Positions 1 through 42,450 of a stretch of 42,450 nt of DNA are shown here, in pieces. Position 1 is the first letter of the stretch. Every line of letters starts with the position of its first letter. Source of the stretch: Pontimonas sp. (GTDB lineage Bacteria > Actinomycetota > Actinomycetes > Actinomycetales > Microbacteriaceae); the NCBI GenBank assembly GCA_017857245.1, contig JAFMDO010000006.1, positions 1 to 42,450 of the forward strand. The letters are read 5' to 3'. The translations under genes were made by a program, and so were the position numbers. The notes under the pieces were generated by a model. The model ran no database searches. It was not told the DNA's origin and saw only the letters and a program-made list of their open reading frames with translations.

Positions 1-1458
1 GAATGTGGCACCGTATTGGTCCCTGCTACCTACCAGGGCAATCAGGACATCCCTGATTTCTCCCTTGCTGTGATGCGGGTCATTCGTGACGGTGCAGAAT
101 CAAACCCCACCACCGGGATTTTCATCAATCCCGGTGGCCCTGGTGGTTCTGGCCTGGAACAGGTGCAAACCTCTAACTTCCCTCGGGAGCTTCACGATGA
201 ATTCCCCTTTATTGGCTTTGACCCCCGAGGGGTGGGGTTCTCTGACTTTTCTGATGGCACCGAAATCGAATGCTCGGATGAATTGGACTACATCAGCTAT
301 TTCCAGGAAGGATCCCCTGCAAGTGAGGCAGAACTTGATGTCCTGGTTGAAGGCAGTGACGCTTATTACCAGGATTGTGTTGACGCCAACCCCTATTGGT
401 GGACGCTTTCTACCGACAATGTCGCCAGGGACCTCGACCTTCTTCGCCAAGTTATTACTCCCGGTGAAGCACTGAACTTTATTGGTGCTTCCTATGGGAC
501 GACTATTGCTGGTCGCTACGTCAGCCTTTTCCCCGAGGGGGTGGGAAAAGTCGTCTTTGATAGCCCCACCACCGTTGATGACGACCGGATCGCCAGCGCC
601 GTCGAAGGCTTCGCAGCCGACGAAGCAAAGCTTCGCGGCTTCGTCGAGGGCTATGCCAGCTACTCCGAAATCAGCTTTGACGAAGCGTGGGAGCGCATGT
701 TGACCATCCGCCAAAAAGCGGATGATGACCAGTTGATTGGGTATGCCGGCTATATCGAAAGCGAAGCGAGCCCGGGGAATATGGTCAGCTCTGAAGCGCT
801 GTTCGTGAGGGGGGTGCGGACCCTGAATTACTACCCCCAGGATTATGCGCAAGAAATCTTCAATACCGCCATCGATGACGCGTATTTTTCGAGCTGGAAT
901 GGAACCTTCGAGCAGTTAGGTCTATCCCTCGATGGTTATGACCCCGATTCCCTGGATGGCAGATCACTCGAGGCTAAAAACCTCATCCGCTCGAACCAAT
1001 ACGAAGTCATGGTCATCGTGAACACAATGGATTACTCCGGGGACCCGCTGACCATCGAAGAACAGCAAGAACTCAGCGCACAGGTATTAGAGGCCGCCCC
1101 ACTACTGTCTGCCCTCACGTCTGACACCAGTGGTTATGAATACATTGGGCCCCCCAAGGGGCTGAGCTGGGATGACTTTGCCAAAGATGACGATCTGATT
1201 CCCGATCCTCCGAACACACCGTTTATTCCTTCGAATCCTTCCGGCAAGCAGCTGCTGATCATTGGCTCGATTAATGAATCAGTCACGCCGTATGCGTTTG
1301 CGCAAGACACCGCAGAGCTTCTTGGTGCACCGCTGGTGAGTGTGGAATCAAGCAAGCACGCGCCGGCTGCAGGCTACGACAACACGTGCATTAACGACGT
1401 CCTGGCGGCCTACTTCCTCGGCTCCGCCGAGGTTGTCGATGTGACGTGTCCGGGCTAG
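1..1458 (+). CDS. Alpha/beta hydrolase, TAP (tripeptidyl aminopeptidase)-like, 5'-truncated by window edge
   Basis: The reading frame is open from base 1 and starts upstream of the window; the visible first residues (ECGTVLVP) match the conserved Cys-containing start of the mature domain of secreted actinobacterial TAP-like peptidases. Counting codons from base 1, an oxyanion segment NPGGPGGSG lies at about 43-51, the nucleophile elbow GASYG has Ser164, and the C-terminal TAP domain carries His453 in SSKHAPAAGYDN. The acid position before VTP, usually Asp, reads Glu426 (INESVTP). Members of the family release N-terminal peptides or hydrolyse esters outside the membrane. The signal peptide is not in view, so secretion is inferred from the family. 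The exact substrate cannot be told. Confidence 0.85.
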   Translation, partial: ECGTVLVPATYQGNQDIPDFSLAVMRVIRDGAESNPTTGIFINPGGPGGSGLEQVQTSNFPRELHDEFPFIGFDPRGVGFSDFSDGTEIECSDELDYISYFQEGSPASEAELDVLVEGSDAYYQDCVDANPYWWTLSTDNVARDLDLLRQVITPGEALNFIGASYGTTIAGRYVSLFPEGVGKVVFDSPTTVDDDRIASAVEGFAADEAKLRGFVEGYASYSEISFDEAWERMLTIRQKADDDQLIGYAGYIESEASPGNMVSSEALFVRGVRTLNYYPQDYAQEIFNTAIDDAYFSSWNGTFEQLGLSLDGYDPDSLDGRSLEAKNLIRSNQYEVMVIVNTMDYSGDPLTIEEQQELSAQVLEAAPLLSALTSDTSGYEYIGPPKGLSWDDFAKDDDLIPDPPNTPFIPSNPSGKQLLIIGSINESVTPYAFAQDTAELLGAPLVSVESSKHAPAAGYDNTCINDVLAAYFLGSAEVVDVTCPG

Positions 1459-1567
1459 AGGAGCTGGAAACACGGGCCTGATGTTCTTGATCGGATTCCT
1501 TATTCAGAACTCGAGAAAGAACTCGGGCAAGCGACGCGAAACCCACCGCGACTAGCGGTCGGGAAAC

Positions 1568-1963
1568 CTAGCCCTGGAGAACCTTGGGGGATGCGCCGTG
1601 CTTGTTATCACCGGGTGTGGAGCCCTGGAGGGTAAAGACCAACAAAACGATGCCGCCGACGAAGGGAACCAGTCCGATCAGTGCCCACCAAGCGCTCTTA
1701 TCCGTGTCGTGAAGGCGTCGGATGAGTACAGCCAGTGCTGGCACGATAGTGGCCAACGCCCAGACCAAGCCCACGATGCCACCGCCGCCCATCGCCATGA
1801 TTCGCTCGAGGTCGCCATCAAGCAGCGCTAGGTCAATGAAGAATGCGGCGAGATTAGTCAGCACAAGGAAAAGCTGGATGAACCAGTACTCCGAGCGACG
1901 CGCACGCGCCTTAAAGGTCGCGAAGTTCTTCCAAAAGGACGTAATTGCTGCTCCGAAACCCAT
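1568..1963 (-). CDS. DUF805 family membrane protein
   Basis: A 131-residue protein with the DUF805 layout: an N-terminal amphipathic stretch (SFWKNFATFKARARRSEYW) followed by three or four hydrophobic segments and the family RLHDTDKSAWW motif near residues 82-92. It sits in the inner membrane; no biochemical role is known for the family. The ATG at 1963 follows an AGAGG ribosome-binding site, and a TATGGT -10 box lies at 1992-1997 on the same strand, giving a leader of about 22 bases. It converges with the hydrolase gene on its left and is divergent from the small gene at 2036. Confidence 0.85.
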   Translation of the reverse strand: MGFGAAITSFWKNFATFKARARRSEYWFIQLFLVLTNLAAFFIDLALLDGDLERIMAMGGGGIVGLVWALATIVPALAVLIRRLHDTDKSAWWALIGLVPFVGGIVLLVFTLQGSTPGDNKHGASPKVLQG

Positions 1964-2023
1964 GTCATCCTCTTTCCTCGGCTGTTGTTAAACCATACCT
2001 CAGGCACCTGTAGAGCTACGCGG

Positions 2024-2029
2024 TAGTGT
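2024..2029 (+). promoter_or_regulatory. -10 box TAGTGT, leaderless start at 2036
   Basis: TAGTGT is followed by exactly six bases and then the ATG at 2036, the spacing expected when transcription starts at the A of the start codon. No ribosome-binding site is needed or obvious. Confidence 0.5.
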
Positions 2030-2035
2030 GGGGGG

Positions 2036-2230
2036 ATGTCCGGTTATCTCGTTATCGCAGCCATTGGCGCCTGGTTGGCCGATGGTGGACTGCGGGTCTC
2101 AGACTCCAAGCCCATCGCCTTTGTGGTGTCCCAGGTTCAGAGATTGTGGAAAGGTAACGCCCACCGATTCGTAGGAATCCTGGGACTTGTTCTGCTGGTG
2201 GGAAGCCTTGCCCTGCACTTCACCCTCTAA
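2036..2230 (+). CDS. Small membrane protein, unknown function
   Basis: A 64-residue ORF with an N-terminal hydrophobic stretch, a short polar middle (VSDSKPIAF...VQRLWKGNAHR) and a C-terminal transmembrane segment (VGILGLVLLVGSLALHF). I do not recognise a family. Support comes from the leaderless-type promoter directly in front of the ATG and from sensible codon use. It converges with the PsiE-like gene 23 bases downstream. It may be a small membrane-associated accessory protein; nothing in the sequence shows a partner. Confidence 0.5.
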   Translation: MSGYLVIAAIGAWLADGGLRVSDSKPIAFVVSQVQRLWKGNAHRFVGILGLVLLVGSLALHFTL

Positions 2231-2253
2231 GGGAAAAGGATCCGCTCAGCTGG

Positions 2254-2739
2254 TTAGCCCTTTATCTTTGACTCTTTCTGGGTGATGGCGTCTGCCGCTT
2301 TCGAGAGGAATATGGCAAACACCAGTGCCACCACAATGGCGGAACTAATACCCAACTCGATGACTGCCCGGTCAAAAGCTTGCTGGGGCTTTTCGGCGCC
2401 CAAAGTCATGGATGCGCCCACCGTCAAGATGTGACGAACGGCGGCGATGATGCCGATAATCAAGAAGTTCTGCAGCTGGAACACACCATCGGTGTACCGG
2501 GCGATGACAGTACGGATGATTTCCAAAATGATGATGATGAACAAAATGTCGTTAATCGCCTGAATCATTCCGTTGGGGAAAAACGGGTCAGTGGTGAAGA
2601 CCCGGATGATGGAAAAACCGAGCGCTGCCAGTGCGATACCAAAAAGAAACACTCCGAGCACGACATGGAAGACTTCTTCCATTCCCTCTGCCCACCGAGA
2701 GGGGATAACGCTCTTTTTATGTTCTATCTGACCTGTCAT
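2254..2739 (-). CDS. PsiE-like (phosphate-starvation-inducible) membrane protein
   Basis: This 161-residue protein has four hydrophobic segments and the PsiE family core: FHVVLGVFLFGIAL, then INDILFIIIILEIIRTV and the loop ARYTDGVFQLQNFLIIGIIAAVRHIL. PsiE was named in E. coli for phosphate-starvation induction; its molecular role is unknown. A TAGGGT -10 box six bases before the ATG suggests it has its own leaderless promoter instead of depending on read-through from the upstream prenyltransferase gene, which ends 53 bases away. The family call is firm from the pattern; a role in phosphate stress here is only inferred. Confidence 0.75.
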   Translation of the reverse strand: MTGQIEHKKSVIPSRWAEGMEEVFHVVLGVFLFGIALAALGFSIIRVFTTDPFFPNGMIQAINDILFIIIILEIIRTVIARYTDGVFQLQNFLIIGIIAAVRHILTVGASMTLGAEKPQQAFDRAVIELGISSAIVVALVFAIFLSKAADAITQKESKIKG

Positions 2740-2745
2740 TTTCTC

Positions 2746-2751
2746 ACCCTA
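2746..2751 (-). promoter_or_regulatory. -10 box TAGGGT, leaderless start of PsiE-like gene
   Basis: On the minus strand TAGGGT is followed by GAGAAA and then the ATG at 2739, a spacing of six. This implies separate transcription of the PsiE-like gene downstream of the PKS operon. Confidence 0.5.
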
Positions 2752-2792
2752 GAGCCTGGAGCTGAAAACGGGAACCCTCCGCCGCCACACAC

Positions 2793-3620
2793 TTAGCCCG
2801 CCAACAACACAGATCCGGTGAGCCCGGCGGCTAACACCAACGAAGCAACAATTGACGCCCAAAAAGCCCAGCGTGACTGGGGGCGCGAAAGAGCCCAAAC
2901 ACCACCGGCCACAGCGACCATGACGGCAACCGCGGCGCTCGGAAGCGACGCCGGAAAAGCCTGTGTTCCTGCGCCTTGGACAAGAACGCCAGCCATCACA
3001 ATAATCATGCCGGTCAGTACGCCTGCCGCCACGCGAGCGGGCAATCGTTGGGGCAACCCTCGAACACCCTGGGCTGCGTCATCTTCCCGATCGGGAACCA
3101 CATTTCCAAAGTGGGCTGCTATTCCCAGTCCCGCAGCAATCACCACACTCCACCAGGGTGGAAAAGCGGCGGGATGTGCCGCATAACTGATGATGGCCGG
3201 CAGAGCACCAAACCCCACCGCATAGGCAAGTGCCGAATACACCGTTGATTTGAGCCCTGCGTTATAGAACCAACCAGCGAGCAAGAATACTGCTTGAGAA
3301 ATCAGAACACCGGGGTGAATAAGCCCTGCGAGAGTCAGAGACACCATCGCGAAGATAATCGCCCATGCCCACACGCCCGCGCGGGAAATATCTCCGGCCG
3401 CCACGGGTTTATCGCTACGTTTCGCTTCTTGATCACGTGGGGCGTCAATGGCGTCGTTGGATAACCCGACTGAGAACTGGTTCAACAAAACCGACAGGAC
3501 GACCAGGACCGCAGGAATCAGACCCACACCAAAACCCCAGGACAGAATCGCCGCAAGAGCCGCAACAGCGAAAGAGGGTCCGGGGTGGGTGGAGCGCAGT
3601 AAAGCCCAGGCCATCGCCAT
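2793..3620 (-). CDS. UbiA-family prenyltransferase of the type III PKS operon
   Basis: A 275-residue integral membrane protein with about eight hydrophobic segments. Both Asp-rich signatures of UbiA enzymes are present: N55-D56...D59...D63 (NDAIDAPRD) and D177-R-E-D180-D181 (DREDD), which bind magnesium and the prenyl diphosphate. UbiA enzymes move a prenyl chain onto an aromatic ring within the membrane. The start codon follows the hydroxylase stop directly (TAAATG), so translation is coupled. As fourth gene of an operon that builds an aromatic lipid, it probably prenylates the PKS product. The prenyl donor length and acceptor cannot be read from the sequence. A menaquinone or haem A role is unlikely given the neighbours. 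Confidence 0.85.
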   Translation of the reverse strand: MAMAWALLRSTHPGPSFAVAALAAILSWGFGVGLIPAVLVVLSVLLNQFSVGLSNDAIDAPRDQEAKRSDKPVAAGDISRAGVWAWAIIFAMVSLTLAGLIHPGVLISQAVFLLAGWFYNAGLKSTVYSALAYAVGFGALPAIISYAAHPAAFPPWWSVVIAAGLGIAAHFGNVVPDREDDAAQGVRGLPQRLPARVAAGVLTGMIIVMAGVLVQGAGTQAFPASLPSAAVAVMVAVAGGVWALSRPQSRWAFWASIVASLVLAAGLTGSVLLAG

Positions 3621-4661
3621 TTAGCGCGCCAGACGGTTGACGATAACGCCGAAGAGGCCGGGGATGGCGTGGGCGAGGGGAACAATACTGCTGCGAAGCG
3701 GTGACGAAGCGAGCGCGACCAAGCCTTTGGTCAGAATCCGAAATTCCCTGGTCACTCGCTTCCACGCCAGTGGGTATGTCCCCGGCGCATCTTTGCTCAG
3801 TGCTTCAATGGCTGCTTTGGCTTGGGCAAACCCCACCCGCAGGCCCTCGCCCGTAATGGCATCGACATATCCGCCTGAATCTCCCACTAACAGGACCCGG
3901 CCAATTCTTTGGGTTCTGGCTTTGTGCGGGAAAGGCCCTGCACCCCGAAGCGTCGAAGCGGGCTGTGCCCCCGCGAGCTTGGCGTGAAGCGCGGGTATCG
4001 AAGCAATGGCGCTGTCTAAGTTCACCCCTTTGGGCCCCAATGCGGCAACACCCACGGTGTCGGAAGACACCGGGGTGATGTATACCTCGGCATTCGAGCT
4101 GTAAAAAACTTCGATATTCGAGGACCAGGGCGCTATCGCGAAGTGTTGGCGAAGTCCATAGCGTTTGGCACCGCGAGGGGGTTTCTTCACCACACCCAAA
4201 TCCGCGGCAACACTGGAATGCAGACCATCGCATCCAATGACATAGCGGGAAGTGATGTAATGCCCTGAATCAGTGGTCACAGTGGCGCTGTGGGCATCTT
4301 GGGTGAGGGAAACATACTTCGCTCGCTCGATGAGAACGCCACCATCGTGTGCTCTTTGAACAAGCGCATCCCGAAGCTCTGTTCGTCGAACCCCGCGTCC
4401 TGGTTTCTCCGGGAAAGAATGTTCCACCCGGGTGGAGCCCTGGTGATAGACCACTCCTTCTAAAGCGTGTCCAGGGGGGTCAATCCCCAACTCCGCCAGA
4501 AGAGGTGCTGTGCCAGGCATCAAGCCTTCACCACACGCTTTGTCACCATCGATAGCTCCACCGTCTAAGACCTGGACACTCAACCCAGCATTCCTGGCAA
4601 ATATGGCGGTGGCGAGGCCCACCGGGCCCGCCCCCACGATGGTCACATCGTGGGTGATCAT
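3621..4661 (-). CDS. FAD-dependent monooxygenase, SrsC-like
   Basis: A 346-residue flavoprotein. GAGPVG at residues 10-15 is the dinucleotide-binding loop, GCDGLHSSV near 163 is the DG motif, and GDSGGYVDAITGEG near 262 is the GD motif that contacts the FAD ribityl chain: the order of class A aromatic hydroxylases. The signature DKACGEGLMPG near 40 and PGRGVRRTELRDAL near 87 resemble the hydroxylase SrsC of the Streptomyces griseus phenolic-lipid operon, as I remember it, and the looser geranylgeranyl-reductase family. It overlaps the methyltransferase by ATGA. In the pathway it should hydroxylate the methylated alkylresorcinol, leading to a hydroquinone or quinone. A prenyl reductase role is the alternative. 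Confidence 0.85.
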   Translation of the reverse strand: MITHDVTIVGAGPVGLATAIFARNAGLSVQVLDGGAIDGDKACGEGLMPGTAPLLAELGIDPPGHALEGVVYHQGSTRVEHSFPEKPGRGVRRTELRDALVQRAHDGGVLIERAKYVSLTQDAHSATVTTDSGHYITSRYVIGCDGLHSSVAADLGVVKKPPRGAKRYGLRQHFAIAPWSSNIEVFYSSNAEVYITPVSSDTVGVAALGPKGVNLDSAIASIPALHAKLAGAQPASTLRGAGPFPHKARTQRIGRVLLVGDSGGYVDAITGEGLRVGFAQAKAAIEALSKDAPGTYPLAWKRVTREFRILTKGLVALASSPLRSSIVPLAHAIPGLFGVIVNRLAR

Positions 4662-5176
4662 GTCAGGGACGCCAACGCTTTATTTTCGGTGGGAATGCGG
4701 AATCCCAGCAGCAGGATGGCGTTGAGGATCGTAAAGGCAATCGCTGTCACCCAGGCCGAATGAATCATTGGCAACGCAATGCCTTCGATGGCGACAATCC
4801 AGTAGTTGGGGTGAGAGAGCCAGGTGAAGCGGTAGGGACCCCGGCGAACCCTGGTAGCTCCTGGCACCACGATCACTCTGGTGTTCCACTGATCCCCCAA
4901 CGCAGAAATCACCCAGTAGCGTCCCACCTGGCATAAGACGGCAAGCGCTAGAAACACCCACCCCCAGACAGGCAGGAAGGGCCGGTCAAATATCCATACT
5001 TCTGCGACGGCGGCAAACAGCAACCCCGTGTGCAGCACCACCATCCAGGGGAAGTGGGAAAAACCAAATTCTCTGCCCCCTCGCTCGAAAGCGAGGGCTG
5101 CGTTGCGCCGGGAAATACGTAATTCCCAGAGTCTTTCTAAGCCGGTGGCAAAAACGAAGGCGGTGTAAAGGATCAT
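4658..5176 (-). CDS. Isoprenylcysteine carboxyl methyltransferase-family protein, SrsB-like
   Basis: A 172-residue membrane protein with the ICMT/PEMT-type core: LGDQWNTRVIV near 93, RRGPYRFTWLSHPNYW near 111-126 and a Glu two turns later (IVAIEGIALP). These residues hold S-adenosylmethionine at the membrane face. SrsB of Streptomyces, of the same family, O-methylates alkylresorcinol, and the position between a type III PKS and an SrsC-like hydroxylase supports that role here. I chose ATG 5176 because it forms an ATGA overlap with the PKS stop; GTG 5182 is an alternative. True protein prenylation is not expected in this organism, so the family name should not be read literally. Confidence 0.85.
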   Translation of the reverse strand: MILYTAFVFATGLERLWELRISRRNAALAFERGGREFGFSHFPWMVVLHTGLLFAAVAEVWIFDRPFLPVWGWVFLALAVLCQVGRYWVISALGDQWNTRVIVVPGATRVRRGPYRFTWLSHPNYWIVAIEGIALPMIHSAWVTAIAFTILNAILLLGFRIPTENKALASLT

Positions 5177-6222
5177 GGCCACTCCAATAGGACGATTTCG
5201 ACGCTGATTCCTGGCCCCAAAGCAAACAGCAGGGCCTTGTGTCCCGGCTCTCGCTCCAAGGAGCGAGCCAGGACATGGAGGACTGCACTGGAGGAGAGGT
5301 TTCCCACCTCTCCCATCACTTGCCAGCTGGTGGCCAGGTCAGATGGGGACAAATCGAGTGCTTCGGAAAATGCTTCTAATACCCGTGGTCCCCCTGGATG
5401 GGCAATCCAGGACCCAATATCGGCCCGGTTGAGGCCTTTTTCGGCAAGTAGGGCGTCGATGTCCAGGGCTAGGTGCTGATCAATCAGGTGGGGTACGGCG
5501 GGGCTCAGCATAAGGCGAAACCCGCTGGTCCCAATGTTCCAGCCGATGGCTTCGGAGCTGTCGGGATACACGGCACTTCGCGAACCCGTGACGCTGATGC
5601 CGCCTGCGTGGGGGGATTGTTCGCCCACCATGACGACCGCTGCTGCACCATCGCCAAAGAGCCCGGTTCCCACAATGTTCGCCATCGAGGGGTCATCCCA
5701 TTGGACGGTGAGGGAACACACTTCAACGGAAACCACTAAACCCACAGCTGTGGGGTGGCCGCGCAAATAATCCGCTACCCGGGCAATCGCTGATGCCCCT
5801 GCGACACAGCCCAACCCAAAGCTTGGCACCCGGATTACATCTGTTCGAAAACCGAGATTCGTCACCAGATCAACATCAAGTGAGGGTGCACCCACGCCTG
5901 TCACCGTGGTGAAAAAGAGGTAGTCCACCTCCGCAGCGATAAGCCCTGCTTTCTCAAGTGCCCCCGCAATGGCGGTGGTGGCAAGCGCTAGAGCGTGCTC
6001 GCGGAAGAGGGTGTTGGCATGGGTAAAGCCCTCAATGCTGCGATAGTCCTTGATCGGCATCACCAGGTGTCTGGTGTCCACCCCGGTGGAGCGGTGAATG
6101 CGCCTGATAACTTCGGCCATGGTGGCATCAGTGGCTAAACCATCCACCAGTTCTTCGGTGATCTCGGCTTGAGCATGCGGGTAAGCAGGGAGAGCCGGCT
6201 CAACACTGAGGATTCGCACCAT
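5173..6222 (-). CDS. Type III polyketide synthase (alkylresorcinol synthase-like)
   Basis: A 349-residue chalcone-synthase-superfamily enzyme with the full Cys-His-Asn triad: Cys139 in SFGLGCVAGAS, His275 in IAHPGGPRVLE and Asn308 in GEVGNLSSS. Length and the single-domain thiolase fold fit a homodimeric type III PKS. Such enzymes load a fatty acyl thioester, extend it with malonyl-CoA and cyclise it to resorcinols or pyrones. As first gene of a four-gene minus-strand operon with SrsB-, SrsC- and UbiA-like proteins, it most likely makes an alkylresorcinol core. Starter chain and ring type are not deducible. The ATG at 6222 is preceded by a GATACT -10 box eight bases away, so the mRNA has almost no leader. 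Confidence 0.9.
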   Translation of the reverse strand: MVRILSVEPALPAYPHAQAEITEELVDGLATDATMAEVIRRIHRSTGVDTRHLVMPIKDYRSIEGFTHANTLFREHALALATTAIAGALEKAGLIAAEVDYLFFTTVTGVGAPSLDVDLVTNLGFRTDVIRVPSFGLGCVAGASAIARVADYLRGHPTAVGLVVSVEVCSLTVQWDDPSMANIVGTGLFGDGAAAVVMVGEQSPHAGGISVTGSRSAVYPDSSEAIGWNIGTSGFRLMLSPAVPHLIDQHLALDIDALLAEKGLNRADIGSWIAHPGGPRVLEAFSEALDLSPSDLATSWQVMGEVGNLSSSAVLHVLARSLEREPGHKALLFALGPGISVEIVLLEWP

Positions 6223-6230
6223 CGCTGAAA

Positions 6231-6236
6231 AGTATC
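6231..6236 (-). promoter_or_regulatory. -10 box GATACT for the PKS operon
   Basis: On the minus strand TGATACT stands eight bases before the ATG at 6222 and differs from TATACT in one base, with a TG extension. It would start transcription at or one or two bases before the start codon. Confidence 0.4.
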
Positions 6237-6297
6237 ACGCCAAAGTGTGAGCTTCGCTCGCCCCAGGATTCCCAGCTCACCGCTTTGGCCTGAGGCC

Positions 6298-6525
6298 ATG
6301 ACGAAACCAGCTGTGGTGTGCGCGGCGGCTGTTCTTTTCGCCGTCACCGCGTGTGCCCCAGCACCTGCAGAACTCATAACTGCCCCTGCCCCGCCGGCGC
6401 CCTCGGAATCAACAGCAGAAAACGCCGGGTCAGAAACCTCTGTCTCTGCCTGTGGTGACTGGGACCCCAGCCAACGGGACTGGTTCGAACTCGAAGCCAC
6501 CACATCCTCTGTGGCCAGCGCGTGA
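6298..6525 (+). CDS. Short putative lipoprotein
   Basis: The 75-residue product starts at ATG 6298 with a signal peptide ending in a lipobox (FAVTAC, Cys19), then a Pro/Ala/Ser/Thr/Glu-rich linker and a short tail with one more Cys (SACGDWDPSQRDWFELE). The lipobox predicts membrane anchoring at the outer face. An upstream in-frame start exists at 6247 but would bury the signal peptide. The ORF stops at a TGA overlapping a GTG in another frame, and that second frame (6522-6623) also looks coding, so this may be the front part of a longer protein split by a frameshift. No family recognised. Confidence 0.55.
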   Translation: MTKPAVVCAAAVLFAVTACAPAPAELITAPAPPAPSESTAENAGSETSVSACGDWDPSQRDWFELEATTSSVASA

Positions 6526-6623
6526 AAGACCTAGCCGGCGATACAGCGGGTTCATTCTTAGTTGCCATTACCGACTCCGCGACCCTGTGGGTGGTCAGTA
6601 CTGCAGCCGTCAGGGGCCTGTAA
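6522..6623 (+). CDS. Small ORF overlapping the lipoprotein stop; possible second part of a frameshifted gene
   Basis: GTG 6522 overlaps the TGA of the lipoprotein ORF (GTGA). The 33-residue product (KDLAGDTAGSF..., ending STAAVRGL) has the look of a folded-domain C-terminus with alternating hydrophobic residues, unlike random translation. Either a translationally coupled mini-protein or the true C-terminal end of the lipoprotein after a single-base shift near 6515-6525. The sequence alone cannot decide. Confidence 0.3.
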   Translation: MKDLAGDTAGSFLVAITDSATLWVVSTAAVRGL

Positions 6624-6670
6624 GCACGACTTTTCTCCCCCGTGCTCAGGCATGTGTCAGGGGGCGGCTT

Positions 6671-6676
6671 TACACT
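6671..6676 (+). promoter_or_regulatory. -10 box TACACT for the NfeD/SPFH operon
   Basis: TACACT is followed by a short leader containing GAGGAAAGGA and then ATG 6701. Unlike many neighbours this promoter makes a leadered mRNA with a Shine-Dalgarno sequence. Confidence 0.4.
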
Positions 6677-6700
6677 CGGAGCGAGGAAAGGAATGCTCCA

Positions 6701-7129
6701 ATGGCGGTCTGGGTCTGGCTCGTTGCGGCAGGAACGTTGGCCATCATCGAAACGATGACGGCCAATCTGTTGTTCGCTTCCCTCGCCATCGCAGCAGGCT
6801 CGGCCTTGGTCACCGCAATTGCCGGGGGCGGTTTTCTCGCCCAGGGAATAGCTTTTGCTGTTTCTTCGGTGATTACTCTGGCGCTACTTCGCCCTCTCGC
6901 CCTGCGAGAGATTCAACGGCGCACGCCACAGGCGAATACCAACACGGACGCTTTGATTGGAGCCAGCGCCACAACCCGCACAGTTGTTTCGCGAGACACC
7001 GGTGAAATAGATTTGCGCGGCGAAGTTTGGAGTGCTCGCACCAGCGAGGGCATCATCCCCCAGGGGCACCGAGTGATTGTGTCCACCATTGATGGTGCAA
7101 CCGCCATCGTTACCCAGGAGGCATCATGA
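6701..7129 (+). CDS. NfeD-like membrane protein, SPFH partner
   Basis: The 142-residue product has two or three N-terminal hydrophobic segments (about residues 1-62) and a C-terminal OB-fold-like beta domain (about 80-140, LIGASATTRTVVSRDTGEIDLRGEVWSARTSEG). This is the short NfeD form that lacks the ClpP-like protease domain. It is coupled to the SPFH gene by an ATGA overlap, the classic stomatin operon arrangement, and is expected to bind the SPFH oligomer in the membrane. ATG 6701 was chosen because GAGGAAAGGA lies 8-10 bases upstream; the longer frame from 6452 crosses the promoter. Confidence 0.8.
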   Translation: MAVWVWLVAAGTLAIIETMTANLLFASLAIAAGSALVTAIAGGGFLAQGIAFAVSSVITLALLRPLALREIQRRTPQANTNTDALIGASATTRTVVSRDTGEIDLRGEVWSARTSEGIIPQGHRVIVSTIDGATAIVTQEAS

Positions 7130-8019
7130 TTGACGTCTTAACTGCTCTACTTATCGAATCCCTCATCCCCATCATTCTCATTGTCGCTGTTGTTGCGTTT
7201 TTCTCCCGCGCGATTCGAATCGTCCCCCAGGCAAACGCCGGTGTGGTGGAAAGGCTCGGTCGCTATAGCCGAACACTCGAAGCGGGCTTGAATCTGATCA
7301 TCCCCTTCATCGACAAATTGCGGCCACTGATTGATTTACGCGAGCGCGTAGTGTCTTTCCCGCCACAACCCGTGATTACCTCGGACAACCTTGTGGTTCA
7401 AATCGACACCGTGGTGTATTACCAGGTAACGAATCCCAAATCGGCCCTGTACGAAATCGAAGACTTCGTGATGGGGATTGAACAAATCACCATCACCACG
7501 CTGCGTAACGTTGTGGGTGGAATTGACCTGGAGCAGGCACTGACCTCTCGGGAAACTATCAACGCAGCGCTGCGCGGGGTCCTAGATGACGCGACAGGCA
7601 AATGGGGCGTGAGGGTCAATCGGGTGGAAATTAAGTCCATCGAGCCACCGGAGACCGTCAAGGTCGCAATGGAAATGCAGATGCGGGCCGAGCGTGAAAA
7701 ACGCGCTACCGTGTTGACGGCAGAAGGCCAAAAACAAAGCCAAATTCTTGTTGCAGAAGGTTCTCGCCAGTCCGATATTTTGAACGCCGAAGGGCAGGCC
7801 AAAGCTCAAATTCTTCGAGCCGAAGCGGAAGCAAAAGCGGTGAAACAGGTCTTTAACGCGGTGAAAGACGCCGAATTGGACGAAGCAATGCTCGCCTATC
7901 GCTACCTCGAGCAGCTACCTCTCATGGCTCAGGGTGACGCCAACAAGGTCTGGATAATTCCGGGCGAGCTTTCGGGTGCGATGGAAAAACTCGCGCAAGC
8001 TTTCCGCCCGCAGAAATAG
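7126..8019 (+). CDS. SPFH/Band 7 (stomatin/QmcA-like) protein
   Basis: This 297-residue protein has one N-terminal transmembrane helix (IPIILIVAVVAFF), the SPFH domain (about 30-190, with IVPQANAGVVERLGRYSRTLEAGLN and IDLRERVVSFPPQPVITSDN), and a long Ala/Glu-rich coiled coil (about 190-260) with repeated AEGxxxxxxILxAEG units. Such proteins form large ring or cage oligomers that organise membrane microdomains and modulate proteases such as FtsH. It is coupled to the NfeD-like gene, its usual partner. The precise client is unknown. Confidence 0.9.
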   Translation: MIDVLTALLIESLIPIILIVAVVAFFSRAIRIVPQANAGVVERLGRYSRTLEAGLNLIIPFIDKLRPLIDLRERVVSFPPQPVITSDNLVVQIDTVVYYQVTNPKSALYEIEDFVMGIEQITITTLRNVVGGIDLEQALTSRETINAALRGVLDDATGKWGVRVNRVEIKSIEPPETVKVAMEMQMRAEREKRATVLTAEGQKQSQILVAEGSRQSDILNAEGQAKAQILRAEAEAKAVKQVFNAVKDAELDEAMLAYRYLEQLPLMAQGDANKVWIIPGELSGAMEKLAQAFRPQK

Positions 8020-8038
8020 CGAGCGCTCTTCCGCTCTG

Positions 8039-8048
8039 GGATTAATCC
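8039..8048. repeat. 10-bp perfect palindrome upstream of ABC exporter operon
   Basis: GGATTAATCC is its own reverse complement and lies 25 bases before the -10 box at 8073, partly in the -35 region. It could be a repressor or activator half-site pair, but it is short enough to arise by chance. Confidence 0.25.
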
Positions 8049-8072
8049 AGGGCCTAGAAGGGGGCGCCGGAG

Positions 8073-8078
8073 TAGTCT
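8073..8078 (+). promoter_or_regulatory. -10 box TAGTCT for the ABC exporter operon
   Basis: TAGTCT stands ten bases before ATG 8089, implying a leader of only a few bases and no room for a Shine-Dalgarno site. Confidence 0.4.
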
Positions 8079-8088
8079 GAACAAACCT

Positions 8089-10002
8089 ATGACGCAGCCT
8101 GTTGTGATTCCCTCCCGAGAGCCGGGGGTCTTTCGATCTCTTGCCCGAGTCCTCCCTTACGCAAAAGCAGATCTGCCCCGGTTGGGCTTGGGGATTGTTA
8201 TTGCCATCATCTCCAGCGGGTTTGCTCTTGCTATTCCCTTGACACTCGAAGCCTTGGTAGATGGGCCCTTGCAAACAGGCAACATTGCGCTGATTTGGGG
8301 TACAGCAGGGCTGGTGGCGCTGTTGGGATTGATGGAAGCGCTGTTTGTGTATCTGCGCCGGGTCACCGTCCTCACCCCTGGCACCCGAATCGATGCCAAG
8401 TTACGCGCAGCCATCTACAACCACGTCCAAGACCTTCCTGTCTCTTTTCACGATTCCTGGCAAAGCGGACAGCTGCTCTCCAGGGCCCAAACCGATGTCA
8501 GTCTGGTGCGACGCTGGCTTTCCTTTGGAATGGTCATGCTGGTATCGAATGTGATCACCATCGTCTTGGGGGTGGCAATCCTGTTCACCTGGAGCCCCCT
8601 GCTCGCTGGGGTATTTCTCCTGTCTTCCCTGCCGATGCTGATTTTTGGTTCCCGTTTTCGCCAGAGGTTTTCTGGTCTTGCCCGCATTACCCAAGACCAG
8701 TGGGGAGATGTGGCGACCTCTGTCGAAGAATCCGTCCACGGCATCCGAATTCTCAAGTCATTTGGACGCGGCAGTGACGCCCTCGCTCGATTCACCACCC
8801 GCGCCTCGCGCGGTAGGGACTTAGAGGTTGAAAAGGGCAGCACGCTTGCCACTTTGGGGTTCTGGTTGGGGTGGATTCCTGACTTTGCCCTAGCAAGCTG
8901 CTTAGCGCTGGGAATCTGGCTCGCCAGTAGAGGTGAGCTCACCACCGGCGAGCTCTTTGCCTTCTTCGCCACCGCCGCAGTGTTGGCCGGACCCATTGCT
9001 TCCATTGGCTATCTCTTGGCCCTGACCTTTGAAGCCCGCAGCGGCTTGGACCGCATCTTCGAGGTGATGGATGAAACCAACACCATCGTCGATAGCGGTG
9101 AGGTTATCCCCCCGGCAGCGGGGAAGGGATCCCTCGTCTTTGAAGTTGTGCACTTCCGTCATGCCGATACCGAACCTGGAACCAGGGACCTCATCGATGG
9201 CATCACACTGGATATTCGCCCCGGTGAAACAATGGCTTTGGTCGGGGTGACCGGCAGCGGCAAGACAACTGTCACCGCACTTCCTGGGCGTCTGTATGAC
9301 GTCACCGGTGGTCGCATCCTCTTGGATGGTGTGGATATTCGAGATATTTCTCTAGAGTCACTTCGCACCCGCATCGCTATGGCGTTTGAAGATGCCACCT
9401 TGTTCTCCGCAAGTGTCAGAGACAACGTTTTGTTCGGTCGACACGATCTGATGGATCCTGAAAGCCCCGACGCTCAGGCGATTCTCACCCAGGCCATCGA
9501 TGTCGCCGAGGCGGGCTTTGTTTATGATTTGCCAGAGGGTGTTGACACCATCATTGGGGAACAAGGACTCAGCCTTTCTGGCGGCCAGCGTCAACGTTTA
9601 GCGCTTGCCCGAGCGATTGCCGCAGGCCCTGAAGTGTTGGTTCTGGATGATCCGCTCTCGGCACTGGATGTGGCAACAGAAGCTCGAGTGGAATCAGCAC
9701 TTCGGAAAGTGTTAGCCACCACAACGGCTTTGGTGGTGGCACACCGGCCCTCAACCGTGATGTTGGCCGATCGTGTCGCCCTGCTGGAAGACGGAAAAAT
9801 TGGTGCGGTGGGAACCCACGCTGAGCTTCTGGCAACTTCTCCGAGCTACCGCAGTGTTATTTCTTCTCTCGCGGACACAGACCAGTCCCCCCGGGAGGAC
9901 CGGGAAGTCACCGACTCCACGGTGGAACTAGAAATTATCGAATCCTCGGGTCTTGAAGATGATGCCCGTTTGATTCGCCGGGATGACGAGGTGGCGCAAT
10001 GA
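8089..10002 (+). CDS. ABC exporter half, degenerate NBD (heterodimer subunit 1)
   Basis: A 637-residue type IV ABC exporter: six-helix membrane domain (about 25-320) then a nucleotide-binding domain. Walker A GVTGSGKT is at 386-393, the signature LSGGQRQ is intact, but the Walker B reads LVLDD with Asp521 in place of the catalytic Glu, and the Q-loop has Glu instead of Gln (MAFEDATLF). That pattern marks the subunit with the non-hydrolysing site of a heterodimeric exporter. The tail after about 590 is acidic and probably disordered. It overlaps its partner by ATGA. Members export lipids, peptides or drugs; the substrate is unknown. The terpenoid/phenolic lipid made by the nearby operon is one speculative cargo. 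Confidence 0.9.
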   Translation: MTQPVVIPSREPGVFRSLARVLPYAKADLPRLGLGIVIAIISSGFALAIPLTLEALVDGPLQTGNIALIWGTAGLVALLGLMEALFVYLRRVTVLTPGTRIDAKLRAAIYNHVQDLPVSFHDSWQSGQLLSRAQTDVSLVRRWLSFGMVMLVSNVITIVLGVAILFTWSPLLAGVFLLSSLPMLIFGSRFRQRFSGLARITQDQWGDVATSVEESVHGIRILKSFGRGSDALARFTTRASRGRDLEVEKGSTLATLGFWLGWIPDFALASCLALGIWLASRGELTTGELFAFFATAAVLAGPIASIGYLLALTFEARSGLDRIFEVMDETNTIVDSGEVIPPAAGKGSLVFEVVHFRHADTEPGTRDLIDGITLDIRPGETMALVGVTGSGKTTVTALPGRLYDVTGGRILLDGVDIRDISLESLRTRIAMAFEDATLFSASVRDNVLFGRHDLMDPESPDAQAILTQAIDVAEAGFVYDLPEGVDTIIGEQGLSLSGGQRQRLALARAIAAGPEVLVLDDPLSALDVATEARVESALRKVLATTTALVVAHRPSTVMLADRVALLEDGKIGAVGTHAELLATSPSYRSVISSLADTDQSPREDREVTDSTVELEIIESSGLEDDARLIRRDDEVAQ

Positions 10003-11807
10003 GCATGCATGGCGTCCAAGGCGAAGACAAGAACTCTCTCACCAAAGAACAAAGCAAACAGATTAGACGGCGATCATTCGCTCTTCTGCTCGATATCGTC
10101 ACACCCCACCGCCGACGCTTTATTGCCACCATGGTGGTGGTCGTCTTCAGTGTCGGTCTGCAGGTCGCTGGCCCAGCGTTTATTGCTATGGGGATTGACC
10201 AGGGTCTTCCCGCTGCCATGGAGGAAGGCAACTTCACACCGCTGACACTGATTGCTGCCGGCTTCCTGATCTCTGGTTTTGGTGCCGCAGGATTACTGGC
10301 GGTGTATACGAAGTGGTCGATCACGATCAGCCAAGACATCATGAACGAGCTTCGTTTGCGTGTTTTTGCTCACACCCAGCGTCTGAGTATGAGCTTTCAT
10401 GAGAAATACACCTCCGGGCGTATCATTGCCCGCCAAACCAGTGATATTTCAACACTCGGGGAACTTCTCAATGGTGGTGTGGGGAACCTGGTTCAAGGTG
10501 TTTTGTTCATGGGTTTCACCACCGGTGCTCTGCTCTTGCTCGATCCGTGGAGCGCCCTGCCCCTCGTTGGCGCGATTCTTCCCGTGATGGCTGCCACCTG
10601 GTGGTTCTCTATCGCCTCGCGCCGCGAGTTCAGAAACTCGCGCACCTTCTCTGCGCGCTTGATCATCCAGTTCGTGGAAAGCATGGCGGGAATTCGTGCG
10701 GTGAAGTCCTTTCGTCGCGAAAGTATCAACCGCGAAACCTACTCAGAAAAAGTGGAAGATTACCGCGAAGCCACCCGGCGCACGATTGCGATTTTTGGCC
10801 TCTATGACCCGATGTTGAAAGTGATCGGCAGTATCACTGTCGCCGTGGTGTTACTACTGGGTGCTTTCCGGTTGCTCGAGGGCGGAATTGAAATTGGTGT
10901 GCTGCTGGCTGCTGTGTTGTATACCCGAAACTTCTTTAGCCCCATTGAAAACTTGGCCATGTTCTATAACTCGTTCCAATCCGCCTCGGCTGCGTTGGAA
11001 AAAATCTCCGGTGTCTTAGAAGAAGTCCCAGCGCTCGCTGAACCAGCAGAGCCCCAACCCTTCACCTCGCACACCGGCGGGTTGTCTTTTGCGGGGGTGA
11101 GCTTTCGCTACAACGACGAAGCCCAGGTGTTGCCACCGTTTGATCTGGATATCCCCGGCGGACAAATCGTTGCCCTGGTTGGGGCAACAGGCGCTGGGAA
11201 ATCAACTCTTGCCAAGCTGATTGCACGTTTTTATGACCCCACGAAGGGCGTTGTTTCCCTGGATGGGGTCGATCTTCGCAACATCGCCGATCGTGACCTT
11301 CGTCAATCCGTGGTGTTGGTCACCCAAGAGGCGTATATGTTCTCCGGAAGCGTTTCCGAGAACATTCGCCTGGGTAAACCAGATGCCACTCTCGAGGAAG
11401 TTCACCAAGCAGCCCGTGCTGTGGGGGCACACGATTTTGTTATGGCTTTGCCCGAGGGCTATGACACCGATGTCAATAAGCGCGGGGGCAGGCTCTCTGC
11501 GGGTCAGCGCCAGCTGGTGTCCTTTGCCCGGGCATTTATCGCGGACCCCCGAGTGTTGATTCTCGATGAGGCCACCGCATCCCTCGACATTCCTAGTGAA
11601 CGCCTCGTGCAACACGGTCTTCAGACACTCTTGGCAGATCGGACCGCCATCATCATCGCCCACCGTCTTTCCACCGTGGAGATTGCTGATCGAATTTTGG
11701 TCATGGATGGCGGCGTGATTGTCGAAGATGGACCTTCCCTGGAATTGCGTAAGGGAACAGGTCGCTTCGCGACCCTCCACAAAGCATGGCTCGATTCCCT
11801 CGTCTAA
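9999..11807 (+). CDS. ABC exporter half, catalytic NBD (heterodimer subunit 2)
   Basis: A 602-residue exporter half with six membrane helices (about 35-330) and an NBD with Walker A GATGAGKS near 394, a modified signature LSAGQRQ and a canonical Walker B ending ILDE with Glu524. Paired with the upstream subunit, the consensus ATP site uses this Walker A/B and the intact LSGGQ of subunit 1, while the second site combines LSAGQ with the Asp of subunit 1. This complementary asymmetry is strong evidence that the two proteins form one heterodimer. The substrate is unknown. No clear terminator follows the stop at 11807. Confidence 0.9.
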   Translation: MSMHGVQGEDKNSLTKEQSKQIRRRSFALLLDIVTPHRRRFIATMVVVVFSVGLQVAGPAFIAMGIDQGLPAAMEEGNFTPLTLIAAGFLISGFGAAGLLAVYTKWSITISQDIMNELRLRVFAHTQRLSMSFHEKYTSGRIIARQTSDISTLGELLNGGVGNLVQGVLFMGFTTGALLLLDPWSALPLVGAILPVMAATWWFSIASRREFRNSRTFSARLIIQFVESMAGIRAVKSFRRESINRETYSEKVEDYREATRRTIAIFGLYDPMLKVIGSITVAVVLLLGAFRLLEGGIEIGVLLAAVLYTRNFFSPIENLAMFYNSFQSASAALEKISGVLEEVPALAEPAEPQPFTSHTGGLSFAGVSFRYNDEAQVLPPFDLDIPGGQIVALVGATGAGKSTLAKLIARFYDPTKGVVSLDGVDLRNIADRDLRQSVVLVTQEAYMFSGSVSENIRLGKPDATLEEVHQAARAVGAHDFVMALPEGYDTDVNKRGGRLSAGQRQLVSFARAFIADPRVLILDEATASLDIPSERLVQHGLQTLLADRTAIIIAHRLSTVEIADRILVMDGGVIVEDGPSLELRKGTGRFATLHKAWLDSLV

Positions 11808-11817
11808 GGCTTCGTCC

Positions 11818-11823
11818 TAGTCT
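11818..11823 (+). promoter_or_regulatory. -10 box TAGTCT, leaderless start at 11830
   Basis: TAGTCT, six bases (GGGTAG), then ATG 11830. The spacing is identical to that of well-supported genes in the window, which argues that the short downstream ORF is or was expressed. Confidence 0.4.
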
Positions 11824-11829
11824 GGGTAG

Positions 11830-11994
11830 ATGAAGAAGCTCGGTTTGCTCGGGGGAATGTCCTGGGCTTCATCATCAGCTGGTTTATCAAAGAAATCCCA
11901 CTTCGCACCAGGAGCGCTGCTCAGGAAAACGCCGAAGCGGAACTCGCGGGGCTTGGAGCCTAAGTCACAGGGTCTCTCCTTTTCACCGCCCTAG
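11830..11994 (+). pseudogene. Possible relic of an aspartate/glutamate racemase-family gene (or small protein)
   Basis: The 54-codon ORF begins MKKLGLLGGMSW, nearly identical to the start of aspartate/glutamate racemase-family proteins (consensus MKxIGLLGGMSWEST), and then loses all resemblance (ASSSAGLSKK...). It has a leaderless-type promoter, so it looks like the 5' stub of a lost racemase gene. Caution: the opposite strand is open over the same stretch and gives a protein-like string (PREFRFGVFLSSAPGAKWD) ending at 11817, though without an ATG, GTG or TTG start in frame. One of the two readings is probably fortuitous. Confidence 0.3.
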
Positions 11995-12009
11995 GGTGGT
12001 GAAAAGGAG
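11976..12009. promoter_or_regulatory. 34-bp palindrome covering the -10 box and Shine-Dalgarno of the next gene
   Basis: CTCCTTTTCACC (11976-11987) is matched perfectly by GGTGAAAAGGAG (11998-12009); the ten central bases are also nearly self-complementary around CCTAGG. The right arm contains the Shine-Dalgarno AAGGAGG of the gene at 12015 and the centre contains a TAGGGT -10 box (11992-11997). As DNA it could be an operator; as RNA from an upstream start it would sequester the ribosome-binding site. A transcript from TAGGGT itself would start past the left arm and leave the site free. Confidence 0.7.
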
Positions 12010-12014
12010 GATTC

Positions 12015-12371
12015 ATGGCACAGCTCACCGGGGTGTATCGCGGGAAACGCGGTGTCCTGTATCCCCTTGCCCGGTTCTTGGGCTTTCGATCCTGCGACTT
12101 GGCTGCCATTACGGAGTCTCGTCGCGGCCTTTCCCAAGCCTGGGAAACAATGATCGCCACCCTTGAGGGCGAGGGGCACACCCACACCGTGGTGTCCTCA
12201 GCCCAAGCCTCGCCAGAAATCTCCTTGGCAAGCGCTGGGCGTGAACCCTGCGTCTTGATTACCCACGACAGTGGGGATATCGCCATGATCGTGGACTGGA
12301 ATGATGTGGCCCTGGCGAAAGACGTCGCCAGCTACGAGCGCATTCTGCGCTCGAAGTTGTTGATGTATTAG
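12015..12371 (+). CDS. Conserved-looking protein of unknown function, 118 aa
   Basis: I do not recognise a family. The product is soluble and mixed alpha/beta in appearance: a basic N-terminal part (YRGKRGVLYPLARFLGFRSCD), a helical stretch (LSQAWETMIATLEGEG) and a C-terminal part with VLITHDSGDIAMIVDWNDVALAKD. No signal peptide or membrane segment. The start has an AAGGAGG Shine-Dalgarno four bases before the ATG, embedded in a long palindrome that is likely regulatory. The stop overlaps the convergent FG-GAP gene's stop (TTAG). Coding status is well supported; function is open. Confidence 0.65.
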   Translation: MAQLTGVYRGKRGVLYPLARFLGFRSCDLAAITESRRGLSQAWETMIATLEGEGHTHTVVSSAQASPEISLASAGREPCVLITHDSGDIAMIVDWNDVALAKDVASYERILRSKLLMY

Positions 12372-14017
12372 CCCATTGCCGCCACGTTGTCCTGAAGGCT
12401 CACGATTCGAGAATCAACCCCGATTGTTATCCGAGCGCTCAAACTCAGGCCCACACCACCGTGGTGGTGGCCGGTGAACGCCACGTCATAGGTTCCCGCC
12501 ATCAGCGCTGGCAGGGGTGCCATTGCTTCCAGGTTTCCCCTGGCATCCACCGTCCCGGTGGCCAGGATGCGCTGGGTGCGCCCGGTAGTAGAGGTGAGGC
12601 TCAAAAGGTATGTCGAGGTAATGGCGACCCGGTCAGATCCGTAATACACGGGTGACCCCTCCGCAATTCTGCCCACAGGCCCTGCGACATGCAGGTAAAT
12701 CCCCGGTGTTCCTGAAACTTGTGCCACCTCGCTCACACTCAGCGTGTAGGTAAAGACCTGGACCAACCCAGCATTCGCTGCGACAACATCATTGGCGGGC
12801 AGCCCCATCGCCAAGTCGCTGCCAGCACCACTAAGAGAAACAGCGGTTCCCGCTTCATCCCCGGCACTTCCTCCGTGGTCGACACCCAGGCTTGTCCAGG
12901 AAGCCCCGTCCCAGTGATACAACCTGGCGAACCCGGCATCCACTCCCCCGGTATCACTTCCCGGTGCTCCCACTGCGAGGCGACTTCCACTACTGCTGAG
13001 ACTGACCGAGGTCCCGAGTAGGTCCCCTGCGGCTCCATCTACATCACTGCCTCGCTGAACCCAGGCTGAGGTTCCCGAATTCCAGTCGTATACCTGGACG
13101 TGCCCGGCATCGGTGGCTGTAGCGCCGATGTTGTTTTTGGGCGCACCAACAGCAAGAGCATCGCCATCACCGCTCAGCGACACCGCTGTGCCAAAACGAT
13201 CACCGGTCGCTTGACCATCAATATCTGATCCGCGCTGGTCCCATTGGCTGGTTCCGGTGTTCCAGGTGTAGACACGCGCGTGCCCAGCGGCTGAACCGGT
13301 CCCATCGTTGTCCCTGGCGCCCGCGGCGATGAGGGTTCCATCGGTATTGATGGCGACCGAATACCCCAAGCGGTCCTGGTCAGCTTCGCCCTGGAGGTCG
13401 GTGGTGCCTTTGCGATCCCACGTGGAGGTGCCGCTATTCCAGGTATAGACCCGGACTTCACCTCGGTCTGTTCCCGCATCGTCATTGAAGGGCGACCCGA
13501 TCACCACTGTGGTCCCATCCCCACTGATTGCTGCAGAGCTCCCTGCTCTCTCACCGGCGTCCTCGCCCACAAGGGTCGAGCCCATTTGGGACCAGCTGCC
13601 TCCGACGTTTTCCCAGACTTGAACGTGACCGGAAGACGCTCCCCCGTCATCGTCGAAGGGTGCGCCGATTGCTACTCGGGTGCCATCATCACTGAGCGAC
13701 ACTGCGTTTCCAAAAAAGTCATCCGCATCGTCGCCCACCAGAATTGCACCGATGCGACTCCACGCCCCGGCGCTATAGCCAAGAACTTGGACGTGTCCGG
13801 CATCAATTCCGCCATCGTTGTTGGAGTCGGCACCAACCGCCACCGTGTCACCATCGCTATCAATGTCCAGGGCGATGCCAAATCCATCGCCTATCGCAGC
13901 GCCTGGGATGTCCGCTCCCTTTTGGCTCCAGACTCCTTCGGCGCTGGCACTCAAGGGAAGGGTGGCCGCCAGGGTAATTGTGGCCAGTGGAATTGCCGTC
14001 ATCCCTGCTTTTCGCAT
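12368..14017 (-). CDS. Secreted FG-GAP repeat protein, seven-bladed propeller
   Basis: The 549-residue product starts at ATG 14017 (AAGGAGAG upstream) with a signal peptide ending SASA at about residue 26. It then has seven tandem units of about 54-59 residues, each with a DG(D/F)FG- or D-LG-like turn, a VSLS-DG segment and a (D)AGHVQVY-W strand, as in integrin-type beta-propellers; short DxDxD-like loops may bind calcium. A C-terminal domain (about 430-549) is Ig-like and carries a GHHHGG string near 522. No cell-wall sorting signal was seen. It is probably a secreted or surface binding protein; the ligand is unknown. The reading frame extends upstream to 14131, but the signal peptide fixes the start. 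Confidence 0.85.
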   Translation of the reverse strand: MRKAGMTAIPLATITLAATLPLSASAEGVWSQKGADIPGAAIGDGFGIALDIDSDGDTVAVGADSNNDGGIDAGHVQVLGYSAGAWSRIGAILVGDDADDFFGNAVSLSDDGTRVAIGAPFDDDGGASSGHVQVWENVGGSWSQMGSTLVGEDAGERAGSSAAISGDGTTVVIGSPFNDDAGTDRGEVRVYTWNSGTSTWDRKGTTDLQGEADQDRLGYSVAINTDGTLIAAGARDNDGTGSAAGHARVYTWNTGTSQWDQRGSDIDGQATGDRFGTAVSLSGDGDALAVGAPKNNIGATATDAGHVQVYDWNSGTSAWVQRGSDVDGAAGDLLGTSVSLSSSGSRLAVGAPGSDTGGVDAGFARLYHWDGASWTSLGVDHGGSAGDEAGTAVSLSGAGSDLAMGLPANDVVAANAGLVQVFTYTLSVSEVAQVSGTPGIYLHVAGPVGRIAEGSPVYYGSDRVAITSTYLLSLTSTTGRTQRILATGTVDARGNLEAMAPLPALMAGTYDVAFTGHHHGGVGLSLSARITIGVDSRIVSLQDNVAAMG

Positions 14018-14154
14018 GCTCTCTCCTTCGGTGGGTGGTGTGCGAGCACGACCATTACCCCCGGGAGCGCTATCAGCACTGATGTGAACTCGCGTTCCCG
14101 GTACCCTTCCAGAGCCTTGTCCCAAACGCAACTTAATCTCAGGTATTCCCCAGA

Positions 14155-14176
14155 AGCTATCCAGACCGGGATAGCT
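14155..14176. repeat. Inverted repeat in the divergent FG-GAP/thioesterase interval
   Basis: AGCTATCC (14155-14162) and GGATAGCT (14169-14176) form a perfect 8-bp dyad with a six-base spacer, flanked farther out by CCCC and GGGG. It ends 13 bases before the TATCGT -10 box of the thioesterase gene, so it is placed like an operator. The rest of the 14018-14215 gap holds only leaders and promoters. Confidence 0.4.
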
Positions 14177-14188
14177 GGGGCGTTCGGC

Positions 14189-14194
14189 TATCGT
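14189..14194 (+). promoter_or_regulatory. -10 box TATCGT for thioesterase
   Basis: TATCGT is followed by a short purine-rich leader with GAGAGGAAGGGG and ATG 14216, so this transcript has a normal Shine-Dalgarno site. Confidence 0.35.
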
Positions 14195-14215
14195 GGCGGG
14201 AGAGGAAGGGGAAAA

Positions 14216-14614
14216 ATGTCACACGAACGGGTTGTTGATGTCGATTTGCGATGGGGCGATAGCGATGCTTTCGCCCACGTCAACAATGTGGTGTTCTTTA
14301 GGCTTTTGGAAGAGGCCAGGGCCCGAGTGATTCCTCTCGAAGGTCCGGGATCCACGATTCTTTCCGCGGGCCTTGTGGTGGCAGAACAGCAGCTGAAATA
14401 CACTGCCCCCCTTCACTACCGGCCTTCACCCATACAGGTGGGCATGACCGTGGATCACGTGGGAGGTTCATCTTTCCGGCTGGCCTGTCGGGTATTTGAT
14501 GCCGAATCAGACATTGTCTTTGCCAGTGGCTTTGTCTCGTTGGTGGCGTATGACTTTGCCACAGCGGCCCCCCGGAAACTGAGCGATGATGAGCGGACGT
14601 GGCTAGCCGCCTAA
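14216..14614 (+). CDS. 4HBT/YbgC-type acyl-CoA thioesterase
   Basis: A 132-residue hot-dog-fold enzyme. RWGDSDAFAHVNN at 12-24 is the family active-site motif, with Asp17 and His21 before the long helix (FFRLLEEARARV); a beta strand with VVAEQQLKYTAPLHY follows. Such enzymes hydrolyse acyl-CoA thioesters in the cytosol. The ATG at 14216 has a strong Shine-Dalgarno; the open frame reaches back to 13586 but that part lies antisense to the FG-GAP gene and is not coding. The natural acyl chain is unknown. Confidence 0.8.
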   Translation: MSHERVVDVDLRWGDSDAFAHVNNVVFFRLLEEARARVIPLEGPGSTILSAGLVVAEQQLKYTAPLHYRPSPIQVGMTVDHVGGSSFRLACRVFDAESDIVFASGFVSLVAYDFATAAPRKLSDDERTWLAA

Positions 14615-14620
14615 ACCACG

Positions 14621-14758
14621 GTGGATGACGAGACAGGCGAAGAAACCGAAACGGTTGTTCTCTACACTTCCAACGAGTTTGTGGCGGCGATCCGTTCGGT
14701 CACAGATGCTGTGGTCACCTTCTTGGGTTCACTGTTTGGCTTCAGCAACGCGCCATAG
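14621..14758 (+). CDS. Possible small protein after the thioesterase, 45 aa
   Basis: After the thioesterase stop the same frame reopens two codons later at GTG 14621. The product has an acidic start (DDETGEETE), a helical middle (TSNEFVAAIRSVTD) and a hydrophobic tail (VVTFLGSLFGFS), a pattern that looks selected. It could be a small membrane-associated peptide made from the thioesterase mRNA, or read-through material after a premature stop. No family is known to me and no Shine-Dalgarno is evident. Confidence 0.3.
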   Translation: MDDETGEETETVVLYTSNEFVAAIRSVTDAVVTFLGSLFGFSNAP

Positions 14759-14818
14759 AGCTAAGCCCTCAGAGAACGAGGCTCGCAGAGCTACCTCTCT
14801 ATCGGTCTTGGGCCCGAG

Positions 14819-15076
14819 TTACCAGCCCAATGCCACTGGCAGGGCAAACCCCATCAGGCTCAGGGTGGCAATGAAGGCGAGCAGTGAAATGATGCGGGCG
14901 GCAAAAGCCAATCCCGATGGTGTTCCCTCGCTCGCTCGTGATCGGCGAATATTTTGGGTTGCCAGCACCATCCCCATAATGGAAAAGGGAATAGCCAACA
15001 GGGGAATCAGGGTCGAGCCCAGTGCCACGATGGCAATACCGAGGATCAGTCCCGGGCTGGGGGGATTACGACGCAT
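14819..15076 (-). CDS. DUF4190-like small membrane protein
   Basis: An 85-residue protein with two hydrophobic blocks: GLILGIAIVALGSTLIPLLAIPFSIMG (split over 9-35) then a basic loop (NIRRSRASEG) and a second block (GLAFAARIISLLAFIATLSLMG). The small-residue pattern and the loop resemble DUF4190, an uncharacterised actinobacterial membrane domain. Its C-terminus abuts no terminator that I can see. The start at ATG 15076 lacks a clear Shine-Dalgarno. Confidence 0.65.
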   Translation of the reverse strand: MRRNPPSPGLILGIAIVALGSTLIPLLAIPFSIMGMVLATQNIRRSRASEGTPSGLAFAARIISLLAFIATLSLMGFALPVALGW

Positions 15077-15114
15077 TCGCTTGTGTGTCTTTCGTCCGTG
15101 GGCGGGGTTTCAGC

Positions 15115-15411
15115 TTAGCTTTGGAGCCGCGGATACATTTCCCAGCGCTCCACTGGCATCTCGACCAGTTCTGCCAATTCCCGCTTGAGGCGCTTGATGG
15201 GCTCCCACTCAAAATGGGCCTGCCATGCCGCCCTCGACTCCCATTCTTCCCACAAGACCAGTCGTCCGGTGACCTCCTGGAAAAGCTCGTATCGAAGACA
15301 GCCCGGCCCCGCCACAATGGCGGGGATCACCTCGTCAAGGATCCCCACCACCTTCTCGACGCGTCCTTCCAGTGGTTGAAGGGGAACCATCACGGTGCAG
15401 GTCTGTGTCAT
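15115..15411 (-). CDS. Antibiotic biosynthesis monooxygenase (ABM/YgiN)-like protein
   Basis: The 98-residue product is one ABM ferredoxin-like domain: VMVPLQPLEGRVEKVVGILDEV, then GCLRYELFQEVTGRLVLWEEWES and AWQAHFEWEPIKRL, the order of YgiN-type quinol monooxygenases and their relatives. These are small dimeric proteins that oxidise quinols or aromatic compounds, though many members have no known reaction. I place the start at ATG 15411, with a TATCGT -10 box exactly six bases upstream; the frame runs back to 15483. A link to the quinone-like product of the PKS operon is possible but unproven. Confidence 0.75.
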   Translation of the reverse strand: MTQTCTVMVPLQPLEGRVEKVVGILDEVIPAIVAGPGCLRYELFQEVTGRLVLWEEWESRAAWQAHFEWEPIKRLKRELAELVEMPVERWEMYPRLQS

Positions 15412-15417
15412 CCCCTC

Positions 15418-15423
15418 ACGATA
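15418..15423 (-). promoter_or_regulatory. -10 box TATCGT, leaderless start of ABM gene
   Basis: On the minus strand TATCGT, then GAGGGG, then ATG 15411: six-base spacing, leaderless type. The remaining bases to 15656 hold no supported gene. Confidence 0.45.
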
Positions 15424-15656
15424 ATCGAGATGGTCCCCTCCAGGCAGGTCACAACAGCCGTTATCCACCTGGTAGCCCGTCATGAAGAACCTGCAGGCTC
15501 TCCACAGTGCAAAGTTTTCGGAGGTGAAAATAAATCACCCACCAAGGCAACCACGCCTCTCCCAGTGCCCTCGCCAAAGACCGCACACCCGTCCTCACAG
15601 CGAAGCGCTCTAGTGTGGTGATTACTTCAGAGTGCAGAGCAGCACTCGAAGAAAGA

Positions 15657-15767
15657 ATGGAGGCTCTGATGCCAGATTCTGAGTACTGCGTGCATTGCGA
15701 TGCGCCACTGGCGATAGGTTCGAGCTCTTGCCCAGCATGCGGCAAGCCGGCGGGCGAGGCTCACTAG
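15657..15767 (+). CDS. Mini zinc-ribbon protein
   Basis: The 36-residue ORF from ATG 15657 encodes YCVHCDAPL-IGSSSCPACGKP: two CxxC knuckles spaced as in zinc-ribbon domains (zinc_ribbon_2 type), which commonly cap membrane or regulatory proteins. A TAGTGT -10 box at 15611-15616 and a GAAGAAAGA sequence before the ATG support expression. The frame stays open upstream to GTG 15615 or 15618, which would give about 50 residues. It is too short for most gene callers. Function unknown. Confidence 0.5.
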   Translation: MEALMPDSEYCVHCDAPLAIGSSSCPACGKPAGEAH

Positions 15768-15802
15768 TCCGTCAGGGCAAAGACAGGTCCCGAAGCCGAT
15801 CT

Positions 15803-16038
15803 TTAGCGCGGGATCAAACCAATCAGCGTCCATCGCTTGCACACAGGTGACAAGGACACCTCGATGCTGAAGCCCGCTGATTGCACGGCACTTTTTACTT
15901 CTGCACGACCAGCCAACACGACGAGGTCGGCAAGGCTGGCGCCAGCCTCTTGGGCGACGGGCTCAAGGACCCTGAGCACGCGGTTCAGGCGCTGGGGTTC
16001 ATTGCCCACCCAATCCTTTTGAGGCGCCAGGCGAAGCG
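15803..16038 (-). pseudogene. katG: Relic of catalase-peroxidase katG (internal fragment)
   Basis: The minus strand reads ALRLAPQKDW, then RLNRVLRVLEPVAQEAGAS and LADLVVLAGRAEVKSAVQSA, ending GFSIEVSLSPV. These match in order the C-terminal half of KatG (RIRLAPQKDW, VLxxLExIQ, SLADLIVLAGxAAVEKAAKDAG, VPFTPG). Only about 70 of some 740 residues remain, with the N-terminal haem domain and everything after the TPG point missing, and no valid start. It begins right at the stop of the sepX gene. The family match is clear by eye; it cannot encode an active enzyme. Confidence 0.75.
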
Positions 16039-16785
16039 CTACACCGCGCGGCGGCGCTGCAGAACTTCGTCGAGGTCCAGCTTGGTGGTCTGCTGGGGCT
16101 CGATGTGGCCCATTGCCGCGAACTGAGACACCACAGCAAGTTTTTCCTCGGCGAAGTCTTCGGGCCGATGGGCTAACGCAGCCCTTCGAGCTTCACGGAT
16201 GAGTTCATCACGAGTGGGAAGGGCAACATTTTCGCCCGTCCTCCTCACGCTCAAAGGCGCGGGAACCAGGGGAACCTGTTTCCTCGGTGCTTCAGCGGCA
16301 ACGACGGGGGCTTGTGCCTGAGGCCTTGTTGCAGCGCGTGCTGCAGCATCTGCACTGACCCGGTTCACGCGACCCAAGATAGCCAGGGAGAGAGTAACGA
16401 CGGTGCTGGAAGCCCAGATCACCTGTAAAGGCCAGTCCGCGAAATACGCGGTGGAAGCAGAGAGAAGACCCAGGAGGAGAGCCAAAGAAAACACCTGTTT
16501 AGTGCGCCTCCGGCGCTCCGCCACACTCAATTCCGGCGAAGACATCACGCGAAGCTGGTGTTGGGCTTCGCGCTCTTTCTTAGCGATCGACCGAGCTTTC
16601 AGCTCGGCCTTGATTTCCTCAGAAGCTTCGGTGGTGTTGGCCAGCAACCGAAGGGTTTGACCAAGCCTGGTGGCATTGCGTTCCGTAGCGTAATACTCGT
16701 TGCGCTTAAGCCACAGGGGGACCAGATACATCAACCACAAGATGGCAGCGGCCACCAGTAAGAATGTTGTCCCGGAACTTCCCAC
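16039..16785 (-). CDS. sepX: SepX/GlpR-like divisome membrane protein
   Basis: The 248-residue product has an N-terminal transmembrane helix (FLLVAAAILWLMYLVPLWL, about 8-26) followed by an Arg-rich stretch with ATERNATRL, then two further hydrophobic segments (about 102-145) and a disordered Ala/Pro-rich region with a short conserved-looking end. The first-helix pattern and the gene order galU, rimJ-like acetyltransferase, then this gene match SepX/GlpR, an actinobacterial protein that works with FtsZ at division septa. I chose GTG 16785 because a TACGCT -10 box lies seven bases upstream and the helix starts at once; the frame runs on to 16953. The assignment relies on synteny as much as sequence. 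Confidence 0.7.
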   Translation of the reverse strand: MGSSGTTFLLVAAAILWLMYLVPLWLKRNEYYATERNATRLGQTLRLLANTTEASEEIKAELKARSIAKKEREAQHQLRVMSSPELSVAERRRRTKQVFSLALLLGLLSASTAYFADWPLQVIWASSTVVTLSLAILGRVNRVSADAAARAATRPQAQAPVVAAEAPRKQVPLVPAPLSVRRTGENVALPTRDELIREARRAALAHRPEDFAEEKLAVVSQFAAMGHIEPQQTTKLDLDEVLQRRRAV

Positions 16786-16792
16786 GCGCTCC

Positions 16793-16798
16793 AGCGTA
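16793..16798 (-). promoter_or_regulatory. -10 box TACGCT, leaderless start of sepX-like gene
   Basis: On the minus strand TACGCT stands seven bases before GTG 16785. The 16786-16969 gap otherwise holds no supported gene. Confidence 0.4.
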
Positions 16799-16969
16799 GG
16801 CGGGGAGAGTGTTATTCGGCGGATTGGCGCGCTGTTTAGGCCAACTACCAGCCCCGGGCTCTGGCAAAGCGAGCGCGCAGAGTTGCCGCTGCTCCCACAG
16901 CACGTGCCGCTACCAACTGCGCGACTGGCCTTAAGCAGCCCCCCAAATTCCACTACTCAGGCGGTTAGG

Positions 16970-17614
16970 TTAGGCCAGCGGATTCCTCGCCTTGACCCAA
17001 TCCAGTTCAGGAATCGCAGCGAGGCCTCCAGGAACGCGTCCCTCTTCAAACCTTTTCACAATGCCCCCGCGCACTTCTTCCTGAACCAGGGCAAAGCAGA
17101 AATGATCCGCCCACTTGCCGTTGATGTGGATATAGCGTCTGCGGAGTCCTTCGTAGCGAAACCCCAGTTTTGCGACCACCCGCAAGGAGGCGGTGTTTTC
17201 GGGACGAATACACACCTCCATGCGGTGGAGACCCTTCTCAAAAAAAAGATAATCCGTGGCCATCGCCACGGCCAGGGTGGTGAAGCCTTGGCCTGCTGCG
17301 GATTCCGTGACCCAGTACCCCAGGTTCGCAGAGGAAAGAGACCCATAGGTGATCTGCGAGACATTCAACTGGCCTACCAATTGACGCTCCGAGATCATTA
17401 CCAGAGGTAATCCGGTGCCATCTTTGGCAGCTTTCAGCAATCCGCGAATACTGGCTTTAGTGTCAGCTGGGGCCAGGCGGATGAGCGGGGTGGTGGCCTC
17501 CCAGGGTTCCAGCCACGCGCGATGCTGGGACAACGCCTTCTCCATATCTTTCGCATCGCGCATTCTTACCCCCCGCAACACAAGGGAGGGGTGGCGAAGG
17601 GTGGGGAGAGACAT
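16970..17614 (-). CDS. RimJ/RimL-type GNAT N-acetyltransferase
   Basis: A 214-residue GNAT. LVGQLNVSQITYGSLSSANLGYWV (about 80-103) and the acetyl-CoA-binding loop AAGQGFTTLAVAMATDYLF (about 107-125), then HRMEVCIRPENTASLRVVAKLGFRYEG, are the RimJ/RimL order. Members acetylate protein N-termini or small amines. It lies directly after galU (three bases after its stop), so the two are co-transcribed; this order is conserved in actinobacteria together with sepX. GTG 17617 is an alternative start. Confidence 0.85.
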   Translation of the reverse strand: MSLPTLRHPSLVLRGVRMRDAKDMEKALSQHRAWLEPWEATTPLIRLAPADTKASIRGLLKAAKDGTGLPLVMISERQLVGQLNVSQITYGSLSSANLGYWVTESAAGQGFTTLAVAMATDYLFFEKGLHRMEVCIRPENTASLRVVAKLGFRYEGLRRRYIHINGKWADHFCFALVQEEVRGGIVKRFEEGRVPGGLAAIPELDWVKARNPLA

Positions 17615-17617
17615 CAC

Positions 17618-18499
17618 TTAGTTCTTGGCGAGGAAGTCTTTCAACCAGCTCAGAAGCTCTGGTCCCAGGTCTTCCCTGCTGGCAGCTACCTGAACGATGG
17701 CCTTGAGGTAATCCAACCGATCCCCCGTGTCATAGCGGCGTCCGGTGAAGACCACCCCAAAAACGCCGCCACCGACCTCTGCTGCAGACATGGCATTGAG
17801 AGCATCGGTCAATTGGATTTCACCACCCGAACCAGGCTCGGTGGCTTCCAGGATGGGGAACACTTCGGGTTGCAAGATGTAGCGACCAATCACAGCCAAG
17901 TTCGAGGGGGCATTCTCGGGTGCGGGTTTTTCCACCAAGCCGGTGACCTTCACCACGTCATCCAGTTCGGTGGCCTCGACGGTGGCGATGCCATACAGGT
18001 GGGTCTGCGAGGGCTCCACTTCCATGAGCGCCACAACACTGGCCTGGCGAAGGTCATGAATCTGGATCATGCGAGAGAGCAACGCATCGCGCTCATCAAT
18101 CAGGTCATCACCGAGCAATACCGCGAACGCCTCGTTGCCAACATGCATCTGGGCGCGGAGAACGGCATGCCCCAAACCCAGGGGGTCCCGTTGGCGCACA
18201 TAGTGCATGTTGGCGAGGTTGGCGGAACGCACCACCTCTTGCAATCGCGCTTGGTCACCTTTGCGCTCGAGTAGCGCTTCAAGCTCGGGAACGTGGTCAA
18301 AATGGTTTTCCAACGCGTTCTTGTTGCGCCCGGTAATCATCAAGACATCGTGAAGCCCAGCATTCACGGCTTCCTCCACCACGTATTGGATGGCTGGTTT
18401 ATCCACCACCGGAAGCATTTCTTTGGGCATGGCCTTCGTGGCAGGCAAAAACCTGGTCCCCAACCCTGCGGCGGGAATCACTGCTTTGGAAATAGGCAC
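17618..18499 (-). CDS. galU: UTP-glucose-1-phosphate uridylyltransferase
   Basis: A 293-residue enzyme with the nucleotidyltransferase signature AAGLGTRFLPATKAMPKEMLP at residues 10-30, EEAVNAGLHDVLMITGRNK, and GLGHAVLRA and LLGDDLI typical of GalU. It makes UDP-glucose from UTP and glucose-1-phosphate for cell-envelope glycans and glycolipids. I set the start at GTG 18499 since a TACGAT -10 box lies exactly six bases before it; the frame extends to TTG 18514. It is divergent from the 5-FCL gene with only 34 bases between start codons and is followed by the acetyltransferase gene. Confidence 0.95.
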   Translation of the reverse strand: MPISKAVIPAAGLGTRFLPATKAMPKEMLPVVDKPAIQYVVEEAVNAGLHDVLMITGRNKNALENHFDHVPELEALLERKGDQARLQEVVRSANLANMHYVRQRDPLGLGHAVLRAQMHVGNEAFAVLLGDDLIDERDALLSRMIQIHDLRQASVVALMEVEPSQTHLYGIATVEATELDDVVKVTGLVEKPAPENAPSNLAVIGRYILQPEVFPILEATEPGSGGEIQLTDALNAMSAAEVGGGVFGVVFTGRRYDTGDRLDYLKAIVQVAASREDLGPELLSWLKDFLAKN

Positions 18500-18505
18500 C
18501 TGTCT

Positions 18506-18511
18506 ATCGTA
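18506..18511 (-). promoter_or_regulatory. -10 box TACGAT, leaderless start of galU
   Basis: TACGAT, AGACAG, then GTG 18499 on the minus strand. The -10 boxes of galU and the divergent gene are only ten bases apart, so the two promoters share one face of DNA. Confidence 0.5.
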
Positions 18512-18521
18512 CAAGGCGCCC

Positions 18522-18527
18522 TACACT
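18522..18527 (+). promoter_or_regulatory. -10 box TACACT, leaderless start of 5-FCL gene
   Basis: TACACT, TGGGGC, then ATG 18534: six-base spacing. Its -35 region would lie inside the galU coding start. Confidence 0.5.
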
Positions 18528-18533
18528 TGGGGC

Positions 18534-19127
18534 ATGACAGAGGGCGCACACCCCAGCAAACGCGCACTGCGCGCCGAACTGCGCGAGCGCCGAAGAATCA
18601 TGACCAGCGTGGAACGGGACACCGCCGCCGAGGGACTTTTTCACCAACTCGTTGCGCTCACCGAACGCTATGACGCCACCCGTATCGCCTGCTACCTCTC
18701 CACCGGGGATGAACCCACCACCAGAAAATTCCTGGAGTGGGCCCATGAACACGCCATCACGGCAATATTGCCGGTGTCAAGAGAAGACGGTCTGATGGAT
18801 TGGATCCCCTTTGCCCCAGGCTCTGAGTCACTGGATTCAGCAGGGATGCCAACACCGGTGGGGGGAACCCTCGGTCCGATCGCACTGGCAGAAGTGGATG
18901 TCATCTTTGTTCCTGCCGCCGGGGTGTCTTCAAGCGGGATGCGTCTGGGCTGGGGGCGCGGGTATTACGACCGAGCATTGGGTTCACTCAATAACGCAGC
19001 TCCCGTGTATGCCGTGGTCTACGACCACGAAGTGTTGGAAGAAGTCCCCAGTGAGCCCCACGACCAACGGGTGGATGCCGTGGTGACCCCCACGCGTAGT
19101 ATGAGATGTGACGGCTCTGCACTCTAA
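18534..19127 (+). CDS. 5-formyltetrahydrofolate cyclo-ligase
   Basis: A 197-residue protein of the 5-FCL family. KRALRAELRERRR at the N-terminus, the central FVPAAGVSSSGMRLGWGRGYYDRAL segment (read in parts, about 125-149) with the nucleotide/substrate GWGRGYYD motif, and DQRVDAVVTP near the end are diagnostic. The enzyme uses ATP to convert 5-formyl-THF to 5,10-methenyl-THF in one-carbon metabolism. The start at ATG 18534 is fixed by the leaderless promoter; longer frames overlap galU. FmdB-like gene follows nine bases after the stop and is probably co-transcribed. Confidence 0.92.
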   Translation: MTEGAHPSKRALRAELRERRRIMTSVERDTAAEGLFHQLVALTERYDATRIACYLSTGDEPTTRKFLEWAHEHAITAILPVSREDGLMDWIPFAPGSESLDSAGMPTPVGGTLGPIALAEVDVIFVPAAGVSSSGMRLGWGRGYYDRALGSLNNAAPVYAVVYDHEVLEEVPSEPHDQRVDAVVTPTRSMRCDGSAL

Positions 19128-19136
19128 AAGGATTTC

Positions 19137-19415
19137 ATGCCCACCTACTCTTACCGCTGCACTTCCTGCGACAACGCTTTTGATATCCAACAAGCCTTCG
19201 CAGATGACTCATTGACGACCTGCACGGAATGCGGCAAATCACTGCGCAAAGTTTTTAGCGCGATCGGGGTCACGTTCCAGGGCTCAGGTTTTTACCAAAC
19301 GGACTCTCGCGCAGAAGCAAAGAAAAGCTCTGCCCCGGCTAAAGAATCAAAAAGTGCGACGCCCGCAAAGAAAGAAACTCCCGCCGCTGCTTCGACCACC
19401 AGCAGCACGACCTAG
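19137..19415 (+). CDS. FmdB-family zinc-ribbon protein
   Basis: A 92-residue protein with the FmdB signature MPTYSYRCTSCDNAFD, and a second knuckle TCTECGKSLRKVFS, forming a CxxC-CxxC zinc ribbon at residues 8-36. The C-terminal half (about 60-92) is a low-complexity Lys/Ala/Ser/Thr tail, likely disordered. FmdB-type proteins are thought to be regulatory; no target is visible. An AAAAGGA site precedes the ATG. The stop overlaps the convergent gene at 19412. Confidence 0.85.
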   Translation: MPTYSYRCTSCDNAFDIQQAFADDSLTTCTECGKSLRKVFSAIGVTFQGSGFYQTDSRAEAKKSSAPAKESKSATPAKKETPAAASTTSSTT

Positions 19416-19564
19416 TAGTGGGGCGGTTTTTCCGCTTTCAGCCGTTCGTCATTAGACGCGTTTTCTTCCCGATCGGGCGGGGGCTCTGCTGATTGGCCAG
19501 CAACGGGCTCCGTTCGGACCCGCCTGGTCCCAATTTTGCGGGTGGGGGGCGGGTCCTCAGCCAC
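19412..19564 (-). CDS. Small disordered protein ending NDERLKAEKPPHY
   Basis: The 50-residue product starts at GTG 19564, overlapping the stop of the large helicase-like gene by eight bases, so it is translationally coupled to it. It is Pro/Arg/Glu-rich and ends in SNDERLKAEKPPHY, an ending I recall from small actinobacterial proteins next to this helicase (NDxRLxxDKPPHW/Y). The role is unknown; coupling suggests it works with, or is regulated with, the upstream protein. The alternative longer frame to 19621 runs inside the helicase gene. Confidence 0.6.
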   Translation of the reverse strand: MAEDPPPTRKIGTRRVRTEPVAGQSAEPPPDREENASNDERLKAEKPPHY

Positions 19565-22500
19565 GAGCCTCAGTCGCGGCCTCGGGGGCAAGGCCCACCA
19601 ACGTGGCAATGCGTCCAGCAACCTGATCGGGGGCCGTGAATAGCTCTAGGGCGTGAGCTTTCACATGGTGCCAACCGGAGGCGGCCAGCGCCAGCGGGCG
19701 CATCCGCAGGGCTTCCCGCACAGGAAGGTGCATCAGGGAGGTGTCCGTATCCAGGGCAATGCAGTAGCCGCCGTAGCGGGCAACCAGAGGAATCTTCCCC
19801 TGGTAATCCAATTCCACAGTCATCCCCCAGGCGCTCAATCGTCTACCAAGGTCCACCAGCAAAGGATCATGGTCACCCCCTGCACGAGGCAGGTGCTTGG
19901 CAGAAGCTTGGGCCAGCACATCTCCCAACGCCCTCGTCGTGGGGCTCAATCTCTCATCGCGCAGATCCTGCTCCGCCACACAGGTCACCACGCGAAGGTG
20001 GCGACGGGCGCTGGTGAAGGCGGCCGCTAGCAACCGTTCGCCGCCAGGCTTCGAAAGAGGTCCCAGATCGCTGAGCACACGACCATGCGGTGTTCTGCCG
20101 TAGCCGAGAGAGAAAATTACGCGGTCCCTGGTGAGTGACGCAGCCTGGTCGAGGGTTGCCACGAGAAAACTTTCGCCCGACTTCGTGTCAAAAAATTCGG
20201 CACTTTCGGGCTTGTTGACTATTGCCTCAGTGAGCGCCTCACGGACGGCGCGGGCATGGAGCGCGCTCGGGGTGAGCACCATCAGAGACTCATTGCTCCG
20301 GGCCATGGCATGGTCCATCACGTGTTGGACCACCACTCGCACCTCTCCTGCGACACCTTCCACGAGCCCGGTCGCTGAATCGGGCATTCCTTGGCCGTCT
20401 TCCACCCACTCCACAGCACACGAAGGGTGCCCCAGAAAGCTCCCTGCCCACGGCAGGGAGCTGAGTCCCTCGCTATAAAAGGTGCTGTTAGCCACACTCG
20501 CAAGGTCATCGCCGGTGCTGCGGTAGCTCGTGGTCAGCGAAAACGAGGGCAGGAGGTCGCGCAGCTGGGCTAACAGGGATTCGTGGTGGAGGGCATCCCG
20601 GTCATCAGGCGGGGTTTCCTCTGCGCTGCGCAGTCCCACGCTAAACGCCGTCGGTGTCTGCGTAACAGGGTCACCCATCGCGACGACCTGGCGGGCTCGG
20701 CGCACAGCGCCGAGTGTTTCTGCCACACGAAGCGAACCGGCGTCCAAGACGATTACCGTGTCAAAACGAACAGTATCGGGAAGTTCGTGGACGTTATACG
20801 GAGTTGCCAACCATACTGGCGATAGTGCTTTCACCAGGTGTGGAGCTTGGTCGCTGAGTTGGGCAGCCGTCGCACCGCGACCCTTCAGCAGGGTCTTCAA
20901 CGCAACAGCCTCTTCCGGCCAATCCATCAACCCCAAGCTCCACCGCTCGGCCAGCTGCCACGACAGTGCTTGAGCGTTACCAGCGCTGTGGGCTTCATCA
21001 ACCAGCCGGAAATCTGCTTCCAAACGCTCCAGAAGCGATTTTTCTGACCCCAGTAACGCCTCTTCCCGCTCCAAAATTTGCTCCAGCGCCCCTCGCCACC
21101 ACGCAAGCTCTAATTCCACACCCACGTCTTCCGCTTCTACGTGTCGGGTGGCAAGATCTTCCACCAACGGGCCAAGATTCCACTGCGCTAACTGATCTGC
21201 TACTTCTTGGCGGCGCTCCAGGCTCTGCAAGATTTCTGATTCCTGCGCCAACGTGGCAAGGAGCTCCACAAGTTCCTCGGTCACCATGTCCGAGAGACGC
21301 CGACCCGGGCCGGTGCGACCGAGGACCCGGTCGAGGTCGCGCAAGTCCTCCTCCACCTGTTGAACCAGAACGTGCGCGTCGTCTAGGCCGGAAGGCACAC
21401 TGGGCTGGTGTCCGGTATCGACGTAGCGATTCCACAGGTCTCGTTGGCCGCCAATTTTCACTAACGATTCGTGCAGATCTCCCACGTGAACGCCCGGGCG
21501 AACGTGTTCCTTAGCAAGAGCCTTCAGGCGCCTGCGTTGCAAACGGGGCATCTCTTTCGAAAGTTCTGAGGATCCCGTGGCAGTGATGAGGTCTTTGACC
21601 GAGCGGTCAAAGACACTGGGTTGAAAACGATCCAGTGAATCTCGAAGGTCGACCAGGAGATGGATGAACACGCCCATCTGGCCAAGCGTTGCGGCTTCGG
21701 GGAGGGGAGTTTCGGACAGGATGGGAGCAATTTTGTCCATCAGACGCGGCACACTCTCGCTCGCGAGGCGCTGGGCTCGCTCGTGGGATTTCCTGGCATC
21801 CTCTAAGTTTCGAAAGTCCACGCCATACCAGGGAGTGTCCCCTGGCCCATATTTGAATTCACCCAGCGTTGCTGCCCGAGCCAACATTTCGGCGGCCTGC
21901 CCTCGCCCTGGTGCCAGCGCGACGAGCGCATCGCGCTCCAATCGCGCGGTGGTCTCGGGAGGTTTCTCTTTCAGCGACAGCGTGCCAAGGGTATGGAAGC
22001 ATTCCATCGCACTCACCCCAAGGTCCTGGTCTTTCACCGCGAGCGCTTCGCGGTAGCGAAGAATGACGGTGCGCAAACGCGTCCAGGCTGAGTCAACATC
22101 CCCGGTGGTGGGCTTTTTTGTTTTCTCGCTCCTCGTGAGCGCCTCGATCAGATCTTTCCCAGGGTTGTTGACCCGGGTGACTAAGCCTTTGAGCCCGGCG
22201 CGGGAGAGGCGATTCAACAAATCGTTGGTTTTTTCTGCGCCAGCGCTGACCACGAGGGTTCTTTTATTGGCCGAGGCAAGCGCACCGAGTGCGCCAGCGA
22301 TGGTCTGAATTCCCCCCACTCCGGGTGCCGAGCGAATGGTGAGGGAGTTTCCTGCCAGCACATTGGCCACAATCGCGTCCTGAGCGCTATCCAGGTCGAC
22401 CACTCCGCGGTCGCTCGCTGCGGAGCGAGAATCGGGGTGGGTGATTTCCACGGGATTGCGCGCATCGCGCAATTGCTGGATGGCATGGGTGTTGCCGCCC

Positions 22501-23279
22501 AGGGCGTCCAGAATCGGGTGCTGCAAATTCTGTGCATCGTCGAGCATGGCCTGGTTAAGGTCCGTGAAGCTTGAAATCAGGAGCCTGGCGGAGACAGCGA
22601 CATCACCGCGGTGGGCGGTGAGATCGCGCAAGCGATCCAGGGCGGGGTTGGGTTTGAATGCTCCACCATCATCGGTCAGCGCCACAAAGGCTTCAGCGTC
22701 CAGGGTCACCTGAAGGTGTTCGGCAAAGGCGCGCTGCAACCCGGGGTTAAGCTCCACGCGGGATCGACCCAGCGTGATTTCACTATCCCCACCTTTCCGA
22801 CGCAGGCTCACCTCGCGCAAAAGCAGCGGTCCGCAGTAGTCGACGTTGTCGTGTTTCCACTCCACTAAACCAATGCCTAGCGCCAGGGTCGCAAGGCCTC
22901 GAGTAGTTGCGAGCTCCTGGTCATGATCGATCAAACGCAACGCTGCTGTGGTCGCGGGACGCCTCGCGACATCGTCTCTGATCAAGTTGGCTAACAAGGT
23001 GGGAGATCCGGCGAGGAAGCGTGCTAATCCACCCGGGTGGCCGCGGGAAATATCTATTCTGTTTTCGCCCCGGTCCTGGAAGTGAATCAGGGGGCTTGCG
23101 CCACCGAGCGCGGCCAGACTTTCCCACCAGCCCGTCCACGCTTGTGCCGCCTCGTTCACGGGGGTGGCCCCGGCGTCATTGACGCTAACCTGGTGCGCCA
23201 AATCACTCGACCACCACGGGGTGGTATCGAGATTTTCCCCAAGGTTCGTGGGGGCATCATAATTATCGGCACGCCACAC
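19557..23279 (-). CDS. DUF4011-type superfamily I helicase/REase-like protein with eroded catalytic motifs
   Basis: A 1240-residue protein laid out like actinobacterial helicases with an N-terminal DUF4011-like region (about 40-290), an SF1 helicase region (about 295-1120) and a C-terminal restriction-endonuclease fold (REase_MTES_1575-like, about 1145-1240). The expected catalytic residues are altered: Walker A reads APGVGG (about 318-323, no Lys), motif II reads LDAG with Asp846-Ala847 instead of DE, motif III reads GDPVTQTP, the QGDERD motif before RDRVIFSLGYG is missing, and TRAR is TSARR. The nuclease strand reads IALDTD. A long coiled-coil middle (about 560-800) is present. Start GTG 23279 is fixed by a leaderless promoter. 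It may be a structural or regulatory pseudo-enzyme. No in-frame stop breaks the gene. Confidence 0.75.
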   Translation of the reverse strand: MWRADNYDAPTNLGENLDTTPWWSSDLAHQVSVNDAGATPVNEAAQAWTGWWESLAALGGASPLIHFQDRGENRIDISRGHPGGLARFLAGSPTLLANLIRDDVARRPATTAALRLIDHDQELATTRGLATLALGIGLVEWKHDNVDYCGPLLLREVSLRRKGGDSEITLGRSRVELNPGLQRAFAEHLQVTLDAEAFVALTDDGGAFKPNPALDRLRDLTAHRGDVAVSARLLISSFTDLNQAMLDDAQNLQHPILDALGGNTHAIQQLRDARNPVEITHPDSRSAASDRGVVDLDSAQDAIVANVLAGNSLTIRSAPGVGGIQTIAGALGALASANKRTLVVSAGAEKTNDLLNRLSRAGLKGLVTRVNNPGKDLIEALTRSEKTKKPTTGDVDSAWTRLRTVILRYREALAVKDQDLGVSAMECFHTLGTLSLKEKPPETTARLERDALVALAPGRGQAAEMLARAATLGEFKYGPGDTPWYGVDFRNLEDARKSHERAQRLASESVPRLMDKIAPILSETPLPEAATLGQMGVFIHLLVDLRDSLDRFQPSVFDRSVKDLITATGSSELSKEMPRLQRRRLKALAKEHVRPGVHVGDLHESLVKIGGQRDLWNRYVDTGHQPSVPSGLDDAHVLVQQVEEDLRDLDRVLGRTGPGRRLSDMVTEELVELLATLAQESEILQSLERRQEVADQLAQWNLGPLVEDLATRHVEAEDVGVELELAWWRGALEQILEREEALLGSEKSLLERLEADFRLVDEAHSAGNAQALSWQLAERWSLGLMDWPEEAVALKTLLKGRGATAAQLSDQAPHLVKALSPVWLATPYNVHELPDTVRFDTVIVLDAGSLRVAETLGAVRRARQVVAMGDPVTQTPTAFSVGLRSAEETPPDDRDALHHESLLAQLRDLLPSFSLTTSYRSTGDDLASVANSTFYSEGLSSLPWAGSFLGHPSCAVEWVEDGQGMPDSATGLVEGVAGEVRVVVQHVMDHAMARSNESLMVLTPSALHARAVREALTEAIVNKPESAEFFDTKSGESFLVATLDQAASLTRDRVIFSLGYGRTPHGRVLSDLGPLSKPGGERLLAAAFTSARRHLRVVTCVAEQDLRDERLSPTTRALGDVLAQASAKHLPRAGGDHDPLLVDLGRRLSAWGMTVELDYQGKIPLVARYGGYCIALDTDTSLMHLPVREALRMRPLALAASGWHHVKAHALELFTAPDQVAGRIATLVGLAPEAATEARG

Positions 23280-23285
23280 TCTCCT

Positions 23286-23307
23286 AACGTAGGGCGCAGG
23301 GCCCTAC
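23286..23307 (-). promoter_or_regulatory. -10 box TACGTT of the helicase-like gene with overlapping inverted repeat
   Basis: TACGTT (23286-23291) is followed by AGGAGA and GTG 23279: six-base spacing. GTAGGGC (23289-23295) and GCCCTAC (23301-23307) form a 7-bp dyad with a five-base loop that overlaps the -10 box, as an operator would. Confidence 0.45.
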
Positions 23308-23346
23308 AGGGCACCTATCCCACGCCGTTACAGGGCTTGGGCCGAT

Positions 23347-23613
23347 TTAGACCACGCGGGCAGCATTGGTCCAGACCTGCGCAAAGAACGGATTTTCGCC
23401 GGCCCACTCATCGCAATTCCACGGTGGTGCTTGGCATTCACGGCACCAGTGCTCGGCCGGCACTATCAGATACGGTGATGCGTCAGAGGGGTGACTCCTG
23501 GCACACGACCAGTGAAGCGGTATGTAAGCCTCCCCCACCTTCACCGTGTCCCTCGCCAGTGTTCGGCCACGAAACTCAGCCCCTGGTAGTGCCTGCTCCA
23601 GGCAGTGTGTCAT
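23347..23613 (-). CDS. Small Cys-rich protein of unknown function
   Basis: An 88-residue ORF with four of its Cys in the second half: PLHWSCARSHP, then HWCRECQAPPWNCDEWAG. The CxxC plus flanking Cys and His could hold a metal. I do not recognise a family. The codon use is less G+C-rich at third positions than the neighbours, and it sits between the helicase-like gene and an A+T-rich stretch next to a tRNA, so acquired DNA is possible. The 23614-23828 gap holds that A+T-rich stretch (with A7 and A6 runs near 23690-23710) and no supported gene. Confidence 0.4.
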   Translation of the reverse strand: MTHCLEQALPGAEFRGRTLARDTVKVGEAYIPLHWSCARSHPSDASPYLIVPAEHWCRECQAPPWNCDEWAGENPFFAQVWTNAARVV

Positions 23614-23828
23614 CACAGTCGCGGCAGGGCGAGACAGTCCATGGACCTTCTTTATTAGCTTGGCTGAATTATTTCAATGGTGAGCCCCAAAAAACCCTGC
23701 AAAAAAAGTGGTTGCCGACCATGAGGTACAAAAGTTATTTGAGAACGCGCCCCCTAGCTTGACCGCACGCTGGGAGAAGCAGGGCCCAGAAACCACTGGC
23801 CCCACGAGCAGGGCTGGTGGGGGGAAAG

Positions 23829-23900
23829 TGCCCCTGGAGGGAGTCGAACCCCCAACCCTTTCCTTAGGACGGAACTGCTCTTCCATTGAGCTACAGAGGC
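23829..23900 (-). tRNA. tRNA-Arg(CCT)
   Basis: Read on the minus strand: acceptor arms GCCTCTG and CAGGGGC pair over seven bases (one G-T), D stem GCTC/GAGC, anticodon loop GTCCTAA with anticodon CCT at 23868-23866, and a T arm GGGGG-TTCGACT-CCCTC. The discriminator is A at 23829 and CCA is not encoded. It reads AGG codons. Confidence 0.9.
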
Positions 23901-23951
23901 TGAAGCCCACAGCATAGCGAGGCGACGAATGTCAGTAGGGAGGATTACGCT

Positions 23952-25169
23952 ATGCGAGTGAAGCTTTTTTTAGCAACTGTGGGTTCTCGAGGGGATAACG
24001 AACCCTTCAAAGCCCTGGCCCTCGAAGCTGCAGCCGCTGGTCACGAAGTGTTTTTCGCCCACACCAACGACATTCCCTCGCAGCCGCAGGCCCCCTACAC
24101 CGATGTCGAGCTCCCCGGATCGATGGGGGAGGTGATTGCTGGTCAAGGGGTTTCTGTCTTGAAGGCGCTGAAGAATTATTCCTCCGTGATGAAACCCCTG
24201 ATGGAGAGAATTCTTGAAGAAACGACACAGCAGATTCTTGCTCTTAAGCCAGACGTCGTGGTGTATCACCCGAAGGTTCTCACCGCGGCCACCGCCACCC
24301 ACGCCGTGGGCGGGATTGCGATTCGCGCCGAAATGGTTCCGATGCTGAATCCGACAGACGAGTTTGCCCCCGTCGGAATGCCTGCCTGGATTCCCGTCTC
24401 TTGGAATAAGGCGAGCTATCGAATCATTGATGCCTCACTGTCTGCGTTTGATGGCCAGGCCAAAAAGTTGGCCCGACGCCTGGGGGTGATTTCCACCCAA
24501 CCTGACCTCACCTTTGTCCCCGTGAGCCCCAGCATCATCTCTCCTCCCAAGGATTGGCCCGATGACGTCGTGATGACGGGTTCATGGAACACACCAGGGC
24601 ACGGACAGCTCGATGAGGAACTCGCGCAGTTCCTTGAGTTTGGGGAGGTTCTTTACGCAGGGTTTGGTTCCATGAAGGACTCTCGCGGAGTTGCGCGCGC
24701 CGACGCGATTGTCCAGGCCGCGCGGTCTCTAGGAATGAAGACGCTGATGGTGACGGGATGGGGCGGACTTGTTCCAGGCCCTACCGATCATCTTGCCCCC
24801 GACATTTTGGTGAGAGAGTCCGTTCCCCACACCGAGGTATTGCCCCACTGCAAGGTGGCCATCCACCACGGAGGCGCTGGCACTCTCCACGCGATGCTGC
24901 GCGCGGGTGTTCCCAGCGTCATCATGCCTTTCCTCGCCGATCAACCGTGGTGGGCGAGGCATCTCCACCAGCAAAAATTGGGACCAGCAGGTCTTTCCCG
25001 CAGGACAAAAACGCCCTCGGTTATCGCAGCCTCTCTGACGGCAGCGCTTTCCTATGAAGGGGTGACGAAACTCGCCGGGCTAAAAATGGCCACCGAGGAC
25101 GGTCTCGCCAGAGCGGTAAGCGTCATCGAAGAAGCGGAAGCGGGCACCCACCCTCTGCGACCTGCCTAA
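23952..25169 (+). CDS. GT1/GT28-like glycosyltransferase (sterol/macrolide UGT type)
   Basis: A 405-residue GT-B enzyme. The N-terminal part has TVGSRGDNEPFKALALEAAAAG (read in parts, about 9-30), the hallmark of the sterol 3-glucosyltransferase and macrolide-glycosyltransferase branch; the C-terminal nucleotide-sugar site is IHHGGAGTLHAMLRAGVPSV near 309 with FLADQPWWA. It should transfer a sugar from a UDP or dTDP donor to a lipid or small molecule. An AGGGAGG site stands about ten bases before the ATG. Stop codons of this gene and the convergent HNH gene are adjacent. The acceptor is unknown. Confidence 0.85.
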   Translation: MRVKLFLATVGSRGDNEPFKALALEAAAAGHEVFFAHTNDIPSQPQAPYTDVELPGSMGEVIAGQGVSVLKALKNYSSVMKPLMERILEETTQQILALKPDVVVYHPKVLTAATATHAVGGIAIRAEMVPMLNPTDEFAPVGMPAWIPVSWNKASYRIIDASLSAFDGQAKKLARRLGVISTQPDLTFVPVSPSIISPPKDWPDDVVMTGSWNTPGHGQLDEELAQFLEFGEVLYAGFGSMKDSRGVARADAIVQAARSLGMKTLMVTGWGGLVPGPTDHLAPDILVRESVPHTEVLPHCKVAIHHGGAGTLHAMLRAGVPSVIMPFLADQPWWARHLHQQKLGPAGLSRRTKTPSVIAASLTAALSYEGVTKLAGLKMATEDGLARAVSVIEEAEAGTHPLRPA

Positions 25170-25709
25170 CTAGGCAGCCTGAGCGAGGTAGCCCTCCCAG
25201 TGCGGCTGGGGACGCTCAATTCCCCGGACCAGCCATGCTGTTCCAAAAGGAGTTTTAGGGACAGAGTGCATTCGCCAGCCCATTTCTTGCGGCGTCCTAT
25301 CGCTCTTGATGTTGTTGCAGGAAAGACAACAGGCCACCAAGTTCTCCCACTCGTCTTTCCCGCCGCGCGAGCGAGGCACAACGTGATCAATGGTGGTGGC
25401 CGACCGGCCACAGTAAGCGCATCTGTTGGAGTCTCGGCGCAATACCCCCCGGCGCGAAACAGGAATATGGCGATTGTGAGGCATCTTGACATATCGGGTG
25501 AGGACGATTACGGAGGGTCTCTCCCACGAACCATCCACACTTCTCACCGGGTAGCCTTGATCACTTTCGACCACTATCGCTCGACCGTTCATCACCAGCA
25601 CGAGCGCTCGGCGAAACGACACCACGGACAGTGGCTCATATCCCGCGTTCAACACCAGCGTCCTGCTCGCTCCCCGCTCGGGGGCCACTACTTCAGCGAC
25701 GCTACTCAT
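25170..25709 (-). CDS. HNH endonuclease
   Basis: A 179-residue protein with a C-terminal HNH domain: CAYCG (Cys97, Cys100), TTIDHVVPRSRGGKDEWENLV with catalytic Asp108-His109 and Asn123, and CLSCNNIK (Cys128, Cys131). The N-terminal part (TLVLNAGYEPLSVVSFRRAL) is the stretch common to a widespread actinobacterial HNH family. It cuts DNA in principle, but the family is near universal in this phylum and a housekeeping role is likely. It is preceded by a leader with a strong hairpin at 25733-25757. Confidence 0.9.
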   Translation of the reverse strand: MSSVAEVVAPERGASRTLVLNAGYEPLSVVSFRRALVLVMNGRAIVVESDQGYPVRSVDGSWERPSVIVLTRYVKMPHNRHIPVSRRGVLRRDSNRCAYCGRSATTIDHVVPRSRGGKDEWENLVACCLSCNNIKSDRTPQEMGWRMHSVPKTPFGTAWLVRGIERPQPHWEGYLAQAA

Positions 25710-25728
25710 GCCCAGGCCCCGTTAACGC

Positions 25729-25786
25729 AAAAGACACCATCGAAAATCGATGGTGTCGAGGAATATCGCGACGTGGGACATCCCAC
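25729..25786 (-). terminator. Terminator-like hairpin (and second hairpin) in the HNH leader
   Basis: GACACCATCGA (25733-25743) and TCGATGGTGTC (25747-25757) form a perfect 11-bp stem with a three-base loop; on the minus strand it is followed by TTTT, as in an intrinsic terminator. GTGGGA/TCCCAC (25773-25786) forms a second short stem just before it. The hairpin sits 24 bases upstream of the HNH start, so it may attenuate that gene or end a short RNA made from the 25760-25950 stretch, which has no supported ORF. Confidence 0.55.
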
Positions 25787-25986
25787 AGAAGGTCGGATGG
25801 CGAACAATATCCGAAAGTGAGCGCGCGCGTCTCGCAGTAGACGAGCTCTGTGCCTCATGATCCCACCCCTCATTTCTTGCGGGACGAACTCTCTTAGGTT
25901 ATCCCTCCTCCCCCAACGTGCAATACCGCGGCACGCCGGGGCGAGCCCGCCACCCACAGCCCCGAATGGGTCAGAACCCGAACCTC

Positions 25987-25992
25987 TAGAAT
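25987..25992 (+). promoter_or_regulatory. -10 box TAGAAT, leaderless start of serC
   Basis: TAGAAT, TGAGAC, then ATG 25999: six-base spacing. Confidence 0.55.
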
Positions 25993-25998
25993 TGAGAC

Positions 25999-27111
25999 AT
26001 GGCGCCCCTTGAAATCCCCCAAGAATTACTCCCCGCAGATGGCCGGTTTGGAGCTGGTCCCTCCCGGATTTCTCCCGCACAGCTTCAGCATCTGCTCGCC
26101 CACGCCGACATTTTGGGGACATCTCACCGCCAAGCCCCAGTCAAAGACCTGGTTGCTCGGGTCCAGGGGATGCTGGCCGATTTTTTTTCCCTACCCGGGG
26201 GCTATGAAGTTGTTTTAGGAAATGGTGGGTCCACCGCTTTCTGGGACGTCTCAGCAGCCAGCCTTGCCCGCACTCGCAGCGCCCACCTGAGTTTTGGTGA
26301 ATTTGGCAGCAAATGTGTCAGCGCCCACAGCACGCCGTGGCTCGAGAGTCCTGATGTGGTGTCGAGCGATCCGGGCACCAGGGGCGCACTGAGCGCAATA
26401 GCGGGGGTCGACCTCTATGCCTGGCCCCACAACGAAACCTCCACCGGGGTGTCGGCGCCGGTCAGGCGAGTAGCGGGCGCTGATTCCGATGCGCTCATGG
26501 TGGTGGATGCCACCAGTGCTGCCGGTGGCATCTACTGTGACGTTCGCGAGAGTGACGTGTATTACTTTGCGCCCCAGAAGAACTTTGCCAGCGATGGTGG
26601 GTTGTGGTTCGCCCTGATGTCCCCTGCGGCTATTGCCCGGGCAGCAGAGATTGCCGACACGGATCGATACATTCCCGATTTCTTATCCCTCACCCAGGCG
26701 ATCGATAATTCCAGGCTCCACCAAACTCTTAATACCCCCGCTCTCACGACCCTGCTACTGATGGAGGCACAGCTGGAATGGATGCTCAGTATCGGTGGTC
26801 TCACTGCCACCGCAGCGCACTGCGCTGCCTCTTCCGCTGTGCTCTATGACTGGGCTGACTCGCGAAGCGATGTCACCGCGTTTGTTCGAGACCCTGACCA
26901 CCGCTCTCCCGTGGTGGTGACACTGGATATCGACGAAGCGATTGATGCCACGGCCATCACCTCCGTGCTTCGCGCAAATGGAATCGTCGACACAGAGCCC
27001 TACCGAAAACTGGGGCGCAACCAGATTCGCGTCGCCACTTTCGCTGGCGTTCCCCACTCAGCTGTGGAGAAGCTGATTTCTTCTCTCGACTACGTCCTGG
27101 AAAATCTTTAG
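25999..27111 (+). CDS. serC: Phosphoserine transaminase
   Basis: A 370-residue class V aminotransferase of the actinobacterial SerC type. FGAGPSRISP at 17-26 is the phosphoserine aminotransferase opening, GNGGSTAFWD (74-83) contacts the cofactor phosphate, VVDATSAAGG (168-177) holds the cofactor Asp, and YYFAPQKNFASDGG has the pyridoxal phosphate Lys194. It converts 3-phosphohydroxypyruvate and glutamate to phosphoserine in serine synthesis (and may act in pyridoxine synthesis). The start is fixed by the leaderless promoter. The stop overlaps the convergent DUF3027 gene by four bases. Confidence 0.93.
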   Translation: MAPLEIPQELLPADGRFGAGPSRISPAQLQHLLAHADILGTSHRQAPVKDLVARVQGMLADFFSLPGGYEVVLGNGGSTAFWDVSAASLARTRSAHLSFGEFGSKCVSAHSTPWLESPDVVSSDPGTRGALSAIAGVDLYAWPHNETSTGVSAPVRRVAGADSDALMVVDATSAAGGIYCDVRESDVYYFAPQKNFASDGGLWFALMSPAAIARAAEIADTDRYIPDFLSLTQAIDNSRLHQTLNTPALTTLLLMEAQLEWMLSIGGLTATAAHCAASSAVLYDWADSRSDVTAFVRDPDHRSPVVVTLDIDEAIDATAITSVLRANGIVDTEPYRKLGRNQIRVATFAGVPHSAVEKLISSLDYVLENL

Positions 27112-27641
27112 GGATTTGGCGTCTCGGGTTCTTCCCATTCAATGCGGTCAAACACATCGGTAGGTTCCTCGGGGACCTCCAGAGGAGCCGGGTCTAGACC
27201 GATGTCGAGCTGATCGATATCGACTCCATCGACGTCGTCGTCATCAAAGTCGTCATCATCCCCGTCATCGTCATCATCGTCATCGTCCACCGCAGCGGCG
27301 TCTTTGAGCTCTTTTTCGTGCAGGAGGTATTCCTCCATGCGGTCAGCCCAGGGAACCCACGCAGGCGAGAGGAGAGCCTTTTCGCCGGGGATTAGTTCCA
27401 CCTCCAGCACGGTTGGTTCCTGCCCTTCGCTGTGAGCAAGCGCCACGGTCCACGACCACCCCGGGTAGCCCTCCATGGTGGAGGGGAAGTGAGCAGAAAT
27501 AACACCCTCCTCCTTGGTGAAGGTCGGGGTAAGGGAATAGGTGCCCTCGCCAGTGACTTCCCGCAGAGCTGCCAAGGCGAGAGTGGTGAGAGTTTCCTCG
27601 CTGGGGTCTGCCAGAGACTTGGCTGGGGGTTTCCTAGGCAT
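27108..27641 (-). CDS. DUF3027 family protein with a long Asp-rich tract
   Basis: The 177-residue product starts at ATG 27641, eight bases inside the end of the cold-shock gene, so the two are coupled. The first two thirds contain the DUF3027 core (GYPGWSWTVALA, then VLEVELIPGEKALLSPAWVPW). It then has a tract of mostly Asp (about residues 122-145, + strand 27207-27285) and an acidic, Pro-rich end. DUF3027 is actinobacterial and uncharacterised; linkage to a cold-shock protein is common. The acidic tract suggests binding to a basic partner or a nucleic-acid-mimic role, which is inference. Confidence 0.85.
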   Translation of the reverse strand: MPRKPPAKSLADPSEETLTTLALAALREVTGEGTYSLTPTFTKEEGVISAHFPSTMEGYPGWSWTVALAHSEGQEPTVLEVELIPGEKALLSPAWVPWADRMEEYLLHEKELKDAAAVDDDDDDDDGDDDDFDDDDVDGVDIDQLDIGLDPAPLEVPEEPTDVFDRIEWEEPETPNP

Positions 27642-28008
27642 CGAACTCGTCGGCAACCTTGCGCAAGAGTGCGGCAATTTTGCGGGCGTTATCATCCGCG
27701 GGGTAACGGCCGTGGCGAAGATCCCCACTGCTGCGGTCCAAGAGTTTGATGAGGTCTTCCACAATGACCGCCATATCTTCAGCACCCTTGCGGCCAAAGC
27801 GCCCGGTAGGGGTGTCCAGTACCCGAACGCTCAACGCTTGTGCCCCGCGCTTACCTTCGGCAACGCCAAACTCGACCCGGGAACCGGCCTTCACCACTTC
27901 GCCTTCAGGAAGCGCCGACGCATGGAGGAAAACCTCTTCGCCATCATCGGTCTGGATGAAGCCAAAACCTTTTTCTTGGTCATAAAACTTGACCTTGCCG
28001 CTGGGCAT
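27634..28008 (-). CDS. Cold-shock-domain protein with C-terminal extension
   Basis: A 124-residue protein. Residues 1-65 are a cold-shock domain with RNP1 KGFGFIQ and RNP2 VFLHAS; residues 66-124 are the helical extension found in the longer actinobacterial form (VIVEDLIKLLDRSSGDL, ARKIAALLRKVADEFDA). It binds single-stranded RNA or DNA and may act as an RNA chaperone. ATG 28008 has AAAGG upstream; the frame extends to 28065. Coupled with the DUF3027 gene downstream. Confidence 0.9.
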   Translation of the reverse strand: MPSGKVKFYDQEKGFGFIQTDDGEEVFLHASALPEGEVVKAGSRVEFGVAEGKRGAQALSVRVLDTPTGRFGRKGAEDMAVIVEDLIKLLDRSSGDLRHGRYPADDNARKIAALLRKVADEFDA

Positions 28009-28074
28009 AGGGAGCCTTTCTGTCGCGGGATCACTTCGTCCCCGCTCCCCAGGATAGTCCCTCAAGGAACCAGG

Positions 28075-28080
28075 TATTCT
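28075..28080 (+). promoter_or_regulatory. -10 box TATTCT, leaderless start at 28087
   Basis: TATTCT, GGAGGG, then ATG 28087: six-base spacing. The GGAGGG looks like a Shine-Dalgarno but touches the ATG, too close to work as one. Confidence 0.5.
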
Positions 28081-28086
28081 GGAGGG

Positions 28087-28362
28087 ATGTCTTCTCTTGA
28101 TACTCCACCCCCCTCACGCCCTGAAAGGGTTATTGCTGCGGCTATTGCCGCGACGATTGGGCTCAGTATTGTGGCATTTTTTGCCATCATTATCGGCTCG
28201 TGGCAGGGCCTGCAACGAGAAGATTTCGCCGAAGGGCTGTGGCCCGTTATCGCGGTGATTCCCCTGATTGCGCTTCCAGCAGGTTTTATTCTGATCATCG
28301 TGCTACTGGTGCTTTCCACGAGGCGTCGACGCTCGTCAGGCGGCCATGCCTCTTCCGACTAA
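28087..28362 (+). CDS. Small two-helix membrane protein
   Basis: A 91-residue protein with two transmembrane segments (about 15-38 and 53-77), a short polar loop (WQGLQREDFAEGLW) and a basic C-terminus (STRRRRSSGG). No family recognised beyond an actinobacterial small membrane protein. Its stop lies 17 bases inside the next gene, so the helicase-associated gene is co-transcribed. Start fixed by the leaderless promoter. Confidence 0.65.
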   Translation: MSSLDTPPPSRPERVIAAAIAATIGLSIVAFFAIIIGSWQGLQREDFAEGLWPVIAVIPLIALPAGFILIIVLLVLSTRRRRSSGGHASSD

Positions 28363-30094
28363 GAGCGCTCTGGTGTTGATCGGCTGGTTGGCTGATCAAG
28401 ACGAATCCACCCTTCTTCAGGTTGCGAGTCTGCGGGGTCTCAAGCCCTCCGAGTGTGGAAGCCTCGCGGAAATGTCGCAGGCTCTCCTGGGCGAGGTCAA
28501 CACCCTCGCCACGCTGCGAGCACTCCCGAGAGAGCAGCTGCACAGCCTGCTGGAGCTGTCAAAGAATCATGCTCCCCGTGCCCACGGCGACGCTCTCGCC
28601 GCGTGCGGGTTATGGAATGGCGAGAGTGGCTCACCAACGCTGTTTCTCGACTCTGCAGGGTTAGCGGCTCTCGCCGGTATCGATTTTGGCAGCCCCGCCC
28701 CCGTCGTTCCTGATCACTTTCTCGATTCTCCGTCCCTTTCTCTGGCGGCAACGAGGGCCTGGGGAACCGTCTGTATGGTGGAGGACCTCCTCGATGTGCT
28801 CGGCGGTGCGAAATTGGGGGCCGGCCGGGAAAGCCTCCTTTCAGCGACCGCGCGAAAGACCCTGCTTCAGGAAGTGGGGGAAGGCTACAACCTTGACCTG
28901 CTTGCAGGCCTCGCCCAGCAAGCAGGGTTGATGGCTATCCGTTCCGGCCATCTTCTGCCCACCAAGCACGCACACGACTGGGCACAGCTCACCCCGGATG
29001 CCCAATGGCAATGGCTCGCTACACGGTGGTGGGCAGATGCGCCGGCGTGGTTCACCGGGACAATTGCCCGCACCCCCGCGCTTCACTGGGATACCCAGGG
29101 TGAAGCACAGGCCAGCTATTGCTACCCCCTGGCCCAGCTTGAAGAGATTGGTCGTATTCGAGAGAGCGCTCACGCGCTGGGCCTGTTGGAAGAGGGTCAG
29201 GCCACTGCCTGGACGCGAGTCATCGATGACGGCGATGCCGCGGCAAAGCTCTTTCTTGGGTCTCTTCCCCCCGTCACAACCGGTGTTTTCGCGGGGGAAG
29301 ACCTCACTCTTTTGGCAACCGGACCCTTGGGGAAAGGGCACCGTAGTTCTTTGAACAAGATTGCGCAGCGCGATTTGGGCGGACTCGTGCCCAGGTACCG
29401 CCTGAACCAGGCCTCCCTTCTGCGAGCGCTTCACCAGGGATATCCCGCAGAGAACCTGGTCAAAGATGTTAATGACGCCTGCGCCAACCCGCTGCCCCAC
29501 GCGATGGAGTCGATGATTACCGACACCATTCGCCGGGCACAAGACATCATCCTTCGCTCTCACGAAGGGGGAACCATGATCACCACGGGCTCTTCCGAAC
29601 GCGCCACAGAATTACTCATTGACCCGAGACTCTCGATGGTGGGATTGAGCCAACACGAGGACACCATCGTGCTGTCACCCTGGCCGCTCGAGCGGGTTCA
29701 CATGGCTCTGAGTCAGGCCTCACATCCAGCACTCCTGGAAGAGCCTGAGCACGCCGTTGAGCAGCCAGCCCCAGCGGAGCAAGGACAGTGGTGGTCGGGA
29801 GACCCTGAGCCAGCGCCGTCTGTTGCCGAGACCATCACCACACTGGTTTCTGGTCTTCGCTCCGCAGCGTCCAAGGGGGTGCCCGCAGGGGTGGGAAGCA
29901 TGATCGAAGTGGCTGTCGCTGGGAAAGTCCACCTGGAAGTCGTGGTCGAAATGCCCGATGGTTCGCTGGTGACTTTTGTGATGGAGCCACGAGCGTTGGG
30001 CGGCGGACGACTGCGAGGAGTAGAGCTCAGCAATGCCACGGAGCGAACGCTCCCCGTGTCTCGGATTCGTTCCGTGCAACCAATCGAGTCCTAA
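28346..30094 (+). CDS. Helicase-associated (XPB N-terminal-domain-like) protein
   Basis: A 582-residue protein of the actinobacterial helicase-associated family found next to XPB. The N-terminal half is helical with winged-helix-like repeats (WLADQDESTLLQVASLRGL), the middle has the Helicase_C_3-type stretch (QASLLRALHQGYPAENLVKDV and RATELLIDPRLS), and the last 90 residues look WYL-like (GGRLRGVELSNATERTLPVSRIRSV). It probably partners the XPB helicase encoded 25 bases downstream. The biochemical role has not been shown to my knowledge. Confidence 0.75.
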   Translation: MPLPTKSALVLIGWLADQDESTLLQVASLRGLKPSECGSLAEMSQALLGEVNTLATLRALPREQLHSLLELSKNHAPRAHGDALAACGLWNGESGSPTLFLDSAGLAALAGIDFGSPAPVVPDHFLDSPSLSLAATRAWGTVCMVEDLLDVLGGAKLGAGRESLLSATARKTLLQEVGEGYNLDLLAGLAQQAGLMAIRSGHLLPTKHAHDWAQLTPDAQWQWLATRWWADAPAWFTGTIARTPALHWDTQGEAQASYCYPLAQLEEIGRIRESAHALGLLEEGQATAWTRVIDDGDAAAKLFLGSLPPVTTGVFAGEDLTLLATGPLGKGHRSSLNKIAQRDLGGLVPRYRLNQASLLRALHQGYPAENLVKDVNDACANPLPHAMESMITDTIRRAQDIILRSHEGGTMITTGSSERATELLIDPRLSMVGLSQHEDTIVLSPWPLERVHMALSQASHPALLEEPEHAVEQPAPAEQGQWWSGDPEPAPSVAETITTLVSGLRSAASKGVPAGVGSMIEVAVAGKVHLEVVVEMPDGSLVTFVMEPRALGGGRLRGVELSNATERTLPVSRIRSVQPIES

Positions 30095-30105
30095 GTTTGC
30101 CTCGC

Positions 30106-30111
30106 TAGACT
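30106..30111 (+). promoter_or_regulatory. -10 box TAGACT for XPB helicase gene
   Basis: TAGACT stands eight bases before ATG 30120 in the 25-base gap after the preceding gene, so XPB may also have its own promoter. Confidence 0.35.
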
Positions 30112-30119
30112 GGTGGGCT

Positions 30120-31793
30120 ATGAATCCTGACGGTTGCCTCATTGTCCAGAGCGACAAGACGGTCCTTCTCGAGGTCGGACATCCTCACTCCAACGATGCC
30201 AGACATGCCCTGGCTGTCTTTGCAGAGCTGGAGCGGGCCCCCGAGCACGTCCACACCTATCGGATTACCCGCTTGGGGCTCTGGAACGCGCGAGCGGCAG
30301 GTCACACCAGGGAAGAAATTCTTGCCACACTCGAGCAATATTCCAAGTTTGCCCTTCCCCCAGGCATTGTCGAAGAAATCGAGGACACCCTGCGTCGGTT
30401 TGGGCAAATCGACATCACCCGCGAGGGCGACCAGCTGTACCTTTCCACCGCTAACGATGTGACCCGAGCAGAAATTATCCGCAACCCCAAGGTTCTCGAA
30501 CTTCTGGGCGAGCCTGACGACGCCGGGCGTTTCCCGATTGCGGCATGGTCGAGAGGCCTCATCAAGCAGGAATTGCTAAAACGCGGCTGGCCCGCGGCCG
30601 ATCATGCTGGCTACACCGAGGGAACCCCCCACGCCATGGCGCTGCGAGAAGACTCCTGGGGCCTGCGGGAATACCAAAAAGAGGCCGTTGCGCGCTTTAG
30701 TGACCAGGGGTCCGGGGTTGTGGTGTTGCCGTGTGGAGCAGGGAAGACGCTCGTGGGAGCGGGGGTGATGGCGAAACTCGGCACATCCACCCTGATTCTT
30801 GTCACCAATACCGTCTCTGCCCGCCAATGGCGGGCAGAGCTCCTGGCGAGAACCGACCTCACCGAGGACGACATTGGTGAATATTCGGGCTCCATCAAAG
30901 AGATTAAGCCCGTCACGATTGCCAGCTACACGATCATGGCCGCCAAGAGAAAAGGCGAATTCGCCCACCTGGGTATCTTGGATGCCAAGAATTGGGGACT
31001 CGTGGTCTATGACGAAGTTCATCTGCTCCCCGCTCCCGTCTTCCAACTCACTGCTCAACTGCAGGCGAGGCGACGCCTGGGGTTGACCGCAACGCTTGTT
31101 AGAGAAGACGGGCGCGAAGGCGATGTGTTTTCACTCATCGGCCCGAAGCGTTTTGATGTGCCCTGGAAAGACCTGGAAGCGGAAGGGTATATTGCCCCGG
31201 CCCGGTGTCTCGAAATTCGGGTGAACTTGCCCACTGGAGAGCGCCTGGATTACGCCGCAGGGAGCGATAAAGAACGTTTCCGCTTGGCTTCCACTAGCCC
31301 CACCAAGAGTGCTGTGGTGAAAGAGTTGCTGGCTATCCACAAAGACGACCCCACGCTGATTATTGGGACGTACCTGGAACAAATCGAGCAGCTCTCCAGT
31401 GATCTTGATTTGCCCATGATTACCGGGGATACCCCGGTTCCCGTCAGGGAAGAGCTATACGCTGCGTTCCGCGCAGGGGAAATAACCCGTCTCGTCGTGT
31501 CAAAGGTCGCCAACTTCTCGCTAGACCTTCCTGAAGCGTCCGTTGCCATCCAGGTGTCCGGGTCGTTTGGCTCTCGCCAAGAGGAGGCGCAACGTTTGGG
31601 TCGGATTCTTCGACCCAAGGCTGACGGCGGCCCGGCCACCTTTTACACCCTGGTTGCCCGAGACACCGTGGACCAGGATTTTGCGCTGAATCGCCAGCGG
31701 TTCCTTGCCGAGCAGGGGTATGGGTACCGCATCATGGAGTCCACCGAAATCTCCCACACTCTCCCCCTCGTGCTTTCAGGAGACATTCAGTAA
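30120..31793 (+). CDS. DNA repair helicase XPB (bacterial ERCC3)
   Basis: A 557-residue superfamily II helicase. The N-terminal domain (GCLIVQSDKTVLLEV; HVHTYRITRLGLWNARAAG) is that of bacterial XPB, followed by Walker A LPCGAGKT with Lys209, the DEVH box at 298-301, GLTATLVREDG and motif VI QRLGRILRPK. It unwinds DNA 3' to 5' and is linked to nucleotide-excision-type repair. ATG 30120 was preferred to upstream starts because the family begins with the SDKTVLLEV strand. Paired with the helicase-associated gene. Confidence 0.93.
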   Translation: MNPDGCLIVQSDKTVLLEVGHPHSNDARHALAVFAELERAPEHVHTYRITRLGLWNARAAGHTREEILATLEQYSKFALPPGIVEEIEDTLRRFGQIDITREGDQLYLSTANDVTRAEIIRNPKVLELLGEPDDAGRFPIAAWSRGLIKQELLKRGWPAADHAGYTEGTPHAMALREDSWGLREYQKEAVARFSDQGSGVVVLPCGAGKTLVGAGVMAKLGTSTLILVTNTVSARQWRAELLARTDLTEDDIGEYSGSIKEIKPVTIASYTIMAAKRKGEFAHLGILDAKNWGLVVYDEVHLLPAPVFQLTAQLQARRRLGLTATLVREDGREGDVFSLIGPKRFDVPWKDLEAEGYIAPARCLEIRVNLPTGERLDYAAGSDKERFRLASTSPTKSAVVKELLAIHKDDPTLIIGTYLEQIEQLSSDLDLPMITGDTPVPVREELYAAFRAGEITRLVVSKVANFSLDLPEASVAIQVSGSFGSRQEEAQRLGRILRPKADGGPATFYTLVARDTVDQDFALNRQRFLAEQGYGYRIMESTEISHTLPLVLSGDIQ

Positions 31794-31800
31794 TTTCCCA

Positions 31801-31806
31801 GATAAT
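31801..31806 (+). promoter_or_regulatory. -10 box GATAAT, leaderless start of response regulator
   Basis: GATAAT (5 of 6 to TATAAT), AACTAC, then ATG 31813: six-base spacing. Confidence 0.5.
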
Positions 31807-31812
31807 AACTAC

Positions 31813-32505
31813 ATGACTACTGGACCCAAAGTACTTATCTGTGATGACGAAGCGAATATTCGGGATCTTTTGATGACGAGCCTGCGCTTTGCAGGTTTCT
31901 CTGTCCGGGCCGTTGCCACCGGAGCACAAACGATCTCCGCGGTGTTGGAAGAAGAGCCCGACATCATCATTTTAGACGTCATGTTGCCCGACATTAACGG
32001 ATTCGGCGTAACCAAGCGTCTGCGGGCCAGCGGATACACCTGCCCTATCTTGTTCCTTACCGCCAAGGACTCCACCGAGGACAAAATCACCGGCCTGACC
32101 GTGGGCGGCGACGATTACGTCACGAAGCCCTTCAGCCTGGACGAAATTGTTGCCCGAATTAAAGCCATCCTTCGCCGCACCATCGAGGACGAAGAAGATG
32201 CCGTGTTGCGAATCGGCAACCTCGCAATGGATCAAGACACGCATGAGGTGTCGTTTGGACCCAACCACGTGGAGCTCTCTCCCACCGAATTCAAACTCTT
32301 GCGGTATCTGATGTTGAATCCCAACCGCGTCTTGTCCAAAAATCAGATACTGGACCACGTCTGGGAGTACGACTTTAACGGGGATGCAGGGATCGTCGAA
32401 AGCTACGTGTCCTACCTGCGTCGCAAACTTGATCCCTTGACTCCCGAGCCTTTGATTCAGACCAAACGTGGCTTTGGTTACATGCTCAAAACCGACAAAG
32501 CCTAA
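31813..32505 (+). CDS. OmpR/PhoB-family response regulator
   Basis: A 230-residue two-domain regulator. The receiver domain has the acidic pocket CDDE (10-13), phosphoacceptor Asp55 in IILDVMLPD and Lys104 in VTKPFS; the C-terminal winged helix (about 135-228) has ELSPTEFKLLRYL and QTKRGFGYML. It is followed five bases later by its histidine kinase. The close actinobacterial relatives are MprA/TcrA-like regulators of envelope stress. The regulon cannot be read here; the WXG100 gene just downstream is a candidate. Start set by the leaderless promoter, with the frame open to 31705. Confidence 0.92.
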   Translation: MTTGPKVLICDDEANIRDLLMTSLRFAGFSVRAVATGAQTISAVLEEEPDIIILDVMLPDINGFGVTKRLRASGYTCPILFLTAKDSTEDKITGLTVGGDDYVTKPFSLDEIVARIKAILRRTIEDEEDAVLRIGNLAMDQDTHEVSFGPNHVELSPTEFKLLRYLMLNPNRVLSKNQILDHVWEYDFNGDAGIVESYVSYLRRKLDPLTPEPLIQTKRGFGYMLKTDKA

Positions 32506-32510
32506 GCCTC

Positions 32511-34004
32511 ATGCTGCAACGTCTGCAGGAATGGTGGGAAGCCACCTCCTTGCGGACCAAAATCACCGGCGCAAGCGTTCTGGTGATAGCCGTGGCGCTC
32601 ACGGGTATTGGCGTGGGCACCATCATGGGGTTGCAGCGCTACCTCATGGCCGAGGTCGACCGAAAAATCGATGCCGTTGCGCTCGGTCTCCCCCAGAGCC
32701 TCAGCACCCAAGATTTTGCCGACTTTGACACCACGGCAAGTACCGGGTCGACAAGCCGTTACTTTTTGGGAGCGGTTTCCGCCGAAGGTGAATTACTCGC
32801 GAGCAATGTCGCAAAAGGCGAGAGTGGCTACCAGCCGGATGTGTCTCTCTTCACCACAGGCTGGGTGCTGAACAACACCCACTCTGCCACCGCCCCCAGC
32901 GTCGATGGGGACACCGAATGGCGCGTCCATGTCTTCACGCTCAACATCGTGAGTGAAGCGGCTATGACAGAGAGCCCCGCGACGTTGATCGTCGGCGTCG
33001 ATTTGCAAGAGTCTCGCGAAACCGTGGGGAGCTTTGCCTCGATATTTGTGTCCTTCGGGCTCGTTGCCACCATTCTCAGTGCGTTCCTCACTCGTCTCTT
33101 GGTGACCAGCACCCTTCGACCGCTGCGCGAAGTAGAAAGAACCGCCGCGCGCTTCGCGGGCGGTGATTTTTCTCAGCGCCTCGGTAACGCCTCTTCTCAT
33201 ACTGAGGTGGGCCGCCTCACCCGAAGTCTTAACACCATGCTCTCCCGGATTGACCGAGCATTCGCAGATCGCGCCGAAACTATCGACAAAATGAGGCGCT
33301 TTATTGGTGACGCTAGCCACGAACTGCGCACGCCTCTCGTGTCAGTGCGGGGATATGCCGAGCTCTATCGGATGGGGGCCATTACGAAGAAGGCGGATGT
33401 CACCCAGGCGATGGGGCGCATCGAAAAGGAAGCCGAACGCATGACCGCTCTGGTGACCGACCTTCTCGAGCTCGCCCGACTGGATGAAGCGCAGCCCTTT
33501 GTGATTGTGCCGGTGGATTTGGGTTCCCTCGCGCACGATGCAGTTCTCGATGCCGGAGCCAGCGCGAAGGATCGAACCATCACGCTCTGGTCCGGCGGCG
33601 AACTCGTTCGAGACCCGCAGGCCCTTGAACCCGTAATGATTAAGGGTGAGGAGAACAAGATCCGCCAGGTGCTCGTCAACCTGTTGCAGAACGCCATCCG
33701 CTTCAGTCCTCCCGCCACACCAATCGAGGTCGTGTTTTCTCGTGACCGCAATCGCAGGGTGGGGGTGGTTCAGGTGGTGGATCATGGCGATGGGATTCCC
33801 CCGCAGGTTCGAGAGAAGATTTTTGACCGCCTCTGGCGGGCAGACAGTTCACGTGCCAGAGAGACCGGCGGGTCCGGCCTTGGCCTTGCCATCGTCCACA
33901 CCATCGTCACCCGGCTCGAGGGCACCATTGACGTCGAAGAAACCCCCGGCGGCGGCGCAACCTTTGTCGTGTCCCTGCCCTGTGTCCCCAGGCAGGAAAG
34001 TTAG
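32511..34004 (+). CDS. Sensor histidine kinase
   Basis: A 497-residue membrane kinase: TM1 (about 22-42), an extracytoplasmic sensor region (about 43-165) with no recognisable fold, TM2 (about 170-195), HAMP (about 196-250), dimerisation/phosphoacceptor domain with His270 in DASHELRTP, and the ATP-binding domain with NLLQNAIRFSP (N box), DHGDGIPP (G1) and GGSGLGLAIV (G2). It phosphorylates the adjacent response regulator. A 7-bp hairpin overlapping its stop codon (34003-34027) may end the operon. Confidence 0.93.
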   Translation: MLQRLQEWWEATSLRTKITGASVLVIAVALTGIGVGTIMGLQRYLMAEVDRKIDAVALGLPQSLSTQDFADFDTTASTGSTSRYFLGAVSAEGELLASNVAKGESGYQPDVSLFTTGWVLNNTHSATAPSVDGDTEWRVHVFTLNIVSEAAMTESPATLIVGVDLQESRETVGSFASIFVSFGLVATILSAFLTRLLVTSTLRPLREVERTAARFAGGDFSQRLGNASSHTEVGRLTRSLNTMLSRIDRAFADRAETIDKMRRFIGDASHELRTPLVSVRGYAELYRMGAITKKADVTQAMGRIEKEAERMTALVTDLLELARLDEAQPFVIVPVDLGSLAHDAVLDAGASAKDRTITLWSGGELVRDPQALEPVMIKGEENKIRQVLVNLLQNAIRFSPPATPIEVVFSRDRNRRVGVVQVVDHGDGIPPQVREKIFDRLWRADSSRARETGGSGLGLAIVHTIVTRLEGTIDVEETPGGGATFVVSLPCVPRQES

Positions 34005-34027
34005 ACCCCGCTCCACCGGTGGGGTCT
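34003..34027 (+). terminator. Possible terminator hairpin after the two-component operon
   Basis: AGACCCC (34003-34009) pairs with GGGGTCT (34021-34027), and CCACCGGTGG sits in the loop. No T run follows, so the hairpin is only a weak terminator candidate. Confidence 0.35.
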
Positions 34028-34085
34028 CCAGAGGCCCTCGGTCTCGCGCCAGTCATAGAGTCATATTTCTCACGAAAGGACTCCC

Positions 34086-34376
34086 ATGACCCGTTACACC
34101 GTCGACAGTGAAGCCGTCATGCACGCGGCCAACCAAGCCAGAGCGAGCATCGCTCGATTGCAGGGCGAAGTGCATAGCCTGAACGCGCACCTGCAGTCAC
34201 TGGGCGCCACCTGGAGCGGGCCGGCAGCAAGTGCCTTCATCGTCGTTCACGACACCTGGCGCGGCACCCAGCTACGCGTGGAAGAAAGCCTTCAGGGCTT
34301 ATCAGAAGCGCTCGGCCACGCGGGACAGCATTACCAAGAAATGGAACTCGCGAACACCAGGCTCTTTCAGCGTTAA
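34086..34376 (+). CDS. WXG100-family (ESX-type) small secreted protein
   Basis: A 96-residue all-helical protein with the WxG turn TWSGPAASAF (Trp43-Ser-Gly45) between two long helices, the size and layout of WXG100 proteins exported as dimers by type VII (ESX) systems. A possible secretion tail HYQEMELANTRLF lies near the C-terminus. A GAAAGGA site precedes the ATG, and TAGAGT at 34056-34061 is a likely -10 box. No EccC, EccD or second WXG100 gene is in the window. It follows a two-component operon and is closed by a strong terminator. Confidence 0.85.
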   Translation: MTRYTVDSEAVMHAANQARASIARLQGEVHSLNAHLQSLGATWSGPAASAFIVVHDTWRGTQLRVEESLQGLSEALGHAGQHYQEMELANTRLFQR

Positions 34377-34378
34377 CG

Positions 34379-34414
34379 AAGAAACGGGGCGCCCCGAAGG
34401 ACGCCCCGTTTCTT
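34379..34414. terminator. Bidirectional intrinsic terminator between WXG100 gene and groEL
   Basis: AAGAAACGGGGCG (34379-34391) pairs perfectly with CGCCCCGTTTCTT (34402-34414), a 13-bp stem with a ten-base loop and T-rich ends on both strands, located between convergent genes. Confidence 0.85.
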
Positions 34415-34422
34415 GTGTGCTT

Positions 34423-36048
<1,626 letters not shown>

Positions 36049-36086
36049 CTATTCGTCCCTCCCGGACGTCTTGTGTGCCATAGCTA

Positions 36087-36113
36087 TTGGCACTCGCCTA
36101 TTACGAGTGCTAA
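36087..36113. promoter_or_regulatory. CIRCE operator 1 (HrcA site)
   Basis: TTGGCACTC, nine bases, GAGTGCTAA: one base off the CIRCE consensus TTAGCACTC-N9-GAGTGCTAA. HrcA binds it to repress chaperonin genes until heat shock. Confidence 0.95.
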
Positions 36114-36119
36114 TTGATT

Positions 36120-36146
36120 TTGGCACTCTCTGCCTGAGAGTGCAAG
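36120..36146. promoter_or_regulatory. CIRCE operator 2 (HrcA site)
   Basis: TTGGCACTC, nine bases, GAGTGCAAG: a second, slightly weaker CIRCE 33 bases upstream of the first, centre to centre. On the minus strand its TTGCAC could also serve as a -35 box with CAAAAT 17 bases later as a -10. Confidence 0.9.
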
Positions 36147-36166
36147 TACGGCAGTGGGTGTCGCGA

Positions 36167-37213
36167 CTAGTTAATGGTCACAACAGCAGGATCAACATCA
36201 GAGCTGTCGTTGGGAACCAATTCCAGCCAGGTGTTGCCCTGGCCCAAAAGCACTGGGTCGCCTGCTTGGGTGGACAGAACAATCGGGGATTCCACGGTGG
36301 CCTTGATCCAGTTGATTTCGATGTAAGAGCCTCCGGTGAAGACCCATCCGGTGCCCTGGTTGACCAGGCGCGTGGTGGGGATGTCCTCAACAACATCGAT
36401 ACTGACATTCAAGATGATGACGTTGGTCGCGGAAATCTGGTTACCACTGGAGGCCGAATCGGCTGCTCCGTTGGTCTGGAATCGCAAGAAAGCGCCTTGG
36501 GTGCCATCCCACTCCCAGGTGGGGCTGGAAAAACCACTGAACCGCGCGTTGACCGAAGCCATCGCCATTCCGCTGGCAAGCGCGCTCGAGTTTTCGACAG
36601 TATCGGCATAGTCAAACATGCGCTGTGGAGCGGGAAGGTCGAGGTGGTCGTTAATCAGCTCGGGCGCTTTAACCAACACGTTGTGGGGTGCGACCTTGGC
36701 GCTGGTCCGGTAGAAAGTTTCTTCCGTGTCGGGCTGCCCGTGGATAGCGTTATAGACGGGAGCCTCCTGCATTGCCTGAATAAAGCGAACCTGACCACCC
36801 GAATACGCGAAGACGCCACCGAAGGGGCTCACGATTTCAGGGTCCATCGGGCGAACCGAACGAACGGGTCCGATTTCTGCCGGTAAAACCGAGTGCCAAA
36901 TGGCGACGTAGCGGGTGATACCGCCCTCTACCAATTCTTCAAACACAATGTCTGCCTCGTCGAGTCCGACCTGGGGCCTGGCAGAAGGATGGTTATCAAC
37001 TTTGGCCCCCAAAGAGGGACGCGACAAGCTTCCTGCTTCGATGGGCTCCCCGGTCAGGGCAGCAACAGTGGCGTCATCAACGATGGAGGCGGTTTCTCCG
37101 GACGTCTCTTCACCAGGAACCTCTTCGAGGGTCGCTTCTTCAGCAGAACACGCGGTAAGGGCCAGGGCAGCGATGGCTGCGGTGGCGAAAAGAGATGCGA
37201 AGCGAATAGCCAT
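36167..37213 (-). CDS. DUF3048 (YerB-like) lipoprotein
   Basis: The 348-residue product starts at ATG 37213 (GAGGAAAGG upstream) with a signal peptide and lipobox ALTAC (Cys22). The mature part opens with an acidic linker, then the DUF3048 core: [26 protein letters not shown] (read in parts, about 68-93), [14 protein letters not shown] and VGPVRSVRP-type segment [12 protein letters not shown]. It is anchored at the outer membrane face of the cytoplasmic membrane. YerB-like proteins have no settled function; a cell-wall role is commonly suspected. It ends just upstream of the CIRCE elements and the groEL promoter. Confidence 0.88.
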
Positions 37214-37250
37214 GGGATAACGCCTTTCCTCGGGTGAGTGATGTCTAAAG

Positions 37251-37868
37251 TTAGGTCGACTCGGTGTCGACGTAGTCTGCTCCCAGAACAACCGTTATAC
37301 GGGCACCGGGATAAGCAGTGGTTTGGACGACGGCGTCCGCTTCAAGCCCCAGAAGCTGGGCAATGCCCAACGCGCTGGCTTTATCAGCGTCCTCACTATA
37401 CGCCACAACACTTTGGGCGACATCGGTGGAATCAGCGTTTGTCGCTGTCGCTTCGGGCCACCCAATGTCCGACAAGCGCGAGCTAGCTCGTCCCGCCATT
37501 CCCTGGGCCGCGGTGCCATTCAAGACGGTCAGCGTCAGCCCTTCGGTATCTATTTGAGTGGGGTCCGTCACGGGCAAAGCCTCTTCGATCACCGGCTCTT
37601 CAGCCACAATCGGCGCTTCTTCAGGCGGGGGGTCGAGTGCCCCATCAATGACCGGGGGCGCAGTGTCCTCAAGCGTGAGGTTCGATGCGCTGCGGTCGAC
37701 GAACCACAGCCCACCAAGAACAAGCAGGACAACCGCGCCTAAGGCGATACCAATGGGCGCAAATACGGAAACGCTCGAGCGTGTGCTGCGATGGATGCCG
37801 ACATATTTTTTGTCTCGTGGGACATCATCAAAACGATCCGGAAGAAAGGAGGGTGTGCGCTGAGCCAT
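37251..37868 (-). CDS. LytR_C-domain membrane protein
   Basis: A 205-residue protein with a basic cytoplasmic start, one transmembrane helix (about 37-56, IGIALGAVVLLVLGGLWFV), a Pro/Glu-rich linker, and a C-terminal LytR_C domain (about 110-200, LTLTVLNGTAAQGMAGRASSRL and ARITVVLGADY). The domain accompanies LCP cell-wall ligases in other proteins; here it stands alone facing outward. The start ATG overlaps the DUF3263 stop by one base (TAATG), so the two are coupled. Confidence 0.85.
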   Translation of the reverse strand: MAQRTPSFLPDRFDDVPRDKKYVGIHRSTRSSVSVFAPIGIALGAVVLLVLGGLWFVDRSASNLTLEDTAPPVIDGALDPPPEEAPIVAEEPVIEEALPVTDPTQIDTEGLTLTVLNGTAAQGMAGRASSRLSDIGWPEATATNADSTDVAQSVVAYSEDADKASALGIAQLLGLEADAVVQTTAYPGARITVVLGADYVDTEST

Positions 37869-38140
37869 TAGTGGCTGTCCTCTCCGTCACTTCGGGTGGC
37901 GGACTGTCGCATCCGCGCTGCCTCTTGGATGTTTCTCACTAGGACAGCGTCATATTCCACCGCTTGTGGCAAAGCACAAATCGCATACACGCGCTGATAA
38001 TAGCGAGCCACAGACAGACCCAGGTGTTCCCTCACCGCAGATTCCTTATTGGGTATCGACCCCCAGTGTGCCCTTTCAAACTCGAGAATCTCGCGGTCAC
38101 GCTCGCCCAGCTCGAAGGACTGGGGGGAAGAAGCACTCAT
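37868..38140 (-). CDS. DUF3263 family protein
   Basis: The 90-residue product has the DUF3263 core LGERDREILEFERAHW and the helix-turn-helix-like stretch GLSVARYYQRVYAICALPQAVEYDA (read in parts). The family is small, actinobacterial and probably DNA-binding. I chose ATG 38140 because a TACGAT -10 box lies seven bases upstream; ATG 38149 overlaps that box. It leads an operon with the LytR_C gene. Confidence 0.85.
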   Translation of the reverse strand: MSASSPQSFELGERDREILEFERAHWGSIPNKESAVREHLGLSVARYYQRVYAICALPQAVEYDAVLVRNIQEAARMRQSATRSDGEDSH

Positions 38141-38147
38141 TATCCCC

Positions 38148-38153
38148 ATCGTA
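38148..38153 (-). promoter_or_regulatory. -10 box TACGAT, leaderless start of DUF3263 gene
   Basis: TACGAT stands seven bases before ATG 38140 on the minus strand. Confidence 0.4.
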
Positions 38154-38185
38154 TCCAGCCACAGCCCGTTTTAGGCACTGCGCCA

Positions 38186-38191
38186 TAGGCT
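38186..38191 (+). promoter_or_regulatory. -10 box TAGGCT for haem-binding lipoprotein gene
   Basis: TAGGCT stands nine bases before GTG 38201, with GGGAG between them at Shine-Dalgarno distance. Confidence 0.35.
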
Positions 38192-38200
38192 GGGAGCACT

Positions 38201-39310
38201 GTGAGAGCACGCCTACGAATCCAATCTCTCGCCGTGACCGGGCTTCTGATCACCGGGCTCTCGGCGTGTGCTCCGGCATCGTTTTCGACTACTCCGACGC
38301 TGCCCCCGGTGGCAGGGGAGCGGCTTGCGCTCAAGGACATCAAATTTCTTGCCAACCCTCTGAAATACGAGGGGCCGAGCACTGCACTACTGTCGCGTGC
38401 CGAGATTGTCGCCCCGGCAACAGCGCCCCCACAAACCCTCCCTTCCACCGTCACCTCCGATGAGCTCGGCGAACCCTTGTCTGTCGAAATTCTCTCCACC
38501 GGGCGGGTGCTTGCCCTAGATATGTCGGGATCACTAGCCGCAACGGTGTGGGCGCTGGGTTTTGGCGAAAACCTGGTGGGGCGAGATATCTCGACCACCT
38601 TTCCCGGCGTTGAGGACCTCCCCGTCGTGACCGGAAGCGGCCACGCTATCTCGCCCGAAAGCGTTCTGGCGTTGCGCCCGGATCTGATCATCACCGATGG
38701 AACCATTGGCCCCCTCGATGTGGTGTTGCAATTGCGCGACGCGGGAGTGAGCGTGGTATTTGTTCGAGAGCCTGCTGGATTAAGCGCACCCGCAGCGATG
38801 GCACGATCTGTGGCAGCGATATTTGGAGCCCCTGATGCGGGCGAGCAACTGGCGAACACGCTTGGTGTGGAGATCGATGCCATCACGGAGACGATCGCGG
38901 GGAAAGCGCCCGTTCTTCGCGAGAACAAGCTGCGGATGGTGTTTCTCTACCTGCGCGGCGCCAACGGTATCTATTACCTCTTTGGTGAAGAATCGGGCGC
39001 CGGTGAGCTCATCGAAGCATTGGGTGGTGTCGACATCGCTACGGAAACCGGTTGGGTTGGCATGCGTCCCATGACCGACGAAGGCCTCGTTGCCGCAAAC
39101 CCAGACCTGATTCTGGTGATGACCGATGGGTTAGTCAGTGTCGGCGGGGCCGAGGAACTCGTGAAGGAAAAACCGGCCATCGGGCTCACCCGCGCTGGCC
39201 AGAAACTGCGTTTTGTCGATATGGCGGATTCGCAGGTGTTGAGCTTTGGTCCAAGGACTCCCGATGTTATTGACGCCCTTGCTCGCGCGATTTACGCGCC
39301 CGAACAATAG
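38201..39310 (+). CDS. Haem/iron ABC transporter substrate-binding lipoprotein (HmuT-like)
   Basis: A 369-residue lipoprotein (lipobox ITGLSAC, Cys23) with a periplasmic-binding fold of the class III type: VLALDMSGSLAATVWALGFGENLVGRD (read in parts, about 107-133), SPESVLALRPDLIITDG and the long connecting helix. TGSGHAISPES is typical of HmuT-like haem-binding proteins. It should deliver haem to a HmuUV permease, which is not in the window. The C-terminal 44 bases overlap the convergent HtaA-domain gene, which also points to haem. Confidence 0.82.
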   Translation: MRARLRIQSLAVTGLLITGLSACAPASFSTTPTLPPVAGERLALKDIKFLANPLKYEGPSTALLSRAEIVAPATAPPQTLPSTVTSDELGEPLSVEILSTGRVLALDMSGSLAATVWALGFGENLVGRDISTTFPGVEDLPVVTGSGHAISPESVLALRPDLIITDGTIGPLDVVLQLRDAGVSVVFVREPAGLSAPAAMARSVAAIFGAPDAGEQLANTLGVEIDAITETIAGKAPVLRENKLRMVFLYLRGANGIYYLFGEESGAGELIEALGGVDIATETGWVGMRPMTDEGLVAANPDLILVMTDGLVSVGGAEELVKEKPAIGLTRAGQKLRFVDMADSQVLSFGPRTPDVIDALARAIYAPEQ

Positions 39311-39974
39311 CGAGCGCTGCGAGAGAAGAGATCGCGGCAATTCCTGCAACACCGCCGACAACTCCCCAGGGCGAAAGTTTCTCTTGGAGGCACCCAGCGC
39401 TTGCCTGAAGAATGAAGTCCAGGGGATCCAGTTCTTCCCCTGCGGGATAGGTGCCAAAAGCCTTCGATCCGGCTTCGGTCAGCACCACCGTGGCATTATC
39501 AACACCCCAGATTCCTGCGACCTGGTCAACATCGCTGGCACCCCAGGAAACGCTGGCGAAGGCGACGTTGTCTTCGCTAACACTCACTTCCTCCATGGTG
39601 TCTCCGGTCACGTCAAGAAAAAGAGTGGCGGAACGGGGATCGACGAATTCGACACGGGGGTTAGCGAGGGTGGTCTCCAGTCTTCCGCCATGCCCTTCGA
39701 AGGTGAGAGACCCGGTGAAGCTCACCTCGCCCGCCGAGCGGTCCGGACTCACAAAGCCTTGACCATCGCTAAAACTAAAGGCCGGTGTTTCATAACCAAT
39801 ATCGCCCTCAACAACCCACTGACCCTGGGCGATAGAGCCAGAGATATAGGAGCGAAAAGACTCCTTGAAGCCCCAGCTGACCGTCATGCCCGACACTTCG
39901 CAGGCACCTGAGGGAACCGCGAGCGGGTTGAGCGACCCGACAGCAAGAACAGCAATGCCAGCGAGCTTAAGCAT
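39267..39974 (-). CDS. HtaA-domain haem-binding surface protein
   Basis: The 235-residue product has a signal peptide (about 1-24), one HtaA/CR-type domain (about 28-190, opening VSWGFKESFRSYISGSIAQG, read in parts) and a C-terminal transmembrane helix (WGVVGGVAGIAAISSLAALAIV, read in parts) with a basic tail. In Corynebacterium the HtaA family binds haem at the cell surface and passes it to HmuT; a HmuT-like gene overlaps its 3' end. ATG 39974 overlaps the end of the ElaA-like gene, GTG 39977 is an alternative. Confidence 0.82.
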   Translation of the reverse strand: MLKLAGIAVLAVGSLNPLAVPSGACEVSGMTVSWGFKESFRSYISGSIAQGQWVVEGDIGYETPAFSFSDGQGFVSPDRSAGEVSFTGSLTFEGHGGRLETTLANPRVEFVDPRSATLFLDVTGDTMEEVSVSEDNVAFASVSWGASDVDQVAGIWGVDNATVVLTEAGSKAFGTYPAGEELDPLDFILQASAGCLQEKLSPWGVVGGVAGIAAISSLAALAIVRARKSREQGRQ

Positions 39975-40434
39975 CACTTCGTCGAACCATCAGTCGGTGG
40001 GCAATACCGGCTTCGGTAAACGTCTCGCCCACCGGAGTGAACCCCACCGAGGCATAGAGAGGCATGACGTATTCCTGGGCGTGGAGGTAGAGAGGTTTAT
40101 CCCCCATTATCTCGAGAGCTTCGAGAAGTAATTCCTTTGCCAAGCCCTGGCCCCGACAGTCTTTTCTCACAACCATCCGACCCAAGCTCCACGAAATGCC
40201 CTCGTGGGCATCAGCCGCCAAGTCATCGTGGACGATGCGGAGATACCCCGTCATTCCCCGATCATCGCTCCGCCACAGGTGAAGAGTGTCCTCATGGCGA
40301 TCAAGAGCATCGAGCTCTTCCTCGTCAATTTTTTGCTCGAGGAAGAAGATTTCGGTGCGAAGAACAGCCATCTCGAAGACATCGTCAGGTGTGAATTCAC
40401 CCCACGTTTTCACCACAGTGTCGCTCTTTGTCAT
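39967..40434 (-). CDS. ElaA-type GNAT acetyltransferase
   Basis: A 155-residue GNAT of the ElaA type: VLRTEIFFLEQKI near 24-36 and DEEELDALDRHEDTLHLW, then GRMVVRKDCRGQGLAKELLLEAL with the acetyl-CoA loop, and LHAQEYVMPLYASVGFTPVGE. The substrate is unknown. The start at ATG 40434 is set by TAAACT seven bases upstream; the open frame running to 40764 overlaps msrB antisense and is not coding. Its stop overlaps the HtaA-domain gene start, so both are on one mRNA. Confidence 0.88.
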   Translation of the reverse strand: MTKSDTVVKTWGEFTPDDVFEMAVLRTEIFFLEQKIDEEELDALDRHEDTLHLWRSDDRGMTGYLRIVHDDLAADAHEGISWSLGRMVVRKDCRGQGLAKELLLEALEIMGDKPLYLHAQEYVMPLYASVGFTPVGETFTEAGIAHRLMVRRSDA

Positions 40435-40441
40435 TCTGGCG

Positions 40442-40454
40442 AGTTTAATAGAGT
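40442..40454. promoter_or_regulatory. Back-to-back -10 boxes for elaA-like gene (minus) and msrB (plus)
   Basis: TAAACT at 40442-40447 on the minus strand is seven bases before ATG 40434. TAGAGT at 40449-40454 on the plus strand lies 32 bases before ATG 40487 and would give msrB a leader with AAAGGA. The two boxes are one base apart. Confidence 0.4.
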
Positions 40455-40486
40455 TAACGAAGTTTCTCCTGGACAAAGGACTCACC

Positions 40487-40891
40487 ATGGTTGAAAAAGT
40501 CACCAAAGATAACGCCCTGTGGAAAGCAGAGCTTCCCCCCGAGCGCTTCGCCATCCTCCGCGAAGCGGCCACAGAGCCGCCCTGGAGTGGCGAGCTGCTG
40601 GGAGAAAAACGTGACGGGGTGTATTCGTGCGCCGGCTGTGGCCAAACGCTCTTCACGAGCGACACCAAGTTTGAATCCGGCTCTGGTTGGCCATCCTTCT
40701 TTGATGCCATCGAACCAGGTGCCGTGATTCTGCATGAAGACCGAAGCCTGGGCATGCTGCGCACCGAAGTGGTGTGCGGGGCCTGTAACGGTCACCTAGG
40801 TCATCTTTTCGATGACGCGGTGGGAACACCGACTGGGCAACGCTATTGCATGAACTCACTCGCCATGGAGTTTGACGAAAAAGATAACTAA
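40487..40891 (+). CDS. msrB: Peptide-methionine (R)-S-oxide reductase
   Basis: A 134-residue MsrB. Zinc cysteines Cys48/Cys51 (CAGC) and Cys97/Cys100 (CGAC-type, CGACNGHLGHLF), the SGSGWPSFFDAI segment and the catalytic Cys121 in RYCMNS are all present. It repairs methionine-R-sulfoxide in proteins. Start ATG 40487 follows AAAGGA. Stop overlaps the convergent transporter gene by four bases. Confidence 0.96.
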   Translation: MVEKVTKDNALWKAELPPERFAILREAATEPPWSGELLGEKRDGVYSCAGCGQTLFTSDTKFESGSGWPSFFDAIEPGAVILHEDRSLGMLRTEVVCGACNGHLGHLFDDAVGTPTGQRYCMNSLAMEFDEKDN

Positions 40892-41832
40892 CGCTTTTTC
40901 GCCAGGGTCACCATCACCGAACCTGCGAGGGTGACCATCGCTCCCAGCACCGTGGCGAGATGCAAATCAGAGGTCTCCACTGGCGCGATGGCGTCCAGAA
41001 TGACCGATCCCATCAACTGGCCGGTCACCAAGCTCACCCCGAGGCCCAGAACACCGATGATGGTGACAGTGGTGACTTGGATAGCAATAAAGAAAGCCCC
41101 CACTGCGCCGCCAACCCACAACCACCAGGTGTCAGGCCAAGCCACTGGGCCACCCGTGAACGGCAGTGCGAGAACAAAGAGGACTCCGAGCACGAGCGCT
41201 CCCACCAGAAAATTTACAAATGTGGCACTCAGCGCTGACCCTGACACGGTGCGCACTTTTCCATTAACAGCTTGCTGAAAACCAGTCCCCGCTCCGGCGA
41301 GAAGGGGCAGTAAGAACAACACACCCGTCAGTTCTGTTTCTCCCGGCGTGAAATCCAGAGCAACAAAAACGCCTGTCAACACGATCGCTGCGCCTGTAAT
41401 TCGCCAGAGATTCAACCGCACACGCGGTGCCCCAAACCAGCCACGAGTATCAATCACCAGTGCACCCAGGGTTTGACCGGTAACCACCGCGATCGTGAAG
41501 AGGGCAACGCCCAGCACCCCAGCGCTCAACCCTTGAGTGAGCACCAAAAAACCGCCACCTGCACCCCCAATGACAGCCCACCAGGGGACATCACCGGCTC
41601 GGATCGCCCGCGCCACCGTCACAACCCCCTGACGGCCTTTCCGTCTGGTCAACATGACCGCCCCGAGAATGCTCAGGCCAATAGAAAATGACAACAATGC
41701 CGCCAAGAACCCGTTACCCAGGGCCAGCCCAAATTCTCCGTTAATGCGAGATTGGAGCGCAACGAGCATTCCCGAAATAACGCTGGCAACGACAGCGACA
41801 ATCAGTTTCAATCGCGAGGGGGAGGCCATCAT
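40888..41832 (-). CDS. DUF606/YdcZ-type DMT transporter (fused, ten helices)
   Basis: A 314-residue membrane protein with ten hydrophobic segments arranged as two DUF606 (YdcZ) repeats of about 150 residues; SRINGEFGLALGNGFLAALLSFSIG (read in parts) in the first half is echoed by QAVNGKVRTVSGSALSATFVNFLVG in the second. Single-repeat members work as pairs, so this is the fused form. It belongs to the drug/metabolite transporter superfamily; the substrate is unknown. ATG codons at 41832 and 41829 are both possible starts. Confidence 0.88.
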   Translation of the reverse strand: MMASPSRLKLIVAVVASVISGMLVALQSRINGEFGLALGNGFLAALLSFSIGLSILGAVMLTRRKGRQGVVTVARAIRAGDVPWWAVIGGAGGGFLVLTQGLSAGVLGVALFTIAVVTGQTLGALVIDTRGWFGAPRVRLNLWRITGAAIVLTGVFVALDFTPGETELTGVLFLLPLLAGAGTGFQQAVNGKVRTVSGSALSATFVNFLVGALVLGVLFVLALPFTGGPVAWPDTWWLWVGGAVGAFFIAIQVTTVTIIGVLGLGVSLVTGQLMGSVILDAIAPVETSDLHLATVLGAMVTLAGSVMVTLAKKR

Positions 41833-41841
41833 CAGGTCTCA

Positions 41842-41851
41842 AGGCTATCCT
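41842..41851. promoter_or_regulatory. Overlapping divergent -10 boxes
   Basis: TAGCCT on the minus strand (41842-41847, nine bases before ATG 41832) overlaps TATCCT on the plus strand (41846-41851, six bases before ATG 41858). RNA polymerase cannot occupy both at once. Confidence 0.45.
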
Positions 41852-41857
41852 CCAAGC

Positions 41858-42025
41858 ATGAGGAACAGCATGCTCGGAGTCGGGTTTCTCATGGTGTTTG
41901 GCATTGTGGTAACCACCTACCCTTCCTACGCCAACAACGATGTTGTCGTGTTTGCCGTGGTTGCAGGAATGCTCGCGCTGGGATTGGCGGGCATTGTGCT
42001 CTCGGGTCGACCAGGAAAAAACTAG
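41858..42025 (+). CDS. Small two-helix membrane protein, 55 aa
   Basis: The product has two hydrophobic segments (LGVGFLMVFGIVVTTY and VVVFAVVAGMLALGLAGIVL) joined by a short polar turn (PSYANND). Start at ATG 41858 is supported by the TATCCT box six bases upstream; the longer frame from 41654 lies antisense to the transporter gene. No family recognised. Confidence 0.6.
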   Translation: MRNSMLGVGFLMVFGIVVTTYPSYANNDVVVFAVVAGMLALGLAGIVLSGRPGKN

Positions 42026-42060
42026 GTCCTTAACAGGGCCTGAGCTGGCACCTGTTCTCA

Positions 42061-42087
42061 CCGGGCCGAGAGCAGAAACTCTCCCGG
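42061..42087. terminator. Possible hairpin between convergent genes
   Basis: CCGGG (42061-42065) pairs with CCCGG (42083-42087) and AGAG (42069-42072) with CTCT (42079-42082), with a three-base bulge. No T run follows on either strand. Confidence 0.3.
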
Positions 42088-42093
42088 GGACTG

Positions 42094-42450
42094 CTACACA
42101 GTAGGTGTGTCGTAATACTCCTCAGGTCCAGTGACGCCCGGAGTTACCGCGCTGGTCGGCCCACTCACGTCCGTGACCTCCTGCGCAGTTGGTTCCCGCA
42201 CCGAAAGGCGCTCCACCTGGTCCGACAGGACCCTCCTAATACGGTCTACATCTGTCAGCGAGCCACTGACATCCGAGAAGATGGTGTTCACTAGCCCCAA
42301 GGACTCTTCTACGTTCTTGCGGGCATTGCTCAGCGCACGAGAAGTCGTATCGTGCGCAGCTCTTTTGGCCTGCAGAACAATCTCTTCTGCCTGCTTTTCT
42401 AAATCAAGGGCGCGCTGCTCCGCGGTTTTGGCATACTGATCCGCTTCCCG
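42094..42450 (-). CDS. DivIVA-like coiled-coil protein, C-terminal part (cut by window edge)
   Basis: The frame is open from base 42450 down to a TAG at 42094, giving the last 118 residues. The first 50 form a continuous coiled coil (DQYAKTAEQRALDLEKQAEE, QAKRAAHDTTSRALSNARK), like the C-terminal half of DivIVA/Wag31-type proteins, then a second short helix (VDRIRRVLSDQVERL) and a Thr/Pro/Gly-rich tail ending in EEYYDTPTV. The diagnostic N-terminal DivIVA domain is outside the window, so polar growth or septum placement is an inference. An ATP-synthase-b-like coil is the main alternative. Confidence 0.6.
   Translation of the reverse strand, partial: READQYAKTAEQRALDLEKQAEEIVLQAKRAAHDTTSRALSNARKNVEESLGLVNTIFSDVSGSLTDVDRIRRVLSDQVERLSVREPTAQEVTDVSGPTSAVTPGVTGPEEYYDTPTV

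Follow-up and report, generated by a model that had tools for sequence, protein, structure and literature searches.

The window analysed here, a stretch of 42,450 nucleotides, comes from a Pontimonas-like genome of 1.28 Mb. On its minus strand, at 19557..23279, it carries a large gene that starts at a GTG (position 23279), ends at a stop codon at 19557-19559 and encodes 1240 amino acids without an internal stop, in agreement with a preliminary description of this DNA that had reported an intact frame over 1240 codons. The gene is identified as a pseudohelicase gene by this ORF, by profile matches (PDC-S37, antiphage_ProA and DUF4011), by an AF2 model and its fold match, and by its homologues. 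Its product is ordered as DUF4011, an Upf1-like SF1 core and an MTES_1575-like C-terminal domain, and a gene of this DUF4011/Upf1-like helicase/MTES_1575 nuclease type is present in a single copy in the genome. A small ORF of 50 amino acids lies on the same strand (19412..19564), with a GTG start that overlaps the stop of the big gene; it is supported by homologous ORFs and by a coding-like dN/dS.

Convergent with this pair is an FmdB-type zinc ribbon gene (19137..19415, plus strand; Pfam Zn_ribbon_8, 1.8e-14), and a 5-formyltetrahydrofolate cyclo-ligase (5FCL) gene is found at 18390..19127 (plus strand; PF01812, 3.4e-34); both also belong to the neighbourhood cluster. A galU-like nucleotidyl transferase gene (17618..18514; PF00483, 2.3e-29) and a GNAT acetyltransferase gene (16970..17617; PF13302, 1.9e-19) are on the minus strand. 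Because the galU-like frame overlaps the cyclo-ligase gene, its start is probably downstream of the listed TTG. Upstream of the big gene, ARAGORN places a tRNA-Arg(CCT) at 23828..23900 (minus strand). The helicase gene and its small partner often, although not always, occupy the same mscL-SAF-FmdB-5FCL-galU locus (112 of 145 loci); within the flanks covered, this common locus was not found in families f2, f8, f12, f19, f24, f32 and f38.

Similarity to known families extends along the whole protein, at uneven strength. The N-terminal DUF4011-like part (residues 1-295; 22395..23279, minus strand) has a Pfam DUF4011 match at residues 111-179 that scores just below the cut-off (21.6 versus 22.2 bits). 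No Pfam MTES_1575 match was reported in the window protein, whereas its relatives score above the cut-off, and the degenerate MTES_1575-like nuclease part (residues 1138-1229; 19593..19868, minus strand) was delimited by alignment with their matches. The best profile matches are to PDC-S37 (7.9e-80, in two stretches, the better at residues 628-1229), antiphage_ProA (2.6e-65) and Hhe. A full-length alignment with intact-motif relatives, which have DUF4011, AAA_11, AAA_12 and MTES_1575 in common, was obtained, and two landmarks named in the preliminary description, YRSTGDD and FSLGYGRTPHGR, were both found. As judged from sequence, the window protein thus qualifies as a homologue of the DUF4011 helicase-nuclease family (PDC-S37 type) over its length. 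It does not meet the further family criteria of an intact Walker A, an intact Walker B and intact nuclease residues. Three glutamate dehydrogenase chains returned by phmmer (E 0.002-0.033) were taken as chance matches.

Upf1-like SF1B helicases are driven by ATP. The AF2 model of the window protein (pLDDT 76, pTM 0.64) is closest in fold to Ighmbp2 (Z 19.1; rmsd 4.9 over 495 aligned residues), followed by Aquarius (18.2), Dna2 (18.1) and Upf1 (16.6), with matches within 1 Z treated as tied. Two RecA-like lobes in an Upf1-like (SF1B) arrangement are therefore predicted to be retained. The likeness to this group (Ighmbp2, Aquarius, Dna2, Sen1 and Upf1) is one of predicted fold (Z 16.6-19.1); identity is only ~13-17%, and neither the Walker A Lys nor the Walker B Asp is present in the window protein.

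The catalytic residues were compared with those of intact relatives at positions taken to be catalytic by reference to SF1 helicases and PD-(D/E)XK-type nucleases in general. The altered Walker A loop, APGVGGIQ (residues 318-325; 22305..22328, minus strand), is defined by the family alignment and by dN/dS. As the preliminary description had noted, its APGVGG (318-323) has no Lys: at position 323 Lys occurs in 0 of 94 Microbacteriaceae rows, and G320, G322 and Q325 are each present in 94/94. Motif II reads LDAG (residues 845-848; 20736..20747, minus strand), an assignment based on conservation of D846 (95/95 family rows), on the ungapped FD..GD register and on dN/dS. In this register the D-E-A-S of intact relatives aligns to L845-D846-A847-G848, and the family pattern is hydrophobic-D-A-G/A. 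The earlier reading of "DAG instead of DE" is thus right about the letters but not about the register, since the first Asp is replaced by a hydrophobic residue and the Glu by Asp. Without the Walker A Lys and the Walker B Asp-Glu, the protein does not meet the criteria for an active SF1 helicase. The same Lys and D846 counts answer the question, raised in the preliminary description, whether the altered motifs form a conserved clade: they do.

Other motifs are less affected, and the description of every catalytic motif as altered was too strong: it holds for Walker A and motif II, but the family keeps Gly-Asp of motif III (869-870) and Arg of motif IV (R920) in 95/95 rows, Arg-Asp 1051-1052 in 93/94 and 94/94, and the second Arg of motif VI (R1092) in all 93 rows covered. 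TSARR, reported in place of TRAR, is indeed found at motif VI (residues 1089-1093; 20001..20015, minus strand), but most relatives in the family alignment have TRARR: of the 93 Microbacteriaceae rows covered at position 1090, 87 carry Arg and 6 carry Ser. TSARR is thus a feature of a subclade and not of the family. The strand IALDTD, described as an altered nuclease strand, is present at 1174-1179, but its E/D-x-D is partly retained (position 1177 is Glu in 71/93 and Asp in 22/93), and the Asp of the intact "IDL" is replaced by Pro1164. Since Arg 1092, R920 and Gly-Asp 869-870 are retained, residual nucleotide binding is possible.

Loss of catalytic motifs could mean that the gene is decaying and that frameshifts have yet to build up. 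Selection was measured on close pairs (dS 0.05-0.6, dN <0.08; 149 pairs, median dN/dS 0.094), because the synonymous sites of distant high-GC pairs were judged to be saturated. A broader set of 2370 pairs that includes such pairs (median 0.417, maximum 0.833) was not used, and a set containing frame extensions upstream of the starts was also left out. Across 17 disjoint close pairs dN/dS is 0.009-0.183, and the dead motifs have the lowest values: 0.013 in the Walker A loop (residues 314-327, two changes) and 0.021 around motif II (residues 838-850), compared with 0.031 in the nuclease part and 0.089 in the helical insert. In a same-genus copy, G006, from an assembly of 290 contigs that is 74% complete, the frame breaks near residue 1060, but it is open in the other full-length family copies seen, and the gene persists in reduced genomes. 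The refutation proposed in the preliminary description, dN/dS near 1 together with frameshifts, is thus not seen apart from this one break; decay is ruled out by dN/dS, and we give it essentially no credence. Motif conservation and dN/dS support the earlier suggestion of selection for a non-enzymatic function, although inactivity in vitro is only inferred.

The big gene has homologues in 37 of 40 relatives, including 25/25 near-complete ones, and in 191 of 198 genomes of the order, some as weak matches only. In 13 of the 15 order families the Walker A Lys is absent from all sampled members; in the remaining two it is retained by 2/2 and 8/11 members. The altered pattern is shared by the family and by most of the order, and is not peculiar to the window gene. 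For the counts, rows L031-L044 were dropped because they were taken to duplicate the genes of L001-L016, L111, L119 and L128 were dropped as repeats of L028, L025 and L024, and every fifth of L045-L110 was sampled for the tree. L006, L010, L011, L012, L016 and L026, all partial except L006, stayed outside it; five of these (all but L012) were checked separately and have no Walker A Lys where the region is covered. Deep supports in the first tree are weak (0.11-0.66), and an alternative iqtree topology, without supports, requires four losses as against three. L190, outside the counted rows, has intact motifs and a fused PPHW protein. From these alignments and trees, the motor appears to have been lost in several lineages of the order.

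The strong constraint on the altered motifs, and the near invariance of the loop glycines, Gln 325, Asp 846, Arg 920 and Arg 1092, would also be expected if the protein were an active enzyme that binds or hydrolyses ATP through Asp 846, Gln 325, Arg 920 and Arg 1092, in the manner of some pseudokinases. Family f34, in which Arg replaces the Walker A Lys in 8/8, fits such an enzyme. However, loss of the Walker A Lys coincides with loss of the Walker B Asp position, and in other families the loop is replaced by unrelated residues such as DAPVGAD and DEQTGRHSADD; we regard this explanation as improbable.

The small protein, of low complexity, ends in KPPHY (19415..19429, minus strand), its form of a tail conserved at the family loci: the C-terminus is KPPH[Y/W], or KPPHW plus one residue, at all 17 family loci inspected, with the consensus [N/D]-D-[D/E]-R-L-x-x-[D/E]-[K/R/V]-P-P-H-[W/Y]. 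At 138 of 161 loci the big gene is followed, on the same strand, by an ORF with a PPH[W/Y/F] end. At seven more (f6, f14, f16 and f17) it is fused to the big protein, L190 being an eighth fusion, in some cases through a long linker. Adjacent and fused cases together make 145/161, compared with 0/161 and 0/160 in controls, so the coupled small partner proposed at 19412-19564 is confirmed on the scale of the order. Beside the big gene the partner is absent in f19 (0/4) and in the one member sampled from each of f24, f32 and f38. It also accompanies intact-motif relatives (f5 and f17) and is therefore not specific to the dead form. The small-protein family is absent from Pfam (seven small proteins scanned) and NCBIfam (six), and a literature search on PPHW gave nothing relevant among the titles listed.

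Relatives of the small protein are found throughout the class (in 118 of 197 genomes at E <= 1e-3), also where a full-length helicase is missing, which suggests that the receptor of the tail is probably not the helicase alone. Outside the order, PPHW genes lie beside SAF, FmdB or MscL genes in 8 of the 16 families examined. Twenty proteins neighbouring lone PPHW genes were scanned; SAF/RcpC, FmdB, MscL, MspA, MoCF and FUR matches were obtained, the other 12 proteins had no family, and no function can be assigned, since these neighbours point to none. This wider distribution, and the distance of 0.7-4.4 kb that mostly separates the two genes in f34, would suit a PPHW protein with a function of its own that is merely co-transcribed with the big gene. 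Against this stand the same-strand adjacency, the fusions and the far greater variability of the other neighbours between families, and we find mere operon neighbourhood rather unlikely. The evidence for partnership is nonetheless linkage and fusion only; it supports the association, and physical contact is inferred.

The profile matches raise the possibility that the big protein is a phage-defence protein, a relative of PDC-S37 (PADLOC), ProA or Hhe acting as sensor, guard or decoy, in which case the small protein would be its regulator or an effector. We know of no test of a window-type family in defence. One study reports a DUF4011 gene at the border of a core defence hotspot in P. aeruginosa (PMC10250203). 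The homology to these systems covers the helicase and C-terminal part, but scores are far under the NCBIfam equivalog cut-offs (220.8 versus 1500 bits for ProA, 105.1 versus 2000 for Hhe), the helicase and nuclease sites are gone, and the family differs in being a core gene with a PPHW partner. Plasmid matches were found in 306 of 72,556 records, all below 60% identity, and phage matches in 1 of 50,697 (24% of the query). Among the plasmid records a single one, of 415 kb and from Actinomyces oris, reaches 80% coverage of the query, and it carries the same locus. With close matches this rare, a mobile element was rejected. Near-universality in the order and housekeeping neighbours, unlike those of patchy defence islands, disfavour a defence island, and a defence role, while still worth keeping in mind, seems unlikely. 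A literature search on PDC-S37 gave no match, and the accessible portion of PMC8467076 contains nothing on the window gene.

The sequence criteria for a pseudohelicase, namely a helicase fold, lost motifs and purifying selection, are fulfilled. A gene of this size, 1240 residues, that is kept in a genome of 1.28 Mb and across the order, under strong selection and with its enzyme residues lost in several lineages, is expected to have an important job that has not been assayed. Such persistence points to a core role in the cell for which the helicase shape matters and the motor does not. PriA is an SF2 replication-restart protein unrelated to the window family. In the sections available, D. radiodurans PriA is described as a lineage-conserved helicase fold without ATPase that binds DNA and DnaB in experiments (PMC4504706); it has no PPHW partner, whereas the loss described here is order-wide and in an SF1 helicase-nuclease. 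Likewise, Utp25 is presented in the available text (PMC9539457) as a pseudohelicase with a structural role, but in eukaryotic ribosome biogenesis and from a different family. M. tuberculosis Ruc (Rv0991c), a zinc-ribbon chaperone in the excerpt available (PMC7448276), is relevant only through the FmdB-type gene that adjoins the window pair; any relation is inferred at most.

The best reading is a non-catalytic scaffold, probably nucleic-acid-binding, that is linked through PPHW to an unknown actinobacterial component; the conservation is observed and the mechanism inferred. The ancestor would have been an active DUF4011-SF1B helicase-nuclease, joined in Actinomycetales to the small PPHW gene. 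With a dead nucleotide pocket, its two-lobed body may form a static clamp that grips nucleic acid, free or in complex with protein, and does not translocate, and the tail, as a docking peptide, may tether this body to a class-wide component; whether this is RNA polymerase, the ribosome, the replisome or something else is not resolved. On balance we favour, without strong confidence, a core and mostly vertically inherited pseudohelicase with a PPHW partner that works in this way, binding and partner contact being inferred. A wider proposal is offered only tentatively, and may well not hold: that this is a two-part core actinobacterial system, in which the class-wide docking peptide marks an unknown component. 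In Actinomycetales this peptide would be joined to an Upf1-like body that works independently of ATP and keeps nucleic acid, free or in complex with protein, at that component, a job preserved while the motor was lost in several lineages. The helicase-PPHW pair is undescribed in the sense that it was found neither in the literature searched nor in the Pfam and NCBIfam scans of the small proteins.

Matches to PDC-S37, ProA or Hhe profiles should thus be read with caution, as they can mark core pseudoenzymes and not anti-phage systems. Labels such as "DNA helicase" and "hypothetical protein", given to the big gene and its adjoining gene in one Actinomyces oris record, conceal a lost motor and a conserved partner. 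As a concrete bait for its receptor, the PPH[W/Y] tail makes an overlooked core function testable.

The large gene lies on the minus strand; it starts with a GTG at 23279 and reaches its stop at 19557-19559, and its frame of 1240 codons is open throughout. An AGGAG sits very close to the GTG, and no feature is assigned to the ~550 bp (23280-23828) between the gene and tRNA-Arg(CCT). The host genome (1.28 Mb, 97.7% complete), of which the window is one contig, holds a single match to the protein, whose closest named relatives (66-73% identity) are MAGs carrying the label Pontimonas sp., Microbacteriaceae or Actinomycetota. It is matched by two profiles of DUF4011 helicase-nucleases, PADLOC PDC-S37 (7.9e-80) and NCBIfam antiphage_ProA (2.6e-65; 220.8 bits, cut-off 1500), and scores slightly below the Pfam cut-off for DUF4011; intact relatives (L120, L151) carry DUF4011, AAA_11, AAA_12 and MTES_1575. 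The residues that the preliminary description had named were all found, subject to corrections. An AlphaFold2 model of residues 41-1240 (42 input sequences; pTM 0.64, mean pLDDT 76) matched Ighmbp2 best among solved structures (Z 19.1, rmsd 4.9 over 495 residues), followed by Aquarius (18.2), Dna2 (18.1), Sen1 (17.2) and Upf1 (16.6), where differences of ≤1 Z count as ties. Because these best structural relatives are Upf1-like helicases, the predicted helicase fold seems to be retained despite the loss of ATPase residues.

None of 95 Microbacteriaceae rows has Lys at the Walker A lysine position, where Gly (70), Ala (16), Ser (7), Thr (1) or a gap (1) occurs instead; the loop residues G320, G322 and Q325 are invariant (94/94), as is D846 of motif II (95/95). 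The survey across families comprised 114 sequences from 19 families, 15 of them within the order Actinomycetales; f10, f11 and f18 are left out, and several families are represented by 1-4 sequences (f2, f4, f24, f32 and f38 by one each). Lys is kept in 11 sequences (f5 2/2, f17 7/10, f32 1/1, f38 1/1) and also in L190, an f17 locus outside this set. No sampled member of f1, f2, f3, f4, f6, f7, f8, f9, f12, f14, f15, f16, f19, f24 or f34 has it, and f34, outside the order, has Arg instead (8/8). The FastTree topology implies three losses when rooted on any of the Lys-bearing leaves, and an unfinished iqtree topology implies four; since deep supports are weak, these sequences would indicate only about three or more losses.

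Selection was assessed in 17 disjoint close Microbacteriaceae pairs, one in the window's genus group, which gave dN/dS values of 0.009-0.183. Pooled values were 0.013 for the Walker A loop, 0.021 for motif II and 0.024 for motifs V-VI, the first two based on just 2 and 3 non-synonymous changes; they were 0.031 for the nuclease part, 0.036 for the second RecA lobe, 0.045 and 0.111 for two parts of the first, 0.079 for the DUF4011 part and 0.089 for the helical insert. The dead sites thus rank among the most constrained stretches of the protein. Judged from sequence alone, this would fit re-use of the pocket. Gene decay does not give such constraint at dead sites.

A homologue was found in 37 of 40 relatives, including all 25 near-complete ones; the three without a match are same-genus assemblies, 59-86% complete. 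Wider sampling gave 191 of 198 order genomes and 85 of 197 class genomes, with part of the order matches and many class matches weak or partial. Seven order genomes gave no match, six from f10 and one from f8; G033 (f10) had matched a single-sequence search, so at least one of these misses is an artefact of the first look. In a same-genus copy (G006:C274:5479-9184, L012), a frame change near residue 1060 splits the gene; the assembly is fragmented (74% complete), and the split may be a real break or an assembly error. Matches in two other families, G084:C4:137853-140531 and G228:C68:29664-33314, run through a single in-frame stop codon (TAG and TGA, respectively), which could reflect either a broken copy or an effect at the start region.

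The small PPHW ORF (19564-19412, minus strand) starts within the final codons of the large gene. Its stop overlaps that of the plus-strand FmdB-type gene at 19412-19415, and these genes converge without a spacer. All 17 family loci inspected, window included, have a downstream frame whose last residues are KPPHY or KPPHW plus at most one more. Of all 161 loci with ≥300 bp of downstream sequence, 138 have the large gene followed within 600 bp by a same-strand ORF with a PPH[W/Y/F] end, and in 7 more the large protein itself has this ending (L121, L123, L143, L145, L149, L150, L152); L190, beyond this tally, is an eighth fusion. No such ORF occurred on the opposite strand downstream (0/161) or on either strand upstream (0/160). 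Exceptions lie in f19 (0/4), f24, f32 and f38 (0/1 each), f3 (6/7 present) and f12 (5/6); in f34 the partner is adjacent in 1/8 and otherwise 0.7-4.4 kb downstream on the same strand, with other genes between (L171-L181). f19 (L159-L162) is the sole order family with the pseudohelicase that lacks an adjoining PPH[W/Y/F] ORF in all four sampled genomes. The tail, in 140 distinct sequences, is mostly [N/D]-D-[D/E]-R-L-x-x-[D/E]-[K/R/V]-P-P-H-[W/Y], PPH being the search anchor and hence invariant by construction; 0 or 1 residue follows PPH[W/Y] in 125/145. The preceding 14-30 codons appear coding-like (dN/dS 0.14-0.21, 18 gap-free aligned pairs), and no family was found for the partner in Pfam (seven examples) or NCBIfam (six examples). 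Linkers in the eight fusions are long, low-complexity and often acidic, and helicase motifs are intact in L150, L152 and L190.

Of 145 loci, 112 have one or more of five neighbour clusters (SAF, galU/GNAT, MscL, FmdB, 5-FCL) on the downstream side (for example f1 66/73, f3 7/7, f6 7/7, f9 5/5, f17 9/10, f34 5/8, but f15 1/4), and no locus of f2, f8, f12, f19, f24, f32 or f38 does, the flanks covered being 5-10 kb or shorter. The clusters were built by single-linkage, and galU/GNAT is mixed. The FmdB neighbour is of a zinc-ribbon type that presumably includes Ruc (Rv0991c), the zinc-ribbon chaperone of PMC7448276; nothing is drawn from it. Actinomyces oris, whose helicase is likewise without the Walker A Lys, has the order 'DNA helicase', 'hypothetical protein' ending DVPPHWG, mscL, SAF, 5-FCL, glp, GNAT. 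A role of the large protein in phage defence is weakened by these neighbours, by its near-universal occurrence and by the lost helicase motifs, although it is not excluded.

We consider it rather probable that the large protein is a non-catalytic core protein working with the PPHW partner; its exact role is less certain. The favoured inference is that the Upf1-like body would act as a static clamp on nucleic acid, without translocation, and that the PPHW tail would tie this clamp to a cell component of unknown identity. Deinococcus radiodurans PriA offers a precedent: it is reported to lack ATPase activity but to retain DNA binding and contact with a protein (PMC4504706). The same partner accompanies relatives with intact motifs, and therefore the partnership is older than motif loss or independent of it.

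A profile of the small protein (43 positions) matched 118 of 197 class genomes at E <= 1e-3 and 168 at a lax E <= 1, many of them without a full-length helicase match. In all 20 loci retrieved around such matches there is an ORF that terminates in PPH[W/Y/H] followed by a short extension. These loci represent 16 families, 8 of which have SAF, FmdB-type or MscL genes no more than 4 kb away (Pfam on representatives); none was seen near the ORF in the other 8. Endings PPHHL, PPHHGKD, PPHHG and PPHYE occur among the PPHW-like small proteins L202 (f33), L204 and L219 (f38), and L215 and L217 (f21), from families in which a full-length helicase match is mostly lacking, and the neighbours of these proteins indicated no function. 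From these comparisons, the small partner probably predates its helicase association, the simplest reading, inferred, being that an old small gene at the locus acquired the helicase as a neighbour. Because related tails exist without the helicase, the receptor of PPHW-like tails is more likely to be a general actinobacterial component.
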